DNA of 64,000 bases from an uncultured Pelagibacteraceae bacterium (lineage in GTDB: Bacteria > Pseudomonadota > Alphaproteobacteria > Pelagibacterales > Pelagibacteraceae), in contig CABYJU010000003.1 in NCBI GenBank assembly GCA_902519325.1, forward strand, positions 1-64,000. Reading direction: 5' to 3'. The notes under the pieces are model-generated. The model saw nothing but the letters and a program-made list of their open reading frames with translations, was not told the DNA's origin and did no database searches. Both the position numbers and the translations under genes were made by a program. This document shows positions 1-64,000 of this stretch, one piece after another (position 1 is the stretch's first letter; each line of letters begins with the position of its first letter).

Positions 1-167
1 TAAATATGATTATTGAATTATTTTTTTATAAACATATAAACACAACAAAAAAATTGTCATATAAAGTTAAAGAATATTATTATTCAAAATTATCTAATGT
101 AAAAAGATTTAATCTTGATTATGAAACTTTTTTTTTAGAATTTAAGGATAAATTACTAAGTGAATAA
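1..167 (+). CDS. holB: DNA polymerase III delta' subunit, C-terminal end (partial)
   Basis: An open frame enters from the left edge (first full codon at base 3) and stops with TAA at 165-167, giving about 54 residues rich in Lys, Tyr and Phe. It carries no catalytic motif. The identification as the clamp-loader subunit delta' rests on context: in alphaproteobacteria holB is commonly followed directly by metG and tatD, the order seen here. The stop overlaps the GTG start of metG by 8 bases, so the two are probably co-transcribed and translationally coupled. The fragment alone could not be assigned; the 5' part of the gene is needed to confirm it. Confidence 0.55.
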   Translation, partial: NMIIELFFYKHINTTKKLSYKVKEYYYSKLSNVKRFNLDYETFFLEFKDKLLSE

Positions 168-1686
168 AAATTATTATATAACGACACCAATTTACTATCC
201 TTCTGCAAAACCTCATATGGGACATGCGTATTCAAGTATAATTGCTGATTTTTTTGCTCGTTTTAAAAAAATTGATGGTTTTAATGTCTATTTTTTAACA
301 GGCACAGATGAACATGGTTTAAAAATACAAAGATCTGCTGAAAAGTTAAATAAAGATCCAAAATCATTTTGTGATGAAATAAGTAAAACATTCGAGGATT
401 TAACAAAAACATTAAACTTATCAAATACTGATTTTATAAGAACTACAGAAGATAGACATAAAATATCTGTGCAAAATTTATGGAACATACTTGAACAAAA
501 TAAGCAAATCTTTTTGTCTAAATATTCTGGTTGGTATTCTGTATCAGATGAGGCTTTTTATAATGAAGATGAAGTTGAAGAAAAAGAAGGTTTAAAAGTT
601 GCTAAATCATCTGGTTCAGCTGTTGAATGGGTTGAGGAAGAATCTTTTTTTTTTAAACTTTCACAATGGGAAAAACCGTTATTGGATTTTTATGAAAAAA
701 ATAAAAATTTTATATTACCTGAAAGTAGGAGAAATGAGGTAATCAGCTTTGTCAAAAGTGGCTTAAAAGACTTATCTGTTAGTAGAAAAACTTTTTCTTG
801 GGGAGTAAAAGTACCAAGTGATGAAAATCATGTAGTTTATGTATGGTTAGATGCATTAACAAACTATTTAAGCTCTTTAAAATATCCTGACAAAAATAAC
901 GAATTATATAAAAATTTTTGGCCAGCAGATTTACATATTATTGGTAAAGATATTTTAAGATTTCATGCTATTTATTGGCCAGCATTCTTGTTAGCTGCAA
1001 ATATAGAGCCTCCAAAAAGGGTTTATGGACATGGATGGATCCTTTCCGGTGATGAAAAAATGTCAAAATCAAAAGGAAATATTTTAGATCCGTTAGAAAT
1101 CATAAATGTCTATGGTCTAGATCCATTAAGATATTATTTACTTAAAGAAGTTTCTTTTGGTAATGATGGAAATATTTCAGAGGAAAAACTAGAAAATTGT
1201 ATTAATAGTGATTTAGCAAATAATTTTGGAAATCTCTGTCAAAGAGTACTTTCTTTTGTTGAAAAAAATTGTTCATCTTTAATACCTGATCATAAATTTA
1301 CTGATGAGGATTTAGAAATTTTAAAACCATTAAATAATCTAGATAAAATAAGATCATTTATAGATAATCAAGATATAAACCAATATATGAGTTTTATTGT
1401 TGATAGATTGTTTGCGGCAAACAAATATTTTAATGATCAGGAACCTTGGAAGAAGAAAGATGATAGATTAAGGTTGAATACGATTGTTTATACTGCATTA
1501 GAATTAATTAGAAAAATAACTATCTTACTTTATCCAGTAATACCAGAAACATCAGTAAAAGTGTTAAACGTTTTTAATGAAACAGAAAATTCTATTGATT
1601 TTACATCAATTGATAATAATGAAATTTTAAAAAAAGATTTAAAAATAAATAAATTAGATATTTTGTTTAAAAAAATTGAAAAATGA
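160..1686 (+). CDS. metG: Methionine--tRNA ligase
   Basis: Class I aminoacyl-tRNA synthetase that charges tRNA-Met in the cytoplasm. The HIGH-type signature is PHMGH at residues 18-22 and the KMSKS loop is KMSKS at 300-304. The 508-residue length and the WYSVSDEAFY stretch fit the shorter bacterial form without paired zinc-knuckle cysteines, and there is no C-terminal tRNA-binding (EMAP-like) extension. The start is a GTG eight bases inside the preceding holB frame; it is chosen because the catalytic domain begins immediately after it and no ATG lies closer. The tatD start overlaps its stop by 4 bases. Nothing unusual apart from the GTG start. Confidence 0.96.
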   Translation: MNKNYYITTPIYYPSAKPHMGHAYSSIIADFFARFKKIDGFNVYFLTGTDEHGLKIQRSAEKLNKDPKSFCDEISKTFEDLTKTLNLSNTDFIRTTEDRHKISVQNLWNILEQNKQIFLSKYSGWYSVSDEAFYNEDEVEEKEGLKVAKSSGSAVEWVEEESFFFKLSQWEKPLLDFYEKNKNFILPESRRNEVISFVKSGLKDLSVSRKTFSWGVKVPSDENHVVYVWLDALTNYLSSLKYPDKNNELYKNFWPADLHIIGKDILRFHAIYWPAFLLAANIEPPKRVYGHGWILSGDEKMSKSKGNILDPLEIINVYGLDPLRYYLLKEVSFGNDGNISEEKLENCINSDLANNFGNLCQRVLSFVEKNCSSLIPDHKFTDEDLEILKPLNNLDKIRSFIDNQDINQYMSFIVDRLFAANKYFNDQEPWKKKDDRLRLNTIVYTALELIRKITILLYPVIPETSVKVLNVFNETENSIDFTSIDNNEILKKDLKINKLDILFKKIEK

Positions 1687-2444
1687 TAGACTCACATTGT
1701 CATCTTGATCACGAACCTCTTTATTCAAACATCAGTGATGTTATTAAACGTTCTAAGGAAAATGGATTAAAGAAAATTTTAACTATTTCAACCAATTCAA
1801 AAAGTTTTGAAAATATTAAAGAGATTATAAATCTTGATGAAATAATTTATGGAAGTATAGGAATTCATCCTCATGAATCTAGCAATGATAAGATGGATAA
1901 AAAATTCATTGTCGAAAATGCTAATAAATTTAAAAAAATAATTGGAGTAGGAGAGACTGGATTAGATTTCTATTATGAAAATAGTAAAAAAGATGATCAA
2001 ATTAAAAGTTTTGAGACGCATATAGAATCCTCCATTGAACTAAATTATCCTTTAATAGTTCATTCTAGAAGCGCTGAAAGAGAAACTTTTGATATTTTAA
2101 ATAGATATAAAAATAGTGATGTTAAAATACTTATGCACTGTTTCACAGGTTCAAAAGAGTTTGCTAAAAAAATGATGACATTAAATGCTTATTTTTCTGC
2201 TAGTGGAATAATTACTTTTAAAAATAGTAATGATCTTCAAGACACATTTAAAATGATTGAAAATGATAAAATTTTAATTGAAACAGATAGTCCTTTTTTA
2301 GCACCTATACCAATGAGAGGTAAAAAAAACGAACCTTCTTTTATTAAATATACATTGGAAAAACTTTCTGAATTAAAGTCAAAAACTTTTGATGAATTAG
2401 AAACTATTACAAACAATAATTTTGAAAGACTTTTTTTTCAATAA
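1683..2444 (+). CDS. tatD: TatD family metal-dependent hydrolase
   Basis: Amidohydrolase-fold TIM-barrel nuclease; relatives are 3'-5' DNA/RNA exonucleases linked to quality control. The N-terminal metal ligands are HCH at residues 5-7. Further family blocks are GVGETGLDFYYE, LIVHSRSA, LMHCFTGS and ETDSPFLAP, the last holding the conserved Asp. The 253-residue length is normal. It overlaps metG by 4 bases (ATGA) and the next gene by 1 base, so it sits inside one operon. The physiological substrate cannot be read from sequence. Confidence 0.93.
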   Translation: MIDSHCHLDHEPLYSNISDVIKRSKENGLKKILTISTNSKSFENIKEIINLDEIIYGSIGIHPHESSNDKMDKKFIVENANKFKKIIGVGETGLDFYYENSKKDDQIKSFETHIESSIELNYPLIVHSRSAERETFDILNRYKNSDVKILMHCFTGSKEFAKKMMTLNAYFSASGIITFKNSNDLQDTFKMIENDKILIETDSPFLAPIPMRGKKNEPSFIKYTLEKLSELKSKTFDELETITNNNFERLFFQ

Positions 2445-3220
2445 TGAGCATAAAATTTATAATATTAGGTTGTGGAAGCTCCATGGGTGTGCCAAGACCC
2501 GATGGATTTTTTGGAAATTGTGATCCTAAAAATAGGAAAAATTATAGAACAAGATGTTCTGCACTTATTAAAACAACTGATGAAAATATTTTAATTGATA
2601 CATCTCCAGACTTGAGAGAACAGTTATTACGTCATAAAATTAAGAAAATTGATAAAGTATTCTATTCACATATGCATGCTGATCAAACTCATGGAATAAA
2701 TGATTTAAGATCTTTTTTTATTAATAGTAGAAAACAAGTTAATGTTTATGCTGATAATGAAACATCCAAATATTTAAAAAAAAGTTTTTCATATTGTTTT
2801 GAAAGTTTCTCAAAAGAATATCCAGCTACTTTAAAATTAAATAATTTAAAAATAAATTCATTTATTAAACATAATAATAAAAAGGTAAATTTAAAGTCGA
2901 TTGTTGTTCAGCACGGTACAGTCAATTCTAATTGTTTTATAATTGATAAAAAACTTGCTTATATTACTGATGTAAGTGAAATTTACAAAAAAGATTATTC
3001 TTATTTCAAAAATCTAAAGTATTTAATAATTGATTGTTTGTGGTACAATTTTCATCCATCACACTTTAATTTGGAAAAATCTTTATTATTTATTAAAAAA
3101 TTTAAACCAGAAAAAGCTATTCTTTCAAATTTATCACCAGTATTAGATTATAATCAGTTAAAGAAAGTTATACCTAAAAATGTTATACCTGCACATGATG
3201 GTTTAACGATTGAACTATAG
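2444..3220 (+). CDS. MBL-fold metal-dependent hydrolase (PhnP / RNase Z-like)
   Basis: Metallo-beta-lactamase fold protein of 258 residues. It opens with the LGCGSSMGVPR block typical of the PhnP-like branch. The metal motif is HMHADQTHGIND at residues 76-87, where the second His of the usual HxHxDH is Gln (Q81) followed by Thr-His; I believe HADQ variants occur in other alphaproteobacterial members, so this need not mean loss of function. C-terminal ligands are likely LIIDCLW and PAHDG. It follows tatD in the holB-metG-tatD operon. Family members include phosphodiesterases, but the substrate here is unknown. It meets the peroxidase gene tail to tail with a 6-base overlap. Confidence 0.85.
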   Translation: MSIKFIILGCGSSMGVPRPDGFFGNCDPKNRKNYRTRCSALIKTTDENILIDTSPDLREQLLRHKIKKIDKVFYSHMHADQTHGINDLRSFFINSRKQVNVYADNETSKYLKKSFSYCFESFSKEYPATLKLNNLKINSFIKHNNKKVNLKSIVVQHGTVNSNCFIIDKKLAYITDVSEIYKKDYSYFKNLKYLIIDCLWYNFHPSHFNLEKSLLFIKKFKPEKAILSNLSPVLDYNQLKKVIPKNVIPAHDGLTIEL

Positions 3221-3760
3221 TATTTCTTCAATTTTATTTATGATTTTATCCGAAGTAGGTTTTGTAAAAGACGCATAAGTATCTTCTACATTTCCCTGTT
3301 TATTGATTAATATTTTATGAAAATTCCACTTAGGAATTGCAGATTTGCCAAAATTATTCTCTGCCCACTTAAAAATCTCATGAGCATCGCTACCTTTTAC
3401 CTCTGTAATAGTTGTTAATGGAAAATTTATGTCAAAATTAACTTCACAAAATTCTTTTACTTCGCTATTGGTTTTTTTTTCTTGATTGAAAGTGTCTGAG
3501 GGCACTCCAAGAACAATAAGACCCTTAGATTTGTATTTATCCCATAAATCTTGCAAATCTTCGTATTGTTTTGTGAAACCACAATAACTGGCAGTGTTTA
3601 CTATAAGTATAACTTTATCTCGATAATCTTTTAATTTAATGATATCTCCATTAATACTCTCTATTTCTAGATCGTAAAAACTTTTCTGATCGTTGCTGAT
3701 TGCTGAATTTTTAAAAAAAAACATTATTACTGTTAAACTTATTATTATTAATCTTTTCAT
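3215..3760 (-). CDS. Glutathione peroxidase family protein
   Basis: Thiol peroxidase of the GPx family, reducing hydroperoxides with glutathione or thioredoxin. Residues 1-22 are a hydrophobic leader, suggesting export to the periplasm. The peroxidatic Cys is C60 in NTASYCGFT, and the WNFHKILI block holds the conserved Trp and Asn. The usual FPCNQFGxQE block is changed to VPSDTFNQE, so it has no Cys at that position. At 181 residues it is of normal length once the leader is subtracted. The 3' end overlaps the convergent hydrolase gene. nhaA follows seven bases upstream in the same direction. Confidence 0.88.
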   Translation of the reverse strand: MKRLIIISLTVIMFFFKNSAISNDQKSFYDLEIESINGDIIKLKDYRDKVILIVNTASYCGFTKQYEDLQDLWDKYKSKGLIVLGVPSDTFNQEKKTNSEVKEFCEVNFDINFPLTTITEVKGSDAHEIFKWAENNFGKSAIPKWNFHKILINKQGNVEDTYASFTKPTSDKIINKIEEIL

Positions 3761-3767
3761 AAACTAC

Positions 3768-4940
3768 TTACTTATTTGGTGTAAGTAGTATTAAGAAGTA
3801 CCCAAATAAAGTGGATAATAATGACCCAGTCAAAACTCCAATTTTAACTCCATCCATGTATTGCATATTTTCAACAAATGCTAAGTTTCCAACAAATAGG
3901 CTCATTGTAAACCCGATACCTGTTAAAACTCCAACACCGTAAAAATTAAACCAGTTAGAATTATTAGGCATTTGAGCTATTTTCATTTTTATTGAAACAT
4001 AAGAAAATACAAATACTCCCAATTGTTTTCCAACAAACAATCCTAACAATATTCCCAATGGAACTTTATTAAGTAATGATGCAAAAGATAAACCTTCTAG
4101 TGAAACACCTGCATTTGCAAAAGCAAATAATGGCATAATACCAAATGCAACATATGGACTAATCGCATGTTCAATTTTTATTAGTAGTGAAAAGTCTTTG
4201 TCTTTTTTTCTATGAGGTATAGTCATTGCTAGCAAAACACCGGCAATTGTTGCATGAATGCCAGAATTGTGAGTGAAGTCCCAAAGAAATATTCCAACAA
4301 TTAAATAAGGTAAAAATTTTTTTATATTAAACTTATTTATTACTAGAAGAACGATAAAAGCTAACAGCATTAAACTTAAATATTTAATACTCAGATCACC
4401 TGAATAGAATAATGCAATAATTACTATAGCTCCTAGGTCATCTATAATAGCTAAAGCAGTTAGAAAAACTTTTAGAGATAATGGAACTCTTTTACCCAAT
4501 AATGATAGTACTCCTAAAGAAAATGCAATATCAGTTGCAGATGGAATAGCCCAACCATTCATTGTTTCACTATCTCCAAAATTAATAAAAATATAAAATA
4601 ATGCAGGCACCAACATACCACCAACTGCAGCAATAATAGGAAGGAGTGCTTGTTTTATATTTGAAAGCTCTCCTTGCAAGAATTCTCTTTTAATTTCCAA
4701 TGTTACAAAGAAAAAAAATATTGCCATTAAGGCATCATTTATCCAGTGTAAAACAGATAATTTTAAACCAAAATTATTTATTCCTAAAAATAAATATTTA
4801 TTCAATGTAGAAAAGTATATTTCTGCTAAATTAGAATTACTTACAATTAAAGCTATTATGGCTGCAAAAAGTAAAACAAGACCACTAGCAGCTTCTAATT
4901 TAAAAAACCACCTAAATGGTTTTGTAATTATCTGAATCAT
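3768..4940 (-). CDS. nhaA: Na+/H+ antiporter NhaA
   Basis: Inner-membrane electrogenic sodium-proton antiporter controlling pH and sodium, expected for a marine cell. The 390-residue chain shows about twelve hydrophobic segments. Family landmarks are SATDIAFSLG, which contains the first critical Asp, and AIIDDLGAI with the Asp pair that forms the ion site. It lies two bases downstream of the zinc-ribbon gene, and the peroxidase gene follows after seven bases, so all three probably share a transcript. Confidence 0.95.
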   Translation of the reverse strand: MIQIITKPFRWFFKLEAASGLVLLFAAIIALIVSNSNLAEIYFSTLNKYLFLGINNFGLKLSVLHWINDALMAIFFFFVTLEIKREFLQGELSNIKQALLPIIAAVGGMLVPALFYIFINFGDSETMNGWAIPSATDIAFSLGVLSLLGKRVPLSLKVFLTALAIIDDLGAIVIIALFYSGDLSIKYLSLMLLAFIVLLVINKFNIKKFLPYLIVGIFLWDFTHNSGIHATIAGVLLAMTIPHRKKDKDFSLLIKIEHAISPYVAFGIMPLFAFANAGVSLEGLSFASLLNKVPLGILLGLFVGKQLGVFVFSYVSIKMKIAQMPNNSNWFNFYGVGVLTGIGFTMSLFVGNLAFVENMQYMDGVKIGVLTGSLLSTLFGYFLILLTPNK

Positions 4941-4942
4941 TT

Positions 4943-5437
4943 TTACCTGACTAAATCTTTAATAAATAATTTCAAGTCATTTATTACTAGATACAGACTA
5001 TCTGACATTTTTAATATACCAGGAAATATAACAGATATCTGATTTTTAAATGTGTCCATAAGCAAAATAAAGGCAATAATTGAAATAATTATTAGAAATA
5101 TTTTTTTAATAATATTGTTTTCTCTTGAAACAGAATTTTTATCAATAGACACTAATTCTTTTGATTTACTCTCTTTTGTCAAAGATTTTTTTGAAATTTT
5201 TTTTCTTATTTTTTTTGTCTGTTTTATTGGTGCATCAACTGGTTCTATATTAATCTCTGATTTATTTTCTTCAATCTCATTTATTTTTATAGTTTCAGTT
5301 TCTAATATTAAATTTTCTTCCTTTTTATAAAACCATGTATGATCGCAATTGCCGCACTTTAAAAGCCTACCTTCATCTGGAATTAATTTTTCATTAATAT
5401 TGAACTTCTTAGAACAAGCTGGACATTCAATGATCAT
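4943..5437 (-). CDS. Zinc-ribbon domain membrane protein
   Basis: The first 36 residues form an MJ0042-type zinc ribbon with ligands C5, C8, C28 and C31 (CPAC ... CGNC). An acidic then Lys-rich linker follows, with one hydrophobic segment near residues 110-130 (IFLIIISIIAFILLM). This predicts a cytoplasmic metal-binding head and a single membrane anchor with a short C-terminal tail. Proteins of this build occur widely in alphaproteobacteria without an assigned function. It is the first gene of a leftward transcript; its upstream region is shared with the divergent tRNA-Pro. Confidence 0.75.
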   Translation of the reverse strand: MIIECPACSKKFNINEKLIPDEGRLLKCGNCDHTWFYKKEENLILETETIKINEIEENKSEINIEPVDAPIKQTKKIRKKISKKSLTKESKSKELVSIDKNSVSRENNIIKKIFLIIISIIAFILLMDTFKNQISVIFPGILKMSDSLYLVINDLKLFIKDLVR

Positions 5438-5495
5438 AGATACTTATATATAGCAAATTTTGTAAAATTTCCTTTTAAATAGTGATTAATATACT

Positions 5496-5523
5496 TTGAA
5501 ATTTTTTTTATCTACTGTATTAG
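5496..5523 (+). promoter_or_regulatory. Candidate sigma-70 promoter for tRNA-Pro
   Basis: TTGAAA at 5496-5501 and TATTAG at 5518-5523 are separated by 16 bases. The predicted transcription start near 5530 lies just before the mature tRNA 5' end at 5533. Four of six bases match in the -10 element. In sequence this A+T-rich such a pair can arise by chance. Confidence 0.35.
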
Positions 5524-5532
5524 TACTGCATT

Positions 5533-5609
5533 CGGGGTGTAGCGCAGCCTGGTAGCGCACTTGGTTTGGGACCAAGGGGCCGTAGGTTCGAATCCTACCA
5601 CCCCGACCA
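5533..5609 (+). tRNA. tRNA-Pro (TGG)
   Basis: A full cloverleaf can be drawn. The acceptor stem is CGGGGTG with CACCCCG, the discriminator is A, and CCA is encoded at 5607-5609. The anticodon stem is CTTGG/CCAAG, with loop TTTGGGA placing TGG at 5567-5569. The T arm contains GGTTCGAATCC. The next coding region begins only four bases after CCA, so this tRNA forms the 5' part of a longer transcript. Confidence 0.97.
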
Positions 5610-5613
5610 TTTT

Positions 5614-5895
5614 ATGAAAAAAGCTAAAATTTATAAACCGTCTAAGACGGCAATGCAGTCAGGATTAAAGAAATTTGATAAATGGATTATTGAATATATT
5701 ACAGATGATCCCGGGATCAATCCTTTGATGGGGTGGGAGAGTTCTACAGATACCTATGGTGAGTTAAAATTAGAATTTTCCTCAAAAGAATTAGCAATTG
5801 AATATGCAAAAAAAAATAAAATTGATTTTGAAGTGATTGAGCCAAATAAAAGAAAAATTACTTTAAAATCTTACGCTGATAATTTTACAAAATAA
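5614..5895 (+). CDS. NADH dehydrogenase accessory subunit (NDUFS4 / ETC complex I 18-kDa type)
   Basis: A 93-residue protein of the ETC_C1 family, the bacterial counterpart of mitochondrial NDUFS4, a peripheral-arm subunit of respiratory complex I found in alphaproteobacteria. Recognisable blocks are DPGINPLMGWESSTDTYGELKLEF and the downstream AIEYAKKNKIDFEV, as in the family (shown in pieces). The open frame extends back into tRNA-Pro; I use the ATG four bases after the encoded CCA because the domain begins there and an upstream start would lie inside the tRNA. The stop overlaps the sbmA ATG by one base (TAATG). It is encoded away from any nuo operon. Confidence 0.86.
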   Translation: MKKAKIYKPSKTAMQSGLKKFDKWIIEYITDDPGINPLMGWESSTDTYGELKLEFSSKELAIEYAKKNKIDFEVIEPNKRKITLKSYADNFTK

Positions 5896-6893
5896 TGTTT
5901 AAATTTTTTACCGAAAAAAAATGGTATGGTTGGAGTATATTTGGATCAATTTTCATATTAGTTTCAACCTGGTATCAAGTGCAATTAGATGTAAAAATTA
6001 ATGAATGGTTTGGCGAATTTTATGATACTCTTCAAAAAGCTCTGACAGAGCCCGGATCAGTAACAGAAACTGAATTTATTGGATATTTGTTTACATTTGC
6101 AAAAGTTGCTGGTCTTTGGATTATAATTGCTATTGTAACAGGTTTTTTTGTTTCTCATTGGGTATTTAGATGGAGAACTTCTATGGCTGAATATTATCAT
6201 TCTCAATGGTTAAAAGCTCGTTTAACAGAAGGGGCTTCGCAAAGAGTTCAAGAAGACACTTTAAAATTTGCAAGAATAATGGAAGGCCTTGGTGTTGGAC
6301 TTCTAGATAGTATAATGACTTTAGTAGCCTTCCTGCCAATATTATGGGGTTTATCTAAACAAGTCGATGTACTTCCATGGATTGGAGAAGTTGATCATGC
6401 TTTAGTTTGGGTTGCAATTATATCTGCACTTGGTGGGACAGTTTTGTTAGCTGCTGTAGGAATAAAGTTGCCTGGTATTGAATATGATATTCAAAAGGAA
6501 GAGGCAGGTTATAGAAAAGAATTAGTCCATGGTGAAGACGATCCAATAAGAGCAGCTCCACCAACAATCGGTCAATTATATGATAGAGTTAGAGGTATTC
6601 ATTATAAATCATATTTTCACTACTTGTATTTCAATGCAGTAAAATGGAGCTATTTTCAAGGAATGGTAATTGTTCCATATTTAGCTTTAGCACCAACTAT
6701 AGTATCAGGTGCGATAACATTAGGTTTTGTTCAACAGATAACTAGAGCATTTGGAAGAGTTGAAAATTCATTACAATACTTAGTTAGAAGCTGGTCTACT
6801 ATAGTGGAATTGATTTCAGTATGGAAAAGATTAAGTGAATTTGAAGCTAGATTGAAATATAATTCAGAAGAATCCACTGTTGAAAATATTTAA
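5895..6893 (+). CDS. sbmA: SbmA/BacA-family peptide transporter
   Basis: Integral inner-membrane protein of 332 residues related to SbmA/BacA, proton-driven importers of peptides and peptide antibiotics that resemble ABC exporter membrane domains but lack an ATPase. Family blocks seen are SIFILVSTWYQVQLDV, NEWFGEFYDTLQ, WVFRWRTSMAEYYHSQWL, the polar RVQEDTLKFARIMEGLG and the C-terminal VRSWSTIVELISVWKRL. E. coli SbmA is longer (about 406 residues), so this is a compact version. It is coupled by one-base overlaps to the genes on both sides. Its substrate in this organism is unknown. Confidence 0.85.
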   Translation: MFKFFTEKKWYGWSIFGSIFILVSTWYQVQLDVKINEWFGEFYDTLQKALTEPGSVTETEFIGYLFTFAKVAGLWIIIAIVTGFFVSHWVFRWRTSMAEYYHSQWLKARLTEGASQRVQEDTLKFARIMEGLGVGLLDSIMTLVAFLPILWGLSKQVDVLPWIGEVDHALVWVAIISALGGTVLLAAVGIKLPGIEYDIQKEEAGYRKELVHGEDDPIRAAPPTIGQLYDRVRGIHYKSYFHYLYFNAVKWSYFQGMVIVPYLALAPTIVSGAITLGFVQQITRAFGRVENSLQYLVRSWSTIVELISVWKRLSEFEARLKYNSEESTVENI

Positions 6894-7837
6894 TGTCTTT
6901 AAATAAAGATTTGATCAACTCACTTGTTAAAATTACTTCAAGAGCAGCTATTAATTGTTATCAATATCTTGGTAAAGGGGATAAAAAATTAGCTGATAAA
7001 GCTGCTACGGACTCAATGAGAAATGATTTAAATAATCTAGAAATTAATGGAGAAGTAGTGATAGGTGAAGGTGAATTAGATAAAGCACCAATGTTATATA
7101 TTGGAGAAAAGCTTGGGAAGGGTAATGGTCCAAACCTAGATATAGCAGTAGATCCACTTGAAGGAACAAACTTTGCAGCAAAAAATATTCCAGGAGCAAT
7201 ATCAGTTTTAGCTATTTCAGATAAAGGAAATTTATTTAATGCTCCAGAAACCTATATGAATAAAATTGCAGTAGGCAAAGATATTCCATTCGATGCAACA
7301 GACTTAGATTATCCTATAAAAAAAAATATTTCCAATATTGCAGAAGCTAAAAATAAAAATATTAATGAACTTACAGTATGTATTCTTGATAGACCAAGAC
7401 ATAAAAAGATTATTGAAGAATTAAAATCATTAAAAGTAAATTTAAAATTAATTTCAGATGGTGATATTTGTGGTGCTCTCTTAGTTACTGATAAAAAGTA
7501 TAATATAGACTTATTTTTAGGCATTGGAGGGGGTCCCGAAGGAGTAATCTCTGCAGCAGCTTTGGATGCTTATGGGTGCAAATTTCAGGGAAGATTTTTA
7601 TTTACTACCGATCAAGATAAATCTAGAGCAAAAAAAATGGGAATAACTGACCTAAATAAAAAATATGAGTTAAATGAAATTGTTAAAGGGGATAGTATTT
7701 TTTGTGCGACAGGTATTACCAATACTGAAATAATTGCAGCTGTAAAAAAAGAAAATACAAAATTTATTACAGAAACTCTTGTCACACACAAAGAATCTAC
7801 AATAGAAATTATAAAAAGTGAGGAACCTATAGCTTGA
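6893..7837 (+). CDS. glpX: Fructose-1,6-bisphosphatase, class II
   Basis: Metal-dependent phosphatase converting fructose 1,6-bisphosphate to fructose 6-phosphate in gluconeogenesis. The 314 residues match GlpX: VIGEGELDKAPMLYIGE near 55-70, the metal-binding AVDPLEGTN near 85, LDRPRH near 165, and GGGPEGVISAAAL near 208. It is the last gene before tRNA-Glu, and its ATG shares one base with the sbmA stop. Alphaproteobacteria often carry glpX beside hom; here hom is 5.5 kb away. Confidence 0.94.
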   Translation: MSLNKDLINSLVKITSRAAINCYQYLGKGDKKLADKAATDSMRNDLNNLEINGEVVIGEGELDKAPMLYIGEKLGKGNGPNLDIAVDPLEGTNFAAKNIPGAISVLAISDKGNLFNAPETYMNKIAVGKDIPFDATDLDYPIKKNISNIAEAKNKNINELTVCILDRPRHKKIIEELKSLKVNLKLISDGDICGALLVTDKKYNIDLFLGIGGGPEGVISAAALDAYGCKFQGRFLFTTDQDKSRAKKMGITDLNKKYELNEIVKGDSIFCATGITNTEIIAAVKKENTKFITETLVTHKESTIEIIKSEEPIA

Positions 7838-7872
7838 TTATTTTCAATAATTACAATAGAAACTCCATCTCT

Positions 7873-7947
7873 GGTCCCTTCGTCTATCGGTTAGGACACA
7901 TGGTTTTCATCCATGAAAGAGGGGTTCGATTCCCCTAGGGACCGCCA
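7873..7947 (+). tRNA. tRNA-Glu (TTC)
   Basis: The acceptor stem is GGTCCCT with AGGGACC, discriminator G and encoded CCA at 7945-7947. The anticodon stem is CATGG/CCATG, with loop TTTTCAT placing TTC at 7906-7908. The T arm is GGGGTTCGATTCCCC. A TACAAT at 7852-7857 may serve as a -10 element, but no convincing -35 is present. The following gene starts two bases after CCA. Confidence 0.97.
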
Positions 7948-7949
7948 TA

Positions 7950-8204
7950 ATGAAATATTTTGTTTATTTAATCATATCTAAAAATAAACAGAAATATCTT
8001 AGCTACGTTGGATATACTAACAATTTAAAGAAAAGATTAGCTAAACATAACGCTTCGGAAGGAGCAAAATTTACTAGAGGTAGAAAATGGGTATTAGCCT
8101 ATAGTATAAGTTATGATTCAAAATCTAAGGCCATGAGAGAAGAATATAAACTTAAAAAGAACTACAAACTTAGAAATAAATTAAAATCTAGTTTTTATAA
8201 ATGA
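7950..8204 (+). CDS. GIY-YIG domain protein (YhbQ/UPF0213-like)
   Basis: A single-domain GIY-YIG nuclease-fold protein of 84 residues. The signature reads FVYLI near residue 4 and YVGYTNNLKKRLAKHN near 19-34, giving the two Tyr, the Gly and the catalytic-type Arg. KFTRGRKWVL and the EYKLKKNYKLRNKL tail are typical of the small stand-alone family also called UPF0213. Its cellular role is not established. The ATG lies two bases downstream of the tRNA-Glu CCA, so the mRNA 5' end may come from tRNA 3' processing. The stop overlaps the next start by 4 bases. Confidence 0.88.
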   Translation: MKYFVYLIISKNKQKYLSYVGYTNNLKKRLAKHNASEGAKFTRGRKWVLAYSISYDSKSKAMREEYKLKKNYKLRNKLKSSFYK

Positions 8205-9238
8205 AAATCTCAATTTTACTTCCATATAAAGAAAATTTTACCCCTGATTACGCTGGTGCAGTTTCACTTTTTTTAAATGATACAATCAAACTAAGTAAAT
8301 ATAAAAAAAATATCCAAGTATTTGGAAATACTTCATTTAAAAAAAAATTATTAACAAATTATACTAATCTAAAATTTACAAAATTTTTTTTTAGAAGCAG
8401 CAGTAAAGCTTATGTAAAAAAATTTCTTGTTGAAGAAAAATTAAAAAAATCAAATTTAATTGAAATTCATAATAGACCTGAATACATAAACTCTATTTAT
8501 AAGAAAAATAAAAATATTGTTTTATATTTCCACAATAATCCACTTGAAATGAAACTAGCAAAAACATTAAATGACAGAATTAATTTATGCAATAAAACAA
8601 AAAAAATAATTTTTAATAGTAATTGGACTTTGAATCAATTTACTAAAGGTTTAAATAAAAAATATATCACAAACAAACTTGAGGTTATTAATCAATCAAC
8701 GAGTAAAAAAATAATTAATTTTAAAGACAAAAAAAAAATAATTTTATTTGTTGGAAGGTTAAATATTTCCAAAGGTTACGATATATTTGGAGAAGCTATT
8801 ATAAATATTTTAAATAATTACCCGGATTGGAATGCTATTGTTATTGGTGATGAACCTAGAGAGAAGCATGTTTTTAAACATAGAAATTTGAAAATTTTAG
8901 GTTTTCAAAAAAACAATATAGTTACAAAATGGTTTATTAAGTCAGATATTTCTATCGTTTGTCCTAGAAAGAGTGAACCTTTTGGTAGAACAGCTCTTGA
9001 AGCCTCAAGTGCGGGATGTGCTTTAATTATAACAGATAAAGGCGGTCTAAGGGAGGCATCTCCCAAAGCCATGAAATTAAAGACATTAACAGTTAAAAAT
9101 GTTGAAAAATCTATAAAAAAACTAATTAAAAATGAGTCTTTCAAAAAGTCTTTACAAAAAAGGATTTATAAACATTTCTATCTAACTAATAATTATATTT
9201 CAAAAAAAATTGATGGATACAGAGATAAGTTAATTTAA
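8201..9238 (+). CDS. Glycosyltransferase family 4 protein
   Basis: GT-B fold glycosyltransferase of 345 residues, probably acting on a surface polysaccharide or lipid. The C-terminal donor-binding half is clear: ILFVGRLNISKGYDIF near 183-198 and the EPFGRTALEASSAGCALI block near 262-279 with the conserved Glu pair (EX7E). The N-terminal acceptor half has no family-specific motif, so the sugar and acceptor cannot be given. No other polysaccharide gene is adjacent; ugd and galU lie over 50 kb away. It is followed by the convergent recombinase gene after five bases. Confidence 0.87.
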   Translation: MKISILLPYKENFTPDYAGAVSLFLNDTIKLSKYKKNIQVFGNTSFKKKLLTNYTNLKFTKFFFRSSSKAYVKKFLVEEKLKKSNLIEIHNRPEYINSIYKKNKNIVLYFHNNPLEMKLAKTLNDRINLCNKTKKIIFNSNWTLNQFTKGLNKKYITNKLEVINQSTSKKIINFKDKKKIILFVGRLNISKGYDIFGEAIINILNNYPDWNAIVIGDEPREKHVFKHRNLKILGFQKNNIVTKWFIKSDISIVCPRKSEPFGRTALEASSAGCALIITDKGGLREASPKAMKLKTLTVKNVEKSIKKLIKNESFKKSLQKRIYKHFYLTNNYISKKIDGYRDKLI

Positions 9239-9243
9239 GATTA

Positions 9244-10197
9244 TTATATTTTAATTTTATTTAATGCATTATTTTTAAATATATTTGCTTCTCTAATATA
9301 TCTTCTTACCATTTGTGTTGTTTTATGACCTGTCATAGCCATTATGCTTCTCTCATCAGCGCCAGAATCAGCAGCTACTGTAGCAAAACCCGACCTTAAA
9401 CTATGACCTGCAAAATTTTTGTTTTCGATGCCTGCTAACTTTAAATACTCTTTCATTAATAAAACTACAGATTGGTCAGTTAATCTTTTGTTTGTTAATG
9501 ATAAACCTTTAGAAAATCTTCTAAAAATAGGTCCAGACTTAATTTTAGAAATTTCTAACCATTTTTTTAGATTTGTAACAGGACAGTAAATTTCATTTTC
9601 GAAGTAGGGCAGTCCTTTAGTCATTCCTTCTCCGAATTGGTCAGTTTTTGATCTTTTAACAGTGATTTTTAAACCGTCAGGAACAAATTCTAAATCCTCA
9701 CAATCAATTGAAATGATCTCGGTTCTTCTAAAACCTCCTCCAAAGCCAATTAAGATTATTGATTTATCTCTAAGTTTTTTTATTTCCTCAGTTTTTTGTT
9801 CATTTATTACATTAATAATTGATTTTAAATGATTGATTAATATAGGTTTTTTACCTTTTTGAATACTTCCTTTGACCCTTCTAATTCCCATTAAATTTTC
9901 AACGATGATTGGATGTTTTGTGTCAAGATAATGCCCTTTTAGCCTATGAACCATGCTTATTGATACTAATCTTCGTCTTAAAGTGCTTATTTTTGAGTTT
10001 TTAGAGAGATGGGTAAGGTATAAGGAAACTATTTTTGGTTCTGTTGGTAGTGAATTTAACCCATGCTTTGCACAAAAAACTCCGAAGTCTTTAAAGTCTG
10101 ATTTATAAGCTCTTAGAGTGTTATTTGACTTTGAGCTTTTAAGGTTATTTAAAGTTGCCTCATGAAGCAATTTTAGGTCTGTTGTCAGTTCATTCAT
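9244..10197 (-). CDS. Tyrosine recombinase / phage-type integrase
   Basis: A 317-residue site-specific recombinase of the XerC/integrase class. Residues 5-95 form the SAM-like DNA-binding domain. The catalytic domain carries the full set: Arg in GFRRTE (157-158), a candidate Lys in KRSKTDQ (181-187), HSLR (H265, R268), H291 in TGHKTT and the nucleophile Y300 in VRRYIREAN. All residues needed for activity are present. The start ATG is followed upstream by a 15-bp inverted repeat with a 7-base centre, which may be its target or operator. Whether it is a resident recombinase or a relic of an integrated element cannot be told from this window. Confidence 0.93.
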   Translation of the reverse strand: MNELTTDLKLLHEATLNNLKSSKSNNTLRAYKSDFKDFGVFCAKHGLNSLPTEPKIVSLYLTHLSKNSKISTLRRRLVSISMVHRLKGHYLDTKHPIIVENLMGIRRVKGSIQKGKKPILINHLKSIINVINEQKTEEIKKLRDKSIILIGFGGGFRRTEIISIDCEDLEFVPDGLKITVKRSKTDQFGEGMTKGLPYFENEIYCPVTNLKKWLEISKIKSGPIFRRFSKGLSLTNKRLTDQSVVLLMKEYLKLAGIENKNFAGHSLRSGFATVAADSGADERSIMAMTGHKTTQMVRRYIREANIFKNNALNKIKI

Positions 10198-10199
10198 AT

Positions 10200-10236
10200 T
10201 ATTACTATTGATAACAATTAATTATCATTAGTAATA
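10200..10236. promoter_or_regulatory. 37-bp inverted repeat at the recombinase start
   Basis: Arms of 15 bases at 10200-10214 and 10222-10236 are reverse complements at 14 of 15 positions and flank a 7-base centre, CAATTAA. The inner halves read TTGATAA and TTATCA. The site sits three bases upstream of the recombinase ATG, in the short region shared with the divergent small membrane protein. Inverted arms around a 6-8 base centre are the layout of a tyrosine-recombinase core site; it could equally be an operator for autoregulation. Confidence 0.6.
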
Positions 10237-10278
10237 TATCAAGTGAATTTAAATGTCAAATGAATTAAAACAAAGTTT

Positions 10279-10458
10279 ATGACTATAGATGGAGAAATTC
10301 CTACAAGCTATTTTTTAATAATATCTTTAGGATTAACTATACTGAGTTATTTGGTTTACAAAAAAAATGGAAAATCACTAGAAGTATATTTCTTATCTGT
10401 TTTAACAATAATTTTCTATTTATCTTATTTTATTCTAATTTTCGTTGGTCCTAGATAG
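10279..10458 (+). CDS. Small two-helix membrane protein, unknown function
   Basis: An ATG-started frame of 59 codons ending in TAG. It predicts two membrane helices, near residues 11-27 (YFLIISLGLTILSYLVY) and 37-56 (VYFLSVLTIIFYLSYFILIF), joined by a short basic loop (KKNGKS). I do not recognise a family. A nine-codon frame beginning with ATG at 10253 ends in TGA overlapping this start (ATGA), which could couple translation. It is divergent from the recombinase across the palindrome and lies before the structured RNA. A chance frame of this length is possible at this base composition, but the well-spaced hydrophobic segments favour a real gene. Confidence 0.5.
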   Translation: MTIDGEIPTSYFLIISLGLTILSYLVYKKNGKSLEVYFLSVLTIIFYLSYFILIFVGPR

Positions 10459-10540
10459 TTTGTTAACGCTATTCACAGCTGTTAAAAACCCTTAATAATC
10501 AACTATAAAGTGATACTAATCATATTTGCACTATGATAAT

Positions 10541-10740
10541 CTCTTAAATGAATTAAGAGGCAACTCTTAACTGACCATCTGGGGAAAAATCGAGAGATTC
10601 AAGCCCAGAGGGCAGAAAACCACGCAGAGTAGCGCTAAAATTGCGGGGTGGAAGGCATGGCGGTAGCGCATACAACGACGTGCCAAAAAACTACTGATCT
10701 TTGTACCTGAAAAGGTGCAGAGATACAGGGTTTTTTTTTT
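10541..10740 (+). ncRNA. Candidate structured RNA of unknown family, ending in a hairpin and ten T
   Basis: By my count 10571-10690 is about 52% G+C, against about 30% around it. Hairpins follow one another: 10553-10559 with 10564-10570 around GCAA; 10578-10583 with 10604-10609, enclosing a GAGA-capped stem at 10588-10599; 10620-10626 with 10642-10651 (one GGG bulge); 10654-10659 with 10679-10684; and a 12-bp stem 10697-10708 with 10713-10724 capped by GAAA. ACAGGG and ten T at 10731-10740 follow. I looked for hallmarks of RNase P RNA, SRP RNA, tmRNA and common riboswitches and found none; 6S RNA cannot be excluded. It could be a free RNA or a leader of the gene that starts at 10741. Confidence 0.6.
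10697..10740 (+). terminator. Hairpin with GAAA loop followed by ten T
   Basis: Twelve uninterrupted pairs, two of them G-T, form between 10697-10708 and 10713-10724. The T run begins six bases after the stem rather than immediately, which is looser than a classical intrinsic terminator. The alkyltransferase ATG directly follows the T run, so termination here would silence that gene and readthrough would express it. Confidence 0.5.
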
Positions 10741-11016
10741 ATGATCCTTAAAGGAACTAAATTTCAAATTAAAGTTTGGAAATACCTAAAAACAATCAAA
10801 AAAGGTAGTGTTTTAACCTATTCTGACGTCGCAAAGGGTATTAATAAGCCAAAAGCTGTTAGAGCTGTAGCTAATGCTATTGGAAAAAATCCATATGCTC
10901 CTAAAATACCATGCCATAGAGTAATAAGGTCTGATGGGTCTCTCGGAGGATATTCAGGAAAAGGTGGTATAAAAACCAAGAAAAAACTGCTCAAATCTGA
11001 GGGTATTTTGCTCTAA
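10741..11016 (+). CDS. Methylated-DNA--protein-cysteine methyltransferase (MGMT catalytic domain)
   Basis: Suicide alkyltransferase domain of 91 residues that would transfer alkyl groups from O6-alkylguanine in DNA to its own cysteine. The active site is PCHR with C58; the TYSDVAKGINKPKAVRAVANAIGKNP winged-helix segment precedes it (given as 26 residues in two adjoining parts: TYSDVAKGINKPK, then AVRAVANAIGKNP). Alkyltransferase-like proteins have Trp in place of the Cys, so this one should be catalytic. It lacks the N-terminal domain of Ada/Ogt. The ATG lies immediately after a T10 run with no ribosome binding site; an in-frame TGA at 10708 rules out a longer start. Confidence 0.88.
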   Translation: MILKGTKFQIKVWKYLKTIKKGSVLTYSDVAKGINKPKAVRAVANAIGKNPYAPKIPCHRVIRSDGSLGGYSGKGGIKTKKKLLKSEGILL

Positions 11017-11546
11017 AAGTTAGAAATACCAACGTTTTTTTAAAATTTAACAACATTTAGTATTACAATTTTAAATTCCCCTATTGGTTGCAGCTTCTAA
11101 AATGAAATCTTTAAATTAGGCCTATATTTGGGGCATTAAACGCTATATTCATAAATTGCATTACTTCGGTAGTTATTTAGAAAATTATTATTTTTTGGTA
11201 TATTTATATCAATTAATATTAAGAAATTCCCATATCAAAAGAAACTAAGTTTTTATTATCAATAGATTTGTTCTAAAAATTCATCATAATTGTTAATTTT
11301 ATTGAATATTGTCCCCTATCTCATAATCTAATTTCATTATCTATTTTTATAATTCAAATAACCCTATATTTATTGATTATTTTTAATTACCAGGACATAT
11401 CTAATTGACAAATTTTATAATTTTTATTCCATTATTTTATATTTAATACATATTAATTATTGTTGAGATATTATATAAATTATAATAAATACAATAGTTT
11501 ACATACATTAATTAAAGTATTGTATTAATATATAGTACATATATAT
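11017..11546. other. 530-bp region with no recognisable gene
   Basis: Very A+T-rich sequence with stops in all frames. I see no tRNA, no convincing promoter and no repeat matching the recombinase palindrome or the 3' end of tRNA-Glu. It separates the alkyltransferase from the 3' end of the convergent EamA gene. In a window where gaps are usually under 50 bases this is the longest empty stretch, and may be the decayed remains of former genes. Confidence 0.6.
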
Positions 11547-12395
11547 TTACTTATATTTATGATAATATTCCCTTTTAAAAACATATAATCCTGACGAAAC
11601 GATTATGAAAAGTCCAATAAAAGTATATTTATCAGGAAAATCCGAAAACACATAATACCCTAAAATAAGGTTAGTAATTATCTCGAAATAACCAAATGGT
11701 GCTAATTTTGAAGCATCAGCGTAACGAAGAGACAAAATGATTAATATATGGCCTAAACAGGCAAATATACCCATCAGAGCCATCCAAGACCATTGTATTG
11801 TAGTAGGATTAATCCAAACAACAGGAACAAAAAAAGATGCGATAATGACCCCTACTACGCCTGTAATCAGCAATGTGAGTAAAGGACTATCTGTTGAATG
11901 TAATTTTCGAGTTATTATTAGATAAAAGCCGTAAAAACAGCCTGTTCCAACAGCTGCTAAACTAGCAAGATTAATCTCTATAATTCCAGGTCTTATAACA
12001 ACTAAAATACCAAAAAAACCGACTAATACAGCAGTCCACCGTCTATATCCGACTTTTTCTTTAAGTAAAAATGGAGAAAGAGCAGTTGTGACCAATGGAG
12101 CAACGAATGCCAATGTTAACGCTTTTGCCATTGAGATTACAGAAATGGAGTAAAAAAAACATATATTTGCAAAAAATAAAGACAAACCTCTAATTATTTG
12201 TAATTTGATATTTTGAGAAAACTTCAATTGCTCCTTATAAAATAAAAACATAAAAAAAGTTGTGAATACAACTGTAAAAAAATATCTAGCCCACGTTATT
12301 TGAAAAAAAGATAAATCCGAAGATAAGTATTTAGCAACGGCATCCATAAATGGCAAAACCATCCATGCGGATAAATTTAAAAATATTGCTTTCAT
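11547..12395 (-). CDS. EamA/DMT-family transporter
   Basis: A 282-residue membrane protein with about ten hydrophobic segments arranged as two EamA repeats. Family cues are YLSSDLSFFQITWARYFF at the start of the first repeat, the AFVAPLVTTALSPFLLKEKVGYR segment (here split as AFVAPLVTTALSPFLL and KEKVGYR) and the second-repeat YADASKLAPFGYFEIITNLI with GYYVFSDFPD. Such proteins export amino acids, nucleosides or other metabolites; the substrate is unknown. It abuts the AEC transporter gene with no gap, so the two are probably co-transcribed. Confidence 0.85.
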   Translation of the reverse strand: MKAIFLNLSAWMVLPFMDAVAKYLSSDLSFFQITWARYFFTVVFTTFFMFLFYKEQLKFSQNIKLQIIRGLSLFFANICFFYSISVISMAKALTLAFVAPLVTTALSPFLLKEKVGYRRWTAVLVGFFGILVVIRPGIIEINLASLAAVGTGCFYGFYLIITRKLHSTDSPLLTLLITGVVGVIIASFFVPVVWINPTTIQWSWMALMGIFACLGHILIILSLRYADASKLAPFGYFEIITNLILGYYVFSDFPDKYTFIGLFIIVSSGLYVFKREYYHKYK

Positions 12396-13295
12396 TTAAG
12401 CAAAATATTTAAGAGCGATAAATACTGTTATTGGCACTGTAACCAATGACATTAAAGTAGAAACAACAATTGTGCTGGAAATATTATCTACATTTTTTTT
12501 TGGTGAATACATTGAAGCAACCAAATAACAAAGTATTGCACTAGGCATAGAAGATTGAATTAGTAAAACTCCAGCTGCAAAACCAGATAAATTAAAAAAT
12601 TTTATAATAAAAAAACCAACAATTGGACCAAGAATTACTCTACCTATAGACGTAATGATCGAGTCTCTCAAAGAAAATACTTTCATTTGAGTTAAGGCAA
12701 TACCTAAAGACATTAAAATCATAACAATCATAGCATAAGACAAAAGCATTGTTGTATTAATCACAAAAACCGGCATTTCTTTGCCGTAGTATAAAAAGAT
12801 AACGGTCAAAATAATTGTATAGAAAGAAGGACTTTTTACGATTATTGAAAAATCAAATTTTCGTTTTGCAAGAAATATATTAGCAGTAAAATGTAAAAGT
12901 ATTACCAATGATGATATAGCTGCAGCTACGCCCATTCCCAATTTACCATATGCAAAAAGACATATTGGTATACCCATATTGCCTGTATTAGGTAAAAAAA
13001 AAGTAGGTAATTCTCTGATATAATCTTTTTTCATAAGAATTAAAAAAACAAGACCGATTAAAGCAAATGATGAGAGTAATATTAATGCGTAAATAAAATA
13101 TTCTGCAAATATATCAAATGTGACACCTGTAGATGTAAGAGAGAAAATTACTAAAGCTGGAGTTCCAAAATTTCCAGCATAAGATGTTATAAACGAAGTA
13201 TCAAAATTTGGATTTTTTTTCCCTAATAAAAAACCAATTCCAACAATAAAAAATACAGGGAATAGAACTTCAAAGAGCTTTAAATAAAGTTCCAT
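12396..13295 (-). CDS. AEC-family transporter (auxin efflux carrier type)
   Basis: A membrane protein of 299 residues with about ten hydrophobic helices. It begins LFPVFFIVGIGFLLGKK, shows the FLPNTGNMGIPICLFAYG helix-break motif near residues 99-115 typical of the AEC family, and ends with the SSMPSAILCYLVASMY block. Bacterial members carry organic acids or are uncharacterised. The start overlaps the hom stop by one base, placing it downstream of hom in the leftward operon. Substrate not predictable. Confidence 0.86.
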   Translation of the reverse strand: MELYLKLFEVLFPVFFIVGIGFLLGKKNPNFDTSFITSYAGNFGTPALVIFSLTSTGVTFDIFAEYFIYALILLSSFALIGLVFLILMKKDYIRELPTFFLPNTGNMGIPICLFAYGKLGMGVAAAISSLVILLHFTANIFLAKRKFDFSIIVKSPSFYTIILTVIFLYYGKEMPVFVINTTMLLSYAMIVMILMSLGIALTQMKVFSLRDSIITSIGRVILGPIVGFFIIKFFNLSGFAAGVLLIQSSMPSAILCYLVASMYSPKKNVDNISSTIVVSTLMSLVTVPITVFIALKYFA

Positions 13296-14584
13296 TAAAA
13301 AAGTCTTAATAATACAGGGTTTTTAATAATATTTAAATTTGATTTAAAAGATTTAATACATTTCTGATAATCCTTTTCCAAAGATTTGTGAGTTATAATC
13401 ACAATAGAAGCAGTTTTATTTTTATTATTTGGTATTTGTATTAATCTTTGAACGGATATTTTGTGTTTAGCAAATTTTTTTGTGATTTCAGATAGAACAC
13501 CCGGTTTATCTTTAACTTCAAGCCTAATATATAAAGCATTTGAATAATTATCAGTATTATATATTGAAGGAGATTTTCTTTTATTATCAGAAATCCCAAA
13601 AGGGTATTTGATATTTCCACGTAAAATTGACAAAAGATCAGACATTAAAGCAGATGATGTTGGACCAGGTCCAGCACCTTCTCCTTGCAAAATACTCTCC
13701 CCTACTGGATTACCTTCAATTATAACAGCATTCATAACACCATTAACATTTGCGATGTAAGTATTTTTTTTAATTAAACACGGATGAACTCTTTCAAATA
13801 ATTTATTATTAACAATTTCTGTTATTCCTAATAATTTAATTTTATAATTTAATTGATTTGCAATTTCTAAATCCTTGTATTCTATATTTTCAATACCCTC
13901 CATTAAACATTTTGAATTTGATACTTTATTATTAAATGCCAAAGCAGAAAGAATTTTAACTTTAGCTAAAGCATCGTAACCATTTAAATCTAATTTTGGA
14001 TTACCTGGTTCAGCATAACCTAATAGTTGAGCTTTTTTTAATACAGTTGAAAAGCCAGACTTAGTTTCTTCCATTTCAGATAATATATAATTACAAGTGC
14101 CATTTAATATTCCATATACTTTACTTATCTTATTAGTTGCTAGTCCTTCTTTAATAGTTCTTAATATAGGGATGCCACCTCCTACTGACGCTTCAAATTC
14201 TAAATTAACTTTATTTTTTTCAGCAAGTTTAGAAAGGTTATTACCATGTTTAGAAATTAATGCCTTGTTAGGAGTTACAACATGAATTTTATTCTTAAGT
14301 GCAAATTCAACAATTTTTTTTGATATACCATCAGATTGACCAATTGCTTCAATTAAAATATCAATTTTATTATTTTTAAAAATTTTATAGGGATCTTTAT
14401 AAAATATTTTCTTATTAATTCTAAATTTTCTTTTTTTATTAATATTTTTAGCTGAAATTGCAGAAACAGAGATAATTTTTCCAGTTTTTTTTAGAATATC
14501 TTTTTTTTTTGTATTTAATTCGTTATAGAGATAATTACCAATCTGCCCTAATCCAACAATTGCTATATTAAGCTTTTTAGTCAT
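13295..14584 (-). CDS. hom: Homoserine dehydrogenase
   Basis: NAD(P)-dependent reduction of aspartate semialdehyde to homoserine, the branch point to threonine and methionine. Residues 5-18 hold the Rossmann motif IAIVGLGQIGNYLY. The catalytic core shows EASVGGGIPILRTI, GILNGTCNYIL and the ALAKVKILSALAFN block. A C-terminal ACT domain starts at about residue 350 (LEVKDKPGVLSEITKKF), which in relatives mediates feedback inhibition by threonine. At 429 residues it is normal. Homoserine from this enzyme is the precursor for the metY product nearby. Confidence 0.95.
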   Translation of the reverse strand: MTKKLNIAIVGLGQIGNYLYNELNTKKKDILKKTGKIISVSAISAKNINKKRKFRINKKIFYKDPYKIFKNNKIDILIEAIGQSDGISKKIVEFALKNKIHVVTPNKALISKHGNNLSKLAEKNKVNLEFEASVGGGIPILRTIKEGLATNKISKVYGILNGTCNYILSEMEETKSGFSTVLKKAQLLGYAEPGNPKLDLNGYDALAKVKILSALAFNNKVSNSKCLMEGIENIEYKDLEIANQLNYKIKLLGITEIVNNKLFERVHPCLIKKNTYIANVNGVMNAVIIEGNPVGESILQGEGAGPGPTSSALMSDLLSILRGNIKYPFGISDNKRKSPSIYNTDNYSNALYIRLEVKDKPGVLSEITKKFAKHKISVQRLIQIPNNKNKTASIVIITHKSLEKDYQKCIKSFKSNLNIIKNPVLLRLF

Positions 14585-14585
14585 A

Positions 14586-14789
14586 TCAATTATCTAAACT
14601 TGGAAAACTACTATTTTTTCCATAATTAATAATTTTATTTTTAAAATCTTCAAAAGAAATATTTTTATCAATGTCTAAATTTGGCTTTTGAACTATATCA
14701 TCATTTTTTTTCTTTAAAAAAGAACCAAAGTTTTGATTAGAGCAATTATTAAAAAATAAAAAAATTAATAATATTGTCAGTATTCTCAT
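14586..14789 (-). CDS. Small predicted lipoprotein
   Basis: A 67-residue protein with a type II signal peptide: a short hydrophobic run (ILTILLIFLFF) followed by NNCSNQ, where the Cys would be lipidated. The remainder is Lys/Asn/Asp-rich with a possible short helix (FEDFKNKIINYG). I do not recognise a family. I choose the ATG that overlaps the argC stop by one base rather than the TTG before it. It lies between argC and hom with no free space, so it is probably translated as part of that operon. An envelope role is inference from the signal alone. Confidence 0.6.
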   Translation of the reverse strand: MRILTILLIFLFFNNCSNQNFGSFLKKKNDDIVQKPNLDIDKNISFEDFKNKIINYGKNSSFPSLDN

Positions 14790-15811
14790 CAATTTAATCC
14801 TTCGTCAGACTTATATCTAAATAAAATATTCATATTTTGAACAGCTTGTCCACTACCACCCTTAATCAAATTATCTATTGCTGACAATATAATAATTTTA
14901 TTCTTATATTTGCTCTCACACACAGAAATATGACAGTTATTTGTGTTTATTACTTCATTAGTTCCTAAAAATGTATTTGGTTTCAAAATTTTAATAAATT
15001 TATTATTTTTGTAATATTTTTTTAGAAAAGAATAAATTTTTTCAAGAGAATCATTTCTTTTAAGATCTAAATACATAGTAGTTAATATTCCTCTAAACAT
15101 TGGTGATAGATGAGGTGTAAATTGAAATTTTACCTTTTTGCCAGTTTTTATTTTTAGTTCCTGATCAATTTCTGAATTGTGTCTGTGAAACGCTAAACCA
15201 TAAGCACTCAATGTCTCATTTAAAAATTTGTTGTTATATTTTTTATGAATATTTCTGCCTGCACCTGAATAACCAGATTTAGAATCAATTATGATATTGT
15301 TTGATTTAACAATATTTTTATTAATTAACGGTACTAGGGGTAATAAAATTGATGTTGGATAACAGCCTGGACAGGAAATTATCTTATATTTTTTAATGTT
15401 CTGATTATTTAACTCAGGTAAAGAATAAATACTTTTTTTGATTAATTTAGGAGCATTGTGTTTTATTTTATACCATTTAAAATAATCATTGGCTGATTTA
15501 AGTCTAAAATCTGCCGCTAAATCAATTAAAATATTTTTATTATTTAAATTTTTTGAAATTTTTTGAGCCTCTCCATTAGGTAATGCAGTAAATATAACAT
15601 CAACATTTTTTAATAACTCTTTATTAAATTTAACAATATTTGGTAGTTTATATTTATTGAAGTATTTATCATAAGAGCTAATTTTTTTACCTACAGAAGT
15701 ATCACCACAAAGATATTTAATTTTAACTCTTTTATGTTTTGTTAATAATTTAACTAATTGAATACCTATGTATCCAGTAGCTCCTGCAACTAAAGCATTA
15801 ATCTTAGACAT
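14789..15811 (-). CDS. argC: N-acetyl-gamma-glutamyl-phosphate reductase
   Basis: Arginine synthesis enzyme reducing N-acetylglutamyl phosphate to the semialdehyde with NADPH. Residues 8-19 are the nucleotide-binding GATGYIGIQLVK. The active-site Cys lies in ISCPGCYPTS near residue 149, and later blocks include DSKSGYSGAGR and FTPHLSPMFRGILTT. The 340-residue length is usual. It follows rpsI and rplM at a short distance, an arrangement common in alphaproteobacteria (rplM-rpsI-argC). Confidence 0.95.
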   Translation of the reverse strand: MSKINALVAGATGYIGIQLVKLLTKHKRVKIKYLCGDTSVGKKISSYDKYFNKYKLPNIVKFNKELLKNVDVIFTALPNGEAQKISKNLNNKNILIDLAADFRLKSANDYFKWYKIKHNAPKLIKKSIYSLPELNNQNIKKYKIISCPGCYPTSILLPLVPLINKNIVKSNNIIIDSKSGYSGAGRNIHKKYNNKFLNETLSAYGLAFHRHNSEIDQELKIKTGKKVKFQFTPHLSPMFRGILTTMYLDLKRNDSLEKIYSFLKKYYKNNKFIKILKPNTFLGTNEVINTNNCHISVCESKYKNKIIILSAIDNLIKGGSGQAVQNMNILFRYKSDEGLN

Positions 15812-15844
15812 ATTGTAATATAACAGTTGTTTAATAAAATGATA

Positions 15845-16276
15845 TTATCTTTTAGAGAATTGATAACTTCTTCTAGCTTTTGCTCGACCAGGTTTTTTTC
15901 TCTCAACAGACCTAGAATCTCTCGTTGTAAGTTTTTCTTTTCTAAGTGTTGGTTTTAGATTTTCATCGAATTGTAATAGTGCTCTTGATATACCATGTAC
16001 TAATGCTCCTGCTTGACCTGTGTGTCCACCGCCGATAACTTGAGATCTAACATCGTATTCTGTAGATTGGTTGATAATTTCAAAAGGTCTTAGTATTTGC
16101 ATTTTATGTGTAGCTCTTGTGAAATAATCATCTAGATTTTTTCCATTAACAAAAAATTTACCGGTTCCTTTTTTTAACCAAACCTTTGCAATTGAAGTCT
16201 TTCTTCTTCCAGTTGCATATTTAGCATCTTTAAAATCTAAATTTATTTTTGATGGTGCTGATTGATTTGTTTCCAT
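15845..16276 (-). CDS. rpsI: 30S ribosomal protein S9
   Basis: S9 of the small subunit; its basic tail reaches the P-site tRNA. Family blocks are ATGRRKTSIAKVWLKKGTG, GGGHTGQAGALVHGISRALL and the C-terminal TRDSRSVERKKPGRAKARRSYQFSKR (split here: TRDSRSVERKKPGRA, KARRSYQFSKR), ending in the expected Arg. An N-terminal extension of about 18 residues precedes the core, as in several alphaproteobacterial S9 proteins. It is one base downstream of rplM. Confidence 0.97.
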   Translation of the reverse strand: METNQSAPSKINLDFKDAKYATGRRKTSIAKVWLKKGTGKFFVNGKNLDDYFTRATHKMQILRPFEIINQSTEYDVRSQVIGGGHTGQAGALVHGISRALLQFDENLKPTLRKEKLTTRDSRSVERKKPGRAKARRSYQFSKR

Positions 16277-16277
16277 T

Positions 16278-16736
16278 TTAATTTCTAACTATATTTTTTG
16301 AATTTAGTTTTCCAATCTCTATTACCTCAGGGTTTTGCGCTGAGTGCGGATGATCAGATCCTGAATAAACCTTAAGTTTAGTCAATTGTTTTTTAGCTAA
16401 AGGACCACCGGGCAACATTCTTTTAACAGCCATCTTTAAAACTTCACCTGGTTTTGAAGATTGTAATATTTCAGGTGTTGTTTCTTTAATTCCACCGGGA
16501 TGACCTGTGTGTCTATAATATTTTTTATTTGAAAACTTATTTCCTGTGAATTTTAATTGATCTACGTTCTTAACAACAACAAAATCTCCACTATCCATAT
16601 GAGGAGTAAATGTAGGTTTATTTTTTCCTCTAAGAATTTTTGATACAAGAGTTGCTAATCTTCCTACAACAGCTCCAGTTGCGTCAATTTCAAACCATTT
16701 ACTATTCAGGTCGTCTTTTTTAAGAAATTTAGTCAT
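16278..16736 (-). CDS. rplM: 50S ribosomal protein L13
   Basis: Early-assembly large-subunit protein of 152 residues. Family blocks are KWFEIDATGAVVGRLAT, RGKNKPTFTPHMDSGDFVVV, YYRHTGHPGG and the VKRMLPGGPLAKKQL segment. The open frame could begin 39 bases earlier, but the predicted promoter (-10 at 16747-16752) lies across that extension. The start at MTKFLKKDD, about four bases after the expected transcription start, is therefore preferred. It is the first gene of the rplM-rpsI-argC transcript. Confidence 0.96.
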   Translation of the reverse strand: MTKFLKKDDLNSKWFEIDATGAVVGRLATLVSKILRGKNKPTFTPHMDSGDFVVVKNVDQLKFTGNKFSNKKYYRHTGHPGGIKETTPEILQSSKPGEVLKMAVKRMLPGGPLAKKQLTKLKVYSGSDHPHSAQNPEVIEIGKLNSKNIVRN

Positions 16737-16746
16737 AATTGCGGGA

Positions 16747-16775
16747 TTAATACTTATAAATCGATATATTGTCAA
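16747..16775 (-). promoter_or_regulatory. Sigma-70 promoter of rplM-rpsI
   Basis: On the minus strand a perfect -35 TTGACA (16770-16775) and a -10 TATTAA (16747-16752) are 17 bases apart. The transcription start should fall near 16740, only about four bases before the rplM ATG, so the message would be nearly leaderless. The match, the spacing and the ribosomal context make this the best promoter in the window. Confidence 0.7.
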
Positions 16776-16848
16776 ACGATATACAGCTATAACCTAAGTC
16801 ATTTTTGATAGTTTTAACTAATAATTAAGCTATAAATAAGCGTTAATA

Positions 16849-16892
16849 TTTGTTTATAATAAAATCTTAAAAATTTAAACAGGAGCAACTAA
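16849..16892 (+). promoter_or_regulatory. metY leader: ribosome binding site with a masking hairpin
   Basis: AGGAG at 16881-16885 is spaced seven bases from the metY ATG, an unusually good ribosome binding site for this window. Bases 16849-16856 (TTTGTTTA) can pair with 16876-16883 (TAAACAGG), covering the first three bases of that site. TTAAG at 16825-16829 can pair with CTTAA at 16866-16870 inside the loop, giving an H-type pseudoknot layout. SAM-II and SAM-V riboswitches share this topology and are known upstream of metY-type genes in SAR11, but I cannot confirm the conserved SAM-binding bases. Confidence 0.4.
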
Positions 16893-18221
16893 ATGTCAGA
16901 TAAAAAAGGAATGGATCCTAAAACGTATAAATTCGATACCCTTAGTTTACACGCAGGATATCAACCTCATAAAAATGCAGGTTCAAGACAAGTGCCAATA
17001 TACCAAACAACTTCGTATCTATTTGATGACGTAGATCATGCAGCAGCATTATTTAATCTAGAAAGAGGTGGACATATTTATAGTAGGATATCAAATCCAA
17101 CGGTTGCAGTTTTAGAAGAGAGAGTTGCTTCATTAGAAGGTGGAACAGCCGCTCTTGCTACTTCGTCTGGCATGAGCGCAATATTTCTTGCAGTAATGAC
17201 ACTTTGCGAAGCAGGAGATCATTTGGTTGTATCATCCCAGCTTTATGGTGGAACTGTAAATCTATTTAGACTAACACTTCCAAAATTTGGTATTAAAACA
17301 ACTTTTGTAAAACCAAGAGATACAGAGGGATTTAAAAAAGCAATTCAAAAAAACACAAAAGGTATTTTTGGAGAACTTGTTGGTAATCCAGGAAATGAAA
17401 TAATGAATATGCCTGAGATTGCTAAAATAGCTCACGACGCAGGTATTCCTTTAATGGTAGATGCAACTTATCAAACACCTTATTTATGCAAACCTATAGA
17501 GCACGGTGCTGATATTGTAGTTCATTCACTTACTAAATGGATGGCAGGTCATGGATCTTCAATGGCTGGTATAATTGTTGAAGGTGGTAAGTTTGACTGG
17601 ATGCAAAATGATAAATTTCCAACAATGACTCAACCTTATGAAGGTTATCATGGATTATCTTTTGCTGAAGAATTTGGACCAACAGCATTTACAATGAAAG
17701 CAAGAGCAGAGGGTATGAGAGATTTTGGTCCTTGTCTAAGCCCTCAAAATGCATGGAATGTGTTACAAGGTATAGAGACACTTTCTGTCAGAATGAAAAA
17801 ACATTGCGAGAATGCAGAAAAAATGGTCGAGTATTTATTAGGTCATGATAGTGTTGCTTGGGTTTCACACCCGAGTGTACCAGATCATCCCGATCATGAT
17901 TTAGCAAGCAAATTGTTACCAAATGGCAAAGGATCAATGATTGCATTTGGTATTAAAGGAGGAAAAGCTGCAGGTGAAGCATTTATTAATAACGTTAAAC
18001 TTGCTTCTCATTTAGCAAATGTTGGGGATACACGTACATTGGTAATTCATCCAGCATCAGCAACACATTCTCAAATGGATGAAGCTACATTAAAATTTGC
18101 GGGTTTATCTCATGATATGATCAGATTATCAGTTGGTATAGAAGATATAGATGATATCAAAAATGACTTTGAAAATGGATTTAGAGCTGCTAGGAAACCT
18201 AGACTCGTATCCAATCAATGA
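16893..18221 (+). CDS. metY: O-acetylhomoserine sulfhydrylase
   Basis: PLP enzyme forming homocysteine from O-acetylhomoserine and sulfide (or methionine from methanethiol), linking sulfur uptake to methionine. The 442 residues match the Cys/Met metabolism PLP family: LHAGYQPHKNAGSRQVPIYQT, RISNPTVAVLEERVASLEGG, the lysine that binds PLP (K215 in HSLTKWMAGHGS), and the C-terminal SHLANVGDTRTLVIHPASATHSQ block (two parts: SHLANVGDTRTLV, IHPASATHSQ) specific to the homoserine branch. It starts a three-gene unit; the next ATG overlaps the stop by 4 bases. The leader suggests control of translation. Confidence 0.95.
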   Translation: MSDKKGMDPKTYKFDTLSLHAGYQPHKNAGSRQVPIYQTTSYLFDDVDHAAALFNLERGGHIYSRISNPTVAVLEERVASLEGGTAALATSSGMSAIFLAVMTLCEAGDHLVVSSQLYGGTVNLFRLTLPKFGIKTTFVKPRDTEGFKKAIQKNTKGIFGELVGNPGNEIMNMPEIAKIAHDAGIPLMVDATYQTPYLCKPIEHGADIVVHSLTKWMAGHGSSMAGIIVEGGKFDWMQNDKFPTMTQPYEGYHGLSFAEEFGPTAFTMKARAEGMRDFGPCLSPQNAWNVLQGIETLSVRMKKHCENAEKMVEYLLGHDSVAWVSHPSVPDHPDHDLASKLLPNGKGSMIAFGIKGGKAAGEAFINNVKLASHLANVGDTRTLVIHPASATHSQMDEATLKFAGLSHDMIRLSVGIEDIDDIKNDFENGFRAARKPRLVSNQ

Positions 18222-19033
18222 AGTTTCAGGTAAATGATAACGAGGTTTATGCTTCTACGGGAGGCAGGCCATTCGATAAAAATAAACCATTAATAATATT
18301 TGTTCATGGTAGTGGACTAACTCATATGACGTGGGTTTTGCAAACAAGATATTTTGCTTTTCATGGCTATAGCGTTTTAGCTTTAGATATGCCTGGACAT
18401 GGATTATCAGGAGGTGAAAGTTTAAAATCAATTGAAGACATGGCAGATTGGGTAAGTGATGTAATTGATGCAGTTGGATATAAAGAAGCTTCGTTAGTTG
18501 GTCACTCACAAGGATGCTTGGTTACAGTTGAGTGTACAGCAAGGAATCCAGAAAAAATTAAAACATTAAGTTTAATGGGTGGTGCTGGAGCAATTCCAAT
18601 GAACCCTGAATTATTATCTTTGGCTGAAAATAATGATCCTAAAGCGGTTGAATTAATGATGGACTGGGCTCATGGACCAGCTGGGCACTTTGGTGGTCAC
18701 CCTGTACCTGGTTTATATCATATTAATACCGGTTCTATGTTAGCTAAAACAAGAACAATAAAAAATACCCTCGGTGTAGACTTTAGAGCATGTGATAATT
18801 ACAAAAATGGTTTTGAAGCTGCTAAACAAATTACAATACCTACCCTTTCTATACTTGCAACTGACGACAAGATGTGTCCAGTTAAAGAAGGAAAAAAACT
18901 AGCAAATTTAATTGAAGGAAGTCAGATAGACATAATTGATAATTGTGGACATATGATGTTATTAGAGGAAGCAGATCGAGTATTAAATGTTTTAAAAAAA
19001 TTCATAACAACTAATTATCCAGCAAATAAATAA
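18218..19033 (+). CDS. Alpha/beta hydrolase
   Basis: Alpha/beta hydrolase fold protein of 271 residues. The oxyanion segment is IIFVHGSGLTHMTW, the nucleophile elbow is GHSQG with S97, and the acid and base are likely D in LATDDKMCP and H in DNCGHMMLLEEAD. All three catalytic residues are present, so it should be active; no lid features identify the substrate. It is translationally coupled to metY, which suggests a job in sulfur amino acid or acyl-homoserine metabolism, but that is inference from position only. Confidence 0.85.
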   Translation: MKFQVNDNEVYASTGGRPFDKNKPLIIFVHGSGLTHMTWVLQTRYFAFHGYSVLALDMPGHGLSGGESLKSIEDMADWVSDVIDAVGYKEASLVGHSQGCLVTVECTARNPEKIKTLSLMGGAGAIPMNPELLSLAENNDPKAVELMMDWAHGPAGHFGGHPVPGLYHINTGSMLAKTRTIKNTLGVDFRACDNYKNGFEAAKQITIPTLSILATDDKMCPVKEGKKLANLIEGSQIDIIDNCGHMMLLEEADRVLNVLKKFITTNYPANK

Positions 19034-19049
19034 TTACGTATTAGCACGT

Positions 19050-20159
19050 ATGAAAAAGAATTTTAGATTTTTTGATAATAGGCAAAAATATTTACTTTTT
19101 GTTACAACAACTAATGAAAAGAATAAGATTGCAGATGCTTTAAAACCTATTGTACAAAAATTAAAACCAAAATTTCCTGCATTAAAAATTTTTGATGCAG
19201 GTATGGGTGATGGTTCATTATTGATGAGCGTAATGAGACAATGTCATCAGAAAATGCCTCATATTCCTCTATTGGTAAGCACAAAAGAGATAAGTATGGA
19301 AGATGTTAGATTAGGACTTGAAAAACTTCCAGATCGATTTGTCGAACATAAAAATACAGTATTTGTTATCTCTAATTTAAATTATGTAGAATCAACTGCA
19401 CTTAAATCAAATGACAAAAATAAACAAAAAAAAATGAATTGGAAAATAGTTAAACTTAAAGGAAATTCTTCACTCGATTTTTCAAATCAATTAAGAAGAT
19501 TAAATCAAGAATTTTTAAATAAAAAATGGCAAATTGAAAGAAATCCAAGAAATGGAAATCCTACATACAAAGAGCCATCTGTAATTGTAATTTATAGAAA
19601 AGATCAAGAATTTTCTTTGAAAAATGTTATTCCAAAAAAAAATAATGGGAAAAATAGTTATGACTTAATAATTGCTTCACAACCATATAGATCAAGAATA
19701 TCTGCAGAAAAAAAAGTTAAATATGTTATTGATCCAATGATAAAATCATTGGATAAGAAAGGTAAACTAGTAGTAGTTCATGCGTGTGGAAAAGATCCTG
19801 GAAACAAAATTATAAAAAAAATCTGGCCAAAAGAAAAGCCATTTCCCTCACTATACAAATCAATAATTAAATATATAAAAAACAATACTGATAAAGAAAT
19901 TTTAAACAAATTAAAATTTAATAAAAAACAAAATATTAAATATGTTTTAAGAGCACTACCAAATGAAATTAGCGGAGGAATTGCTACATCATTGATATTT
20001 TCAGCATGGAATGCTGCTGTATATGTTAACCAAATATCAGATGAGCAAATAATGAATGCTGAAAGAAAAAATTATTACCAAAAAATTGTAAAAGATATAG
20101 TCAATCAAAACAAAGGATTATATTTTAACAATGAATTATTTGTAATTGAAAAAAAATAA
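19050..20159 (+). CDS. Putative SAM-dependent methyltransferase
   Basis: A 369-residue protein I cannot place in a named family. Residues 46-58 read KIFDAGMGDGSLL, a good class I methyltransferase SAM-binding motif. A later strand-helix pattern (SYDLIIASQPYRS near 205, then LDKKGKLVVVHACG near 233) fits motifs of a Rossmann methyltransferase, with the PY after the strand in the place of the post-II motif. A Lys-rich insert near 120-190 separates them. It follows metY and the hydrolase in the same direction, 16 bases apart. The substrate is unknown; histidine-type or small-molecule methylation are both possible. It meets ctaA tail to tail with no gap. Confidence 0.55.
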   Translation: MKKNFRFFDNRQKYLLFVTTTNEKNKIADALKPIVQKLKPKFPALKIFDAGMGDGSLLMSVMRQCHQKMPHIPLLVSTKEISMEDVRLGLEKLPDRFVEHKNTVFVISNLNYVESTALKSNDKNKQKKMNWKIVKLKGNSSLDFSNQLRRLNQEFLNKKWQIERNPRNGNPTYKEPSVIVIYRKDQEFSLKNVIPKKNNGKNSYDLIIASQPYRSRISAEKKVKYVIDPMIKSLDKKGKLVVVHACGKDPGNKIIKKIWPKEKPFPSLYKSIIKYIKNNTDKEILNKLKFNKKQNIKYVLRALPNEISGGIATSLIFSAWNAAVYVNQISDEQIMNAERKNYYQKIVKDIVNQNKGLYFNNELFVIEKK

Positions 20160-21176
20160 TTAACTAAATTTATTTTTGTATAAAAAATAAAGCGCTGAAG
20201 TAATTAATAATATTGAGCTAAATTGATGTGACGACGCAATTAAAATACTTGCACCAGACAAAACAGTAAGAATACCTAATATAATTTGTAATAAAATAAT
20301 TAAACCTAAAATAATTACAGGTTTAAATAAATAAAAAATTTTATTTTTAAAAGTTATATATGAAATTACTATGTATATAGTAAATATCAAATAAGCTAAA
20401 TTTCGATGCAAATATTGTACTAATGATGGATCACTAAAAGCAGATAATTTAAATAAACTTATAAATTTATTATCATCTGGAAAATAAGAATTACCCATTA
20501 ATGGCCAAGTGTTATATATTTTTCCAGCATCCATACCCGAGACAAATGCACCAATAATAATTTGTAAAAAAATTAATAATAAAAAAAATTCAGGTATATA
20601 ATTAGTAATTTTTTTATCTTTTTTATTCAAATTTATCAAATTTAAATAATTCCAAAAAATTAAAGATAAAATTATAAATGCAAAAAGCAGATGTACAGAT
20701 AACCTAAAGTGACTTACATCTAAATTATTCACAAGGCCACTCTGTACCATGTACCAACCTAAAAAACCTTGGAAACAAATTAAAAAAAATATTAAGTAAA
20801 AATTATAAAGTTTTTTTATACCTATTTTAATAGTAAGAAAAATTAAAGGAATAAGGAAGGACAAGCCAATAACGCGACCAAAAAATCTATGCGCCCACTC
20901 CCACCAGAAAATCACTTTGAATTCACTCAAGGTCATTGAATAATTTTGTAGTTTAAATTCTGGAATTTGTTTATATAATTCAAAGTATGATAACCATGAA
21001 TCATTATTCATTGGTGGAAAAAAACCTTTAAATATTTCCCATTCAGTAATTGATAATCCAGAGTCGGTAAGTCTTGTTAAGCCACCTACAACGATCATTG
21101 CTGCAACTAAAAAAAACATAAATAATAACCATTTTGATATGTAAATTTTCATTTTTGTATTAATTTCGGTATACAT
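20160..21176 (-). CDS. ctaA: Heme A synthase (COX15/CtaA)
   Basis: Inner-membrane enzyme oxidising heme O to heme A for cytochrome c oxidase. Residues 14-40 hold VGGLTRLTDSGLSITEWE, the family signature. Conserved heme-ligand histidines appear in WEWAHRFFGRVIG, VSHFRLSVHLLFAF, LVQYLHRNLAYL and IASSHQFSSILL. About eight membrane helices in 338 residues match the alphaproteobacterial type 2 enzyme, which lacks the extracellular Cys pairs of the Bacillus form. It is monocistronic here and convergent with the methyltransferase gene. Confidence 0.95.
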   Translation of the reverse strand: MYTEINTKMKIYISKWLLFMFFLVAAMIVVGGLTRLTDSGLSITEWEIFKGFFPPMNNDSWLSYFELYKQIPEFKLQNYSMTLSEFKVIFWWEWAHRFFGRVIGLSFLIPLIFLTIKIGIKKLYNFYLIFFLICFQGFLGWYMVQSGLVNNLDVSHFRLSVHLLFAFIILSLIFWNYLNLINLNKKDKKITNYIPEFFLLLIFLQIIIGAFVSGMDAGKIYNTWPLMGNSYFPDDNKFISLFKLSAFSDPSLVQYLHRNLAYLIFTIYIVISYITFKNKIFYLFKPVIILGLIILLQIILGILTVLSGASILIASSHQFSSILLITSALYFLYKNKFS

Positions 21177-21219
21177 AATTGTTTAAATATAATATTTATT
21201 TATAATTCCAATTGATCAA

Positions 21220-21510
21220 ATGTCGCCTGATAAAAAAAAAAAATTAAACATATTAAGAAAAAAATTAGATCTTCTTGATAATAAGCTTATTAAATTGATA
21301 AAAATTAGAACTAGTATTGTTAAAGATGTACTTAAACTTAAAACTCATAAACACGAAATTGTAGATAAAAAAAGGATATCATTAATTCTTAAAAATATAA
21401 AAAAAAAATCAATTAAAAATAAAATTGATCCAAAGATAACTAATCGAATTTGGAAAAATATGATTATGTCTTATATTGATTTTGAAAGAAGAAATTTTAA
21501 AAAAAGATAG
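21220..21510 (+). CDS. Chorismate mutase, AroQ type
   Basis: A 96-residue all-helical protein converting chorismate to prephenate for phenylalanine and tyrosine synthesis. The first helix reads LNILRKKLDLLDNKLIKLIK, followed by RTSIVKDVLKLK and EIVDKKRISLILKNI, the AroQ pattern with Arg, Lys and Asp/Glu ligands at the expected spacings. It is very Lys-rich, as other short genes here. It is divergent from ctaA and abuts the convergent rpmG stop without a gap. Confidence 0.83.
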   Translation: MSPDKKKKLNILRKKLDLLDNKLIKLIKIRTSIVKDVLKLKTHKHEIVDKKRISLILKNIKKKSIKNKIDPKITNRIWKNMIMSYIDFERRNFKKR

Positions 21511-21702
21511 TTACTTACTGTGTGGTGGTAGCTTTTTTTCAACAAATATTTCATGTTTTCTTGTAGCGGGATTATACTTTTTGACTTTTAATTTAACTTT
21601 TGCTTTTTCACCACCTGCTGGCTTTTTTACATAATAAAAAAAAGGGCTATCAGGTTTTTCTTCTGGAACTAATCTAACTTTTATGTGTGTTTTTTTAGCC
21701 AT
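21511..21702 (-). CDS. rpmG: 50S ribosomal protein L33
   Basis: A 63-residue L33. The core MAKKTHIKVRLVPEE, then FFYYVKKPAGG, LKVKKYNPATRKHEIFVEKKL, matches the family, whose usual length is 50-55; the extra residues lie in the loop before FFY and at the C-terminus. No CxxC zinc pair, so it is the zinc-independent form. Its start overlaps the MerR gene stop by 8 bases at the end of the rpmF-plsX-ihfA-merR run. Confidence 0.88.
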   Translation of the reverse strand: MAKKTHIKVRLVPEEKPDSPFFYYVKKPAGGEKAKVKLKVKKYNPATRKHEIFVEKKLPPHSK

Positions 21703-22063
21703 CGTATTTAATCTTTTTTAAAATATTTGATATTTTATTTATTTTATTTTTTAACTTTTCAGTGTTTATAGTTTTATTATCAATCTCGTCAAGTTTAGAG
21801 TTTTTAGTTTCTAGTTGCTTTTTTACACCTTTAATTGTCATACCTTTATTTTTTAAAAGAAATTTAATTTTTTTTAAGATTTCTATAGAACGTGTATCAT
21901 AATAACGTCTATTTCCAGAAAAAACATATGGTTTGATTTGTTTAAACTCTTTTTCCCAAAATCTTATTGTGTGGGTTGACAATTTACCAGTTTTTTTATT
22001 TATTAGATTTAATAACTTTGCAACATCACCTATAGATTTATAAACTTTATTATTATTTACCAT
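21695..22063 (-). CDS. MerR-family transcriptional regulator
   Basis: A 122-residue regulator with an N-terminal winged helix: YKSIGDVAKLLN, the variant TIRFWEKEFKQIKP (usually LRYWExxF) and SGNRRYYDTRSIEILKKIKFLL. A coiled-coil dimerisation helix follows, and there is no effector-binding domain with Cys ligands. This short type sits directly after ihfA in most alphaproteobacteria; its targets are not known. It overlaps ihfA by 11 bases. Confidence 0.87.
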   Translation of the reverse strand: MVNNNKVYKSIGDVAKLLNLINKKTGKLSTHTIRFWEKEFKQIKPYVFSGNRRYYDTRSIEILKKIKFLLKNKGMTIKGVKKQLETKNSKLDEIDNKTINTEKLKNKINKISNILKKIKYDG

Positions 22064-22346
22064 TATTTATAAATTTTAGTAAATCCTTTGATGGTTTAAA
22101 TAAAATTACATTTCTTTCTGGAATAATTTTTTTTTCTAATGTTTTTGGATTTCTTCCAATTCTACTTTTTTTAAATCTTAAAATAAAAGTGCCAAATTTT
22201 GGAATTTTAACTTTTTTAGTTTTAATTATTTCATCTAGTAATATAGTAAGAAAATCCTCTAAAAGGTTTTCAGAAATTTTTTTTGAAAAACCTAATTGCA
22301 TATATATAGAATTAATTATTTCTTTTTTTGTTAAATTAATTCTCAT
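22053..22346 (-). CDS. ihfA: Integration host factor subunit alpha (HU/IHF family)
   Basis: DNA-bending HU/IHF fold protein of 97 residues: LTKKEIINSIYMQLGFSK at the N-terminus, VKIPKFGTFILR in the middle, and GRNPKT at the tip of the DNA-binding arm, followed by IPERNVILFKPSKDL. Position between plsX and the MerR gene identifies it as the alpha subunit, since that is its usual place in alphaproteobacteria. One base separates it from plsX; the fabH usually found between them is missing. Confidence 0.87.
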   Translation of the reverse strand: MRINLTKKEIINSIYMQLGFSKKISENLLEDFLTILLDEIIKTKKVKIPKFGTFILRFKKSRIGRNPKTLEKKIIPERNVILFKPSKDLLKFINNGK

Positions 22347-23354
22347 TTATATTATATTTTTCTTTATTTTATCTATTAATTTACCTTTTATAATTTTTTC
22401 ACAAACTTTTAAAGAATTCGCAAAACCTACTTCATCCGTAGATCCATGACTTTTTATTACTGGTTTATCTAAACCAAGTAAAATTGCGCCATTGTAAAGT
22501 CTTGGATCTAGTTTTTTTTTAAATTTTTTAAGATTTTTTAAATTTAATATTGAAGATACTTTACCTAAAAAGGTAGAAGACATAGCCTCTCTAAGTTCTG
22601 AAGTTATAAAATTTGCAGTTCCTTCAGCTGTTTTTAAAGCAACATTTCCTGTAAAACCATCTGTTACAATAACATTAACATCACCATTCATAATTTGATT
22701 TCCTTCAATATAACCTTCAAATTTGAATAATGAATTTTTATTATCGTTTAGTGTTTGATAAGTATTTTTTATTATATTATTACCCTTTAATTCCTCTGAC
22801 CCAATATTTAATAAAGCAACTTTAGACTCTTCATTTTCAAATAAAGATTTATGCAAAGCTGCACCCATTAAACTAAAATCAATTAAATTTTTTTCATTAC
22901 AGTCAATGTTTGCACCTAAGTCTAAAACAATATTCATGCCATTTTTATTTGGCCAGAGAGCTGAAAGTGCAGGTTTGTCAATTTTTTCTATCATTTTCAA
23001 ATTTAATTTTGCAATAACAAATAAAGCGCCAGTATTACCTGCAGAAACTATTGCATCAGACTCCTCCTTTCTAAGACTCTCTATTGATAACCACATACTA
23101 GTATCTTTACCTCTTTTTGCTGCTGACAATGCACTATCTGTATCCTCAATAATATTATCTGTGTGGATTAATTTATAATTATTTTTAGATATTTTAGTTT
23201 GATTTATAATTGGTTCTATTAATTTTGTATTTCCAAAAATATTATAAAAAATATTTTTAGTTGCCAAATTATGTATTTCTATGCCTTTGATAACTTTGGT
23301 AGGAGAATTTTCACCACCCATTGCATCTACTGCAATTTTTATTGGGTTGTCCAT
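22347..23354 (-). CDS. plsX: Phosphate acyltransferase PlsX
   Basis: Makes acyl-phosphate from acyl-ACP for the first step of phospholipid synthesis, supplying PlsY. Family blocks are IAVDAMGGENSPTKVIKG at residues 7-24, DTDSALSAAKRGKDTSM, VSAGNTGALFV, LDLGANIDC and VIVTDGFTGNVALKTAEG. The 335-residue length is usual. It lies seven bases after rpmF, the typical pairing. The partner plsY is in this window at 58629. Confidence 0.95.
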   Translation of the reverse strand: MDNPIKIAVDAMGGENSPTKVIKGIEIHNLATKNIFYNIFGNTKLIEPIINQTKISKNNYKLIHTDNIIEDTDSALSAAKRGKDTSMWLSIESLRKEESDAIVSAGNTGALFVIAKLNLKMIEKIDKPALSALWPNKNGMNIVLDLGANIDCNEKNLIDFSLMGAALHKSLFENEESKVALLNIGSEELKGNNIIKNTYQTLNDNKNSLFKFEGYIEGNQIMNGDVNVIVTDGFTGNVALKTAEGTANFITSELREAMSSTFLGKVSSILNLKNLKKFKKKLDPRLYNGAILLGLDKPVIKSHGSTDEVGFANSLKVCEKIIKGKLIDKIKKNII

Positions 23355-23361
23355 AATTAGT

Positions 23362-23541
23362 TTACTCTTTAGGGTCTAATACTTGTCTACCTTTATAAAA
23401 ACCAGTTTTAAGATCCATATGATGAGACAATCTATATTCACCAGACTTTTTGTCCTCAATAATATTTTTTGGATTTAAAATATTATGCGATCTTCTTTTT
23501 CCAGATCTTGATTTAGTAGTTTTACGTTTTGGTACTGCCAT
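23362..23541 (-). CDS. rpmF: 50S ribosomal protein L32
   Basis: A 59-residue protein: [20 protein letters not shown] at the N-terminus is the L32 signature, and the tail [13 protein letters not shown] matches alphaproteobacterial forms. No zinc-binding cysteines. It heads the rpmF-plsX-ihfA-merR-rpmG run and starts ten bases after the bc1 chaperone gene ends. The DUF177 gene usual just upstream of rpmF is not present. Confidence 0.95.
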
Positions 23542-23551
23542 AACAATAATT

Positions 23552-24016
23552 TTAAAGCGTTATTATATCTTTTGTAAGATTATTGAAAGTATTTTTTATT
23601 AAATATTTTCTATATTTTTCATAATAATTAACAATATTTTGGTAATTTATAATATCATCTCTATAAAATTTGATAATATCAATTTTTTGGTCGTTGGTTT
23701 TTAATTCCCAGCTATGAATTTTATCAATAATTGAAAATAATAAGTTAACATATTCTTTCATCTTTTTATTAATAGATGCATCTCCATAACCAATTTCTCT
23801 AATTGATAATTCGATCTGTCTAACTGAAAAATCAAAAAATTTTTGAAGATTTTCTTTACTTTCATCATTCTTATATTCTTTTAATAAAAAAGCTAAATGA
23901 AAAAAAAAAACAATCATTCTTTGATAAAATGTATCCTGTTTATTAACATTGTATAATTCTTTATTTCTGGTCAGTTTAATTAAATTATTGTAAATATTTA
24001 AATAATTTGATGACAT
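23552..24016 (-). CDS. Ubiquinol-cytochrome c chaperone family protein
   Basis: A 154-residue helical protein of the CBP3-like family, which assists assembly of the cytochrome bc1 complex. The best match is [18 protein letters not shown] followed by [20 protein letters not shown], corresponding to the conserved GDxxVxKxM block. I start at MSSNYLN because the longer frame would overlap the first 17 codons of bamE; the chosen ATG shares two bases with the bamE ATG on the other strand. The bamE / chaperone / rpmF / plsX order is typical of alphaproteobacteria. Confidence 0.8.
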
Positions 24017-24470
24017 GAAATATATATTTATAATTTTATTTGTTTTTATTATTAATTGCAAAGGCAATAAGGTGTCAAATTATCATGGCAACAAATTGTT
24101 AGACAAAAAATACGATATTATAAAAGTAAATAGTACTAATAAAAACGATTTACTTAAACTTATAGGTCCGCCTTCATCAATAAGTGATTTTGATGAAAAT
24201 AAATGGTTTTATATTGAGAGATTAAAAACAAACCAATCAATTATTAAACTCGGTAATCAGGTCATAAAAAAAAATAATGTTTTAATTGTAGAATTCAACA
24301 AGATGGGTGTTATTAAAAATAAAGAAATTTTAAATTTAGAAAATATGAATGATCTAAAATACTTAAAGCAAACAACAGAAAAAGATTTTAAACAAGATAA
24401 TGTCATCTATAATATATTTACTAGTCTAAGAGAAAAAATTAATGCACCAGCAAGAACAAGGAAAAAATAA
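24015..24470 (+). CDS. bamE: Outer membrane assembly factor BamE (SmpA/OmlA)
   Basis: A 151-residue lipoprotein of the BAM complex that inserts beta-barrel proteins in the outer membrane. The signal peptide ends in the lipobox FIINCKG with lipidated C15. The BamE domain shows DLLKLIGPPSSISDFDENKWFYIE (in pieces: DLLKLIGPPSS, DENKWFYIE), where the LGxPS-type turn is LIGPPS. It starts head to head with the bc1 chaperone gene, the two ATG codons forming CATG, and ends two bases before the convergent hppA stop. Confidence 0.86.
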   Translation: MKYIFIILFVFIINCKGNKVSNYHGNKLLDKKYDIIKVNSTNKNDLLKLIGPPSSISDFDENKWFYIERLKTNQSIIKLGNQVIKKNNVLIVEFNKMGVIKNKEILNLENMNDLKYLKQTTEKDFKQDNVIYNIFTSLREKINAPARTRKK

Positions 24471-24472
24471 TT

Positions 24473-26572
24473 TTATCCTGCAATTACTGCTAGTAATAAT
24501 AAAGCAACAATATTTGTAATTTTAATCATTGGATTTACTGCAGGTCCAGCGGTATCTTTATATGGATCACCGACTGTATCACCTGTTACAGCAGCTTTGT
24601 GAGCTTCTGAGCCTTTTCCTCCAAACTTCCCATCTTCAATATATTTTTTAGCATTATCCCAAGCACCTCCACCAGCTGTCATTGACACTGCAACAAACAA
24701 ACCAGTTATTATAACTCCTAACAACATAGCACCTACAGAAGATAATGCTGCAACTTGTCCACCAATTGGTAAAATAATTAAATATAAAACTATTGGAGAA
24801 AGAACTGGTAATAATGAAGGTATTACCATTTCTTTAATTGCTGCTTTAGTTAAAAGATCAACCAATTTACCATAGTCTGGTTTTGATTTACGTTTCATTA
24901 TTCCAGGAATTTTTTTAAATTGTCTTCTTACTTCTATTACCACTGCACCACCTGCTCTACCAACAGCCTGCATTCCCATAGATCCAAAAAGGTATGGCAG
25001 CATTCCACCAATCAATAAACCAACAACAACAAAAGGATTTGATAAATCAAATGTAACTACTATTCCTTCAAGATTAGATCCAACTTCTTTTGAAAAATGT
25101 TTAATATCTTCAGTATATGCTGCGAACAAAACTAGAGCTCCTAATCCTGCCGATCCAATTGCATATCCTTTTGTTACAGCTTTAGTAGTATTTCCAACTG
25201 CATCAAGCGCATCTGTAGTCTTTCTAACGTTTTTAGGTAAATTTGACATCTCTGCAATCCCACCAGCGTTATCTGTTACTGGACCATATGCGTCTAAAGC
25301 AACAACCATTCCTGCAAGTGCAAGCATAGTTGTTACAGCTATTGCAATTCCAAATAAACCAGCTATTGAATTAGTTAATAAAATACCAGCAACAATTATT
25401 ATTGCTGGAATTGCTGTAGCTTCCATAGATATTGCTAAACCTTGAATTACATTAGTACCGTGCCCAGTCGTTGATGACTCTGCAACACTTTTTACAGGTC
25501 TATAATCCGTACCAGTGTAGTATTCGGTTATCCATATTAATAATCCTGTGATTATTAAACCAATGACACCACAATAATATAAACTCAAACCATTAAAAGA
25601 GACTCCATTAACAGAATAGTTAGTATCCAAACCAATAACATAATCTGTTATAGGATATAAAATAACCAAAGATAAAATAGCTGTAGCAACAAAACCTTTA
25701 TATAGTGCATTCATTATATTTTTTGATTGTCCAAGTTTTACGAAAAAAGTACCAACTATAGATGTTAAGATACATGCAGCTCCAATACTTAATGGGTAAA
25801 CCATCATATTTAAATCAGATACAAAGAAAATTGATGATAGAACCATAGTTGCAACGATCGTAACTGCATATGTTTCAAACAAATCTGCAGCCATACCTGC
25901 ACAATCTCCAACATTATCACCAACATTATCTGCTATGACAGCAGGATTTCTAGGATCATCTTCTGGAATACCAGCTTCTACTTTTCCAACTAAATCTGCA
26001 CCAACATCAGCACCTTTTGTAAAAATTCCACCACCTAATCTTGCGAAAATAGATATTAAAGAAGCACCAAAGCCTAACGCAACTAGTGCATTTACAATTT
26101 CTCTTTCGTCAACACCAGCTGACAATAATATGTAGTAATAAACTGCAATAGCTAATAATGCTAAACCAGCAACCAACATTCCTGTGATTGCTCCAGATTT
26201 GAATGCTATTGAAAGACCTTGAGACAAACCTTTTCTTGATGCCTCAGCTGTACGTACATTAGCTTGAACAGAAACTAGCATACCGACATAACCTGCTATA
26301 CCAGATAATGCTGCTCCTATTAAATATCCAATTCCTACTAATATTGAAAAAGCAAAACTAATAATAACTAATACAACAACTCCAACAATAGCAATTGTTT
26401 TATATTGTCTGTTTAAATATGCTTTTGCTCCAATTTGAATAGCAGAAGCAATTTCTTGCATCTTTGCATTTCCTGCACTTGCATTCAAAATTGAAGATCC
26501 TGTAACAAATCCATATACAATGGATAAAATTCCAGCAAAAATTGTGTATAATAAAATGGTATCAACAGACAT
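24473..26572 (-). CDS. hppA: Proton-pumping inorganic pyrophosphatase, K+-independent
   Basis: Membrane pyrophosphatase of 699 residues with about sixteen helices that pumps protons using PPi. The acidic substrate motif is [20 protein letters not shown], and the second is [18 protein letters not shown]. The cytosolic segment [20 protein letters not shown] has Lys at the position that separates K+-independent proton pumps from K+-dependent ones (known for the family), so this should need no potassium. An AAGGA ribosome binding site lies before the ATG. A PPi-driven pump saves ATP in a slow-growing oligotroph. Confidence 0.96.
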
Positions 26573-26654
26573 ATAATTCCTTAAATAAGTGTTTTAGTTA
26601 TTTTTTAAAATGCGGACATTACAAAAAAGATTATAAAAGGCAATATTTAACTTC

Positions 26655-27614
26655 TTAGAATATATGAGAATAACCCTGATATTTAAGGTATTTTATTGGA
26701 ATTCTTCTATTATCTAATAAGTAATTTTTTGATTTAGTATTAATTTGCCCAATAATAGAAATTTTTTGATTCATTTTAGATGATAAAGTTTTTATATATT
26801 TTCTCTTTGATTTAGAAGCTGTAAATAAAATTTGATAGTCATCACCATTGAATAAATAGTCTAATGTATTGAGTTTTTTGTGTTTAATTAATTGTTTTAA
26901 ATTATTTGATATCGGGATCTTATCTATATCGATTAAATAACCAAGTTTTTGTTTATTTATTAATTTATTCAGATCAATTACCAATCCATCTGAGACGTCC
27001 ATAGAACAATTTGCAATTTTAAAAAGATGTAAACTAAACTTTATAGGTAAATTGGGTGAATAATATTTATCAATAAAATATTTTTTTTGATTTGAGTTTA
27101 AATTAATTCTCTTTTTTAAAGCTTTTAAACCAATGTGACTGTCACCTATATTACCAGTTAAATAAATGTCATCTCCAATTTTTGCTTTATTTCTATAAAC
27201 AATTTTATTTGAATATCCTAAAGATATAACTGTAAAACTTAGATTTTTTGAGGATGTGGTATCACCACCAGATAATTTTATATTAAATCTATTTTGCTCA
27301 TTGGATAAAGATTTGTTAATTAATGACATATTTTTTTTTGTAAAATGTTTTTTGTTACCTGAGCCAGCTAAGAAGAAATAATTTGGTTTTACTCCTTTAG
27401 CATAAATATCTGATATAGAAGATCTTATTATTTTTCTTATAACAAGATCTGGTTTATTAAAATTTAAAAAATGTATACCCTCATTGTAAGTATCAACGGA
27501 AATAACTAATTTTTTAGTTTTATCAAAAAAAACATCATCATTTAAATTAAGCGATGATGGATTATTTTTAGATAATTTTTTTAAATAACTATTTATTAAG
27601 AATTCTTCATTCAT
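26655..27614 (-). CDS. thiL: Thiamine-monophosphate kinase
   Basis: Phosphorylates thiamine monophosphate to the active diphosphate cofactor. AIR-synthase/ThiL fold with NLNDDVFFD near the N-terminus, VISVDTYNEGIHFL, IRSSISDIYAKGVKP, KLSGGDTTSSKN and the Mg-binding MDVSDGLVIDL; FNGDDYQILF is near residue 265. The 319-residue length is typical. SAR11 is known to lack de novo thiamine synthesis and to scavenge the pyrimidine precursor, for which this last step is still needed. It follows nusB with one shared base. Confidence 0.92.
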   Translation of the reverse strand: MNEEFLINSYLKKLSKNNPSSLNLNDDVFFDKTKKLVISVDTYNEGIHFLNFNKPDLVIRKIIRSSISDIYAKGVKPNYFFLAGSGNKKHFTKKNMSLINKSLSNEQNRFNIKLSGGDTTSSKNLSFTVISLGYSNKIVYRNKAKIGDDIYLTGNIGDSHIGLKALKKRINLNSNQKKYFIDKYYSPNLPIKFSLHLFKIANCSMDVSDGLVIDLNKLINKQKLGYLIDIDKIPISNNLKQLIKHKKLNTLDYLFNGDDYQILFTASKSKRKYIKTLSSKMNQKISIIGQINTKSKNYLLDNRRIPIKYLKYQGYSHIF

Positions 27615-28009
27615 CAGTTTCTTAATTTCTTTGAAATTTTATCAAGCAAAGCATTCAAGTATTTTGTTTGCGATAAATCAATAAAGAAATTGGAAGCATT
27701 AAGATATTCTTTAATAATTATTTTTGAAGATATTTTTGGTTTATACATTAATTCAAAAATCGCACTTTTTATTATTACTTGAAAAACTTTATCTAGGTTT
27801 GATATTTTTAAATCTTCGTTTAAATGATTTGTAATTTCTTCGTGAATTACATCATCTCTTTCAATTGTACCATTGACTACATCTTTTATAAATTTTTTGA
27901 AACGATGTTTTGGAAAATTTAATTCTACTTCATTGTTATAATATTTGCTGTAAAGCTTTTGTATTATAATAACTCTTGGGTTATTTTTTTTACTAAAATG
28001 AAGTGACAT
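27614..28009 (-). CDS. nusB: Transcription antitermination protein NusB
   Basis: All-helical RNA-binding protein of 131 residues acting with NusE/S10 in rRNA antitermination. The fit is modest per residue: AIFELMYKP corresponds to the conserved helix around IAxAEL, and VIIKEYLNASNFF to the xxxNExVExAKxF block. The placement between ribH and thiL is the standard alphaproteobacterial order and supports the call. It lies one base after ribH. Confidence 0.85.
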   Translation of the reverse strand: MSLHFSKKNNPRVIIIQKLYSKYYNNEVELNFPKHRFKKFIKDVVNGTIERDDVIHEEITNHLNEDLKISNLDKVFQVIIKSAIFELMYKPKISSKIIIKEYLNASNFFIDLSQTKYLNALLDKISKKLRN

Positions 28010-28010
28010 T

Positions 28011-28397
28011 CTATAAAGACAATATTATTTTTACTGCGTTAGCTGCCTCTCTACCCTTTTTGCCACGAGCTATTGCTTGGTTTTTATTTAAACAAGTGAT
28101 TATTCCGTTACCAACAGGTTTTTTTGACTCCACAGATATATTCATAATTGCATCAGTTGTTGATTTGGATATAAAATCAAAATGAGGGGTTTGACCTTTA
28201 ATTACACATCCAAGTGCTACAAAACCATCATACTTTTTTAAATTTTTAGAAATAATCACAGGTATCTCAAATACACCCGGAACAGAAATTATATTAATTT
28301 TTGCAAAATTCTTTAATTCATTCTTAGCACTTTTAAGAAGGGCAGTTGAAATATCTTTATAGTAATTTGCTTGTATAATTAATACTTTGTTTTTCAT
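28011..28397 (-). CDS. ribH: 6,7-dimethyl-8-ribityllumazine synthase
   Basis: Condenses the dihydroxybutanone phosphate made by RibB with the RibD product to give lumazine, the penultimate step of riboflavin synthesis. Motifs: VPGVFEIPVIISKNL near 39-53, ALGCVIKGQTPHFDFI near 71-86 with the catalytic His, and PVGNGIITCLNKNQA near 104-118. At 128 residues it is shorter than usual (about 150), missing the extreme N-terminal strand. Its start overlaps the ribB stop by 4 bases. Confidence 0.94.
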   Translation of the reverse strand: MKNKVLIIQANYYKDISTALLKSAKNELKNFAKINIISVPGVFEIPVIISKNLKKYDGFVALGCVIKGQTPHFDFISKSTTDAIMNISVESKKPVGNGIITCLNKNQAIARGKKGREAANAVKIILSL

Positions 28398-29497
28398 TTT
28401 ATTATTTCTTGTTTAATAATCTTGATACCATAACCATCCAACCCAACAACCTTTTTTAGAGTTCTAGTAACTAATATCATTTTCTTTATTTTTAAAGATT
28501 TAATTATTTGAGCTCCAATACCATAACTTTTTATTAATTGATCCTTTTCTTTTGTTTTAGACTTTTTACCTTTAAATTCTTTAAGTGTTTGGGTAACAGA
28601 TTTTAAGTTTGGGTCTCTTATAAAAATCATTACACAGTTACTGTATTTTTTAAAATATTTTAGAGTTTTTTCAAATGAGTTAGGAAGTTTTTGATTTATT
28701 AGATAATTTTGAACTACATTTGATGAAATAACCCTAACCCTTGGTGATATGCCTTTATTTATTTTACCCTTAACTAATGCAAAATGTTCAGAACCATCAA
28801 TTGAATTCTCAAAAACATAAATTTTAAATTTTTGATTATTTAAATTAATTGTAGATATTTTTTTTATTTTAACAAAATTTTCTTTTCTTAATCTGTATGA
28901 AATTAAGTCTTCAATTTTTGCAATATGAAGTTTATGTTTACTTGCAAATTTTAATAAATCATCACCTTTTGCCATCGAACCATCCTCATTCATAATCTCA
29001 CATATTACAGCAGCTGGAATTTTATTGCCGAGTCTAGCTATGTCGACAGATGCCTCAGTATGACCTGCTCTAACTAGCACTCCACCTTCTCGAGAAATAA
29101 TTGGAAATACATGACCTGGAGAAACAATTTCTTTTTTTAATACATTTTTTTTTGTAGCAACTTTTATTGTTCGTGATCGATCTTTAGCTGAAATACCTGT
29201 AGTTATACCTTTCTTGGCCTCTATTGAGATAGTAAAGGCTGTTTGATTTCTTGATTGATTAACAGGTGCCATAAAGGTTAGGCCAAGTTTATTCGCTTGA
29301 TTTTTATTTAGTGTTAAGCAAATTAAACCTCTACCGTTTTTTGCCATAAAGTTAATTTTTTTAGAATTAACATCACTAGCATTAAATACTAAATCGCCTT
29401 CATTTTCTCGATTTTCATCATCTACAAGAATATACATTCCTCCTCTTTTTGAGATGGAAATAATTTTTTCTATTGAGCTAAATTTATTTTTTATCAT
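28394..29497 (-). CDS. ribB: 3,4-dihydroxy-2-butanone-4-phosphate synthase fused to a degenerate GTP cyclohydrolase II domain
   Basis: The N-terminal domain (about residues 5-205) is an intact RibB: DDENRENEGDL near 26-36, GLICLTLN, TGISAKDRSRTI, PGHVFPI and RAGHTEASVDIARL. The C-terminal domain (about 215-367) follows the RibA fold, but the position of the SECLTGD metal motif reads SSNVVQN and the CDCG zinc cysteines are absent. GTP cyclohydrolase II activity is therefore very unlikely. Such RibBX hybrids are known in proteobacteria and imply a separate ribA elsewhere. It overlaps ribE by 14 bases and ribH by 4. Confidence 0.92.
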   Translation of the reverse strand: MIKNKFSSIEKIISISKRGGMYILVDDENRENEGDLVFNASDVNSKKINFMAKNGRGLICLTLNKNQANKLGLTFMAPVNQSRNQTAFTISIEAKKGITTGISAKDRSRTIKVATKKNVLKKEIVSPGHVFPIISREGGVLVRAGHTEASVDIARLGNKIPAAVICEIMNEDGSMAKGDDLLKFASKHKLHIAKIEDLISYRLRKENFVKIKKISTINLNNQKFKIYVFENSIDGSEHFALVKGKINKGISPRVRVISSNVVQNYLINQKLPNSFEKTLKYFKKYSNCVMIFIRDPNLKSVTQTLKEFKGKKSKTKEKDQLIKSYGIGAQIIKSLKIKKMILVTRTLKKVVGLDGYGIKIIKQEIIK

Positions 29498-30077
29498 TAA
29501 TAAATTTTTTTACATATTTAGACAAAATATCTATTTCAATATTAACTAAATCATTTTTTTTAATGTTTGCTAAATTTGTAAGTTTTAATGTGTGTGGAAT
29601 AACCCAAATTTCAAATTTATTCTTCTTTATTTTGGCTATGGTTAAAGACACGCCATTAATCAAGATTGATGCTTTCTCGACTAAATATTTATAAAATTTT
29701 TTATCAATACTGAATTCATAGATTGTGGATTTATCTACATTTTTTAAATTTATAACTTTGCTTACTGTATCAACATGACCTTGACAAATATGACCTGAAA
29801 TATTTTGTCCGTACTTTAATGGTAATTCTAAATTAACATAATCACCAACATTAGAATTCTTAAATTTTGATTTTCTAATAGTTTCATTTGATAAATAGAA
29901 TTCAGATATACCTCTTTTATATGATATTAATGTTAAACAAACACCATCACAGGAAATAGATATACCTAATTGCTTATTAGTTAATTTTAATTTTGACTTA
30001 ATAAAGACATTTATTCCTTTAGCTCTTTTGGTAATATTTGTGATTTTACCTGTATTAAAAATTATTCCATTAAACAT
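29484..30077 (-). CDS. ribE: Riboflavin synthase, alpha subunit
   Basis: Dismutates two lumazine molecules into riboflavin. Two tandem lumazine-binding repeats are visible: MFNGIIFNTGKI ... ISISCDGVCLTLI in the first, and ISGHICQGHVDTVSKV ... ASILINGVSLTIA in the second. The usual MFTG start is MFNG. The 197-residue length is standard. One base separates it from ribD. Some annotations call this gene ribC. Confidence 0.94.
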   Translation of the reverse strand: MFNGIIFNTGKITNITKRAKGINVFIKSKLKLTNKQLGISISCDGVCLTLISYKRGISEFYLSNETIRKSKFKNSNVGDYVNLELPLKYGQNISGHICQGHVDTVSKVINLKNVDKSTIYEFSIDKKFYKYLVEKASILINGVSLTIAKIKKNKFEIWVIPHTLKLTNLANIKKNDLVNIEIDILSKYVKKFINDKK

Positions 30078-31172
30078 TTACTGATACCTAAAAAGTTTTT
30101 CTTTATCTAAAAAAGTATTAATTAGTGATCTTTTTTTAAATTTTTTAGACAATAAATCAATAAAAGAATTTAGAGCAAATGAATTTTTTAAATTAATTTT
30201 ATAATCAGCTTTAAATAAATAGAAATTATTTATTAAATTATTGTTTAAAAAAGATTTTAAGAGATTTGGACCCGACTCAAGTAATAAACTTGCATAACCT
30301 AATGAGTATATTTTTTTTAAAATTGTATTTAAATCAAAACTATTATTTTCTATTTTCATAAAAATAAGTTTTACATTTTTATTCTTAAATTTATTAATAA
30401 TATTTTTATCTTTTTTATTATGAAAAATATAAGTTTTATTTGAGCTAGGTTTTAACACTTTGGAATTTATTTTAGTCTTTAAATCTTTATCAATAATAAA
30501 TTTTACTGGTGAAAACTTTTCTAAACCTTGAATTCTACAATTTAAATTAGGATTGTCAGAGTTAATAGTTTTATAAGATGTTAAAATTGCTTGATTTCTA
30601 TATCTTAATAAATGAGACACTTTATGAGAATGTTCATTTGTAATTTTTTTTTTAAATAAATAAATTCTATTATTCTTAGAAACGGCTAATTTTCCAGTAA
30701 CGTATGGAATATCATTAAATTTTGAGAATTTATAATCTTTGTAAAATTTATTTGCCTCATTTTTAATTAAACCAATTTTAGCCAAAATATTGCTCTTTTT
30801 TAAAACACTTTTTGTTTTTTTTGCTGTTCGTTTATCAAAATCTTCAATGGAATAATTAACTAATTTAATCTTTTTTTTTATAATAATGTTTGTGCAAGGT
30901 GGTGTTTTTCCATAATGGACGCAAGGTTCTAATGTTACATACATATTTGAATTTTTGAAATTTATTTTATTATTTTTTAAGGCTGCTACTTCAGCATGAG
31001 GTCTGCCATTAATATCTGTCTTTCCGTAAGAAATGATTTCATCTTTATGTGTTACTACACATCCAACCGATGGATTTAGTCCTGTTAACCCTTTATTTTG
31101 ATTAGCAAGTTCTAGTGCCAATCTCATGAATGCTTTACTTTTTTTTGATGATTTATCTTTTCTTAAAGACAT
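30078..31172 (-). CDS. ribD: Bifunctional pyrimidine deaminase/reductase RibD
   Basis: Two early riboflavin steps. The N-terminal deaminase has [21 protein letters not shown], the zinc ligands in [10 protein letters not shown] and [13 protein letters not shown]. The C-terminal reductase half begins near residue 145 ([12 protein letters not shown]) and includes [13 protein letters not shown]; it is weakly conserved and Lys/Asn-rich. I start at [12 protein letters not shown], overlapping nrdR by 20 bases; starting at MRLALELA, 45 bases later, is also possible. The longest frame would run 83 bases into nrdR and is not credible. Confidence 0.92.
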
Positions 31173-31611
31173 CGATTTTATCAACAAATTGAACGAAGTC
31201 TTTTTCTTCTCTAAAATTTCTATATACTGATGCAAATCTTACATATGCAACTGGGTCCAATTCTTTTAATCCGTCCATTACCATTGTGCCTATTGTGTTC
31301 GAAGAAATTTCACTTTGACCAAATTCTTCTAGTGATCGAGAAATTTTAGAAATAAATTTTTCTACTGTTTCAGTATCAAGAGGTCTTTTTTTTAGAGCTA
31401 CATAAATGGATTTAGACAATTTATCTCTATCAAATGGTGATTTTCTTCCATTTTTTTTAACAATGGTTAGCTCACGAAATTGAACTCTTTCAAATGTAGT
31501 AAATCTTTGTCCACAGCTACAAAGCCTCCTTCTTCTTATAGCTGTTCCATCTTCAGTAGGTCTAGAATCTACAACTGAAGTTTCACCTTTTTTATCACAG
31601 GGACAAATCAT
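31153..31611 (-). CDS. nrdR: Transcriptional repressor NrdR with altered zinc knuckles
   Basis: ATP-cone repressor of ribonucleotide reductase genes, 152 residues. [15 protein letters not shown] and [11 protein letters not shown] frame the zinc ribbon, and the ATP-cone runs from about 49 to 139 ([18 protein letters not shown] ... [11 protein letters not shown]). The zinc ligands are odd: C3-P-C5 and C31-S-C33, that is CxC in both places where the family has CxxC. Checked at codon level, this is not a frameshift. Typical position between glyA and ribD. Confidence 0.93.
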
Positions 31612-31617
31612 AATTCA

Positions 31618-32928
31618 TTATCCCAAATTCTTATAAATTGGGAAATTTGAACATAAATCAACAACTTCTTTTCTTACTTCGTCTTCTATTTTAGTATTAT
31701 CATCAGGGTTGGATGACAAACCTTTAATTACTTTAGTAATTAACTCACCAACTATTTTAAATTCATTTAAACCAAATCCTCGAGTAGTTGCTGCCTGAGA
31801 ACCTAGTCTTATACCTGATGTTACCATTGGACTTTCTGTATCAAATGGAATTCCATTTTTATTACACGTTATATTAGCGCGTGATAAACTTTCAGCTGCA
31901 GCATTACCTTTAACACCAAAAGGTCTTAAATCTACCAACATTAAATGAGTATCAGTTCCTCCAGAATAAATCTTAAATCCATTTGACTTTAATGTCTCAG
32001 CAAGAATTTTTGCATTAGCTAAAACATTAGATATATATTCTTTGAAAGAAGGTTCTAATGCCTCTTTAAATCCAACTGCTTTTGCTGCTATTATATGCAT
32101 CAGAGGGCCACCCTGATAACCAGGAAATACAGCTGTATTAATTTTTTTATAAATATCTTCGTGATTTGTTAAAATAATTCCACCTCTGGCACTTCTAAAA
32201 ACTTTATGAGTTGTAGATGTAACGACATGAGCATGATCAACAGGATTTGGATAACCTTTACCAGCAACAAGACCTGAAAAGTGAGCCATATCTACCATAA
32301 AGAATGCTCCAACTTTATCAGCAATTTCTCTAAACTTTTTAAAATCAATCACCCTAGAATATGCACTCCCTCCAGCAATAATAAGTTTAGGTTTATTTTC
32401 AATTGCTAATCTTTCAACTTCGTCATAATCGATTAATTCAGATGTTTTGTCCACATCGTAACTTATTGCATTAAACCATTTGCCTGACATTGCAATTTTA
32501 AGACCATGAGTAATATGGCCACCGGAATTTAAACTCATTCCCATAAATGTATCACCTGGCTTTAATAGTGCTAAAAACACTGCTCCGTTAGCTTGCGCAC
32601 CTGAGTGAGGTTGTGAATTCGCAAATTTACAATTAAAGAGTTTTTTTAATCTATCGTTAGCAAGTGACTCAGCAACATCAACATGTTCGCAACCGTTATA
32701 ATATCTTTTACCTGGGTAACCTTCTGCATACTTATTTGTTAGTACTGAACCTTGTGCCTCTAAAACAGCTTGTGAAACAATGTTTTCTGATGCGATTAAT
32801 TCGATATGATTTTGTTGTCTGATTAATTCTTTATTTACTGCATCAAATATTTCTGGATCAGCTTCAGACAATTTTTTTTCAAAAAAGTTTTCATATTGAG
32901 TATTTAAATATTTTTTTTCACTAGACAT
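31618..32928 (-). CDS. glyA: Serine hydroxymethyltransferase
   Basis: PLP enzyme interconverting serine and glycine while loading tetrahydrofolate with a one-carbon unit. Blocks: [40 protein letters not shown], the PLP lysine in [16 protein letters not shown], and [18 protein letters not shown]. The 436-residue length is usual. It heads the run into nrdR and the riboflavin genes, with six bases to nrdR. It complements sarcosine oxidase in this window, which also yields methylene-tetrahydrofolate and glycine. Confidence 0.97.
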
Positions 32929-32936
32929 TTATTTAC

Positions 32937-33362
32937 CTATATTTTTTTAATTCTTTTTATATGTCTACCGCCTTCAAACTCAGTTTTTAGAAAGCTCTCA
33001 ACACATTTTAAGGCAACTGTTTTTTTAATAAGCCTTTCTCCTAATGTTATAACATTTGCATCATTATGCAATCGCGATAATTTGGCATTTTTTACTGAAT
33101 AGCATAAAGCTGCACGTATTCCCTTATTTTTGTTTGCAGCAATAGACATTCCTACTCCTGAACCACAAACAAGTATTCCTACATGTTTCTTATTTTTCGC
33201 CACTTGTTTACAAAGTTTATGAGCAAAATCAGGGTAATCAACAGACTTCTTATTTTGTTTTGGTCCTAAATCTTTTATAGAATAATTTTTATTCAAATAT
33301 TTAAAAATATTCATCTTTAAATTAAAACCACCATGATCTGAAGCAATAAAAATTTTTTTCAA
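32937..33362 (-). CDS. rpiB: Ribose-5-phosphate isomerase B
   Basis: Interconverts ribose 5-phosphate and ribulose 5-phosphate. The 141-residue protein matches the RpiB/LacAB family: IFIASDHGGFNLK at the N-terminus, DLGPKQNKKSVDYPDFAHKL (family: DxG....SVDYPDFA), GILVCGSGVGMSIAANKNKGIRAA with the catalytic Cys, and HNDANVITLGERLI. It starts with TTG; no closer ATG is compatible with the family N-terminus. It is eight bases upstream of glyA, a common alphaproteobacterial pair. Confidence 0.94.
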   Translation of the reverse strand: MKKIFIASDHGGFNLKMNIFKYLNKNYSIKDLGPKQNKKSVDYPDFAHKLCKQVAKNKKHVGILVCGSGVGMSIAANKNKGIRAALCYSVKNAKLSRLHNDANVITLGERLIKKTVALKCVESFLKTEFEGGRHIKRIKKI

Positions 33363-33363
33363 T

Positions 33364-33954
33364 TTAATTAAATTTATAATTTAAAACACAAGCAACAAGG
33401 TGAACTCTATTTTCTTCACCGCCATTAAATGCATTGTGATATTTAGTATTATTAGTAATCCAAACAGAGCCATCTGCTGGCATATGTTTTGCAACATTAT
33501 CAACGACCATTATTGCTCCAGGATTTGTGTATATAGGTATATGAAGCCTTGGCTCAGGATCTCTATGCCAACTCAATGTTGATCTTGGCTCTTTAAGAAG
33601 AAGTCTCATCCTGCCTAATTTATACTTTTTTGTTAATTGATCATAAACTTCTTTGAAATAAGTATTTTTAAAGTCGTCAACAAATTCTGTATATTTATGT
33701 TCATCAATTTTACTCTCCCTCTGTACCTCAACACCTGTACTATCTGGTTTAGTCCAATAAATGCCTCTTACATTATTTCCTTTAACAGAATCTGGATCAC
33801 CTGGAATTTGATTTAGAGGTATACCGGCGAAGTGAGGTATTCCAAGACTTGTATCAAAGCCTTTTATTTTTAATACTTCATCACAAGCTTGTTTCAATTT
33901 TATGATATCAAATTTTACATCTTGTTTTTGGAAATCATTGAATAATTGTGACAT
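33364..33954 (-). CDS. Aspartyl/asparaginyl beta-hydroxylase-like 2-oxoglutarate oxygenase
   Basis: A 196-residue cupin-fold protein. The iron site is suggested by WHRDPEPRLHIPI near residues 128-140 (His and Asp of HxD) and the distal His in TKYHNAFNGGEENRVHLVACV near 170-190, whose Arg would bind 2-oxoglutarate. This layout matches aspartyl/asparaginyl hydroxylases, also common in marine phages. The substrate is unknown. One base separates it from rpiB, and it is divergent from hemB. Confidence 0.7.
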   Translation of the reverse strand: MSQLFNDFQKQDVKFDIIKLKQACDEVLKIKGFDTSLGIPHFAGIPLNQIPGDPDSVKGNNVRGIYWTKPDSTGVEVQRESKIDEHKYTEFVDDFKNTYFKEVYDQLTKKYKLGRMRLLLKEPRSTLSWHRDPEPRLHIPIYTNPGAIMVVDNVAKHMPADGSVWITNNTKYHNAFNGGEENRVHLVACVLNYKFN

Positions 33955-34019
33955 CGCTGCTCTACTATCTTATAGACTATTATAATAAATATTACTATTG
34001 TCGCATCAAAAAAATTAAT

Positions 34020-34034
34020 TGATAATGATTATCA
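34020..34034. promoter_or_regulatory. Perfect 7-1-7 Fur-type palindrome over the hemB start codon
   Basis: TGATAAT-G-ATTATCA is an exact inverted repeat around one base and equals the classical 7-1-7 Fur box. It covers the hemB ATG (34025-34027) and the next two codons. A TATAAT at 33981-33986 could be a -10 element about 40 bases upstream, which would put this site within the early transcribed region. The match could be accidental in A+T-rich sequence; no regulator gene is in the window. Confidence 0.45.
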
Positions 34035-35011
34035 CAGGTAGCTATCCTAGTTTAAGATTGAGAAGATCAAGAAAATTCAGTTGGTCTAGAAGATTAGTCC
34101 AAGATAATGATCTATCTTACAATGATTTTATTTTACCTATCTTTCTTACTGAAGGAAAAGCAAAAAAAGTTCCAATTAATTCAATGCCAAATGTTTTTAG
34201 GTACTCTATTGATAAATTAAAAAGTGTAGTTGATAAAGCACTAAAATTGGGAATACCAATGGTAGCTTTATTCCCTTATACAAATCCAAAAAAAAAAGAT
34301 AAATATGGAAATGAAGCATTAAATGAAAATAATTTAGTTTGCCAAGCAATAAAATTCATCAAAAAAAATTATCAAAACGAAATTGGAATAATGTGTGATG
34401 TTGCATTAGATCCATATACATCACATGGTCATGATGGAATAATCAGAAAAAATGAAATTTTAAATGATGAAACATTAGAAATCTTAATTAAACAATCAAT
34501 ATTGCAGGCAAAAATGGGTTGCGATGTGATTGCTCCTTCAGATATGATGGATGGTAGGGTTTTAAAAATTCGCAAAGCTTTAGATAAAAATAATCTTAAA
34601 GATGTTCAAATTCTATCTTATGCAGTTAAATATGCATCAAGTTTTTATGGCCCATTCAGAAATGCTGTTGGTTCAAAAAGTCTCTTAAAAGGAGACAAAA
34701 AAACTTATCAAATGGATTTTAAAAACAATTATGAATCATTAAGAGAAGTAGCATTAGATATAAAAGAAGGGGCGGATATGATTATAGTAAAACCAGGAAT
34801 GCCATATCTTGATATAATTAGAGAAGTTAAAAATAATTTTAAAATTCCAGTTATCGCTTATCAAGTATCAGGTGAATATAGTCTAATACAAAATGCAATT
34901 TCAAAAAAAATATTAGATAAAAAATCAATATATGAGAGCCTAGTTTCCTTTAAAAGAGCTGGTGCGAATGCAATTATAACATATTTTGCTGATCAAATAA
35001 AACTAGATTAG
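34025..35011 (+). CDS. hemB: Porphobilinogen synthase (delta-aminolevulinic acid dehydratase)
   Basis: Joins two 5-aminolevulinate molecules into porphobilinogen for heme. Family blocks: LRLRRSRKFSWSRRLVQD, DYNDFILPIFL-like start (SYNDFILPIFLTEG), MCDVALDPYTSHGHDG, the Schiff-base lysines in SYAVKYASSFYGPFRNAVGS and IIVKPGMPYLDIIREV. The metal-site cysteines of zinc-type enzymes are replaced by ALDPY, so it is the Mg-dependent alphaproteobacterial type. I use the ATG rather than the TTG six bases before. The 3' end overlaps the convergent recO stop by 9 bases. Confidence 0.94.
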   Translation: MIITGSYPSLRLRRSRKFSWSRRLVQDNDLSYNDFILPIFLTEGKAKKVPINSMPNVFRYSIDKLKSVVDKALKLGIPMVALFPYTNPKKKDKYGNEALNENNLVCQAIKFIKKNYQNEIGIMCDVALDPYTSHGHDGIIRKNEILNDETLEILIKQSILQAKMGCDVIAPSDMMDGRVLKIRKALDKNNLKDVQILSYAVKYASSFYGPFRNAVGSKSLLKGDKKTYQMDFKNNYESLREVALDIKEGADMIIVKPGMPYLDIIREVKNNFKIPVIAYQVSGEYSLIQNAISKKILDKKSIYESLVSFKRAGANAIITYFADQIKLD

Positions 35012-35683
35012 TTTTAAGGAATTTTGAAAATTAAATCTTGTTTTAGGAAAATTAAGATTATTCGGTTTAACTATTGTTTTATCTAAAAAGTCTCCTACAA
35101 TTTTTAAAGCATTAAAAGTATCTTCAAAGCTTATATCTGCTTCATCTTTATTTATTAAAAAATTTGGTATAATTTTATCAGAATTTTTTAATTTATAATT
35201 AATTTTATTACCTTCTGGAACTTCTTCTACATAATCATTAAAATTTATGTCATATCCAATCAATTTATAAAAGTTTAATTCCCAATTTACAAATTTTGAA
35301 AGCCAATATTCATCTTTTAATATCTCAAAATATTTGTCAATTAAGAAATAAATCTCACTGTTTTTTTCATTCTCTACAGTTAAAATTTTAATCAAATTCA
35401 TAGTATAAATAATACAAAGTAGTTTTTGCTTATCTTCTAAAAAGTATGGAGTTTTAAATTCATCGATTTCAATTTTTAAAGAGCCAATTTTAGATTGAGA
35501 TTTTGAATTATAATTTATATGCAATTTATTACCTTCGAATAAGTAGTTTTTTATTTTTTTTGAAGTTCCTCCAAAAATAATTCCTGAAATTTTTCCATGT
35601 TTTTCAGTATAAAATTCAGAGATTACAGAATTTTCGTTATATTTATTTTTTGAAAGTAAGTAACCTTTATCTTGCCAATTCAT
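35003..35683 (-). CDS. recO: DNA repair protein RecO
   Basis: Recombination mediator loading RecA on SSB-coated gaps with RecR. The N-terminal OB fold is recognisable from MNWQDKGYLLSKNKYNENSVISEFYTEKHGKISGIIFGG in order (first 13: MNWQDKGYLLSKN; later EFYTEKHGKISGII), and the helical C-terminal part is divergent, with no zinc cysteines. The 226-residue length is typical of alphaproteobacteria. It directly follows rnc (shared base); the era gene usual between them is absent. Confidence 0.88.
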   Translation of the reverse strand: MNWQDKGYLLSKNKYNENSVISEFYTEKHGKISGIIFGGTSKKIKNYLFEGNKLHINYNSKSQSKIGSLKIEIDEFKTPYFLEDKQKLLCIIYTMNLIKILTVENEKNSEIYFLIDKYFEILKDEYWLSKFVNWELNFYKLIGYDINFNDYVEEVPEGNKINYKLKNSDKIIPNFLINKDEADISFEDTFNALKIVGDFLDKTIVKPNNLNFPKTRFNFQNSLKLI

Positions 35684-36345
35684 TATATTTCAATAGTTTC
35701 TAAAAGTTTCATAGCGGCAGCTTGTTCAGCATTTTTTTTTGAACTGCCATCAGCGATAACTGTTTTACTATCCTTAATTTTTACACTAATTTTAAAATTT
35801 GGTTTATGTCTTGGTCCCGTATTAGAAATAAGTTTATATATTGGTAATATTTTAAATTTCTTTAATGAATATTCTTGTAATCTTGTTTTTGAGTCAATTA
35901 CTGTAACATCCGATAAGTTTAAATAATTTTTCCAATAATTTAATATAAATTTTGATGAAACTTCAAAACCTTTATCTATATAAATTGCTCCTATCAAAGA
36001 CTCACAACAATCAGATATAATTTTTTTTTCAATATTAACTTTTTTTTTCTTTTCAGTGTTTCCTGTTAAAATATACTTATCTAACTCTATTTCTTTGCCA
36101 ATTTCAAAGCACTTGTTTTTATTAACTAAATTTGCAAGTTTTTTATCAATAATGCCTACTTTTTCATTTGGATATAACTCTAAAAGTTTCTTTGATATAA
36201 CAAATCCTAAAACTCTATCACCTAAAAATTCTAGTTTTTCATAATTATTTTTTGTATCAAAACTTTTGTGTGTTAAGGCTTGTATCAATAGTTTTTCATT
36301 TTTAAAACTTATACCTATTTTCTTTTGTAGCTTGTTTAGTTTCAT
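35683..36345 (-). CDS. rnc: Ribonuclease III
   Basis: Double-strand RNA endonuclease for rRNA and mRNA processing, 220 residues. Signature NYEKLEFLGDRVLGFVIS near 34-51 carries the catalytic Glu and Asp; the second acidic cluster is ESLIGAIYIDKGF near 114-126. The C-terminal dsRNA-binding domain starts near 148 (SKTRLQEYSLKKFKILPIY) and ends with the KKNAEQAAAMKLLE helix. It is four bases after lepB, the common lepB-rnc order. Confidence 0.95.
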   Translation of the reverse strand: MKLNKLQKKIGISFKNEKLLIQALTHKSFDTKNNYEKLEFLGDRVLGFVISKKLLELYPNEKVGIIDKKLANLVNKNKCFEIGKEIELDKYILTGNTEKKKKVNIEKKIISDCCESLIGAIYIDKGFEVSSKFILNYWKNYLNLSDVTVIDSKTRLQEYSLKKFKILPIYKLISNTGPRHKPNFKISVKIKDSKTVIADGSSKKNAEQAAAMKLLETIEI

Positions 36346-36349
36346 TTAT

Positions 36350-37078
36350 TTAAATTATTTTATTAAAAAATCTTTCAAATCGAACTATTTCATTCCATTT
36401 AAATATATTAAAGATACTTCCTTTTCTTGGATTAGATGAGAAAAATAAAATTTGAGCTTTTCCAACTAAATTATTTTGATTAACATAACCAACCTCTGAT
36501 AGGAATCTGCTGTCTTTAGAACAATCTCTATTGTCACCTAAGAAAAAATAATGATTTTCAGGAACAATGTATTTATCTGAATTAGAAAATGTTATATCGG
36601 TTCTATATGCAGCTAAATAACTTTTTCCATTTGGAAGCTTTTCCTCAAATATATTGACATTAATTTGGGATGATCCACAATATAACTTATCATTTTTACT
36701 TTTAATTGTTTTTAATACTTGATTAGAGTTTATATATAAATCACTATCAATAAACTGTATCGTATCACCTGGTAAACCAATCAATCTTTTAATATAGTCT
36801 GTACGATTATCAGCAGGTGTTTTAAAAACTATGACATCTCCTCTTTTAGGGTTTTTATTTAATATGCGTCCTTTAAAAATAGGAGGACTAAAAGGAAATG
36901 AATGTTTACTATATCCGTAAGAAAATTTTGTAACAAATAATCTGTCACCAACAAGCAAGTTAGTTTCCATTGATGATGATGGTATATAAAATGGCTGGAT
37001 TAATAGTGATCTTATAAATACTGCGATTATTAGTGCGTAAAATAATGTTTTAGAATTATCAATTATGAAATTTTTCAT
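36350..37078 (-). CDS. lepB: Signal peptidase I
   Basis: Membrane serine protease removing signal peptides from exported proteins. One N-terminal membrane helix (about 10-28) precedes the active site: catalytic Ser S36 in IPSSSMETNLLVGD and the general base K97 in DYIKRLIGLPGD. The third block is YFFLGDNRDCSKDSR near 176-190. It has 242 residues. The start overlaps acpS by 4 bases. Confidence 0.96.
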   Translation of the reverse strand: MKNFIIDNSKTLFYALIIAVFIRSLLIQPFYIPSSSMETNLLVGDRLFVTKFSYGYSKHSFPFSPPIFKGRILNKNPKRGDVIVFKTPADNRTDYIKRLIGLPGDTIQFIDSDLYINSNQVLKTIKSKNDKLYCGSSQINVNIFEEKLPNGKSYLAAYRTDITFSNSDKYIVPENHYFFLGDNRDCSKDSRFLSEVGYVNQNNLVGKAQILFFSSNPRKGSIFNIFKWNEIVRFERFFNKII

Positions 37079-37461
37079 TTTTTTCTATTCAAAATAACAA
37101 AAGCAATTGAGTGGTTTTTTTCATCTGAAAGTGAGAGATGAATATCGTAATTCTTTAATTTAAATTTCTTTTTTAATATATCTTTTATTTTCTTTGAAAT
37201 TTTAATTTTAGGAGATCCTTTCTTATTATTGTATATTTCAATATCATTAAAATTAATATTATCTCTAAAACCTGTGCCTATTGATTTAACGAAAGCTTCT
37301 TTAGCAGCAAATCTTTTTGCAAAATAATTTGTTTTGTTTTTATATTTTTTTGATTGATTAATTTCATTCAATGTAAAAAGTCTTTTTTTAAAACCTTTAA
37401 TTTTTAAGGATTTTTCTACTCTTTTATTATCAATAATATCAACACCGTTACCAATTATCAT
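37075..37461 (-). CDS. acpS: Holo-[acyl-carrier-protein] synthase
   Basis: Transfers phosphopantetheine to apo-ACP for fatty acid synthesis. Motifs: IIGNGVDIIDNKRVEKSL at the N-terminus with the metal-binding Asp, and FAKRFAAKEAFVKSIGTGFR near 48-67 with the Glu and Lys; HLSLSDEKNHSIAFVIL closes the protein. The 128-residue length is usual. It overlaps pdxJ by one base and lepB by four in the standard alphaproteobacterial order. Confidence 0.95.
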   Translation of the reverse strand: MIIGNGVDIIDNKRVEKSLKIKGFKKRLFTLNEINQSKKYKNKTNYFAKRFAAKEAFVKSIGTGFRDNINFNDIEIYNNKKGSPKIKISKKIKDILKKKFKLKNYDIHLSLSDEKNHSIAFVILNRKK

Positions 37462-38180
37462 TATTTTAATATTTTTCTAAAATTCGTGATTACTTTTTTC
37501 ATACCAAACATGATGGACTCTCCTATTATAAAATGTCCAATATTAAATTCCTCTATAGATTTAATCTTTCTTAAAATTTTAGTCGATTTATAATCTAGGC
37601 CATGTCCTGCATGAACTTCCATTCCTAGTTTTTTTGCTAAGGTGGAACAATTTTTTATTTTTTTGAACTCGATTAAATAATTCTTGTTATTTTTAACTTT
37701 TAAAGCAAATTTTCCTGTATGAAGTTCCACACATTTTGCATTTAATTCTTTTGATGCAAAAACATCTTTGATATTTGGATTGATGAAAAGACTAGTTCTA
37801 ATTTTTTTTGAATTTAATTTACTAATTACTTTTTTAATTATTTTTTTATTTTTTGTGATATTCAAACCTCCTTCGGTGGTTATTTCATTCCTTTTTTCAG
37901 GAACTATACAAACAAAATTAGGTTTATACTTTAATGCAATTTTAAGCATTTCATTATTAGCAGCCATTTCTAAATTTATAGGTACTCTTTTAATTTTTGA
38001 AAATATGGCTACGTCCTCATCTCGAATATGTCTACGATCTTCTCTTAAATGAATAGTAATAGAATTTGCACCGAAATTCATGACTTGCCTTGCATATGAA
38101 ATAGGATCAGGATGTCCCTCTCCCCTGGCGTTTCTTAATGTTGCAATATGATCTACGTTAACACCTAGTCTAGATTTCAT
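37461..38180 (-). CDS. pdxJ: Pyridoxine 5'-phosphate synthase
   Basis: Forms pyridoxine phosphate (vitamin B6) from deoxyxylulose phosphate and aminoacetone phosphate. TIM barrel with LGVNVDHIATLRNARGEGHPDP at the N-terminus (as LGVNVDHIATLRNA and RGEGHPDP), ITIHLREDRRHIRDEDV, FVCIVPEKRNEITTEGGL, and AGHGLDYKSTK plus FNIGHFIIGES near the C-terminus. It has 239 residues. Its product supports the PLP enzymes in this window (GlyA, MetY). Confidence 0.96.
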   Translation of the reverse strand: MKSRLGVNVDHIATLRNARGEGHPDPISYARQVMNFGANSITIHLREDRRHIRDEDVAIFSKIKRVPINLEMAANNEMLKIALKYKPNFVCIVPEKRNEITTEGGLNITKNKKIIKKVISKLNSKKIRTSLFINPNIKDVFASKELNAKCVELHTGKFALKVKNNKNYLIEFKKIKNCSTLAKKLGMEVHAGHGLDYKSTKILRKIKSIEEFNIGHFIIGESIMFGMKKVITNFRKILK

Positions 38181-38767
38181 TTTAAATATCTACTTCCAGG
38201 TTTTGTAATTGGAATTTTTTTCAACTCAATTGGTAAATCATTTTTTTTATAAGTTGGTATTTCTAATTTAATTTGGGAAATAATATTTTTATCTTTAATT
38301 TTTAAACTTGGTTTACTAGATCTATTAATCAAACACGCATACCCAATTACTTTTGATTTATATTTTTTTACAAGTCGAGCACATTCTAAGCTTGACTTAC
38401 CTGTAGTGATCACGTCTTCTACAATCAAAACTTTAGAATTTTTTTTTATTGAAAAACCTCTTCTTAAAGTAAATTTCCCATTAACTCTTTCACAAAATAT
38501 TGTTTCCTTGTTCAATAAATTTCCAACGATATAACCTATTACAATACCTCCCATAGCTGGTGACAGAATTAAATCGATTTTTTTGAATTTTTTTTTTATT
38601 TTAGCGCTTAAGGATTTACAAAATTTTTCTGATTTTTTTGGATAACTTAATAATTTAGCACACTGAACATATTTGGGTGAATGTAAACCTGAAGATAAAA
38701 CAAAATGTCCCTCTAAAAGTGCCTTAGTTTTTTTTAAAACCGCTAAAGAATCTTTTAAAGAAAGCAT
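38177..38767 (-). CDS. pyrE: Orotate phosphoribosyltransferase
   Basis: Adds phosphoribose to orotate in pyrimidine synthesis. ALLEGHFVLSSGLHSPKYVQC near 17-37 is the family opening, and the PRPP-binding loop is VLIVEDVITTGKSSLECARL near 113-132. The 196-residue length fits. The ATG lies 44 bases inside the rsh frame; the alignment to the family N-terminus supports that start despite the overlap. Confidence 0.94.
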   Translation of the reverse strand: MLSLKDSLAVLKKTKALLEGHFVLSSGLHSPKYVQCAKLLSYPKKSEKFCKSLSAKIKKKFKKIDLILSPAMGGIVIGYIVGNLLNKETIFCERVNGKFTLRRGFSIKKNSKVLIVEDVITTGKSSLECARLVKKYKSKVIGYACLINRSSKPSLKIKDKNIISQIKLEIPTYKKNDLPIELKKIPITKPGSRYLK

Positions 38768-40466
38768 ATTTTTTGTTTTTATGTCTAATTATTTTGAAGT
38801 TATATTCTTTCTGTTTTAGCTCACTAATAAGTTTTGTAAAGTTTTTCAAATCTTGGATAATTAGGTTGAACCTAAAATTAATGGTTCTTTTAGTCTTTTC
38901 TACCATTTCAACACTTGAAATATTTACATTATTGGTTCCAATCATCGTCGTAACGTCACCTAATATTCCAGGTCTGTCAGGTAGAGACATCCATAGGGTA
39001 GTGTTATATTTTTTTTCTGTAGGCTTTCTGTCTTCTTTGTATTGCCAGTATCTTCTTATAGCAGCTCTAGCTTTGCCTGTTTTAGCACTTGTTATCCAAT
39101 GCAAAGAAGGTGAATCTTTTTTTGATGTTAATATTTTAACGACATCTCCATTTCGTAATATTGATTGTAAAGGACTTTCCTTTCCATTTATTTCACATCC
39201 AATTGCAGTATCACCTACTTTAGTGTGCACAGCGTAAGCAAAATCAATTGGACTTGCCTCTTTTGGTAATTTTATAACTGAGCCTTTTGGTGTAAAACAA
39301 AAAACATTTTCTTGAAACATTTGAAGTTTTGTATATTCAAAATAATGTTCTGGATTTTCATTTTTATTTATAATTTCTACTAAATCTGCTAACCAATCAT
39401 ATTCCTTCCAAGTTAAAGAGTTAAACTTTTCTGACGATTTATATTTCCAATGAGAAGCTATGCCTCTTTGAGCAAATTCATGCATTTGTTGTGTTCTTAG
39501 TTGTATTTCAATAGGTCTTTTATTTGGACCGATCACAGCTGTATGAAGTGATTTATAATTATTTATTTTCGGTGATGAAATGTAATCTTTAAATCTACCA
39601 GGTATACAATTCCATTTATTATGGATCACACCTAAGGTTTTGTAACAATTTTCAACTTTTTTTAAAATTATTCTAAAACCTATAATATCTGTAATTTGCT
39701 CTAATGAAGTCCTTTTTTTTTGAATTTTTCTCCAAATAGAAAAAGGAGTTTTTTCTCTAGAGTAAATTTTAAAATCGATATCATTTTCATTTAATAGATT
39801 TTCAAATTCACTAAGAACTGAATTATAATTAATCAAATTATTATCTTTTATTGTGTCCAATCTATCTTTGATCATTTTTCTTGCTTCAGGATTTAAAATA
39901 TCAAAAGAAAGATCTTCAAGTTCATCTCTTATTCTATTCATTCCCATTCTATCAGCTAGAGGAGCATAAATTTCCATAGTTTCTTTAGCAATTCTTTTTC
40001 TTTTTTCTTCTTTATCAATAGCCTTCAAAGTTCGCATATTATGCAAACGATCTGCAAGTTTCACAAGAAGGACTCTAATATCTTTAGAAGTTGCCAGGAT
40101 GAGTTTTCTAAAATTTTCAGCTTTTGAATTAGAAATAGCTTGGTTTTCAAAAACTGAAATTTTTGTAACTCCATCAACCAAATCAGCAACTTCTTTTCCA
40201 AATTGTTCTTCTATAGTTTTATAAGTTGCATAAGTATCTTCTATGGTATCGTGAAGTAAACCAGTTGCTATCGTTGCACTATCCAACTTAAGTTCGGTTA
40301 AAATATTTGCAACAGCAACAGGATGAATGACGTAGGGATCTCCTGATTGTCGTTTTTGATCTTTATGAACTTTCACTGCAAAATCATATGCTTTGCTTAA
40401 AGTTTCTGGGTTAAGAAACTTATTGTAAGATTTAACCTTATTTATTAATTCGTCAGAATTTAGCAT
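38724..40466 (-). CDS. rsh: Rel/SpoT-type (p)ppGpp synthetase/hydrolase, shortened
   Basis: Bifunctional stringent-response enzyme. Domain order: HD hydrolase (about 25-180; H48, H72-D73 in LLHDTIED), synthetase (about 240-350; FRIILKKVENCYKTLGVIHN, YKSLHTAVIGPNKRPIEIQLRT split as YKSLHTAVIG and PNKRPIEIQLRT), TGS (about 385-445; CFTPKGSVIKLPKEASPIDF) and a C-terminal ACT (about 495-565; LPDRPGILGDVTTMIGTNNV). At 580 residues it is 120-150 shorter than usual because the helical and zinc-finger regions between TGS and ACT are missing. Both catalytic domains look intact. I use the ATG one codon after a TTG. Confidence 0.93.
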   Translation of the reverse strand: MLNSDELINKVKSYNKFLNPETLSKAYDFAVKVHKDQKRQSGDPYVIHPVAVANILTELKLDSATIATGLLHDTIEDTYATYKTIEEQFGKEVADLVDGVTKISVFENQAISNSKAENFRKLILATSKDIRVLLVKLADRLHNMRTLKAIDKEEKRKRIAKETMEIYAPLADRMGMNRIRDELEDLSFDILNPEARKMIKDRLDTIKDNNLINYNSVLSEFENLLNENDIDFKIYSREKTPFSIWRKIQKKRTSLEQITDIIGFRIILKKVENCYKTLGVIHNKWNCIPGRFKDYISSPKINNYKSLHTAVIGPNKRPIEIQLRTQQMHEFAQRGIASHWKYKSSEKFNSLTWKEYDWLADLVEIINKNENPEHYFEYTKLQMFQENVFCFTPKGSVIKLPKEASPIDFAYAVHTKVGDTAIGCEINGKESPLQSILRNGDVVKILTSKKDSPSLHWITSAKTGKARAAIRRYWQYKEDRKPTEKKYNTTLWMSLPDRPGILGDVTTMIGTNNVNISSVEMVEKTKRTINFRFNLIIQDLKNFTKLISELKQKEYNFKIIRHKNKKYAFFKRFFSGFKKN

Positions 40467-40486
40467 CAATTTATTATATCACTTAT

Positions 40487-41014
40487 TTAGATAACTTTAA
40501 TACTTCTTAAATTATTTTTTTTTAAAGAAGATAAGAGTTTTACTATATTTTTTTTTAATTTTGGGTGAGACCAATTTTTGCATATTTCAAACAGTGGCAT
40601 AAGTACAAAGTTTCTATTATGCATTCTTGGATGCGGGATCTCTAAATTGATAAATTTTTTATTTGATTTAGTAATCTTTCCATTAAAATCTAATATATCA
40701 ATATCACAATTTCTTGGATGATTTTTAGGAGCTATTTTTCTACCTAATTTTTTTTCCACAGACTTAATTATTTTAAACAGCTCAAATTGATTTAATTTTG
40801 TTTTTATCAGTAATACAGCATTAATAAATTTTGGAAAACTTGGATCTGGCCATGACTCGGTCTCATAATAACTAGATATTTTAATAATTTTAATTTTATG
40901 GGCTTCCAATAAATATTTAGATTTTTCTAAAAAATGTATTCTATTTCCTAAATTAGAACCTATAGATAGATATACATAATTAACTTGAGCGTCTGAAATA
41001 TCTTGCTTTTTCAC
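40487..41014 (-). CDS. folK: 2-amino-4-hydroxy-6-hydroxymethyldihydropteridine pyrophosphokinase
   Basis: Folate synthesis kinase acting before dihydropteroate synthase. Motifs: [38 protein letters not shown] (as [12 protein letters not shown] and [10 protein letters not shown]), [19 protein letters not shown] and [16 protein letters not shown], including the Asp pair that binds Mg. No ATG lies before the family N-terminus; I propose the GTG at 41014, a 35-base overlap with smpB, though a nearer non-standard start is possible. The TTG at 41074 gives an implausible extension. Confidence 0.88.
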
Positions 41015-41450
41015 GGTTCCAATCTTTAGTTTTTTTGGTTTGTCGCTTATCGTATTGTTTTTTACCCTTCGCAACTGCTATTTCAACTTTAGCTTTACCT
41101 TTTTTAAAATACATTTTGGTTGGAACTAAAGTTAAACCATCCTCATTCATTTTACCAATTAGTTTATTAATTTCCCTTTTGTTAAATAACAATTTTCTTT
41201 CTGAGTAAGGATTGTGGTTTGTATAACTGGCTTGTTTATATATAGGTATATGTGAATTAATTAAAAAAATTTCTCCTTCTTTTTCTACTGCGTATGATTC
41301 TGCGATATTTACTTTTCCATCTCTTACAGATTTTATTTCAGAACTTTTTAGTACAATTCCGGCTTCTAAGATTTCCTTAAAGAAAAAATTAAAAGAAGCT
41401 TTTCGATTTATTGTAATGATCTTGATACCAGATGTATATTTATCACTCAT
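40980..41450 (-). CDS. smpB: SsrA-binding protein SmpB
   Basis: Partner of tmRNA in ribosome rescue. The beta-barrel holds [40 protein letters not shown] and [23 protein letters not shown] (as [15 protein letters not shown] and YSERKLLF), and the basic tail [20 protein letters not shown] is the decoding-centre helix. It has 156 residues from the ATG; a TTG lies one codon upstream. It overlaps dapA by 8 bases. The matching ssrA gene was not found in this window. Confidence 0.96.
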
Positions 41451-42330
41451 CAATAAGTTTTGCTACTTTCAATGCTTTTTCGACTTCCTTTTTTGTATTT
41501 TCAGTTATTTTTACTAAAGGTAATCTTACAGCATCATCGCATAGTCCAAGTAATTTAGCAGCATACTTAACTGGTGAAGGATTGCTTTCTATAAATAAAT
41601 TTTTATGCAGCGGTTGCAACATATCGTCAAGTTCTTGAGCCTTTTTTAAATCATCCTCATTTGAAGATTTTGATAATTTTTGAAATTCAGAACATAATTT
41701 AGGAGCTACGTTTGCAGTAACACTAATTGTCCCAACTCCTCCTCGTTTATTAAATTCAAAAGCATTATCATCGTTTCCAGTAAGTTGAATGAAATCATTG
41801 CCCATTTTTTCTTTTTGTTGATCAACACGATTTAGATCGCCAGTTGCATCTTTAACTCCAACTATATTTTTTAGTTCATATAATCTAGCCATTGTTTCAA
41901 CGCTCATATCAATGACTGAACGGCTCGGTATGTTGTAAATTATAATTGGAATTCCACAGTTATCGTTGATTGATTTATAATGTTGATATAATCCTTCTTG
42001 AGTAGGTTTATTATAATATGGTGTAACAACTAAAGCACCATCCGCGCCAGCTTTTTCAGCGTGTTTTGTTAATGATACGGCTTCTTCTGTAGAATTAGAT
42101 CCTGTACCGGCTATTATAGGAAGTTTACCAGTAGCTTCTTTTATACACAATTCAATTGTTCTCTCATGTTCATCATGTGATAATGTTGGTGACTCACCTG
42201 TCGTTCCAACTGGAACTAACCCATTTGTTCCATTTTCCAGATGATGATTTATTATTTTTATGTAACTTTCTTCGTCAAGCTTGTTGTCTTTAAACGGTGT
42301 AATTAATGCTACATTTGATCCTTTAAACAT
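41443..42330 (-). CDS. dapA: 4-hydroxy-tetrahydrodipicolinate synthase
   Basis: Condenses pyruvate with aspartate semialdehyde, entering lysine and diaminopimelate synthesis. TIM barrel with GTTGESPTL near 42-50, [14 protein letters not shown], the catalytic Tyr in IIYNIPSRS (Y132) and Schiff-base lysine K160 in GVKDATGD. The 295-residue length is usual. It starts the long leftward operon that ends with recO and is divergent from the lytic transglycosylase gene, with only 35 bases between the two starts. Confidence 0.96.
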
Positions 42331-42365
42331 AATTATTTATAACATAAGTTGTTTGATTTAATAAA

Positions 42366-44567
42366 ATGTATTTAAAATTATTAACAACAATTATCCTTTT
42401 TTTCTTATCGTTTCAATCTGCTTTTTCAAATGAAACTATACTTCCTATTAAAAAACCAGATTTAAATGAAAAAAATACAACAAAAAAAATAGCTGAAATC
42501 ATTCCTCTGCCAAAACCATCTGAAAAAGAAGATGAAATTCAAAAGGAAATAAAAATTACTACCACGGAGATATTTAAGAAAATTGATGGTGTAATAATTC
42601 CAAAAAATAAGCCTCTAATAGTTAAGGAAAAATTAAGAAAGATAAAAAAACAAAAATTTTATAGCGATAGAGATTTGAGGTATGCAAAACAGGCTATTTC
42701 ATTTATGGAGAAAAGTAATTGGAATGATGCAAAAAAAGCCGCAAGTAAAGCAAGAGCAAAATCTATTTATGATTTTATTCAATGGAGACATCTACTTACA
42801 ACTGGTAACAGGGCTACTTTTACAGAATATAAACAGTTTATCGAAAGAGTAAAAGATTATCCAAGAATAGATAGAGTTCGTTACTTAGGAGAGCATAAAA
42901 TAAATTCTAAAAATCATACTAAAAATGAAATTATACAGTGGTTCGATAAACACCCTCCTTTAAGTGGATTTGGAAAAATGATGCTAGGCGATGCTTTGTT
43001 ATCAAAAAATAAAGAGTCAGCTATAAATTTAATAAAAGAAGGATTTATTACAGCTGATTTAAGTAAAAATGATCTAATTTTTTTTAGAAAGAAATTTAAA
43101 AAATATTTGAACAGTAGTGATTATATTAAAAGAGCTGATTATTTAGCTTGGGAGAATAAATATTGGGACCTTAAAAGAATGTTAAGATATCTACCTAAAG
43201 ATTATCAACTTTTATATACAGCAAGGCAACTTTTAATGAGCAGATCTTATGGAGTTGATAGCGCTATATCAAATGTGCCTCCGAGTTTAAAAAAGGATGC
43301 AGGTTTAAATTATGATAGACTCAAATGGAGAAGGAAAAGAGGAAGAGTTGATAGTTCTTTAGAAATTTTACTAAATATCAAAAATAATAAAGACTATATG
43401 GTTCGCCCAGATAAATGGTGGGTTGAAAGATCAATAATTGCGAGATCACTTATTTATAAGAAAAGATATGAGCAAGCTTATAAAATTACAAGTAAACATG
43501 GTCTATCAGAGGGTGCCGAATTAGCTGAAGCTGAATGGATGAGTGGATGGATTGCTTTAAGTTTCTTAAAAGACCCAATTTTAGCAAAAAGTCATTTTAC
43601 TAAATTTTATAATAATGTTGGATATCCAATTAGTTTATCGAGAGGTGCTTATTGGCTTGGAAAAGCGAATTTGGCACTAAACAATAAGGAAGAAGCTGAT
43701 AAGTGGTTTAAAGAAGGTTCAAAATATCTAACAACCTATTATGGTCAATTATCTCATATGAAAATATATCCAAATAAAACTTTTGAACTTAAAGAAAGTA
43801 CTCAAGTTGATAAAAATTATGCTGAAAGTTTTTACAAAAATAAATTAGTGGCAATAGTACATTTATTAGATGAAGTAAAAAAAGATAAATATACGAAACA
43901 TATTTTAAGATTTCTAGCAAATGACAATGTTTCAGCAGGGAGTGAGGTATTAGCAGCAAAACTAGCAACTGACATCTCTAGATTTGATTTTGCTATTCAG
44001 GTTTCTAAAATAGCATCTTATCAAAAAAGGTTTCATAACAAATATAATTATCCAGTAATAAGCACTCCGAATAAAGTTGGATCAAGAAAAATACCAGAAC
44101 AAGCTTTAATATTATCTATTATAAGACAAGAAAGTGAGTTTGATATATCTGCAAGAAGTAGAGTTGGAGCACAAGGCTTAATGCAGTTGATGCCTTACAC
44201 TGCAAAGACAGTTGCTAAGCAGGCAAAAGTTTCTTATTCAAAATCTCGTTTAACAACAAGTCCTGAGTATAATATAAATTTGGGATCTTTTTATATTGCA
44301 GGTTTAATTCTTGATTATGATGGATCCTACCCTTTCGCTGTAGCAGCATATAATGCAGGACCAAAAAGAGTGAAGTATTGGAAAAAAATAAATAAAGATC
44401 CTCAAAAGAAACAAATCGATTATGTTGATTGGGTAGAACTTATTAAGTTTAAAGAGACCAGAAACTATGTTCAGAGGGTTATGGAGAATTACAATGTTTA
44501 TAGATACATTTTGTCTCAAAAACCAATACTTTTAAAAGATTTTTTTAGAAATAATCCGCTCTATTAG
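42366..44567 (+). CDS. Soluble-type lytic murein transglycosylase
   Basis: Periplasmic enzyme cleaving peptidoglycan glycan strands. A signal peptide covers about residues 1-21. A long helical-repeat region (about 90-540) forms the doughnut domain of Slt70-like enzymes. The catalytic SLT domain starts near 575: IIRQESEFD with catalytic Glu E589, RVGAQGLMQLMPYTAK, INLGSFYIAGLILDYDGSYP and VAAYNAGPKRVKYW. The 733-residue length is slightly over the family norm because of a Lys/Pro-rich N-terminal linker (about 25-95). The stop codon abuts the 3' CCA of the convergent tRNA-Ser. Confidence 0.93.
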   Translation: MYLKLLTTIILFFLSFQSAFSNETILPIKKPDLNEKNTTKKIAEIIPLPKPSEKEDEIQKEIKITTTEIFKKIDGVIIPKNKPLIVKEKLRKIKKQKFYSDRDLRYAKQAISFMEKSNWNDAKKAASKARAKSIYDFIQWRHLLTTGNRATFTEYKQFIERVKDYPRIDRVRYLGEHKINSKNHTKNEIIQWFDKHPPLSGFGKMMLGDALLSKNKESAINLIKEGFITADLSKNDLIFFRKKFKKYLNSSDYIKRADYLAWENKYWDLKRMLRYLPKDYQLLYTARQLLMSRSYGVDSAISNVPPSLKKDAGLNYDRLKWRRKRGRVDSSLEILLNIKNNKDYMVRPDKWWVERSIIARSLIYKKRYEQAYKITSKHGLSEGAELAEAEWMSGWIALSFLKDPILAKSHFTKFYNNVGYPISLSRGAYWLGKANLALNNKEEADKWFKEGSKYLTTYYGQLSHMKIYPNKTFELKESTQVDKNYAESFYKNKLVAIVHLLDEVKKDKYTKHILRFLANDNVSAGSEVLAAKLATDISRFDFAIQVSKIASYQKRFHNKYNYPVISTPNKVGSRKIPEQALILSIIRQESEFDISARSRVGAQGLMQLMPYTAKTVAKQAKVSYSKSRLTTSPEYNINLGSFYIAGLILDYDGSYPFAVAAYNAGPKRVKYWKKINKDPQKKQIDYVDWVELIKFKETRNYVQRVMENYNVYRYILSQKPILLKDFFRNNPLY

Positions 44568-44662
44568 TGGCGGAAGGAGAGGGATTCGAACCCTCGGTAC
44601 ACCTTTTCAAGCGTACGGCGGTTTAGCAAACCGCTGGTTTAAACCAGCTCACCCATCCTTCC
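44568..44662 (-). tRNA. tRNA-Ser (GCT)
   Basis: On the minus strand the acceptor stem is GGAAGGA with TCCTTCC, discriminator G and encoded CCA (44568-44570). The anticodon GCT lies at 44625-44627 in a loop closed by GGTTT/AAACC-type pairs. The long variable arm typical of Ser is present (CGTACGCTTGAAAAGGTGTACG), given here as CGTACGC and GTGTACG arms. T loop GGGTTCGAATCCC. Length 95. Confidence 0.97.
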
Positions 44663-44677
44663 ACGATAATATGTGTA

Positions 44678-44712
44678 ACTTGAAATCATTGAATATTCAA
44701 TCATATTCAAGT
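44678..44712. promoter_or_regulatory. Nested inverted repeat upstream of soxB
   Basis: The perfect palindrome ATTGAATATTCAAT (44688-44701) is flanked by outer arms ACTTGAA (44678-44684) and TTCAAGT (44706-44712). This yields four pentamers, TTGAA twice then TTCAA twice, with 9- and 10-base spacings, about one helical turn. The site ends 14 bases before the soxB ATG and has no T run, so it looks like an operator for a dimeric or tetrameric regulator rather than a terminator. Confidence 0.55.
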
Positions 44713-44726
44713 AATTTCTCCAAATT

Positions 44727-45980
44727 ATGAAAAATAAATATTCAGTATTCTCTCTAATAAAAAATGCTTTATCACAGCATGAGAATTGGCAACAAGCTTG
44801 GGGAAATCCAGAGCCAAAAAAAGAATACGATGTCATTATTGTGGGTGGTGGCGGACACGGTTTAGCTACTGCTTATTATTTAGCAAAGAAACATAATTTA
44901 AAAAATATTGCAGTCTTAGAAAAAGGTTGGATTGGTGGTGGAAATACAGGGCGTAATACTACAATCATTAGATCAAATTATTTATGGGATGCTAGTGCTG
45001 GTTTATATGATCATGCACTTAAGCTATGGGAAAATTTATCTCAAGAGCTAAACTACAATGTGATGTTCAGTCAAAGAGGTGTAATGAATTTAGCTCACAA
45101 TCTTCAAGATGTAAGAGATTTAAAAAGAAGAACACATGCTAATAGACTAAACAGAATTGATGCTGTTTGGTTAAATACTGAGGAAGTTAAAAAATTTTGC
45201 CCAATTATAAATACATCACCTGATATCAGATACCCAGTTTTGGGTGGAACATTACAAAGGAGAGCTGGAACTGCAAGACATGATGCTGTTGCCTGGGGTT
45301 ATGCAAGAGGCGCAAGCGAAATGGGTGTTGATATAATTCAAAACTGTGAAGTTAAAGGAATAAAAAGAAATGGAGATAGAGTTGAAGGATTAGAAACCAC
45401 TAAAGGATTTATAAAAACTAATAAAATTGGAGTTGTTGCAGCAGGCCACTCAAGTGTAATTGCAAATATGGCTGGATTAAAACTTCCTCTTGAAAGTAAG
45501 CCATTACAAGCATTAGTTTCAGAGCCAGTAAAACCAATTATTGATACTGTTGTAATGTCAAATGCAGTTCATGCTTATGTAAGTCAATCGGATAAAGGCG
45601 AATTAGTTATAGGTGCGGGAACAGATTCATATGTTTCATACACTCAAAGAGGTAGTCATAATATTGTTGAAGAAACTTTAAAGGCTATTTTAGAACTCTA
45701 CCCTATTTTTAGTAGAATGAAGATGTTAAGACAATGGGGAGGTATTGTTGATATATGTCCAGATGCAAGCCCTATTATAAGTAAAACTAATATAAAAGGT
45801 TTATATTTTAATTGTGGTTGGGGTACTGGTGGTTTTAAAGCTACTCCAGGATCGGGAGATTTATTTGCTCACACAATCGCAAATGACGAGCCACATAAAT
45901 TAAATGCAGCATTTAATTTAAATAGATTTGTAAGCGGTGATCTTGTTGATGAACATGGTGCTGCAGCAGTTGCACATTAG
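44727..45980 (+). CDS. soxB: Sarcosine oxidase subunit beta
   Basis: FAD subunit of the heterotetrameric sarcosine oxidase, which demethylates sarcosine to glycine and passes the carbon to tetrahydrofolate. N-terminus [21 protein letters not shown], then the dinucleotide motif [20 protein letters not shown] near 33-52, [20 protein letters not shown] (covalent-flavin family region) and the C-terminal [18 protein letters not shown]. The 417-residue length is standard. First gene of soxBDAG; the palindrome just upstream may control it. Confidence 0.96.
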
Positions 45981-45982
45981 TA

Positions 45983-46264
45983 ATGTTTTTAATTAATTGT
46001 CCATTTTGTGGAGAGAGAGATCAAAGTGAATTTTCTTCAGGTGGTGAAGCTCATATAGTTAGACCAAAACAACCAACTGAACTTAGCGATGATGAATGGG
46101 CGGAATATCTATTTATGAGAAAAAATATTAAAGGTATTCAATTTGAAAGATGGAATCATGTTCACGGATGTAGAAAATGGTTCAACGTCGTTAGAGACAC
46201 ATCGAATGATAAAATTTTATCTGTTTATAAAATGGGTGAAAAACCTCCTGTTAATTATAAGTAA
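45983..46264 (+). CDS. soxD: Sarcosine oxidase subunit delta
   Basis: Zinc-binding small subunit of 93 residues. Ligands lie in INCPFCGERDQSEFSSGGEA near 4-23, and the C-terminal Cys in HVHGCRKWFNVVRDT near 59-73. It bridges the larger subunits in known structures. Two bases follow soxB and the last base of its stop is the first of the soxA ATG, the strict operon packing seen in other organisms. Confidence 0.95.
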   Translation: MFLINCPFCGERDQSEFSSGGEAHIVRPKQPTELSDDEWAEYLFMRKNIKGIQFERWNHVHGCRKWFNVVRDTSNDKILSVYKMGEKPPVNYK

Positions 46265-49200
46265 TGCCCAATTATAGAATTAATAAAACCGAATATATTG
46301 ATGAAACTAAGAGAGTTTCATTTAAATATGATGGCAAGACTTACTTTGGATATGAGGGTGATACCTTGGCATCTGCACTTTTGGCAAATGGTATTCATTT
46401 AGTCGGTAGAAGTTTTAAATATCACAGACCAAGGGGTATAGTTTCTTGTGGAGCAGAAGAGCCTAATGCAATTTGTCAAATTGGTAGTAAAAAAGACCTA
46501 ACAGAACCAAATGTAAGAGCTACCGAGTTAGAATTGTATGAAGGATTAGAAGCAAGTTCTCAAAATTGCTGGCCTAACGTAAAATTTGATATTGGGGGAA
46601 TTAATAACTTTATATCACCGTTAATTCCTGCAGGCTTTTATTATAAAACATTTATGTGGCCAAAAAGTTTTTGGAAAAAAGTATATGAACCATTAATACG
46701 GTTATCTGCAGGTTTAGGAAAATCTCCTACAGAACCAGATCCTGATATCTATGATCACAAACATGTTCACTACGATGTATTGGTAATTGGTGGTGGAGTT
46801 TCAGGTATTATTGCCGCAAAAATGGCTGCAAAAAATAATTTAAAAACTTTATTAGTAGATGACAAAAAAATACTTGGTGGTTCTACAATTTATCAAAATA
46901 ATGAAAATATTAAGATTGATGATAAATTATCAAGTGAATGGTTAAAAAATGAAATTCAAGAAATTAAAAAATTAAGTAATTTAACAATTAAGACAAGAAC
47001 AAGTATTGCAGCTTATCATGGATACAATTTTCTTTTAGCTAAAGAAAATTTAACAGATCATTTACCAGAGGAAAAAAAGAAAAATAAGATTAGACAACGA
47101 TTATGGAAAATAAGAGCAAAAAAAGTTGTAATATCAACTGGATCAATTGAAAGACCACTTGTATTTAATAATAATGATAGACCAGGAATATTATTATCTA
47201 ATTCAATAAACAAATACTTGGATTATTATGGTGTTACCTGTGGTGAAAACATAATATTATTTACGAATAATGATAGTGCATACGAAACTTCAATTTCACT
47301 TCATAAAAAAGGTATAAAGAATTTAATTATTGATTTAAGAAAATCTGCTAGCTCTGAACTAATCAAACAAGCAGAAAGTCTAGGAATAAAAATCTACTTC
47401 AATCATGTCGTTACAAATACTTTTGGATACAGAAAAATAAATTCATTAGAAATAATGAAACTATCGGAGGATGGAAATACAACTGTGGGTGATAAGATTA
47501 AATTAAGTTGTGATTGTTTAGGTATGAGTGGTGGATGGACACCTATGGTGCATATGCATACTCAATCTGGAGGTAAATTAGATTTTAGAGATGATGACCA
47601 GGTATTCTTACCAAAAGAAAATAGTGAAGATCAAATTTCTGTTGGTTCATGCAATGGAGATTTTGATTTAGAAAATATTATAGATAAAACAGTTAATAAA
47701 ATTAATAAATTCTTATATATAAATAATCAAGATTACAAGGATACAAAAATTATTTGCTCTAAAGAAAACGACAAAAGAAATATATGGCTATTACCAAATA
47801 AAATACCTTTAGGTAAAACAAAATGCTTTATAGATTTTCAAAATGACTCAACAGCAAAAGATATTAAATTAGCCTTAAAAGAAGGCTTTAGATCAATTGA
47901 ACATGTAAAAAGATATACAACGACTGGTATGGCAACAGATCAGGGAAAGTTATCTAATATGCACGCACTTGGGATTATAGCTGATACAGCCGGTGTAAAA
48001 ATGGGTTCATTAGGAACAACTACATTTAGGCCTCCATTTACACCATTAACTTTCGGAACACTAGTTGGAAGAAATGTTGGAAAATTTTTTGAAGTAGTAA
48101 GAAAAACATCCATGCATGAATGGCATGTGGAAAATAATGCAGAATTTGAAAATGTTGGTCAGTGGAAAAGACCCTGGTACTATCCAAAAAACGGTGAAAA
48201 TATGCATGATGCTGTTCAAAGAGAAAGTAAAGCGGCACGTGACAGTGCGGGAATCTTAGATGCATCAACTCTAGGAAAAATTGATATCCAAGGAACAGAT
48301 GCATCAGAATTTTTAAATCGAGTTTACACAAATGCTTGGTCAAAACTTGCAATCGGAAAATGTAGATACGGACTTATGTTAAACGAGGATGGTATGGTTT
48401 ATGACGACGGTGTTACTACAAGAATATCTGAAAATCATTATCTAATGACAACCACCACTGGGGGGGCCTCAAATGTATTAAGCAAACTTGAGGATTATTT
48501 ACAAACGGAGTGGCCAGAGTTAGATGTTTATTTAACATCAGTGACAGATCATTATTCTACAGCAAGTATTTGTGGTCCAAATTCAAAAAAAATCCTTAAC
48601 AAACTTTTTCCAAATTTAGATTTAAGTGATGAAAACTTCCCTCATATGTCATTTAAAGAAGATAAACTTAAAAATATAAATTGTAGAATAATGAGAATAA
48701 GTTTTACAGGTGAACTAAGCTATGAAATTAACATAGAGTCGAAATATGGACATTCATTATGGAAAATGTGTTTAGAAGCTGGGAAAGAGTTTAATTTGAC
48801 ACCTTATGGTACCGAAACAATGCACCTACTCAGAGCTGAAAAAGGTTTCATTATTGTTGGACAAGATACAGACGGCACAATGACTCCTTCAGACTTACAG
48901 ATGGATTGGATTGTAAGTAAAAAGAAATATGACTTCATTGGTAAAAGGTCTTTATATAGAAGTGATACTATTAGAGAAGATAGAAAGCAATTGGTAGGAC
49001 TACTTACAGATGATCCAAAAGAAATTTTGGAAGAAGGTGCTCAAATTGTTTCAGACGTTAAATCAAAGCCTATAGATATGCTGGGACATGTTACTTCCAG
49101 CTATTTTAGTCCAAACCTAAATAAATCAATTGCCTTAGCTGTAGTTAGGAGTGGAAAAACAATGAAAGGTCAAAAATTAATTATTCCAATGGAAAACAAA

Positions 49201-49266
49201 AATATTAATGTGACCGTTTCTGACACAATTTTTTTAGATAAGGAGAATAAAAGACTGAATGCTTGA
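46264..49266 (+). CDS. soxA: Sarcosine oxidase subunit alpha
   Basis: The 1000-residue subunit carrying NAD and the folate site. Order of parts: ferredoxin-like N-terminus (GDTLASALLANGIHLVGRSF, RPRGIVSCGAEEPNA), FAD/NAD-binding region from about 173 (YDVLVIGGGVSGIIAAKMA), a second nucleotide motif near 320, and a C-terminal aminomethyltransferase (GCV_T) half from about 610 (WYYPKNGENMHDAVQRESKA; FTGELSYEINIESKYG; TPYGTETMHLLRAEKGF). The GCV_T half transfers the methylene group to tetrahydrofolate. It overlaps soxG by 8 bases. Confidence 0.96.
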   Translation: MPNYRINKTEYIDETKRVSFKYDGKTYFGYEGDTLASALLANGIHLVGRSFKYHRPRGIVSCGAEEPNAICQIGSKKDLTEPNVRATELELYEGLEASSQNCWPNVKFDIGGINNFISPLIPAGFYYKTFMWPKSFWKKVYEPLIRLSAGLGKSPTEPDPDIYDHKHVHYDVLVIGGGVSGIIAAKMAAKNNLKTLLVDDKKILGGSTIYQNNENIKIDDKLSSEWLKNEIQEIKKLSNLTIKTRTSIAAYHGYNFLLAKENLTDHLPEEKKKNKIRQRLWKIRAKKVVISTGSIERPLVFNNNDRPGILLSNSINKYLDYYGVTCGENIILFTNNDSAYETSISLHKKGIKNLIIDLRKSASSELIKQAESLGIKIYFNHVVTNTFGYRKINSLEIMKLSEDGNTTVGDKIKLSCDCLGMSGGWTPMVHMHTQSGGKLDFRDDDQVFLPKENSEDQISVGSCNGDFDLENIIDKTVNKINKFLYINNQDYKDTKIICSKENDKRNIWLLPNKIPLGKTKCFIDFQNDSTAKDIKLALKEGFRSIEHVKRYTTTGMATDQGKLSNMHALGIIADTAGVKMGSLGTTTFRPPFTPLTFGTLVGRNVGKFFEVVRKTSMHEWHVENNAEFENVGQWKRPWYYPKNGENMHDAVQRESKAARDSAGILDASTLGKIDIQGTDASEFLNRVYTNAWSKLAIGKCRYGLMLNEDGMVYDDGVTTRISENHYLMTTTTGGASNVLSKLEDYLQTEWPELDVYLTSVTDHYSTASICGPNSKKILNKLFPNLDLSDENFPHMSFKEDKLKNINCRIMRISFTGELSYEINIESKYGHSLWKMCLEAGKEFNLTPYGTETMHLLRAEKGFIIVGQDTDGTMTPSDLQMDWIVSKKKYDFIGKRSLYRSDTIREDRKQLVGLLTDDPKEILEEGAQIVSDVKSKPIDMLGHVTSSYFSPNLNKSIALAVVRSGKTMKGQKLIIPMENKNINVTVSDTIFLDKENKRLNA

Positions 49267-49807
49267 CATTTTACATCCAAATATTTCGAATATTAATAAA
49301 AACAATATCGATATTAATTTATCTGAAGGAAAAATTAAAATTAATATCAGGGGAAAAAATAAAGAATTTTTTACCAAAGTGGGTAAAATTCTATCTATTA
49401 TTTTACCTTCTGAGTCAAATACCAGTTCATCAAATGAAAACTATGATGTTTTGTGGCTAAGTCCGGATGAATGGATGATATATTTTGATGAAAATAAAAA
49501 TTCAAATATTTTTGATCAACTTTATAAAGATATTTCGTCTTTAAATTTTGGATCAATTACTGATGTCTCTTCACAATTAATTTGCATAAATATAAAAGGA
49601 GAAAATATATTTGAATTATTATCATCTGGATCACCTTTTAATTTCGAAAAATTTAAAAATAATGTTGGTTCATCAACACAAACAATAGTAAATCATATTG
49701 ATGTAATTCTTCATCACAAGTCAAAAAATAATGTTAATTTATTTGTAAGAAGATCGTTTTCAGAACACCTTTATGATTGGTTAGTTGATAGCTCTAATTT
49801 TGTCTAA
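49259..49807 (+). CDS. soxG: Sarcosine oxidase subunit gamma
   Basis: A 182-residue divergent subunit related to GCV_T folds, contacting soxA. Weak but ordered matches: LWLSPDEWMIYFDE near 61-74, ITDVSSQLICINIKG, and the C-terminal VRRSFSEHLYDWLVD. The call depends partly on position after soxA. The last 27 bases overlap the 3' end of the convergent MATE gene. No folate gene (folD, purU) follows, unlike many sox operons. Confidence 0.87.
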   Translation: MLDILHPNISNINKNNIDINLSEGKIKINIRGKNKEFFTKVGKILSIILPSESNTSSSNENYDVLWLSPDEWMIYFDENKNSNIFDQLYKDISSLNFGSITDVSSQLICINIKGENIFELLSSGSPFNFEKFKNNVGSSTQTIVNHIDVILHHKSKNNVNLFVRRSFSEHLYDWLVDSSNFV

Positions 49808-51130
49808 TTTATAATTCAAATAAAAATAAGTATAACCAAGATACATCAGAGAGAAAATCCAATTGAATATTACCCATAACCAAAAAAATTCAGAAAAGTC
49901 AGAATTAAAATAAATTGCAGTGTAAAATACGACAAATGGAAAAATTCCATTTCGGCAAATATTAGCAATTAATGCGTTTTCAGCTTTTTTTAAAGCCATA
50001 AAAAAACCATTTGATAAAAAAAATATTGGATAAGCTGGTAGCACAAAGGCTGAAATCTCTAAATATAATTTTCCAAATTCAACGACCTCTAAATCTTTTG
50101 AAAATAATTTTGTTATCATTTCAGCACCAAAATAAATAATAAAAGAAGAAATAATCATTATAATGAAAGCATATTTTATAGCTTGGAAGTACGTTTCTTT
50201 AATTCTTAAAATATTTCGTGCACCAAAATTTTGAGCAATAATTGTGATAATTGCTGTATTTATTCCCAAGATTGGCAATAAAACCACTTGTTCTATTTTG
50301 GTGCCAGCTCCATAACCAGCTGCTGCATATTCTCCTGATAAACCTGCATATTTGAATACAATAGCAGAAGCAATAGAATAACCGCAAATTGAAATTATTA
50401 TTGGCATAGATTGAAAAAAAATATTTTTTAAAAAAAAAAATTTAGGAATAAAATAAGAAATAAGTATGTTTTTAATTAATTTACTTTTTAAAACTTTTTT
50501 AAATATGATTAAAAAAGCGACCGTTTGAGCAATTAGAGTTGCTATTGCAATACCCTTCATACCCAAAGCTGGTATGAAATAAAATCCAAATATTAAAATT
50601 GGATTTAACAATATGTTTAAAAAAAAAGATAATATTAAAGCATTTCTATAAGTTTTCGTATCACCTTCTGCATGAAGTAATGAATTTAATGCAACAACTA
50701 AAATAAAAATAAACGAACCAAGGAAAATGATATCTGTATATTGTAAGCCAAGATTTATTACCTCGTTAGTTGAACCCATTATTGAAAAAAGGTCTGATGC
50801 ATAATTTAAACCAATAAAAGTAATCAACAGAATTATCAAAAAAGAAAAGAAAATTAATTGGCAGAAATAAATTGAAGCATTTTTATTATTTTTTTCTCCA
50901 ATACTATTACCTATCAGTGATGTACCTGCAACTGTGATACCAATAGATGAGGCAATAATAATAAAATAAATTGGAAAAGATTTTGTTAAAGCTGACAAAG
51001 CTTCAGGTGATATTTTTCCTGCAAAATATGTATCAGCAATATTATATAACGTTTGAAAGAGTGTACCTACAGATGCAGGTATCGCTAATTTTTTAATTAA
51101 TTCTTTGATGTCATCACTTAATATATTCAT
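49781..51130 (-). CDS. MATE-family multidrug/toxin efflux transporter
   Basis: A 449-residue membrane protein with twelve hydrophobic segments in two MATE repeats. First repeat: LAIPASVGTLFQTLYNIADTYFAGK (as LAIPASVGTLFQ and TLYNIADTYFAG), SIGITVAGTSLIGNSIGEKN. Second: IISICGYSIASAIVFKYAGL and AGYGAGTKIEQVVLLPILGINTA (as AGYGAGTKIEQ and VVLLPILGINTA). These sodium- or proton-driven exporters cannot be assigned a substrate from sequence. Four bases separate it from trhO upstream. Confidence 0.9.
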   Translation of the reverse strand: MNILSDDIKELIKKLAIPASVGTLFQTLYNIADTYFAGKISPEALSALTKSFPIYFIIIASSIGITVAGTSLIGNSIGEKNNKNASIYFCQLIFFSFLIILLITFIGLNYASDLFSIMGSTNEVINLGLQYTDIIFLGSFIFILVVALNSLLHAEGDTKTYRNALILSFFLNILLNPILIFGFYFIPALGMKGIAIATLIAQTVAFLIIFKKVLKSKLIKNILISYFIPKFFFLKNIFFQSMPIIISICGYSIASAIVFKYAGLSGEYAAAGYGAGTKIEQVVLLPILGINTAIITIIAQNFGARNILRIKETYFQAIKYAFIIMIISSFIIYFGAEMITKLFSKDLEVVEFGKLYLEISAFVLPAYPIFFLSNGFFMALKKAENALIANICRNGIFPFVVFYTAIYFNSDFSEFFWLWVIFNWIFSLMYLGYTYFYLNYKLDKIRAIN

Positions 51131-51134
51131 GATA

Positions 51135-52007
51135 TTATTTTTTTGAATTTATCATTTGATTGTGCCTCATTGTGAAGCGTTTTATTTGATCATTTGTCAA
51201 TTTATCAAAACAATTTGGACATGATAGGCCAACTTTATACTTTTTTGATTTGGTTAGTTTTTTATGCAATGGCATTCTACAACCACCACAAACAGTATAA
51301 TTCCCAATTTCTAGGTTTTTTTTAATAGTAACTCTTTTATCAAAAACAAAACATTCACCATTCCACTTACTTTTTTTTGGATCAGTTTTGTTAAGATAAT
51401 TTAAGATACCACCCTTAAGCATATAAACATTTTTAAAACCTTTATTATTAAGATAATTAGACGCTTTTTCACACCTGATACCTCCAGTGCAAAACATCCC
51501 TATTGATTCATCTTTATTAAATTTTGATAAATAATTTTTAAAATCTCTAAAATTTTTAGTTTCTGGATTAAGTGCATTTTTAAATGTACCAATCTTATAT
51601 TCAAAAGGTTTTCTGGCATCAATCAGTTTAATATTTTTTTTAGATATAAATTCGTCCCATTTTTTAGGTGATAAATATTTCTTATTAAAAAAATTTTTAA
51701 AATTAATTTTTTCATTAATTGGAACTACTTCACCTTTTATTTTAACTTTATTTTTTGAGTATGGTAATATTTTTGAGTTAAATTTATTTTGAATATCAAA
51801 TTTATCAATTGATAAGATATTCTTTATTTTTGTAATTGTAAGTTTAATTTTTTTATGACTACCTGATATTGTACCATTAATTCCTTCAGGAGATAATATT
51901 ATAAGACCTTTAATATCAAGCTTATTTGTTTCTTTTAAAATATTTTTTTTAATAATTTTTAATTTATTAAGTTTTGATATTTTATAAAAAGATAGGATTT
52001 CAAACAT
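51135..52007 (-). CDS. trhO: tRNA uridine(34) hydroxylase TrhO (rhodanese-like)
   Basis: Oxygen-dependent hydroxylation of wobble uridine 34 in certain tRNAs. The order is an acylphosphatase-like N-terminal domain (GLIILSPEGINGTISGSHK), then a rhodanese domain (about 115-215) with LIDARKPFEYKIGTFKNALN and the active Cys in MFCTGGIRCEKASNYL. A C-terminal zinc-like patch has VCGGCRMPLHKK and LSCPNCFDKL. I start at the ATG of MFEILSFYK, giving 290 residues; the TTG four codons earlier would overlap the upstream methyltransferase. Confidence 0.92.
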   Translation of the reverse strand: MFEILSFYKISKLNKLKIIKKNILKETNKLDIKGLIILSPEGINGTISGSHKKIKLTITKIKNILSIDKFDIQNKFNSKILPYSKNKVKIKGEVVPINEKINFKNFFNKKYLSPKKWDEFISKKNIKLIDARKPFEYKIGTFKNALNPETKNFRDFKNYLSKFNKDESIGMFCTGGIRCEKASNYLNNKGFKNVYMLKGGILNYLNKTDPKKSKWNGECFVFDKRVTIKKNLEIGNYTVCGGCRMPLHKKLTKSKKYKVGLSCPNCFDKLTNDQIKRFTMRHNQMINSKK

Positions 52008-52009
52008 AA

Positions 52010-52657
52010 TTACCAACAAACTGTAAAACCATCGCCAATTGGTAAAATATACTTATTAATAGGTGATTTTTTTATATATTTATTAAATTCTCTTAATTTT
52101 ATAGTTAATTTGTCTTTTATCTTTGGTTTTGCAACATCTCCTTTCCAAAGTGTATTATCAATTAAAATTATACCCTTTTTGCTTTTCAATTTAAGAGACT
52201 GATTAAAATAATTTATATAATTTTCTTTATCTGCATCAATTAATATCACATCATATTTTTCCTTTTTCTTAATTAGATTTTCAAGAGCAATTTTTCCATT
52301 TTCACAAAGAAGATTTATTTTTTTATCTTGCTTTGCTTCTTTAAAAAACTTAATTGCCTCATTGTTAGTTTTTAAATTTTTATCTATACCAATTAATTTG
52401 CAATTCTTAGGTAAGGCAAGAGCAGCAGATAAAATGCTGTAACCTGTAAAAGTGCCAATTTCTAAGTATGATTTATAGTTATTAATTTTTATGATAAATT
52501 GTATGAAGTTAGCTTGTAGAATTGAAATTTGTAATTTTTTAATATGACCAAGTTTTTCGTTATATTTTAATAATTTTTTTTGCACTTTGTGAAGATTATT
52601 TGTATGTGAAAAAATATAATTAATCATATTTTGATCAATTATGAAATTTTTATCCAT
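52010..52657 (-). CDS. Class I SAM-dependent O-methyltransferase
   Basis: A 215-residue enzyme of the catechol/caffeoyl-CoA O-methyltransferase family. SAM-binding motif [19 protein letters not shown] near 64-82, acidic residue in LIGIDKNLK, metal-binding [12 protein letters not shown] near 136-147 and [14 protein letters not shown] near 164-177. Metal-dependent small-molecule O-methylation is likely; the acceptor is unknown. It starts 8 bases inside gatB. Confidence 0.88.
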
Positions 52658-54116
52658 TCAACTTTTCTTTTAATATTTTGTTTATTAATTGAGGATTGCC
52701 TTTTCCTTTACTTTCTTTCATGGCTTGACCAACAAAAAAACCAAATAATTTATCTTTACCAGATTTATATTCAGCAACCTTATCTGAATTATTTTCAATA
52801 ACTTTATTTATCAATTCCTCTATCGCTTTTGGATCGCTTTCTTGTTTTAAACCTTTTTCTTTTACTATTATTAATGGATCTTGATCTCCATCTATCATTT
52901 GTTCAAAAACCGTTTTAGCTATTTTTCCTGATATAGTTCCATCTTTTATAAGGTTTATAAGTTTTGATAGATTTTTAGCACTAACTGGGCTTTGAGATAT
53001 TTCTAAATTTTTTTCATTCAAAACTGCAAATAATTCACCTGTAATCCAGTTTGTTGCTAATTTCACATCTGAATTTTTTATAACTTCCTCAAAGAAATTT
53101 GATGTTTCAATATCAGATACCAAAATTGTTGCTTCATATGGTGAAAGATTAAATTTATCTATAAATCTTTTTTTCTTTTCATCTGGTAATTCAGGTATAT
53201 CTAATTTTATTTTTTCAATTAACTCTTGGCTTATTTCAAGCGGTAATAGATCTGGATCAGGAAAATATCTGTAATCATGCGCATCTTCTTTTGATCTCAT
53301 AGATCTTGTCTCATTTCTTTTAGTGTCAAAAAGTCTTGTCTCTTGATCTATTTCTTTCCCCTCCTCTAACAAATCTATTTGTCTATTTGCTTCGGATATT
53401 ATTGCCATTTGCATAAATTTTATTGAATTAACATTTTTAATTTCACACCTGGTGCCGAATTCAGTCTCCCCTTTTAATCTTACTGATACATTAACATCTG
53501 CCCTCAAAGAACCTTCTTGCATATTGCCATCACATGTTCCTAAATATCTCATTATCGATCTTAATTTTTTTATATAAACGTTGACTTCATCTGGTGATCT
53601 CAAATCAGGCTTACTTACTATTTCCATTAAAGCCACTCCAGATCTATTTAAATCAACTAATGTATTATTTGGATCAATATCATGAATACTTTTACCTGCA
53701 TCTTGCTCTAAGTGTAATCTTTCAATTCCAATTTCTTTTTGACCATTCGGCATATCCAAAATTACTTTTCCTTCACCGACAATTGGATATTTGTATTGAG
53801 AGATTTGATATCCTTGGGGTAAATCTGCATAAAAATAATTTTTTCTATCAAAGACAGATTTTTTATTTATTTTGGCTTTAAGTCCTATTCCAGTTTTAAT
53901 TGCTTGTTCAATACAAAATTCATTTATAACTGGTAACATTCCTGGAAATGCTGCATCTACGAGACTAACTTGTGTGTTTGGTTCTGCACCAAATTTTGTT
54001 GATGATTGAGAGAAAAGTTTTGACTCTGAAGTAACTTGAGCGTGCACTTCTAAACCAATTATCACTTCATATTGTTTATTTTCTCTTTCAATAAGATATT
54101 CACTATTTTTACTCAC
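52650..54116 (-). CDS. gatB: Asp-tRNA(Asn)/Glu-tRNA(Gln) amidotransferase subunit B
   Basis: tRNA-binding and kinase subunit of GatCAB, which makes Gln-tRNA(Gln) from Glu-tRNA(Gln). Motifs: [24 protein letters not shown] (as [11 protein letters not shown] and [13 protein letters not shown]), [45 protein letters not shown] and [13 protein letters not shown]; the C-terminal YqeY-like tail ends in [12 protein letters not shown]. It has 488 residues and a GTG start. It overlaps gatA by 8 bases. Confidence 0.96.
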
Positions 54117-55569
54117 TTAACCACCAGTCTGAAATATCATTTTTAAAATTAATCTTATCTTCTAATGCATAAGAAATATTAAGTATATTTTGCTCATCAA
54201 AAGGTTTTCCAATAACTTGAAGGCCTAAAGGATAATTATTTTTATCTTTACCAGCTGGTATAGAAATACCTGGTAAGCCTGCTAGATTTATTGGAACTGT
54301 AAATATATCATTTAAATACATTGATACTGGATCATTTGTTTTTTCACCAATTTTAAATGCTGAGCTTGGAGTAGATGGGGTTAAAATTGCATCAACTTTA
54401 GAGAAGGCATCATCAAAATCTTTTTTTATTAATTGTCTTACTTTCTGCGCTTTTAGATAATATGCATCATAGTAACCAGAAGATAAAACATAAGTTCCAA
54501 TCATAATTCTTCTTTTAACTTCATCACCAAAACCTTCAGATCTAGTTTTTTCGTACATTTCTATTAAATTTTGACCAGGAGATCTAAATCCATATTTAAC
54601 ACCATCATATCTTGCTAGATTTGAAGATGCTTCAGCTGGTGCAACAATATAATAAGTTGGTAATGCGTAATTAGTATGTGGAAGCGAAATATCAATAATT
54701 TCTGCTCCGCAATCTTTTGCATATAAGATACCATTTTTCCATAGCTGTTCAATTTCGTCAGGCATATTGTCAACTCTATATTCTTTAGGAATACCAATTT
54801 TCTTTCCTTTAATATCTTTTGATAATTCTTTTGAATAAGAATTTCTTTTGTAATCAATTGAAGTTGAATCTTTTTGATCAAATGAAGAGATCACCTCTAA
54901 AAGCATAGAACAGTCTCTTACATTTTTCGTCATAGGTCCTGCTTGGTCTAAAGATGAAGCAAATGCTACAATTCCATAACGAGAACAACTTCCATATGTA
55001 GGTTTAAGTCCAACAGTTCCTGTAAATGATGCTGGTTGACGAATAGATCCACCTGTATCTGTTCCAATGGTAACTGGAGTTAAATTTGCAGCGACAGCTG
55101 CAGAAGAACCTCCTGAAGATCCACCAGGGACTAAATTTTCTCCTACCGGATTTTGAACATTTCCAAAAAAACTAGTTTCATTTGAAGAGCCCATAGCAAA
55201 TTCATCACAATTAAGTTTACCAAGAAGTATTGCTCCTTGACTCCACAAATTTTGAGTAACTGTAGACTCATATGTAGGAACGAAGTTATTTAATATTTTG
55301 CTACCTGCTGTTGTTCTAACTCCATTTGTACAAAATAAATCTTTAACAGCAATAGGAATACCTGGTAGTTTAAAATCTAAATTAGGATTAGAGTCAAATT
55401 TCTTTGATTGATCTATTGCTTTTTCAAAATTATCTGTAACATAAACATTTAATTTTTTCGATTTTTCAGCGCGGTTTATAAATGCTTTTGTAATTTCCTC
55501 TGAAGATAGTTTTTTTTCTTTTATATTCGATTTTAATTCGAATAAACTTTGACTTGTTATATCTGACAT
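54109..55569 (-). CDS. gatA: Asp-tRNA(Asn)/Glu-tRNA(Gln) amidotransferase subunit A
   Basis: Amidase subunit that frees ammonia from glutamine. The Ser-cisSer-Lys triad is complete: K76 in [12 protein letters not shown]151 in [13 protein letters not shown] and nucleophile S175 in [13 protein letters not shown]. Later blocks are [20 protein letters not shown] and [14 protein letters not shown]. The 486-residue length is usual. Its start shares one base with the gatC stop; together with gatB it forms the complete operon, implying no separate glutaminyl-tRNA synthetase. Confidence 0.97.
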
Positions 55570-55856
55570 TATTCAACAACCTTTGGTACAACAAAAAAAT
55601 CTTTATTTTCTTCAGGTGAGTTTTTTAAAATTTTTTCTCTGATATTTTCCGATTTAATTTCATCTTTTCTAAATCTTAGGGTGGTCTCAGCAATTGATGT
55701 TAAAGCTTGAACATTATCAGTATTTAATTCATTTAATTTTTCTATAAATTCAAATATATTATTTAAGTCGCCCTTTAATTTGTTAGCTTTTTCATCATCA
55801 ACAGAAATTCTTGCTAATTTCGAAATGTGCTTTACTGTTTTAAGATCTATACTCAT
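55569..55856 (-). CDS. gatC: Asp-tRNA(Asn)/Glu-tRNA(Gln) amidotransferase subunit C
   Basis: Small linker subunit of 95 residues wrapping GatA and Gat[40 protein letters not shown] and the C-terminal [18 protein letters not shown] match the family. I start at MSIDLKTV; the frame extends 19 codons further upstream into the intergenic region, without any similarity. First gene of gatCAB, divergent from ruvX. Confidence 0.95.
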
Positions 55857-55905
55857 ATGGTAAAAATATTGCCGCAAACTATCACTTAAGTAAATAATAT
55901 ACAAT

Positions 55906-56361
55906 ATGATCACAATTGAGGAATTTAAAAAGAAACAGCTAAATACATCTAGATTAATTGGTCTTGATTTAGGTTCAAAGAGAATTGGTGTAGCTATATG
56001 TGATGAAAATCAAAAAATTGCCACACCGCTTAAAACAATAAACAAATCCAAATTTGAAGATCTTATCAATGAATTAGAGGATATTATTAAAGAAAATAAT
56101 ATTAAAGGAATAATTATTGGCAATCCAATTAATATGGATGGTAGCTTAGGTAAATCCTCTCAATCAGTAAATGATGTGTCAAAAGCAATATCAAAAGAAA
56201 TTGATATTCCATTAAGTCTTTGGGATGAAAGATTATCAACAGTTGGAGCGTTTAAATTAACCGAAAATTTAGGTATTAACGTAACTAAAAGAAAAAAAAA
56301 TATAGATAAAAATGCTGCTGCATTTATCTTACAGGGTGCCATAGATTTTATTAATAATTAA
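55906..56361 (+). CDS. ruvX: Holliday junction resolvase-like RuvX (YqgF)
   Basis: RNase H-fold nuclease implicated in processing pre-16S rRNA 5' ends. RLIGLDLGSKRIGVAICDEN near 17-36 has the first catalytic Asp; IIIGNPINMDGSLGKSS near 69-85 and LWDERLSTVGAF near 103-114 follow; the final conserved Asp is in NIDKNAAAFILQGAI (family VDxxAAxxIL). It has 151 residues. Divergent from gatC, with 49 bases between the starts. Confidence 0.94.
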   Translation: MITIEEFKKKQLNTSRLIGLDLGSKRIGVAICDENQKIATPLKTINKSKFEDLINELEDIIKENNIKGIIIGNPINMDGSLGKSSQSVNDVSKAISKEIDIPLSLWDERLSTVGAFKLTENLGINVTKRKKNIDKNAAAFILQGAIDFINN

Positions 56362-56364
56362 TAC

Positions 56365-56393
56365 TTGCATTAATCAACCTTTGTGGCTATAGA
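56365..56393 (+). promoter_or_regulatory. Candidate promoter for pyrB
   Basis: TTGCAT (56365-56370) and TATAGA (56388-56393) lie 17 bases apart. Transcription would begin near 56400, about four bases before the preferred pyrB ATG, the same near-leaderless geometry as at rplM. Each element matches only part of the consensus. Confidence 0.3.
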
Positions 56394-56403
56394 GTTGGTT
56401 TTA

Positions 56404-57342
56404 ATGGCAACTAAAACCAAAGCTATTAAAATTTCTCAAAAACATCTCCTAGGTATTCAAGATTTATCAATAAATGATGTTAATTTAATCTTAAAAGAAG
56501 CTGAAAAATTTATTGAATTAAACAAAAGCAAAAATAAAAAATTAGATTTACTTAAGGGGAAAACTCAAATTAACCTCTTTTTTGAACCATCAACAAGAAC
56601 ACAAAGCTCATTTGAACTAGCAGGAAAAAGATTAGGTGCAGATGTTATGTCAATGAATATAACAAACTCAGCAATTAAAAAAGGTGAAACGCTAATAGAC
56701 ACTGCAATGACATTAAATGCAATGCATCCTGATATAATAGTTATTAGACATCAAGATTCAGGAGCTTGTAATCTTTTATCTCAAAAAGTTAATTGTGCTG
56801 TTTTAAATGCTGGTGATGGAAGGAGAGAGCACCCTACCCAAGCATTACTTGATGCATTAACTATATTGAATAGGAAAAAAAAAATTCAAGGATTAAAGGT
56901 TGCAATTTGTGGAGATATTCTACATTCAAGAGTAGCAAGATCTAATATTTACTTGCTAAACATGTTGGGTGCCGAAGTTAATATTGTAGCTCCTTCAAAC
57001 CTTTTACCAAAAGATATAGAAAAATTTGGGGTTAATATTTTTTCAAATATGAAGAAAGGTGTAAAAGATTGCGACATAGTAATGATGCTTAGACTTCAAA
57101 ATGAAAGAATGAGTAGTTCATTCCTGTCATCTAATAGAGAGTATTATGAATACTATGGACTAACACAGGATAAATTAGAATATGCAAAATCAGATTCAAT
57201 TATTATGCATCCTGGTCCAATGAACCGCGGTATTGAAATTGATACAAAACTAGCTGATGACACCAATATGAGTGTTGTAAAAGAGCAAGTTGAATTAGGT
57301 GTTGCGATAAGAATGGCATGTTTAAAAATTTTTTGTGAATGA
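56404..57342 (+). CDS. pyrB: Aspartate carbamoyltransferase catalytic subunit
   Basis: First committed pyrimidine step, carbamoyl phosphate plus aspartate to carbamoyl aspartate. Blocks: [17 protein letters not shown], the carbamoyl-phosphate loop [41 protein letters not shown] and [13 protein letters not shown] use the ATG at 56404 (312 residues) because it fits the family length; a GTG 21 bases earlier is in frame but would precede the predicted transcription start. pyrB overlaps the next gene by 4 bases. Confidence 0.95.
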
Positions 57343-58628
57343 TGAAAAAAAAATACTTTATTAACGCAAATATAATTGATCCTTATAACAACATAAGTGA
57401 GATAGGAGGATTAATAATAGGTGAAGATGGAAAAATTGAAGGTGTTGGAAAAAAGGTGAATAAAAACAACATTCCTAGTAGAGAAAAAGTTATTGATTTA
57501 AAAGAGAATTATATTTTCCCAGGTATAGTTGATATGAGAGTATTTGTGGGTGAACCAGGTTATGAATATAAAGAAAATTTCAGAACTTTGAGCAATGCTT
57601 CATTATCCGGGGGAGTAACCTCAGTTGTAACAATGCCTAATACTGATCCAATAATCGACAACGTTTCAATAGTAGATTTTTTAAAAAGACGAGGCAGAGA
57701 TAAATCAAAAATAAATATATTTCCCACAGCATCTTTAACAAAGGGTACTGAAGGTACAAATATGACAGAGTTTGGTCTTCTGCAAAGTAAAGGGATAATA
57801 GCATTTACAGATGGAATTAGAACAATTCAGAATACAAGAGTTATGTCCAGAATAATGAATTCAGCAAAAGATTTGGGATCTTTAATAATGCAACATGCGG
57901 AAGATCAAGAATTAGCTGAAAATGGCATGATAAATGATGGAATAATTTCGACAAAACTTGGTTTGCAAGGCATCCCAGAAATAGCTGAACTAATAATTAT
58001 AGAGAGAGATTTAACATTATTAGAAGAATATAACTGTCGTTATCACATTTCTCAAATTTCATCAGGAAAAGCAGTTGAAATTATCAGAGATAGAAAAGAT
58101 AAAGTAAGATTCTCCTGTGGTGTATCAATAAATAATTTATCTTTAAATGAAAATGATATTGGTGACTTTAGAACTTTTTTAAAATTGTCTCCGCCACTCA
58201 GGACTGAAGAAGATAGATTAAGTTTAGTGCAAGGATTAAATGATGGTACAATCGATGTAATAGTTTCAGATCACAAACCTGAAGATGAAGAGCAAAAAAG
58301 ATTAACATTTGCTCAAGCCGCAACAGGAGCAACTGGTATTGAAACGTTATTATCCTTGTCATTAGAATTATATCACAATGGATCTGTAAAACTTGAAAAA
58401 ATTATTGCTGCATTAACCTCCAATCCAGCAAAAATTTTGAAAATTAATAAAGGTAATTTATCTGTAGGTAATGATGCAGATTTCTGTATTGTTGATATAA
58501 ATAAACCTTGGATAGTAAAGCAAGAAAATTTGGTTTCTAAATCAAAAAATACGTCAATCGAAAATAAGAGATTACAAGGAAAAGTAACAAATACATTCGT
58601 AAAAGGACAAGAGCTTTACAATATTTAA
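57339..58628 (+). CDS. pyrC: Dihydroorotase homologue, probably non-catalytic (PyrC')
   Basis: A 429-residue amidohydrolase of the dihydroorotase family. The fold markers are present ([76 protein letters not shown]), but the HxH metal pair is replaced by R67-V-F69. Proteins with this change that follow pyrB are known in other bacteria to be inactive partners that stabilise aspartate carbamoyltransferase. Enzymatic dihydroorotase would then be encoded elsewhere. It is translationally coupled to pyrB, which supports a structural role. Confidence 0.85.
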
Positions 58629-59201
58629 ATGGAAATATTTATTTTATCACTTTTATCATATTTATTGGGTTCTATTCCTTTTGGTTTTTTATTAACAAAA
58701 ATTTTTTTAAAAAAAGACGTAAGAGAAATAGGATCGGGTAATATAGGCGCCACCAATGTTTTAAGAACTGGCAATAAATTTTTAGGTTACTCAACTTTAT
58801 TACTAGACATTTTAAAAGCGGTTTTGCCAATAATTTATGTTAAGTTAAATTATCCAGAATTTATTTACATTTGTTCATTATCTGTTTTTTTAGGACATGT
58901 TTTTCCAATATGGTTAAAATTTAAAGGTGGTAAGGGTGTTGCAACATATGTTGGAATGTTGATTATTTTAAATTATTTTTTGGGTATTGTATTTGGTATT
59001 GTTTGGGTAATTACATATTTAATTTCTAAATACTCATCATTAGGATCAATTCTTGGATCATTAAGTGTTCCTATTTTTATATTTTTTTATAGTAATGATA
59101 ACATTATGTTTTACTTCATAATGTTTATTTTAATTTTTTACACTCATAGAGAAAACGTTAAACGCTTGATAAATAAAGAGGAAACTAAGACAAAAATTTA
59201 A
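58629..59201 (+). CDS. plsY: Glycerol-3-phosphate acyltransferase PlsY
   Basis: Inner-membrane enzyme adding the PlsX-made acyl-phosphate to glycerol 3-phosphate, the first phospholipid acylation. Motif 1 is YLLGSIPFGFLL followed by DVREIGSGNIGATNVLRTGN, motif 2 is LKFKGGKGVATYVG and motif 3 ends in HRENVKRLINKEE. Five membrane helices in 190 residues. It begins at the base after the pyrC stop. dprA, usual between plsY and topA in relatives, is absent. Confidence 0.95.
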   Translation: MEIFILSLLSYLLGSIPFGFLLTKIFLKKDVREIGSGNIGATNVLRTGNKFLGYSTLLLDILKAVLPIIYVKLNYPEFIYICSLSVFLGHVFPIWLKFKGGKGVATYVGMLIILNYFLGIVFGIVWVITYLISKYSSLGSILGSLSVPIFIFFYSNDNIMFYFIMFILIFYTHRENVKRLINKEETKTKI

Positions 59202-59241
59202 TAATTTGACAGTTTAACTGTTTTAAGTACGTTCTCTAAAT

Positions 59242-61809
59242 ATGAATCTAGTAATTGTTGAAAGTCCAGCAAAAGCAAAAACAATTAATAAATATTTAGG
59301 ATCAGATTATACAGTTCTTGCAAGCTATGGACATATAAGAGATCTGCCTTCGAAAAATGGTTCTGTTGATCCTGAAAATGATTTTAAAATGATTTGGGAA
59401 GTAGATAGTTTTTCAAAAAAATATTTAAAAGAAATTACAGATAGTGCTAAAGATTCAAAAAAAATTATTCTAGCTACTGACCCTGACAGAGAAGGTGAAG
59501 CAATAGCTTGGCATGTAAAAGAGTTTCTTGAAGAAAAAAAATTATTAAAAGATAAAGAAGTTGAAAGAGTTGTTTTCAACGAAATAACAAAAAAAGCAGT
59601 TACAAATGGAATAGATAATCCAAGAAAAATAGAGCCACATTTAGTTGATGCTTATATGGCAAGAAGAGCTCTGGATTATCTAGTAGGTTTTAATATATCC
59701 CCCATTCTATGGACAAAATTACCAGGTTCTAAATCTGCTGGTCGAGTTCAGTCTGTAGCTCTAAGACTTTTAACCGAAAGAGAACAGGAAATAGAAGTTT
59801 TTCAACCAAAAGAATTTTGGACTTTAAATATAATTTTTAAAAATAACAAAAATGAAAAAATAAATACAACTATTTCACAATTAGATGGAAATAAGGTTGA
59901 GAAATTTTCATTTAAAAACAAACAAGATATTAACGACGCTTTATCAAAAATAAAAAATAAAAAATATAACATAACAGATATAAGTTCAAAAACTTATAAC
60001 AGAAATCCATCAGGACCTTTTACTACATCAACATTACAACAAACAGCATCGAGTAAACTTGGTTTTGGAGCATCAAGGACAATGCAAATTGCTCAAAGAC
60101 TATATCAAGGAATTGATATTGAAGGTGAAACCGTAGGATTAATTACTTATATGAGAACAGATGGAACTAATATTTCTAAAGATGCGATAACATCTTTCAG
60201 AGATTTTATAATGCAGAATTATGGTGATAAATATTTACCAGAACAACCTCTAAATTATAGTGGCAAAAAAGCAAAGAATGCTCAAGAAGCTCACGAAGCT
60301 ATACGTCCAACAGAAATTATTCGAAAACCAGAAGATATGAAAAAATACTTAAGTACTGATCAATATAAACTTTATAATTTGATATGGTCTAGATCTTTAT
60401 CATCACAAATGCAGTCAGCAAAATTTGATAGAAAAACTATTACCATCAACTCAGATGATGATAAAAATATATTCAAAACTAGTGGTTCAACATTAAAATT
60501 TGATGGCTTCCTTAAATTATATAAGATCGATGAAAATGATGATGACAATGAAAATATTTTGCCAGATGTTGAAAAAGGTGATGTAATGTTTGAAGATCAT
60601 ATTGATGAACAGCACTATACACAACCACCACCTAGATATTCAGAGGCAAGTCTAGTTAAAAAATTAGAGGAGCTAGGAATTGGAAGACCATCTACTTATG
60701 CAAGTATTATTTCAGTAATAGCTAATAGAGGTTATGCTGACATAAATAATAAAAGATTTTTCCCAACTGATAGAGGTAAATTACTTTCTGCTTTTTTAGA
60801 AAAATTATTTACTAAATATGTTGATTATGATTTTACTGCAAAATTAGAAGATCAATTAGACGATATAACATCAGGTAAAGAAAATTGGATAAAAGTTTTA
60901 GAGAACTTTTGGAAAGACTTTAATTCTAATGTTTCAGGTGTGAAAGAAAAAAGAACCAGAGAAGTATTAGACCTATTAAATGAAAGTCTTGGATCACTTA
61001 TATTTGAGGTCGATAAAGATGGAAATATTGATAGAAAATGTAAACTTTGTGAAGCTGGGCAATTAAGTTTAAAAAATAGTTTTAGAGGTGGTGCTTTTAT
61101 CGGATGTTCAAATTATCCAGAATGCAAATTTACAAGACCGCTATCAAAATCCAAAGCAGCACAACAATTGACACTAGCAGAACCTAAATTCATTGGAAAA
61201 AATGATAAAGGTAAAGATATTTTTCTTAAAAATGGAAGATTTGGTCCATATTTGCAATTTGAAAAAGAAATCATAGAGGAAGATGAAAAAACTAAAAAGA
61301 AAAAAAGAAAATTAAAGAAAGAAGAAAATAATTTAAAAAATGTTTCTATTCCTAAAGGAATTGACATTGAAAATATTGATTTAGAAAAGGCAAAATACTT
61401 ATGCTCATTACCATTAAGTTTAGGTAAAAATCCTGAAAATGATAAGGATATTACTGTGAATGTTGGAAGATTTGGCCCTTACCTTAAATGTGAAAATAAA
61501 TCTGCTAGACTAGAAAATGTAGATGAATTATTCACAATTGGATTAAATAGAGCTGTTACATTAATTGCTGAAGCTAAACCAGGAAGAATTTCATCATCTA
61601 TGATTAAAGATTTAGGAGAACACCCTGAAGATAAAAAGCCAGTTAGAGTCATGAAAGGTCAGTATGGTCCTTACATTAAATACAAATCGTTAAATGCGAC
61701 TATACCTGAAGAAAAAGATCCTGTTGAATTAACAATGGAAGAAGCATTAATTTTAATTGAGAAAAGAAAAGAATACGATAGAAATAAAAAGAAAAAGAAA
61801 GGCAAATAA
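59242..61809 (+). CDS. topA: DNA topoisomerase I
   Basis: Type IA enzyme relaxing negative supercoils, 855 residues. TOPRIM at the N-terminus (LVIVESPAKAKTINKYLG; ATDPDREGEAIAWH), the active-site tyrosine near Y303 in LITYMRTDGTN, and ARRALDYLVGFNISPILW plus GIGRPSTYASII in the core. The C-terminal part has one four-Cys zinc finger (CKLCEAGQL ... GCSNYPECKF) and three GRFGPY-type repeats (NGRFGPYLQFE, VGRFGPYLKCE, KGQYGPYIKYK). Alphaproteobacterial in layout. Stop and ridA start share one base. Confidence 0.96.
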   Translation: MNLVIVESPAKAKTINKYLGSDYTVLASYGHIRDLPSKNGSVDPENDFKMIWEVDSFSKKYLKEITDSAKDSKKIILATDPDREGEAIAWHVKEFLEEKKLLKDKEVERVVFNEITKKAVTNGIDNPRKIEPHLVDAYMARRALDYLVGFNISPILWTKLPGSKSAGRVQSVALRLLTEREQEIEVFQPKEFWTLNIIFKNNKNEKINTTISQLDGNKVEKFSFKNKQDINDALSKIKNKKYNITDISSKTYNRNPSGPFTTSTLQQTASSKLGFGASRTMQIAQRLYQGIDIEGETVGLITYMRTDGTNISKDAITSFRDFIMQNYGDKYLPEQPLNYSGKKAKNAQEAHEAIRPTEIIRKPEDMKKYLSTDQYKLYNLIWSRSLSSQMQSAKFDRKTITINSDDDKNIFKTSGSTLKFDGFLKLYKIDENDDDNENILPDVEKGDVMFEDHIDEQHYTQPPPRYSEASLVKKLEELGIGRPSTYASIISVIANRGYADINNKRFFPTDRGKLLSAFLEKLFTKYVDYDFTAKLEDQLDDITSGKENWIKVLENFWKDFNSNVSGVKEKRTREVLDLLNESLGSLIFEVDKDGNIDRKCKLCEAGQLSLKNSFRGGAFIGCSNYPECKFTRPLSKSKAAQQLTLAEPKFIGKNDKGKDIFLKNGRFGPYLQFEKEIIEEDEKTKKKKRKLKKEENNLKNVSIPKGIDIENIDLEKAKYLCSLPLSLGKNPENDKDITVNVGRFGPYLKCENKSARLENVDELFTIGLNRAVTLIAEAKPGRISSSMIKDLGEHPEDKKPVRVMKGQYGPYIKYKSLNATIPEEKDPVELTMEEALILIEKRKEYDRNKKKKKGK

Positions 61810-62270
61810 TGTCGGCAGATGAAAACTTAAAGAATTTAAATATCAAATTGCCAAAAGCTAATGATCCTGTTGGATCTTATGCTGCTACAAGAATATCTGG
61901 AAATTTACTATACATATCTGGTCAAATATCAATTGATGAGAATGGAAATTTAATTAAAGGAAAACTCGGAAAAGATTATAATACTGAACAAGGTTATGAG
62001 GCAGCTAAAAGATGTGCATTAAGCATAATATCTCAAGCAAAAAAAGCATGTGGTGATGATTTATCAAAAATTAAATCATGTTTGAAACTTACTGGATATG
62101 TTAATTCTACTGATGATTTTACTGAGCAGCCAAAAGTCATAAATGGAGCCTCAGATCTAATAAAAAGTGTATTTGATGAAGCTGGCTCACATGCAAGAGC
62201 TGCTGTCAGCACTAATAGCCTTCCATTAGGTGTTGCAGTTGAAGTTGATGCAATATTTGATCTTAATTAA
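61809..62270 (+). CDS. RidA-family (YjgF/UK114) protein
   Basis: A 153-residue member of the family whose best-known members hydrolyse reactive enamine/imine intermediates. RISGNLLYISGQISIDENGN near 28-47 and the C-terminal ARAAVSTNSLPLGVAVEVDAIF with the conserved Arg (in HARAAV) and Glu fit the family. The extra N-terminal stretch and the GYEAAKRCALSIISQAKKACG helix are typical of the subgroup longer than RidA itself (about 128), for which the reaction is not established. It ends at the base before the convergent ugd stop. Confidence 0.87.
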   Translation: MSADENLKNLNIKLPKANDPVGSYAATRISGNLLYISGQISIDENGNLIKGKLGKDYNTEQGYEAAKRCALSIISQAKKACGDDLSKIKSCLKLTGYVNSTDDFTEQPKVINGASDLIKSVFDEAGSHARAAVSTNSLPLGVAVEVDAIFDLN

Positions 62271-63560
62271 TTATCTACCAATACTAAAATAATTTATTTT
62301 ATTTTTTTTCATTTCAGAAGTTGAGTAAAGATTTCTCATATCAAAAACTTTAAAATTTCTTTTTTTTGTAATTTTTTTAAAGTTGAGTTGTTTAAATTCA
62401 TTCCATTCTGTATGGATAATTATTAAATCCGCATTTTGACAAGCATCTTTTATATTTTCGTAAAAGGTTAAGTTTTTGGATTTAAATTGTTTCTTCTGGC
62501 CTGTTGGTTCGTAATAATTTATTTGTGCACCTTTTCTTAATAAAGATGGTATCATTTTTAATGAGGAAGATTCTCTCATATCATCAGTTCCTGGTTTAAA
62601 AGTAACACCCAAAAATGTTATTTTTTTATTTTTAATTTTGTTATTCATTATTTTGCTAATTTTATTTAGTAATAAATTAGACCTTTTATCATTTGAATTA
62701 ATTACTGATTTTACAACTGAAAGATTTGTTTTAAACATTCTTGCAGTTGAAACAAGTGCCCTTGTATCCTTTGGAAAACATGATCCACCGTATGCTGGGC
62801 CAGCACGTAAAAACCTGCTCCCAATCCTTTCATCTAAACCCATGCCAATTGCGACTTCTTTAATATCAATGTTAGATTTTTCACATAAATTGGCAATTTC
62901 ATTAATAAATGTAATTTTGGTAGCCAAAAAGGCGTTTGATGCATATTTAATTAATTCAGCCGATCTTCTAGCAGTATGAAAATATCTGCCTCCTTTTTTA
63001 ATTAAAGGAAGATATAATTTTTTCATAATTTTATTTGCTTTGTTGCTGCTTGTGCCTACTACAACTCTATCTGGAAATTGAAAATCTCTAATAGCCTCAC
63101 CTTCTCTTAAAAATTCGGGATTGGATACAACATCAAACTTATTTTTATTTTTATTTGATTTTAAGATTTTTGTAATTTTATCACCTGTGGTAACTGGGAC
63201 TGTAGATTTTGTAACTATTATTTTATACCTGTTTAGATTAAATTTTATGTTTTTGGCAACATTAAATACATATTTCAAATCAGCTTTATTATTTTTGGTA
63301 GGTGTTCCAACGCAAATAAATATGATATCTGATTTTTTTATTGAGCTAGAAATATCTGTTGAAAATAAAAGTCTTTTTTTTTTTAAGTTTCTTTCAACCA
63401 ATTCTTGAAGACCAGGTTCATAAATTGGTATTATTCCTTTCTTTAATTTTTCTACAATTTCTTTATTAATATCAACGCATGTAACTGTATTACCTAAGTC
63501 AGAAAAACAAGCACCACTAACTAAACCAACATAACCAGATCCTATAATGCAAATTTTCAT
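62271..63560 (-). CDS. ugd: UDP-glucose 6-dehydrogenase
   Basis: Oxidises UDP-glucose to UDP-glucuronate for surface polysaccharides. NAD motif KICIIGSGYVGLVSGACFSD near 2-21, VGTPTKNNKADLKYV, STVPVTTGDKI, FLREGEAIRDFQFPDRVVVG and the catalytic Cys in GPAYGGSCFPKDTRAL near 250-265; C-terminal GVTFKPGTDDMRESSS. The 429-residue length is standard. Its start overlaps the galU stop by 4 bases, so substrate supply and use are coupled. Confidence 0.96.
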   Translation of the reverse strand: MKICIIGSGYVGLVSGACFSDLGNTVTCVDINKEIVEKLKKGIIPIYEPGLQELVERNLKKKRLLFSTDISSSIKKSDIIFICVGTPTKNNKADLKYVFNVAKNIKFNLNRYKIIVTKSTVPVTTGDKITKILKSNKNKNKFDVVSNPEFLREGEAIRDFQFPDRVVVGTSSNKANKIMKKLYLPLIKKGGRYFHTARRSAELIKYASNAFLATKITFINEIANLCEKSNIDIKEVAIGMGLDERIGSRFLRAGPAYGGSCFPKDTRALVSTARMFKTNLSVVKSVINSNDKRSNLLLNKISKIMNNKIKNKKITFLGVTFKPGTDDMRESSSLKMIPSLLRKGAQINYYEPTGQKKQFKSKNLTFYENIKDACQNADLIIIHTEWNEFKQLNFKKITKKRNFKVFDMRNLYSTSEMKKNKINYFSIGR

Positions 63561-64000
63561 AGTTTAGAAATTTCAATTCCAGATTTAATATAACCATTCA
63601 TAGATCCACAATCTAAATAATTACCTATAAATTTATGTCCAATGAATAAATATTGATCTAATATCATTCGTCTTATTGCATCTGTAATATGTATTTCACC
63701 TCCTTTACCTTTTTTTTGATTTTTTAGATAATGAAAAATTTTCTTTGATAATATGTATCTACCAATTACTGCGTTATTTGAAGGAGCATCTTTAGCATTA
63801 GGTTTTTCAATTACATCTGCAATTTTAAAATTTAATTTGTTAATATTTTTTTTAATTGAATAAATTCCCCAACGATCTACATTATTTTTTTTAACTTTCA
63901 TACTGGCCATTACAGATCCTTTTAATTTTTTATGAATTTTTATCATATCTTTTGAACAATTCTTTTTCATAATTAAATCATCAGGTAACAGTATTAAAAA
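63557..64000 (-). CDS. galU: UTP--glucose-1-phosphate uridylyltransferase, C-terminal half (partial)
   Basis: The gene runs off the right edge; 147 codons are visible. The first residues in the window, LILLPDDLI, are the GalU block that holds the metal-binding Asp. Then SVMASMKVKKNNVDRWGIYS, the VIEKPNAKDAPSNNAVIGRYIL region (as VIEKPNAKDAPS and NNAVIGRYIL), GKGGEIHITDAIRRM and the C-terminal YLDCGSMNGYIKSGIE match the family. It makes UDP-glucose from UTP and glucose 1-phosphate, the substrate of ugd immediately downstream. Confidence 0.94.
   Translation of the reverse strand, partial: FLILLPDDLIMKKNCSKDMIKIHKKLKGSVMASMKVKKNNVDRWGIYSIKKNINKLNFKIADVIEKPNAKDAPSNNAVIGRYILSKKIFHYLKNQKKGKGGEIHITDAIRRMILDQYLFIGHKFIGNYLDCGSMNGYIKSGIEISKL

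What the first reader, a model, noticed from the sequence alone, without database searches (positions are those of the whole stretch)
10541..10740. Unidentified GC-rich structured RNA directly ahead of an alkyltransferase gene
In a window of about 30% G+C, 10571-10690 is about 52% G+C and folds by eye into successive hairpins with GCAA-, GAGA- and GAAA-capped loops, ending in a 12-bp stem and ten T. I matched it to no common RNA family. The MGMT-domain ATG is the base after the T run, so this is either a stand-alone RNA whose terminator touches the next gene, or a leader controlling a DNA-repair gene by termination. A tyrosine recombinase and a small membrane protein are the neighbours.
Basis: partly seen in the sequence, partly recalled or inferred. 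Interest (0 to 1): 0.7.

Follow-up and report, generated by a model that had tools for sequence, protein, structure and literature searches.

The report
Known ocean RNA, IMES-2, in SAR11
The structured RNA is real and belongs to IMES-2, a catalogued RNA family whose function I could not find; it looks like a stand-alone gene, present in about half of the sampled genomes of its order of ocean bacteria, and not a switch for the repair gene beside it.

Summary
10546-10686 (+) is Rfam RF02035, IMES-2 (162.9 bits, cut-off 54.7, E 5.8e-43): a known family, function unknown (recalled). It occurs once per genome in 140 of 297 sampled genomes of the order; in a class sample the 3 hits of 385 were all in the window's own family. 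It behaves as an autonomous gene: conserved promoter region, the four Rfam hairpins, a covarying fifth hairpin/terminator outside the Rfam model, and compensating pairing between the loops of hairpins 3 and 4. The leader reading fails: in 34 of 128 distinct loci it follows mnmA with no MGMT in the fetched stretch, and in 11 of 18 MGMT loci without IMES-2 the small gene abuts MGMT. RNase P, SRP RNA and tmRNA exist separately; 6S and Hfq models find nothing. Mode of action is inferred only: a protein-bound structured RNA. Side result: the neighbouring recombinase, with a conserved 33-bp palindrome, lies at a GC-skew switch in 5 complete genomes, a candidate dif/Xer for an organism reported to lack one (PMC2731167, one passage read).

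The parts
10460..10477 (+). upstream element: DnaA-box-like 9-mers (TTATCCACA, often followed by a second, in relatives); here the second (CTATTCACA, 10469-10477) is kept and the first is degenerate
   Evidence: best match to TTATCCACA at -140 to -50 has at most 1 mismatch in 88 of 128 distinct loci (2.0 expected from shuffles); the DnaA reading is recalled
10500..10515 (+). conserved block CAACTATAAAGTGATA upstream of / overlapping the -35 region
   Evidence: GTGAT columns are G 128, T 126, G 128, A 128, T 128 of 128 distinct loci
10534..10542 (+). extended -10-like element TGaTAATCT (TGnTAnnnT); start of transcription expected near 10549
   Evidence: T 107, G 104, T 124, A 97, T 110 of 128 loci; start site inferred, not measured
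10546..10686 (+). IMES-2 RNA as modelled by Rfam RF02035 (four hairpins)
   Evidence: 162.9 bits, E 5.8e-43, model 1-141
10553..10570 (+). hairpin 1, GCAA loop
   Evidence: all cells paired in 46 sequences, 3 of 7 pairs with changes on both sides, 4 never vary
10571..10615 (+). hairpin 2, purine-rich internal loop and GAGA loop
   Evidence: 6 of 11 outer and 3 of 4 inner pairs with changes on both sides; one outer pair (33-64) is unpaired in 29 of 46
10619..10649 (+). hairpin 3; loop bases 10631-10636 (AGCGCU) pair with the loop of hairpin 4
   Evidence: 8 of 8 pairs with changes on both sides; for the loop
10654..10684 (+). hairpin 4; loop bases 10665-10670 (AGCGCA) pair with the loop of hairpin 3
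   Evidence: of 9 pairs 3 change on both sides, 1 on one side, 3 never vary, 2 depart only by unpaired cells (116-134 never pairs); for the loop
10691..10730 (+). hairpin 5, outside the Rfam model
   Evidence: 13 of 15 pairs with changes on both sides, 85.3% of cells paired; model R1 matches 66 of 66 SAR11-titled loci, 63 of them full length
10731..10740 (+). T run of the intrinsic terminator, touching the next ATG
   Evidence: T run of 5 or more in 81 of 91 loci of this type, 12 of 34 after mnmA, 2 of 2 in g2
10741..11016 (+). neighbour, not part of the RNA gene: MGMT-domain protein
   Evidence: PF01035, 111.5 bits; also in 18 of 20 g1 genomes without IMES-2, one match each

Best explanation
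10546 to about 10740 is one gene for IMES-2, a free-standing structured RNA of about 190 nt of SAR11 bacteria. Its own promoter starts transcription near 10549; the RNA folds into five hairpins, the loops of hairpins 3 and 4 pair with each other, and the fifth hairpin with its T run ends the transcript at the start codon of an unrelated gene. Shown here: family, single copy, covarying structure, compensating loop pairs, conserved promoter-like region, changing neighbours. Inferred: the transcript ends themselves, and (about 0.4) that the compact RNA works as a protein-bound particle or protein decoy rather than by base pairing to mRNAs. In the lineage of the window some MGMT mRNA may come from read-through of the terminator. 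The confidence given is for 'stand-alone IMES-2 gene, not a leader'.
For: Rfam match far over the cut-off. Covariation: 39 of 60 pairs change on both sides, 90.7% of 2733 cells paired, 0 of 500 shuffles as high, partners slid by 1-3 columns pair in 33-46%. Loop-loop pairing: 126 of 128 distinct loci keep at least 4 Watson-Crick pairs, with GCGC/GCGC, GUAC/GUAC, GCAC/GUGC and UCGC/GCGA types. Conserved promoter block. Changing place: before MGMT in 90 of 128 distinct loci, after mnmA in 34, where no MGMT lies in the fetched stretch and the next gene is on the other strand in 32, on the same strand in 1, not seen in 1; other neighbours in the 2 g2 loci. Empty site: in 11 of 18 MGMT loci of g1 genomes without IMES-2 the upstream small gene lies 0-19 bp from MGMT. 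Against a classic Hfq-dependent small RNA: Hfq model in 0 of 32 genomes.
Against: No transcript data could be read here; expression rests on recalled metatranscriptome work. In 90 of 128 loci MGMT does follow within a few bases, so some coupling there is not excluded. Many genomes, at least 20 of the window's own genus, lack the RNA, so its function is dispensable. Nothing measured supports protein binding. After mnmA the T run is often missing (22 of 34 lack five T), so the 3' end there may be made otherwise. Some pairs of the drawn structure are not supported (33-64, 86-126, 116-134).
Confidence: 0.85

Rival explanations
1. Cis-acting leader: a switch or attenuator that controls the MGMT gene by termination.
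For: MGMT follows within a few bases of the RNA end in 90 of 128 distinct loci, with the terminator between and no obvious ribosome site of its own at 10741 (by eye).
Against: After mnmA (34 of 128 loci) no MGMT lies in the fetched stretch and the next gene is mostly on the other strand. In the g5 genome G038 MGMT and IMES-2 lie at 67.7 and 250.3 kb of the same contig. MGMT is kept in 18 of 20 g1 genomes without IMES-2, directly behind the small gene in 11 of these 18. An alternative antiterminator fold was not looked for.
Confidence: 0.06
2. A functional stand-in for 6S RNA: it binds RNA polymerase and acts as a global regulator.
For: RF00013 finds no 6S in 40 of 40 SAR11 genomes, while it rings in 5 of 14 controls, Caulobacter and E. 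coli among them; single copy, own conserved promoter region.
Against: Shape is five hairpins in a row with a loop-loop contact, not one rod with a central bubble (6S shape recalled). The 40 genomes held 27 with and 13 without IMES-2 and neither group has detectable 6S, so the two do not alternate; the 6S model may simply miss SAR11 6S.
Confidence: 0.12
3. A trans-acting small RNA that base-pairs with mRNAs through its conserved loops or the AGAAA linker.
For: Near-invariant unpaired stretches (linker 71-73, loop of hairpin 4).
Against: Hfq model in 0 of 32 genomes; many of the conserved bases are in stems, tetraloops or the loop-loop pairs; no long open seed seen. Targets were not searched for.
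Confidence: 0.2
4. A divergent form of a housekeeping RNA (RNase P, SRP, tmRNA).
For: Stand-alone, structured, single copy.
Against: These are found at other places in the same genomes: tmRNA 14 of 14, RNase P RNA 13 of 14 (missing in the 64% complete own genome), SRP RNA 12 of 14, 8 of them over the cut-off, missing in G048 and G090.
Confidence: 0.01

Closest known systems
IMES-2 RNA motif, Rfam RF02035
   Same: Full-length match, all four hairpins and loop sequences.
   Different: The alignment here adds a fifth covarying hairpin, a promoter block, a loop-loop contact that the cmscan structure line does not show, and host, copy number and context. Whether the original description already draws these could not be checked.
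IMES-1 RNA, Rfam RF02034
   Same: Named in the same series (recalled).
   Different: Not the same RNA: 1 of 35 genomes gives a weak match (27.4 bits, cut-off 81).
6S RNA, Rfam RF00013
   Same: Free-standing RNA of similar length (recalled).
   Different: No match and another architecture (recalled).
Yfr103 of marine picocyanobacteria
   Same: Stand-alone structured RNA of unknown function in an abundant ocean bacterium, with a region upstream of its start site that might be a factor binding site (passages of PMC5069720).
   Different: 290-328 nt, seven paralogues in Synechococcus CC9605; no comparison of sequences was made here.

Membership tests
IMES-2 (RF02035) | covariance-model score over Rfam's gathering score of 54.7 | tested here: met
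   162.9 bits, E 5.8e-43, positions 1-141 of 141
IMES-2 (RF02035) | four successive hairpins of the model, supported by covariation | tested here: met
IMES-2 (RF02035) | abundant transcript in ocean metatranscriptomes (recalled) | not testable with these tools
   no transcript data at hand
MGMT leader / riboswitch | constant position ahead of the controlled gene | tested here: not met
   90 of 128 distinct loci before MGMT, 34 after mnmA without it in the fetched stretch
6S RNA (RF00013) | model match | tested here: not met
   no 6S match at the locus up to E 5; 0 of 40 genomes
6S RNA (RF00013) | binding to RNA polymerase | not testable with these tools
   needs a bench test
RNase P / SRP / tmRNA | this locus is the genome's only copy of that RNA | tested here: not met
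   found elsewhere in 13, 12 and 14 of 14 genomes
phage- or plasmid-borne RNA | occurrence on phages or plasmids | tested here: not met
   no blastn match in the phage and plasmid collections; the 17 viral contigs that hold an 18-base pattern have no model match

The most novel reading that the evidence does not exclude
IMES-2 is the core of a so far unknown ribonucleoprotein or protein-decoy system of streamlined ocean bacteria in which neither Hfq nor 6S RNA is detected: a compact RNA held by a loop-loop contact, under a dedicated, possibly DnaA-responsive promoter, carried as a roughly 280-bp transcription unit that is gained and lost at a few chromosomal places.
Probability: 0.25. Interest if true: 0.75.

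Novelty: already known. Interest (0 to 1): 0.42.

Why it matters
IMES-2 is a catalogued RNA without a known function (recalled) from some of the most abundant bacteria of the ocean. Knowing that it is one single-copy gene with its own promoter region, a loop-loop fold and natural presence/absence among close relatives gives handles to test it: an HTCC1062-like genome lacks it, and relatives carry it in a site that is empty in others. The neighbouring recombinase and palindrome at a GC-skew switch bear on a printed statement that Pelagibacter ubique has no dif/Xer system.

Tried and rejected
Origin of replication: the DnaA-box-like element suggested oriC, but the locus lies where GC skew goes from + to -, as at a terminus. 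Rejected.

6S replacement by distribution: 6S was not detected with or without IMES-2, so there is no alternating pattern.

Divergent IMES-2 in genomes without a match: a relaxed search of 36 genomes gave weak scores in 12 (at most 14.5 bits), and 10 of 14 controls rang too. The wider model R1 on 31 genomes rang in 5 at E up to 5: three at E 2.9 or more, and two in g2 at 19-21 bits at places other than the true g2 copies, which its first look missed. So R1 does not prove absence. Those two g2 places are AT-rich and match no Rfam family; they were left.

IMES-1 as counterpart: 1 weak match in 35 genomes.

Small peptide in the RNA: by eye, the only frame of some length starts in the variable stem of hairpin 4, and its ATG is lost in g5/g6 (GGCTTGG, GGTTCGG).

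Literature: searches by name found no paper on IMES-2 in the held library; the one hit is a squid genome (listing only), those are unrelated. Searches looked for SAR11 small RNAs. PMC2864571 has no 'IMES' in its main text. The original descriptions (Weinberg 2009, Shi 2009) are recalled, not read.

Recount: the 132 'distinct' loci held four genomes twice (L155, L183, L195, L214). One search removed them; the report uses its counts over 128.

Rows dropped: L050 (cut by a contig end) from all alignments; the two g2 sequences from A2 because MAFFT misaligned their hairpin 2; L186 and L141 (cut) from the neighbour counts; L172 from the terminator count. Only 20 of the 157 genomes without a match are named in its table, so the share of the window's genus that lacks the RNA is not known.

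Full report
WHAT IS THERE. The stretch is about 52% G+C in a region of 19-30% and folds far better than shuffles of itself (-71.4 kcal/mol, z -5.9, 0 of 200 shuffles as low). cmscan against Rfam 15 matches 10546-10686 (+) to RF02035, IMES-2, over the whole model at 162.9 bits (cut-off 54.7, E 5.8e-43). The other three matches at the locus, of animal snoRNA and microRNA families, are far below their cut-offs (E 0.04 to 3).

WHO HAS IT. One match was found in each of 140 of 297 genomes drawn from the order, and in 75 of the 150 that are at least 90% complete. They lie in genera g1 (the window's), g2, g5 and g6 of one family; g2 is divergent (62-69 bits). In a sample of 385 genomes of the class, 3 match: the own genome and the two g2 genomes (strict filters). 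The extended model R1 matches all 66 that are titled Pelagibacteraceae, Pelagibacter or Pelagibacterales, and 0 of the 14 titled otherwise and 0 of 17 viral contigs. The phage and plasmid collections hold nothing similar. G011, of the window's genus, is very probably HTCC1062: its tmRNA, SRP RNA and RNase P RNA lie at 10.2, 493.6 and 39.1 kb, where the HTCC1062 table of PMC2704228 puts them (passages read). It has no IMES-2 match; the passages of that paper that I saw, a survey of structured RNAs in HTCC1062, do not mention it either.

STRUCTURE. 46 sequences of g1, g5 and g6 were aligned. With the Rfam helices, a fifth hairpin and a loop-loop helix, 90.7% of 2733 cells pair, 39 of 60 pairs change on both sides, and no shuffle of 500 reaches any of the five measures; slid partners pair in 33-46% of cells. 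The structure was drawn from Rfam and from these sequences, which favours it somewhat. RNAalifold recovers hairpins 1-4 and part of 5 unaided. Hairpin 5 lies 3' of the Rfam model; 13 of its 15 pairs change on both sides, although g5 and g6 are not in perfect register there. Against the drawing: 116-134 in hairpin 4 never pairs, the outermost loop-loop pair 86-126 pairs in 1 of 44, and 33-64 in 17 of 46. In 128 distinct loci the two loops come as AGCGCU with AGCGCA (66), AGCGCC (31) or AGCGAC (2), AUCGCU with AGCGCA (17), AGCGAG (3) or AGCUGA (1), AGUACU with AGUACU (4), and AGCACU with AGUGCU (3); 126 keep at least 4 Watson-Crick pairs, L048 has 3, and L172 is broken. In the GCAC/GUGC class (L036 and the two g2 loci) neither loop can pair fully with itself, so what is kept is loop 3 with loop 4, not two identical loops of a dimer.

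ITS OWN TRANSCRIPTION UNIT. Aligned on the promoter block, GTGAT is all but invariant in 128 loci (one column has 2 exceptions), and an extended -10-like TGnTAnnnT follows at a spacing that puts the start near Rfam position 4 (start inferred). Some 70-90 nt upstream of the RNA, TTATCCACA occurs with at most one mismatch in 88 of 128 loci against 2.0 expected from shuffles; it looks like a DnaA box (recalled; no binding is shown). In the window the first box is degenerate. A T run of five or more follows hairpin 5 in 81 of 91 loci outside mnmA and g2, 12 of 34 after mnmA and 2 of 2 in g2 (L172 left out).

NOT A LEADER. MGMT follows on the same strand within -2 to +22 nt of RNA position 191 in 90 of 128 loci; in 37 the fetched stretch has no MGMT (35 of them with more than 400 bases downstream), in 1 it starts 192 nt on. 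In 34 of the 37 the gene before the RNA is mnmA (named by me from its sequence, not by a family search), and the next gene is on the other strand in 32, on the same in 1 and not seen in 1. In the 2 g2 loci the neighbours are others again. In 18 MGMT loci of g1 genomes without IMES-2, the small membrane-protein-like gene abuts MGMT in 11 (0-19 bp), where the window has 282 bp; in 2 it is 487 and 952 bp off and in 5 it was not found in the stretch. On a tree of recombinase plus MGMT (49 loci with, 17 without) at least 9 changes of state are needed, and one clade of 'without' is rejected (AU p 0.0016, quick tree); recombination at the locus could inflate this.

NOT A KNOWN HOUSEKEEPING RNA. In 14 genomes tmRNA was found in 14, RNase P RNA in 13 and SRP RNA in 12. 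6S was found in 0 of 40 genomes, 27 with and 13 without IMES-2, and Hfq in 0 of 32, 16 with and 16 without; 5 of 14 control genomes rang for each. So the RNA is unlikely to be an Hfq-type small RNA, and it does not alternate with 6S. That it works through a bound protein is the likeliest remaining mode, but it is inference.

SIDE RESULT. The recombinase beside it (PF00589, 70.5 bits; XerD model 71 bits against a cut-off of 330) has an imperfect 33-bp palindrome, 13-bp arms around 7 bp, directly before its start (10202-10234; none in 100 shuffles of the window). With up to 4 mismatches it is found in 69 of 128 IMES-2 loci, all among the 94 not after mnmA (one strand only, and some stretches are too short to hold it), and with at most 2 mismatches in 20 of 20 loci L108-L127. 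No second copy, and no second recombinase by tblastn, was seen in 1.2 Mb of other stretches of three genomes, about 30% of each. In five complete genomes the maximum of cumulative GC skew over about 80 kb lies 1.5-3.7 kb from it, and coding strands mostly point at it from both sides. Coarse whole-genome samples show a + to - switch there in G015, G011 and G026, though G026 has another near its record start and G015 a weaker one. The five share synteny and gene orientation drives part of the skew, so they are not independent. No viral contig holds the site exactly. [quoted passage not shown] PMC3025954 had no mention of the terms SAR11 or Rickettsiales. A single recombinase linked to its own site is the pattern of XerS/difSL (abstract of PMC2731167), and XerL is a single-recombinase system missed by earlier searches (passages of PMC9765430). 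I hold this a good candidate, untested; canonical XerC/XerD were not searched for in whole genomes.

VERDICT. Ordinary as to identity (a known family), of moderate interest for the added anatomy, context and distribution; the function remains open.

Noticed in passing
window 9244-10234: Tyrosine recombinase with a conserved imperfect 33-bp palindrome (10202-10234) just before its start, at a + to - GC-skew switch in 5 complete SAR11 genomes: a candidate single-recombinase dif/Xer system in an organism that PMC2731167 says has none.
   Followed up: partly
window 10460-10542: Conserved promoter region of IMES-2 with DnaA-box-like 9-mers in most relatives and a GTGAT block invariant at 4 of its 5 columns in 128 loci; the factor that reads it is unknown.
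   Followed up: partly
SAR11 genomes, 32 and 40 searched: No Hfq (PF17209, 0 of 32) and no 6S RNA (RF00013, 0 of 40) detected, while tmRNA, RNase P and SRP RNA mostly are.
   Followed up: partly
L172:263-386: 5' half of IMES-2 fused to a recombinase reading frame within the loop of hairpin 3; may be a single-cell amplification chimera or a real rearrangement.
   Followed up: no
L132:1501-1590 (G052): Weak IMES-1 match, 27.4 bits against a cut-off of 81.
   Followed up: no
window 10279-10458: Small membrane-protein-like ORF of 59 aa, often kept between recombinase and MGMT with and without IMES-2, without Pfam or NCBIfam match.
   Followed up: no
L133:1501-1644, L134:1501-1631 (-): Two AT-rich places in the g2 genomes with weak R1 matches (19-21 bits) and no Rfam family.
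   Followed up: no
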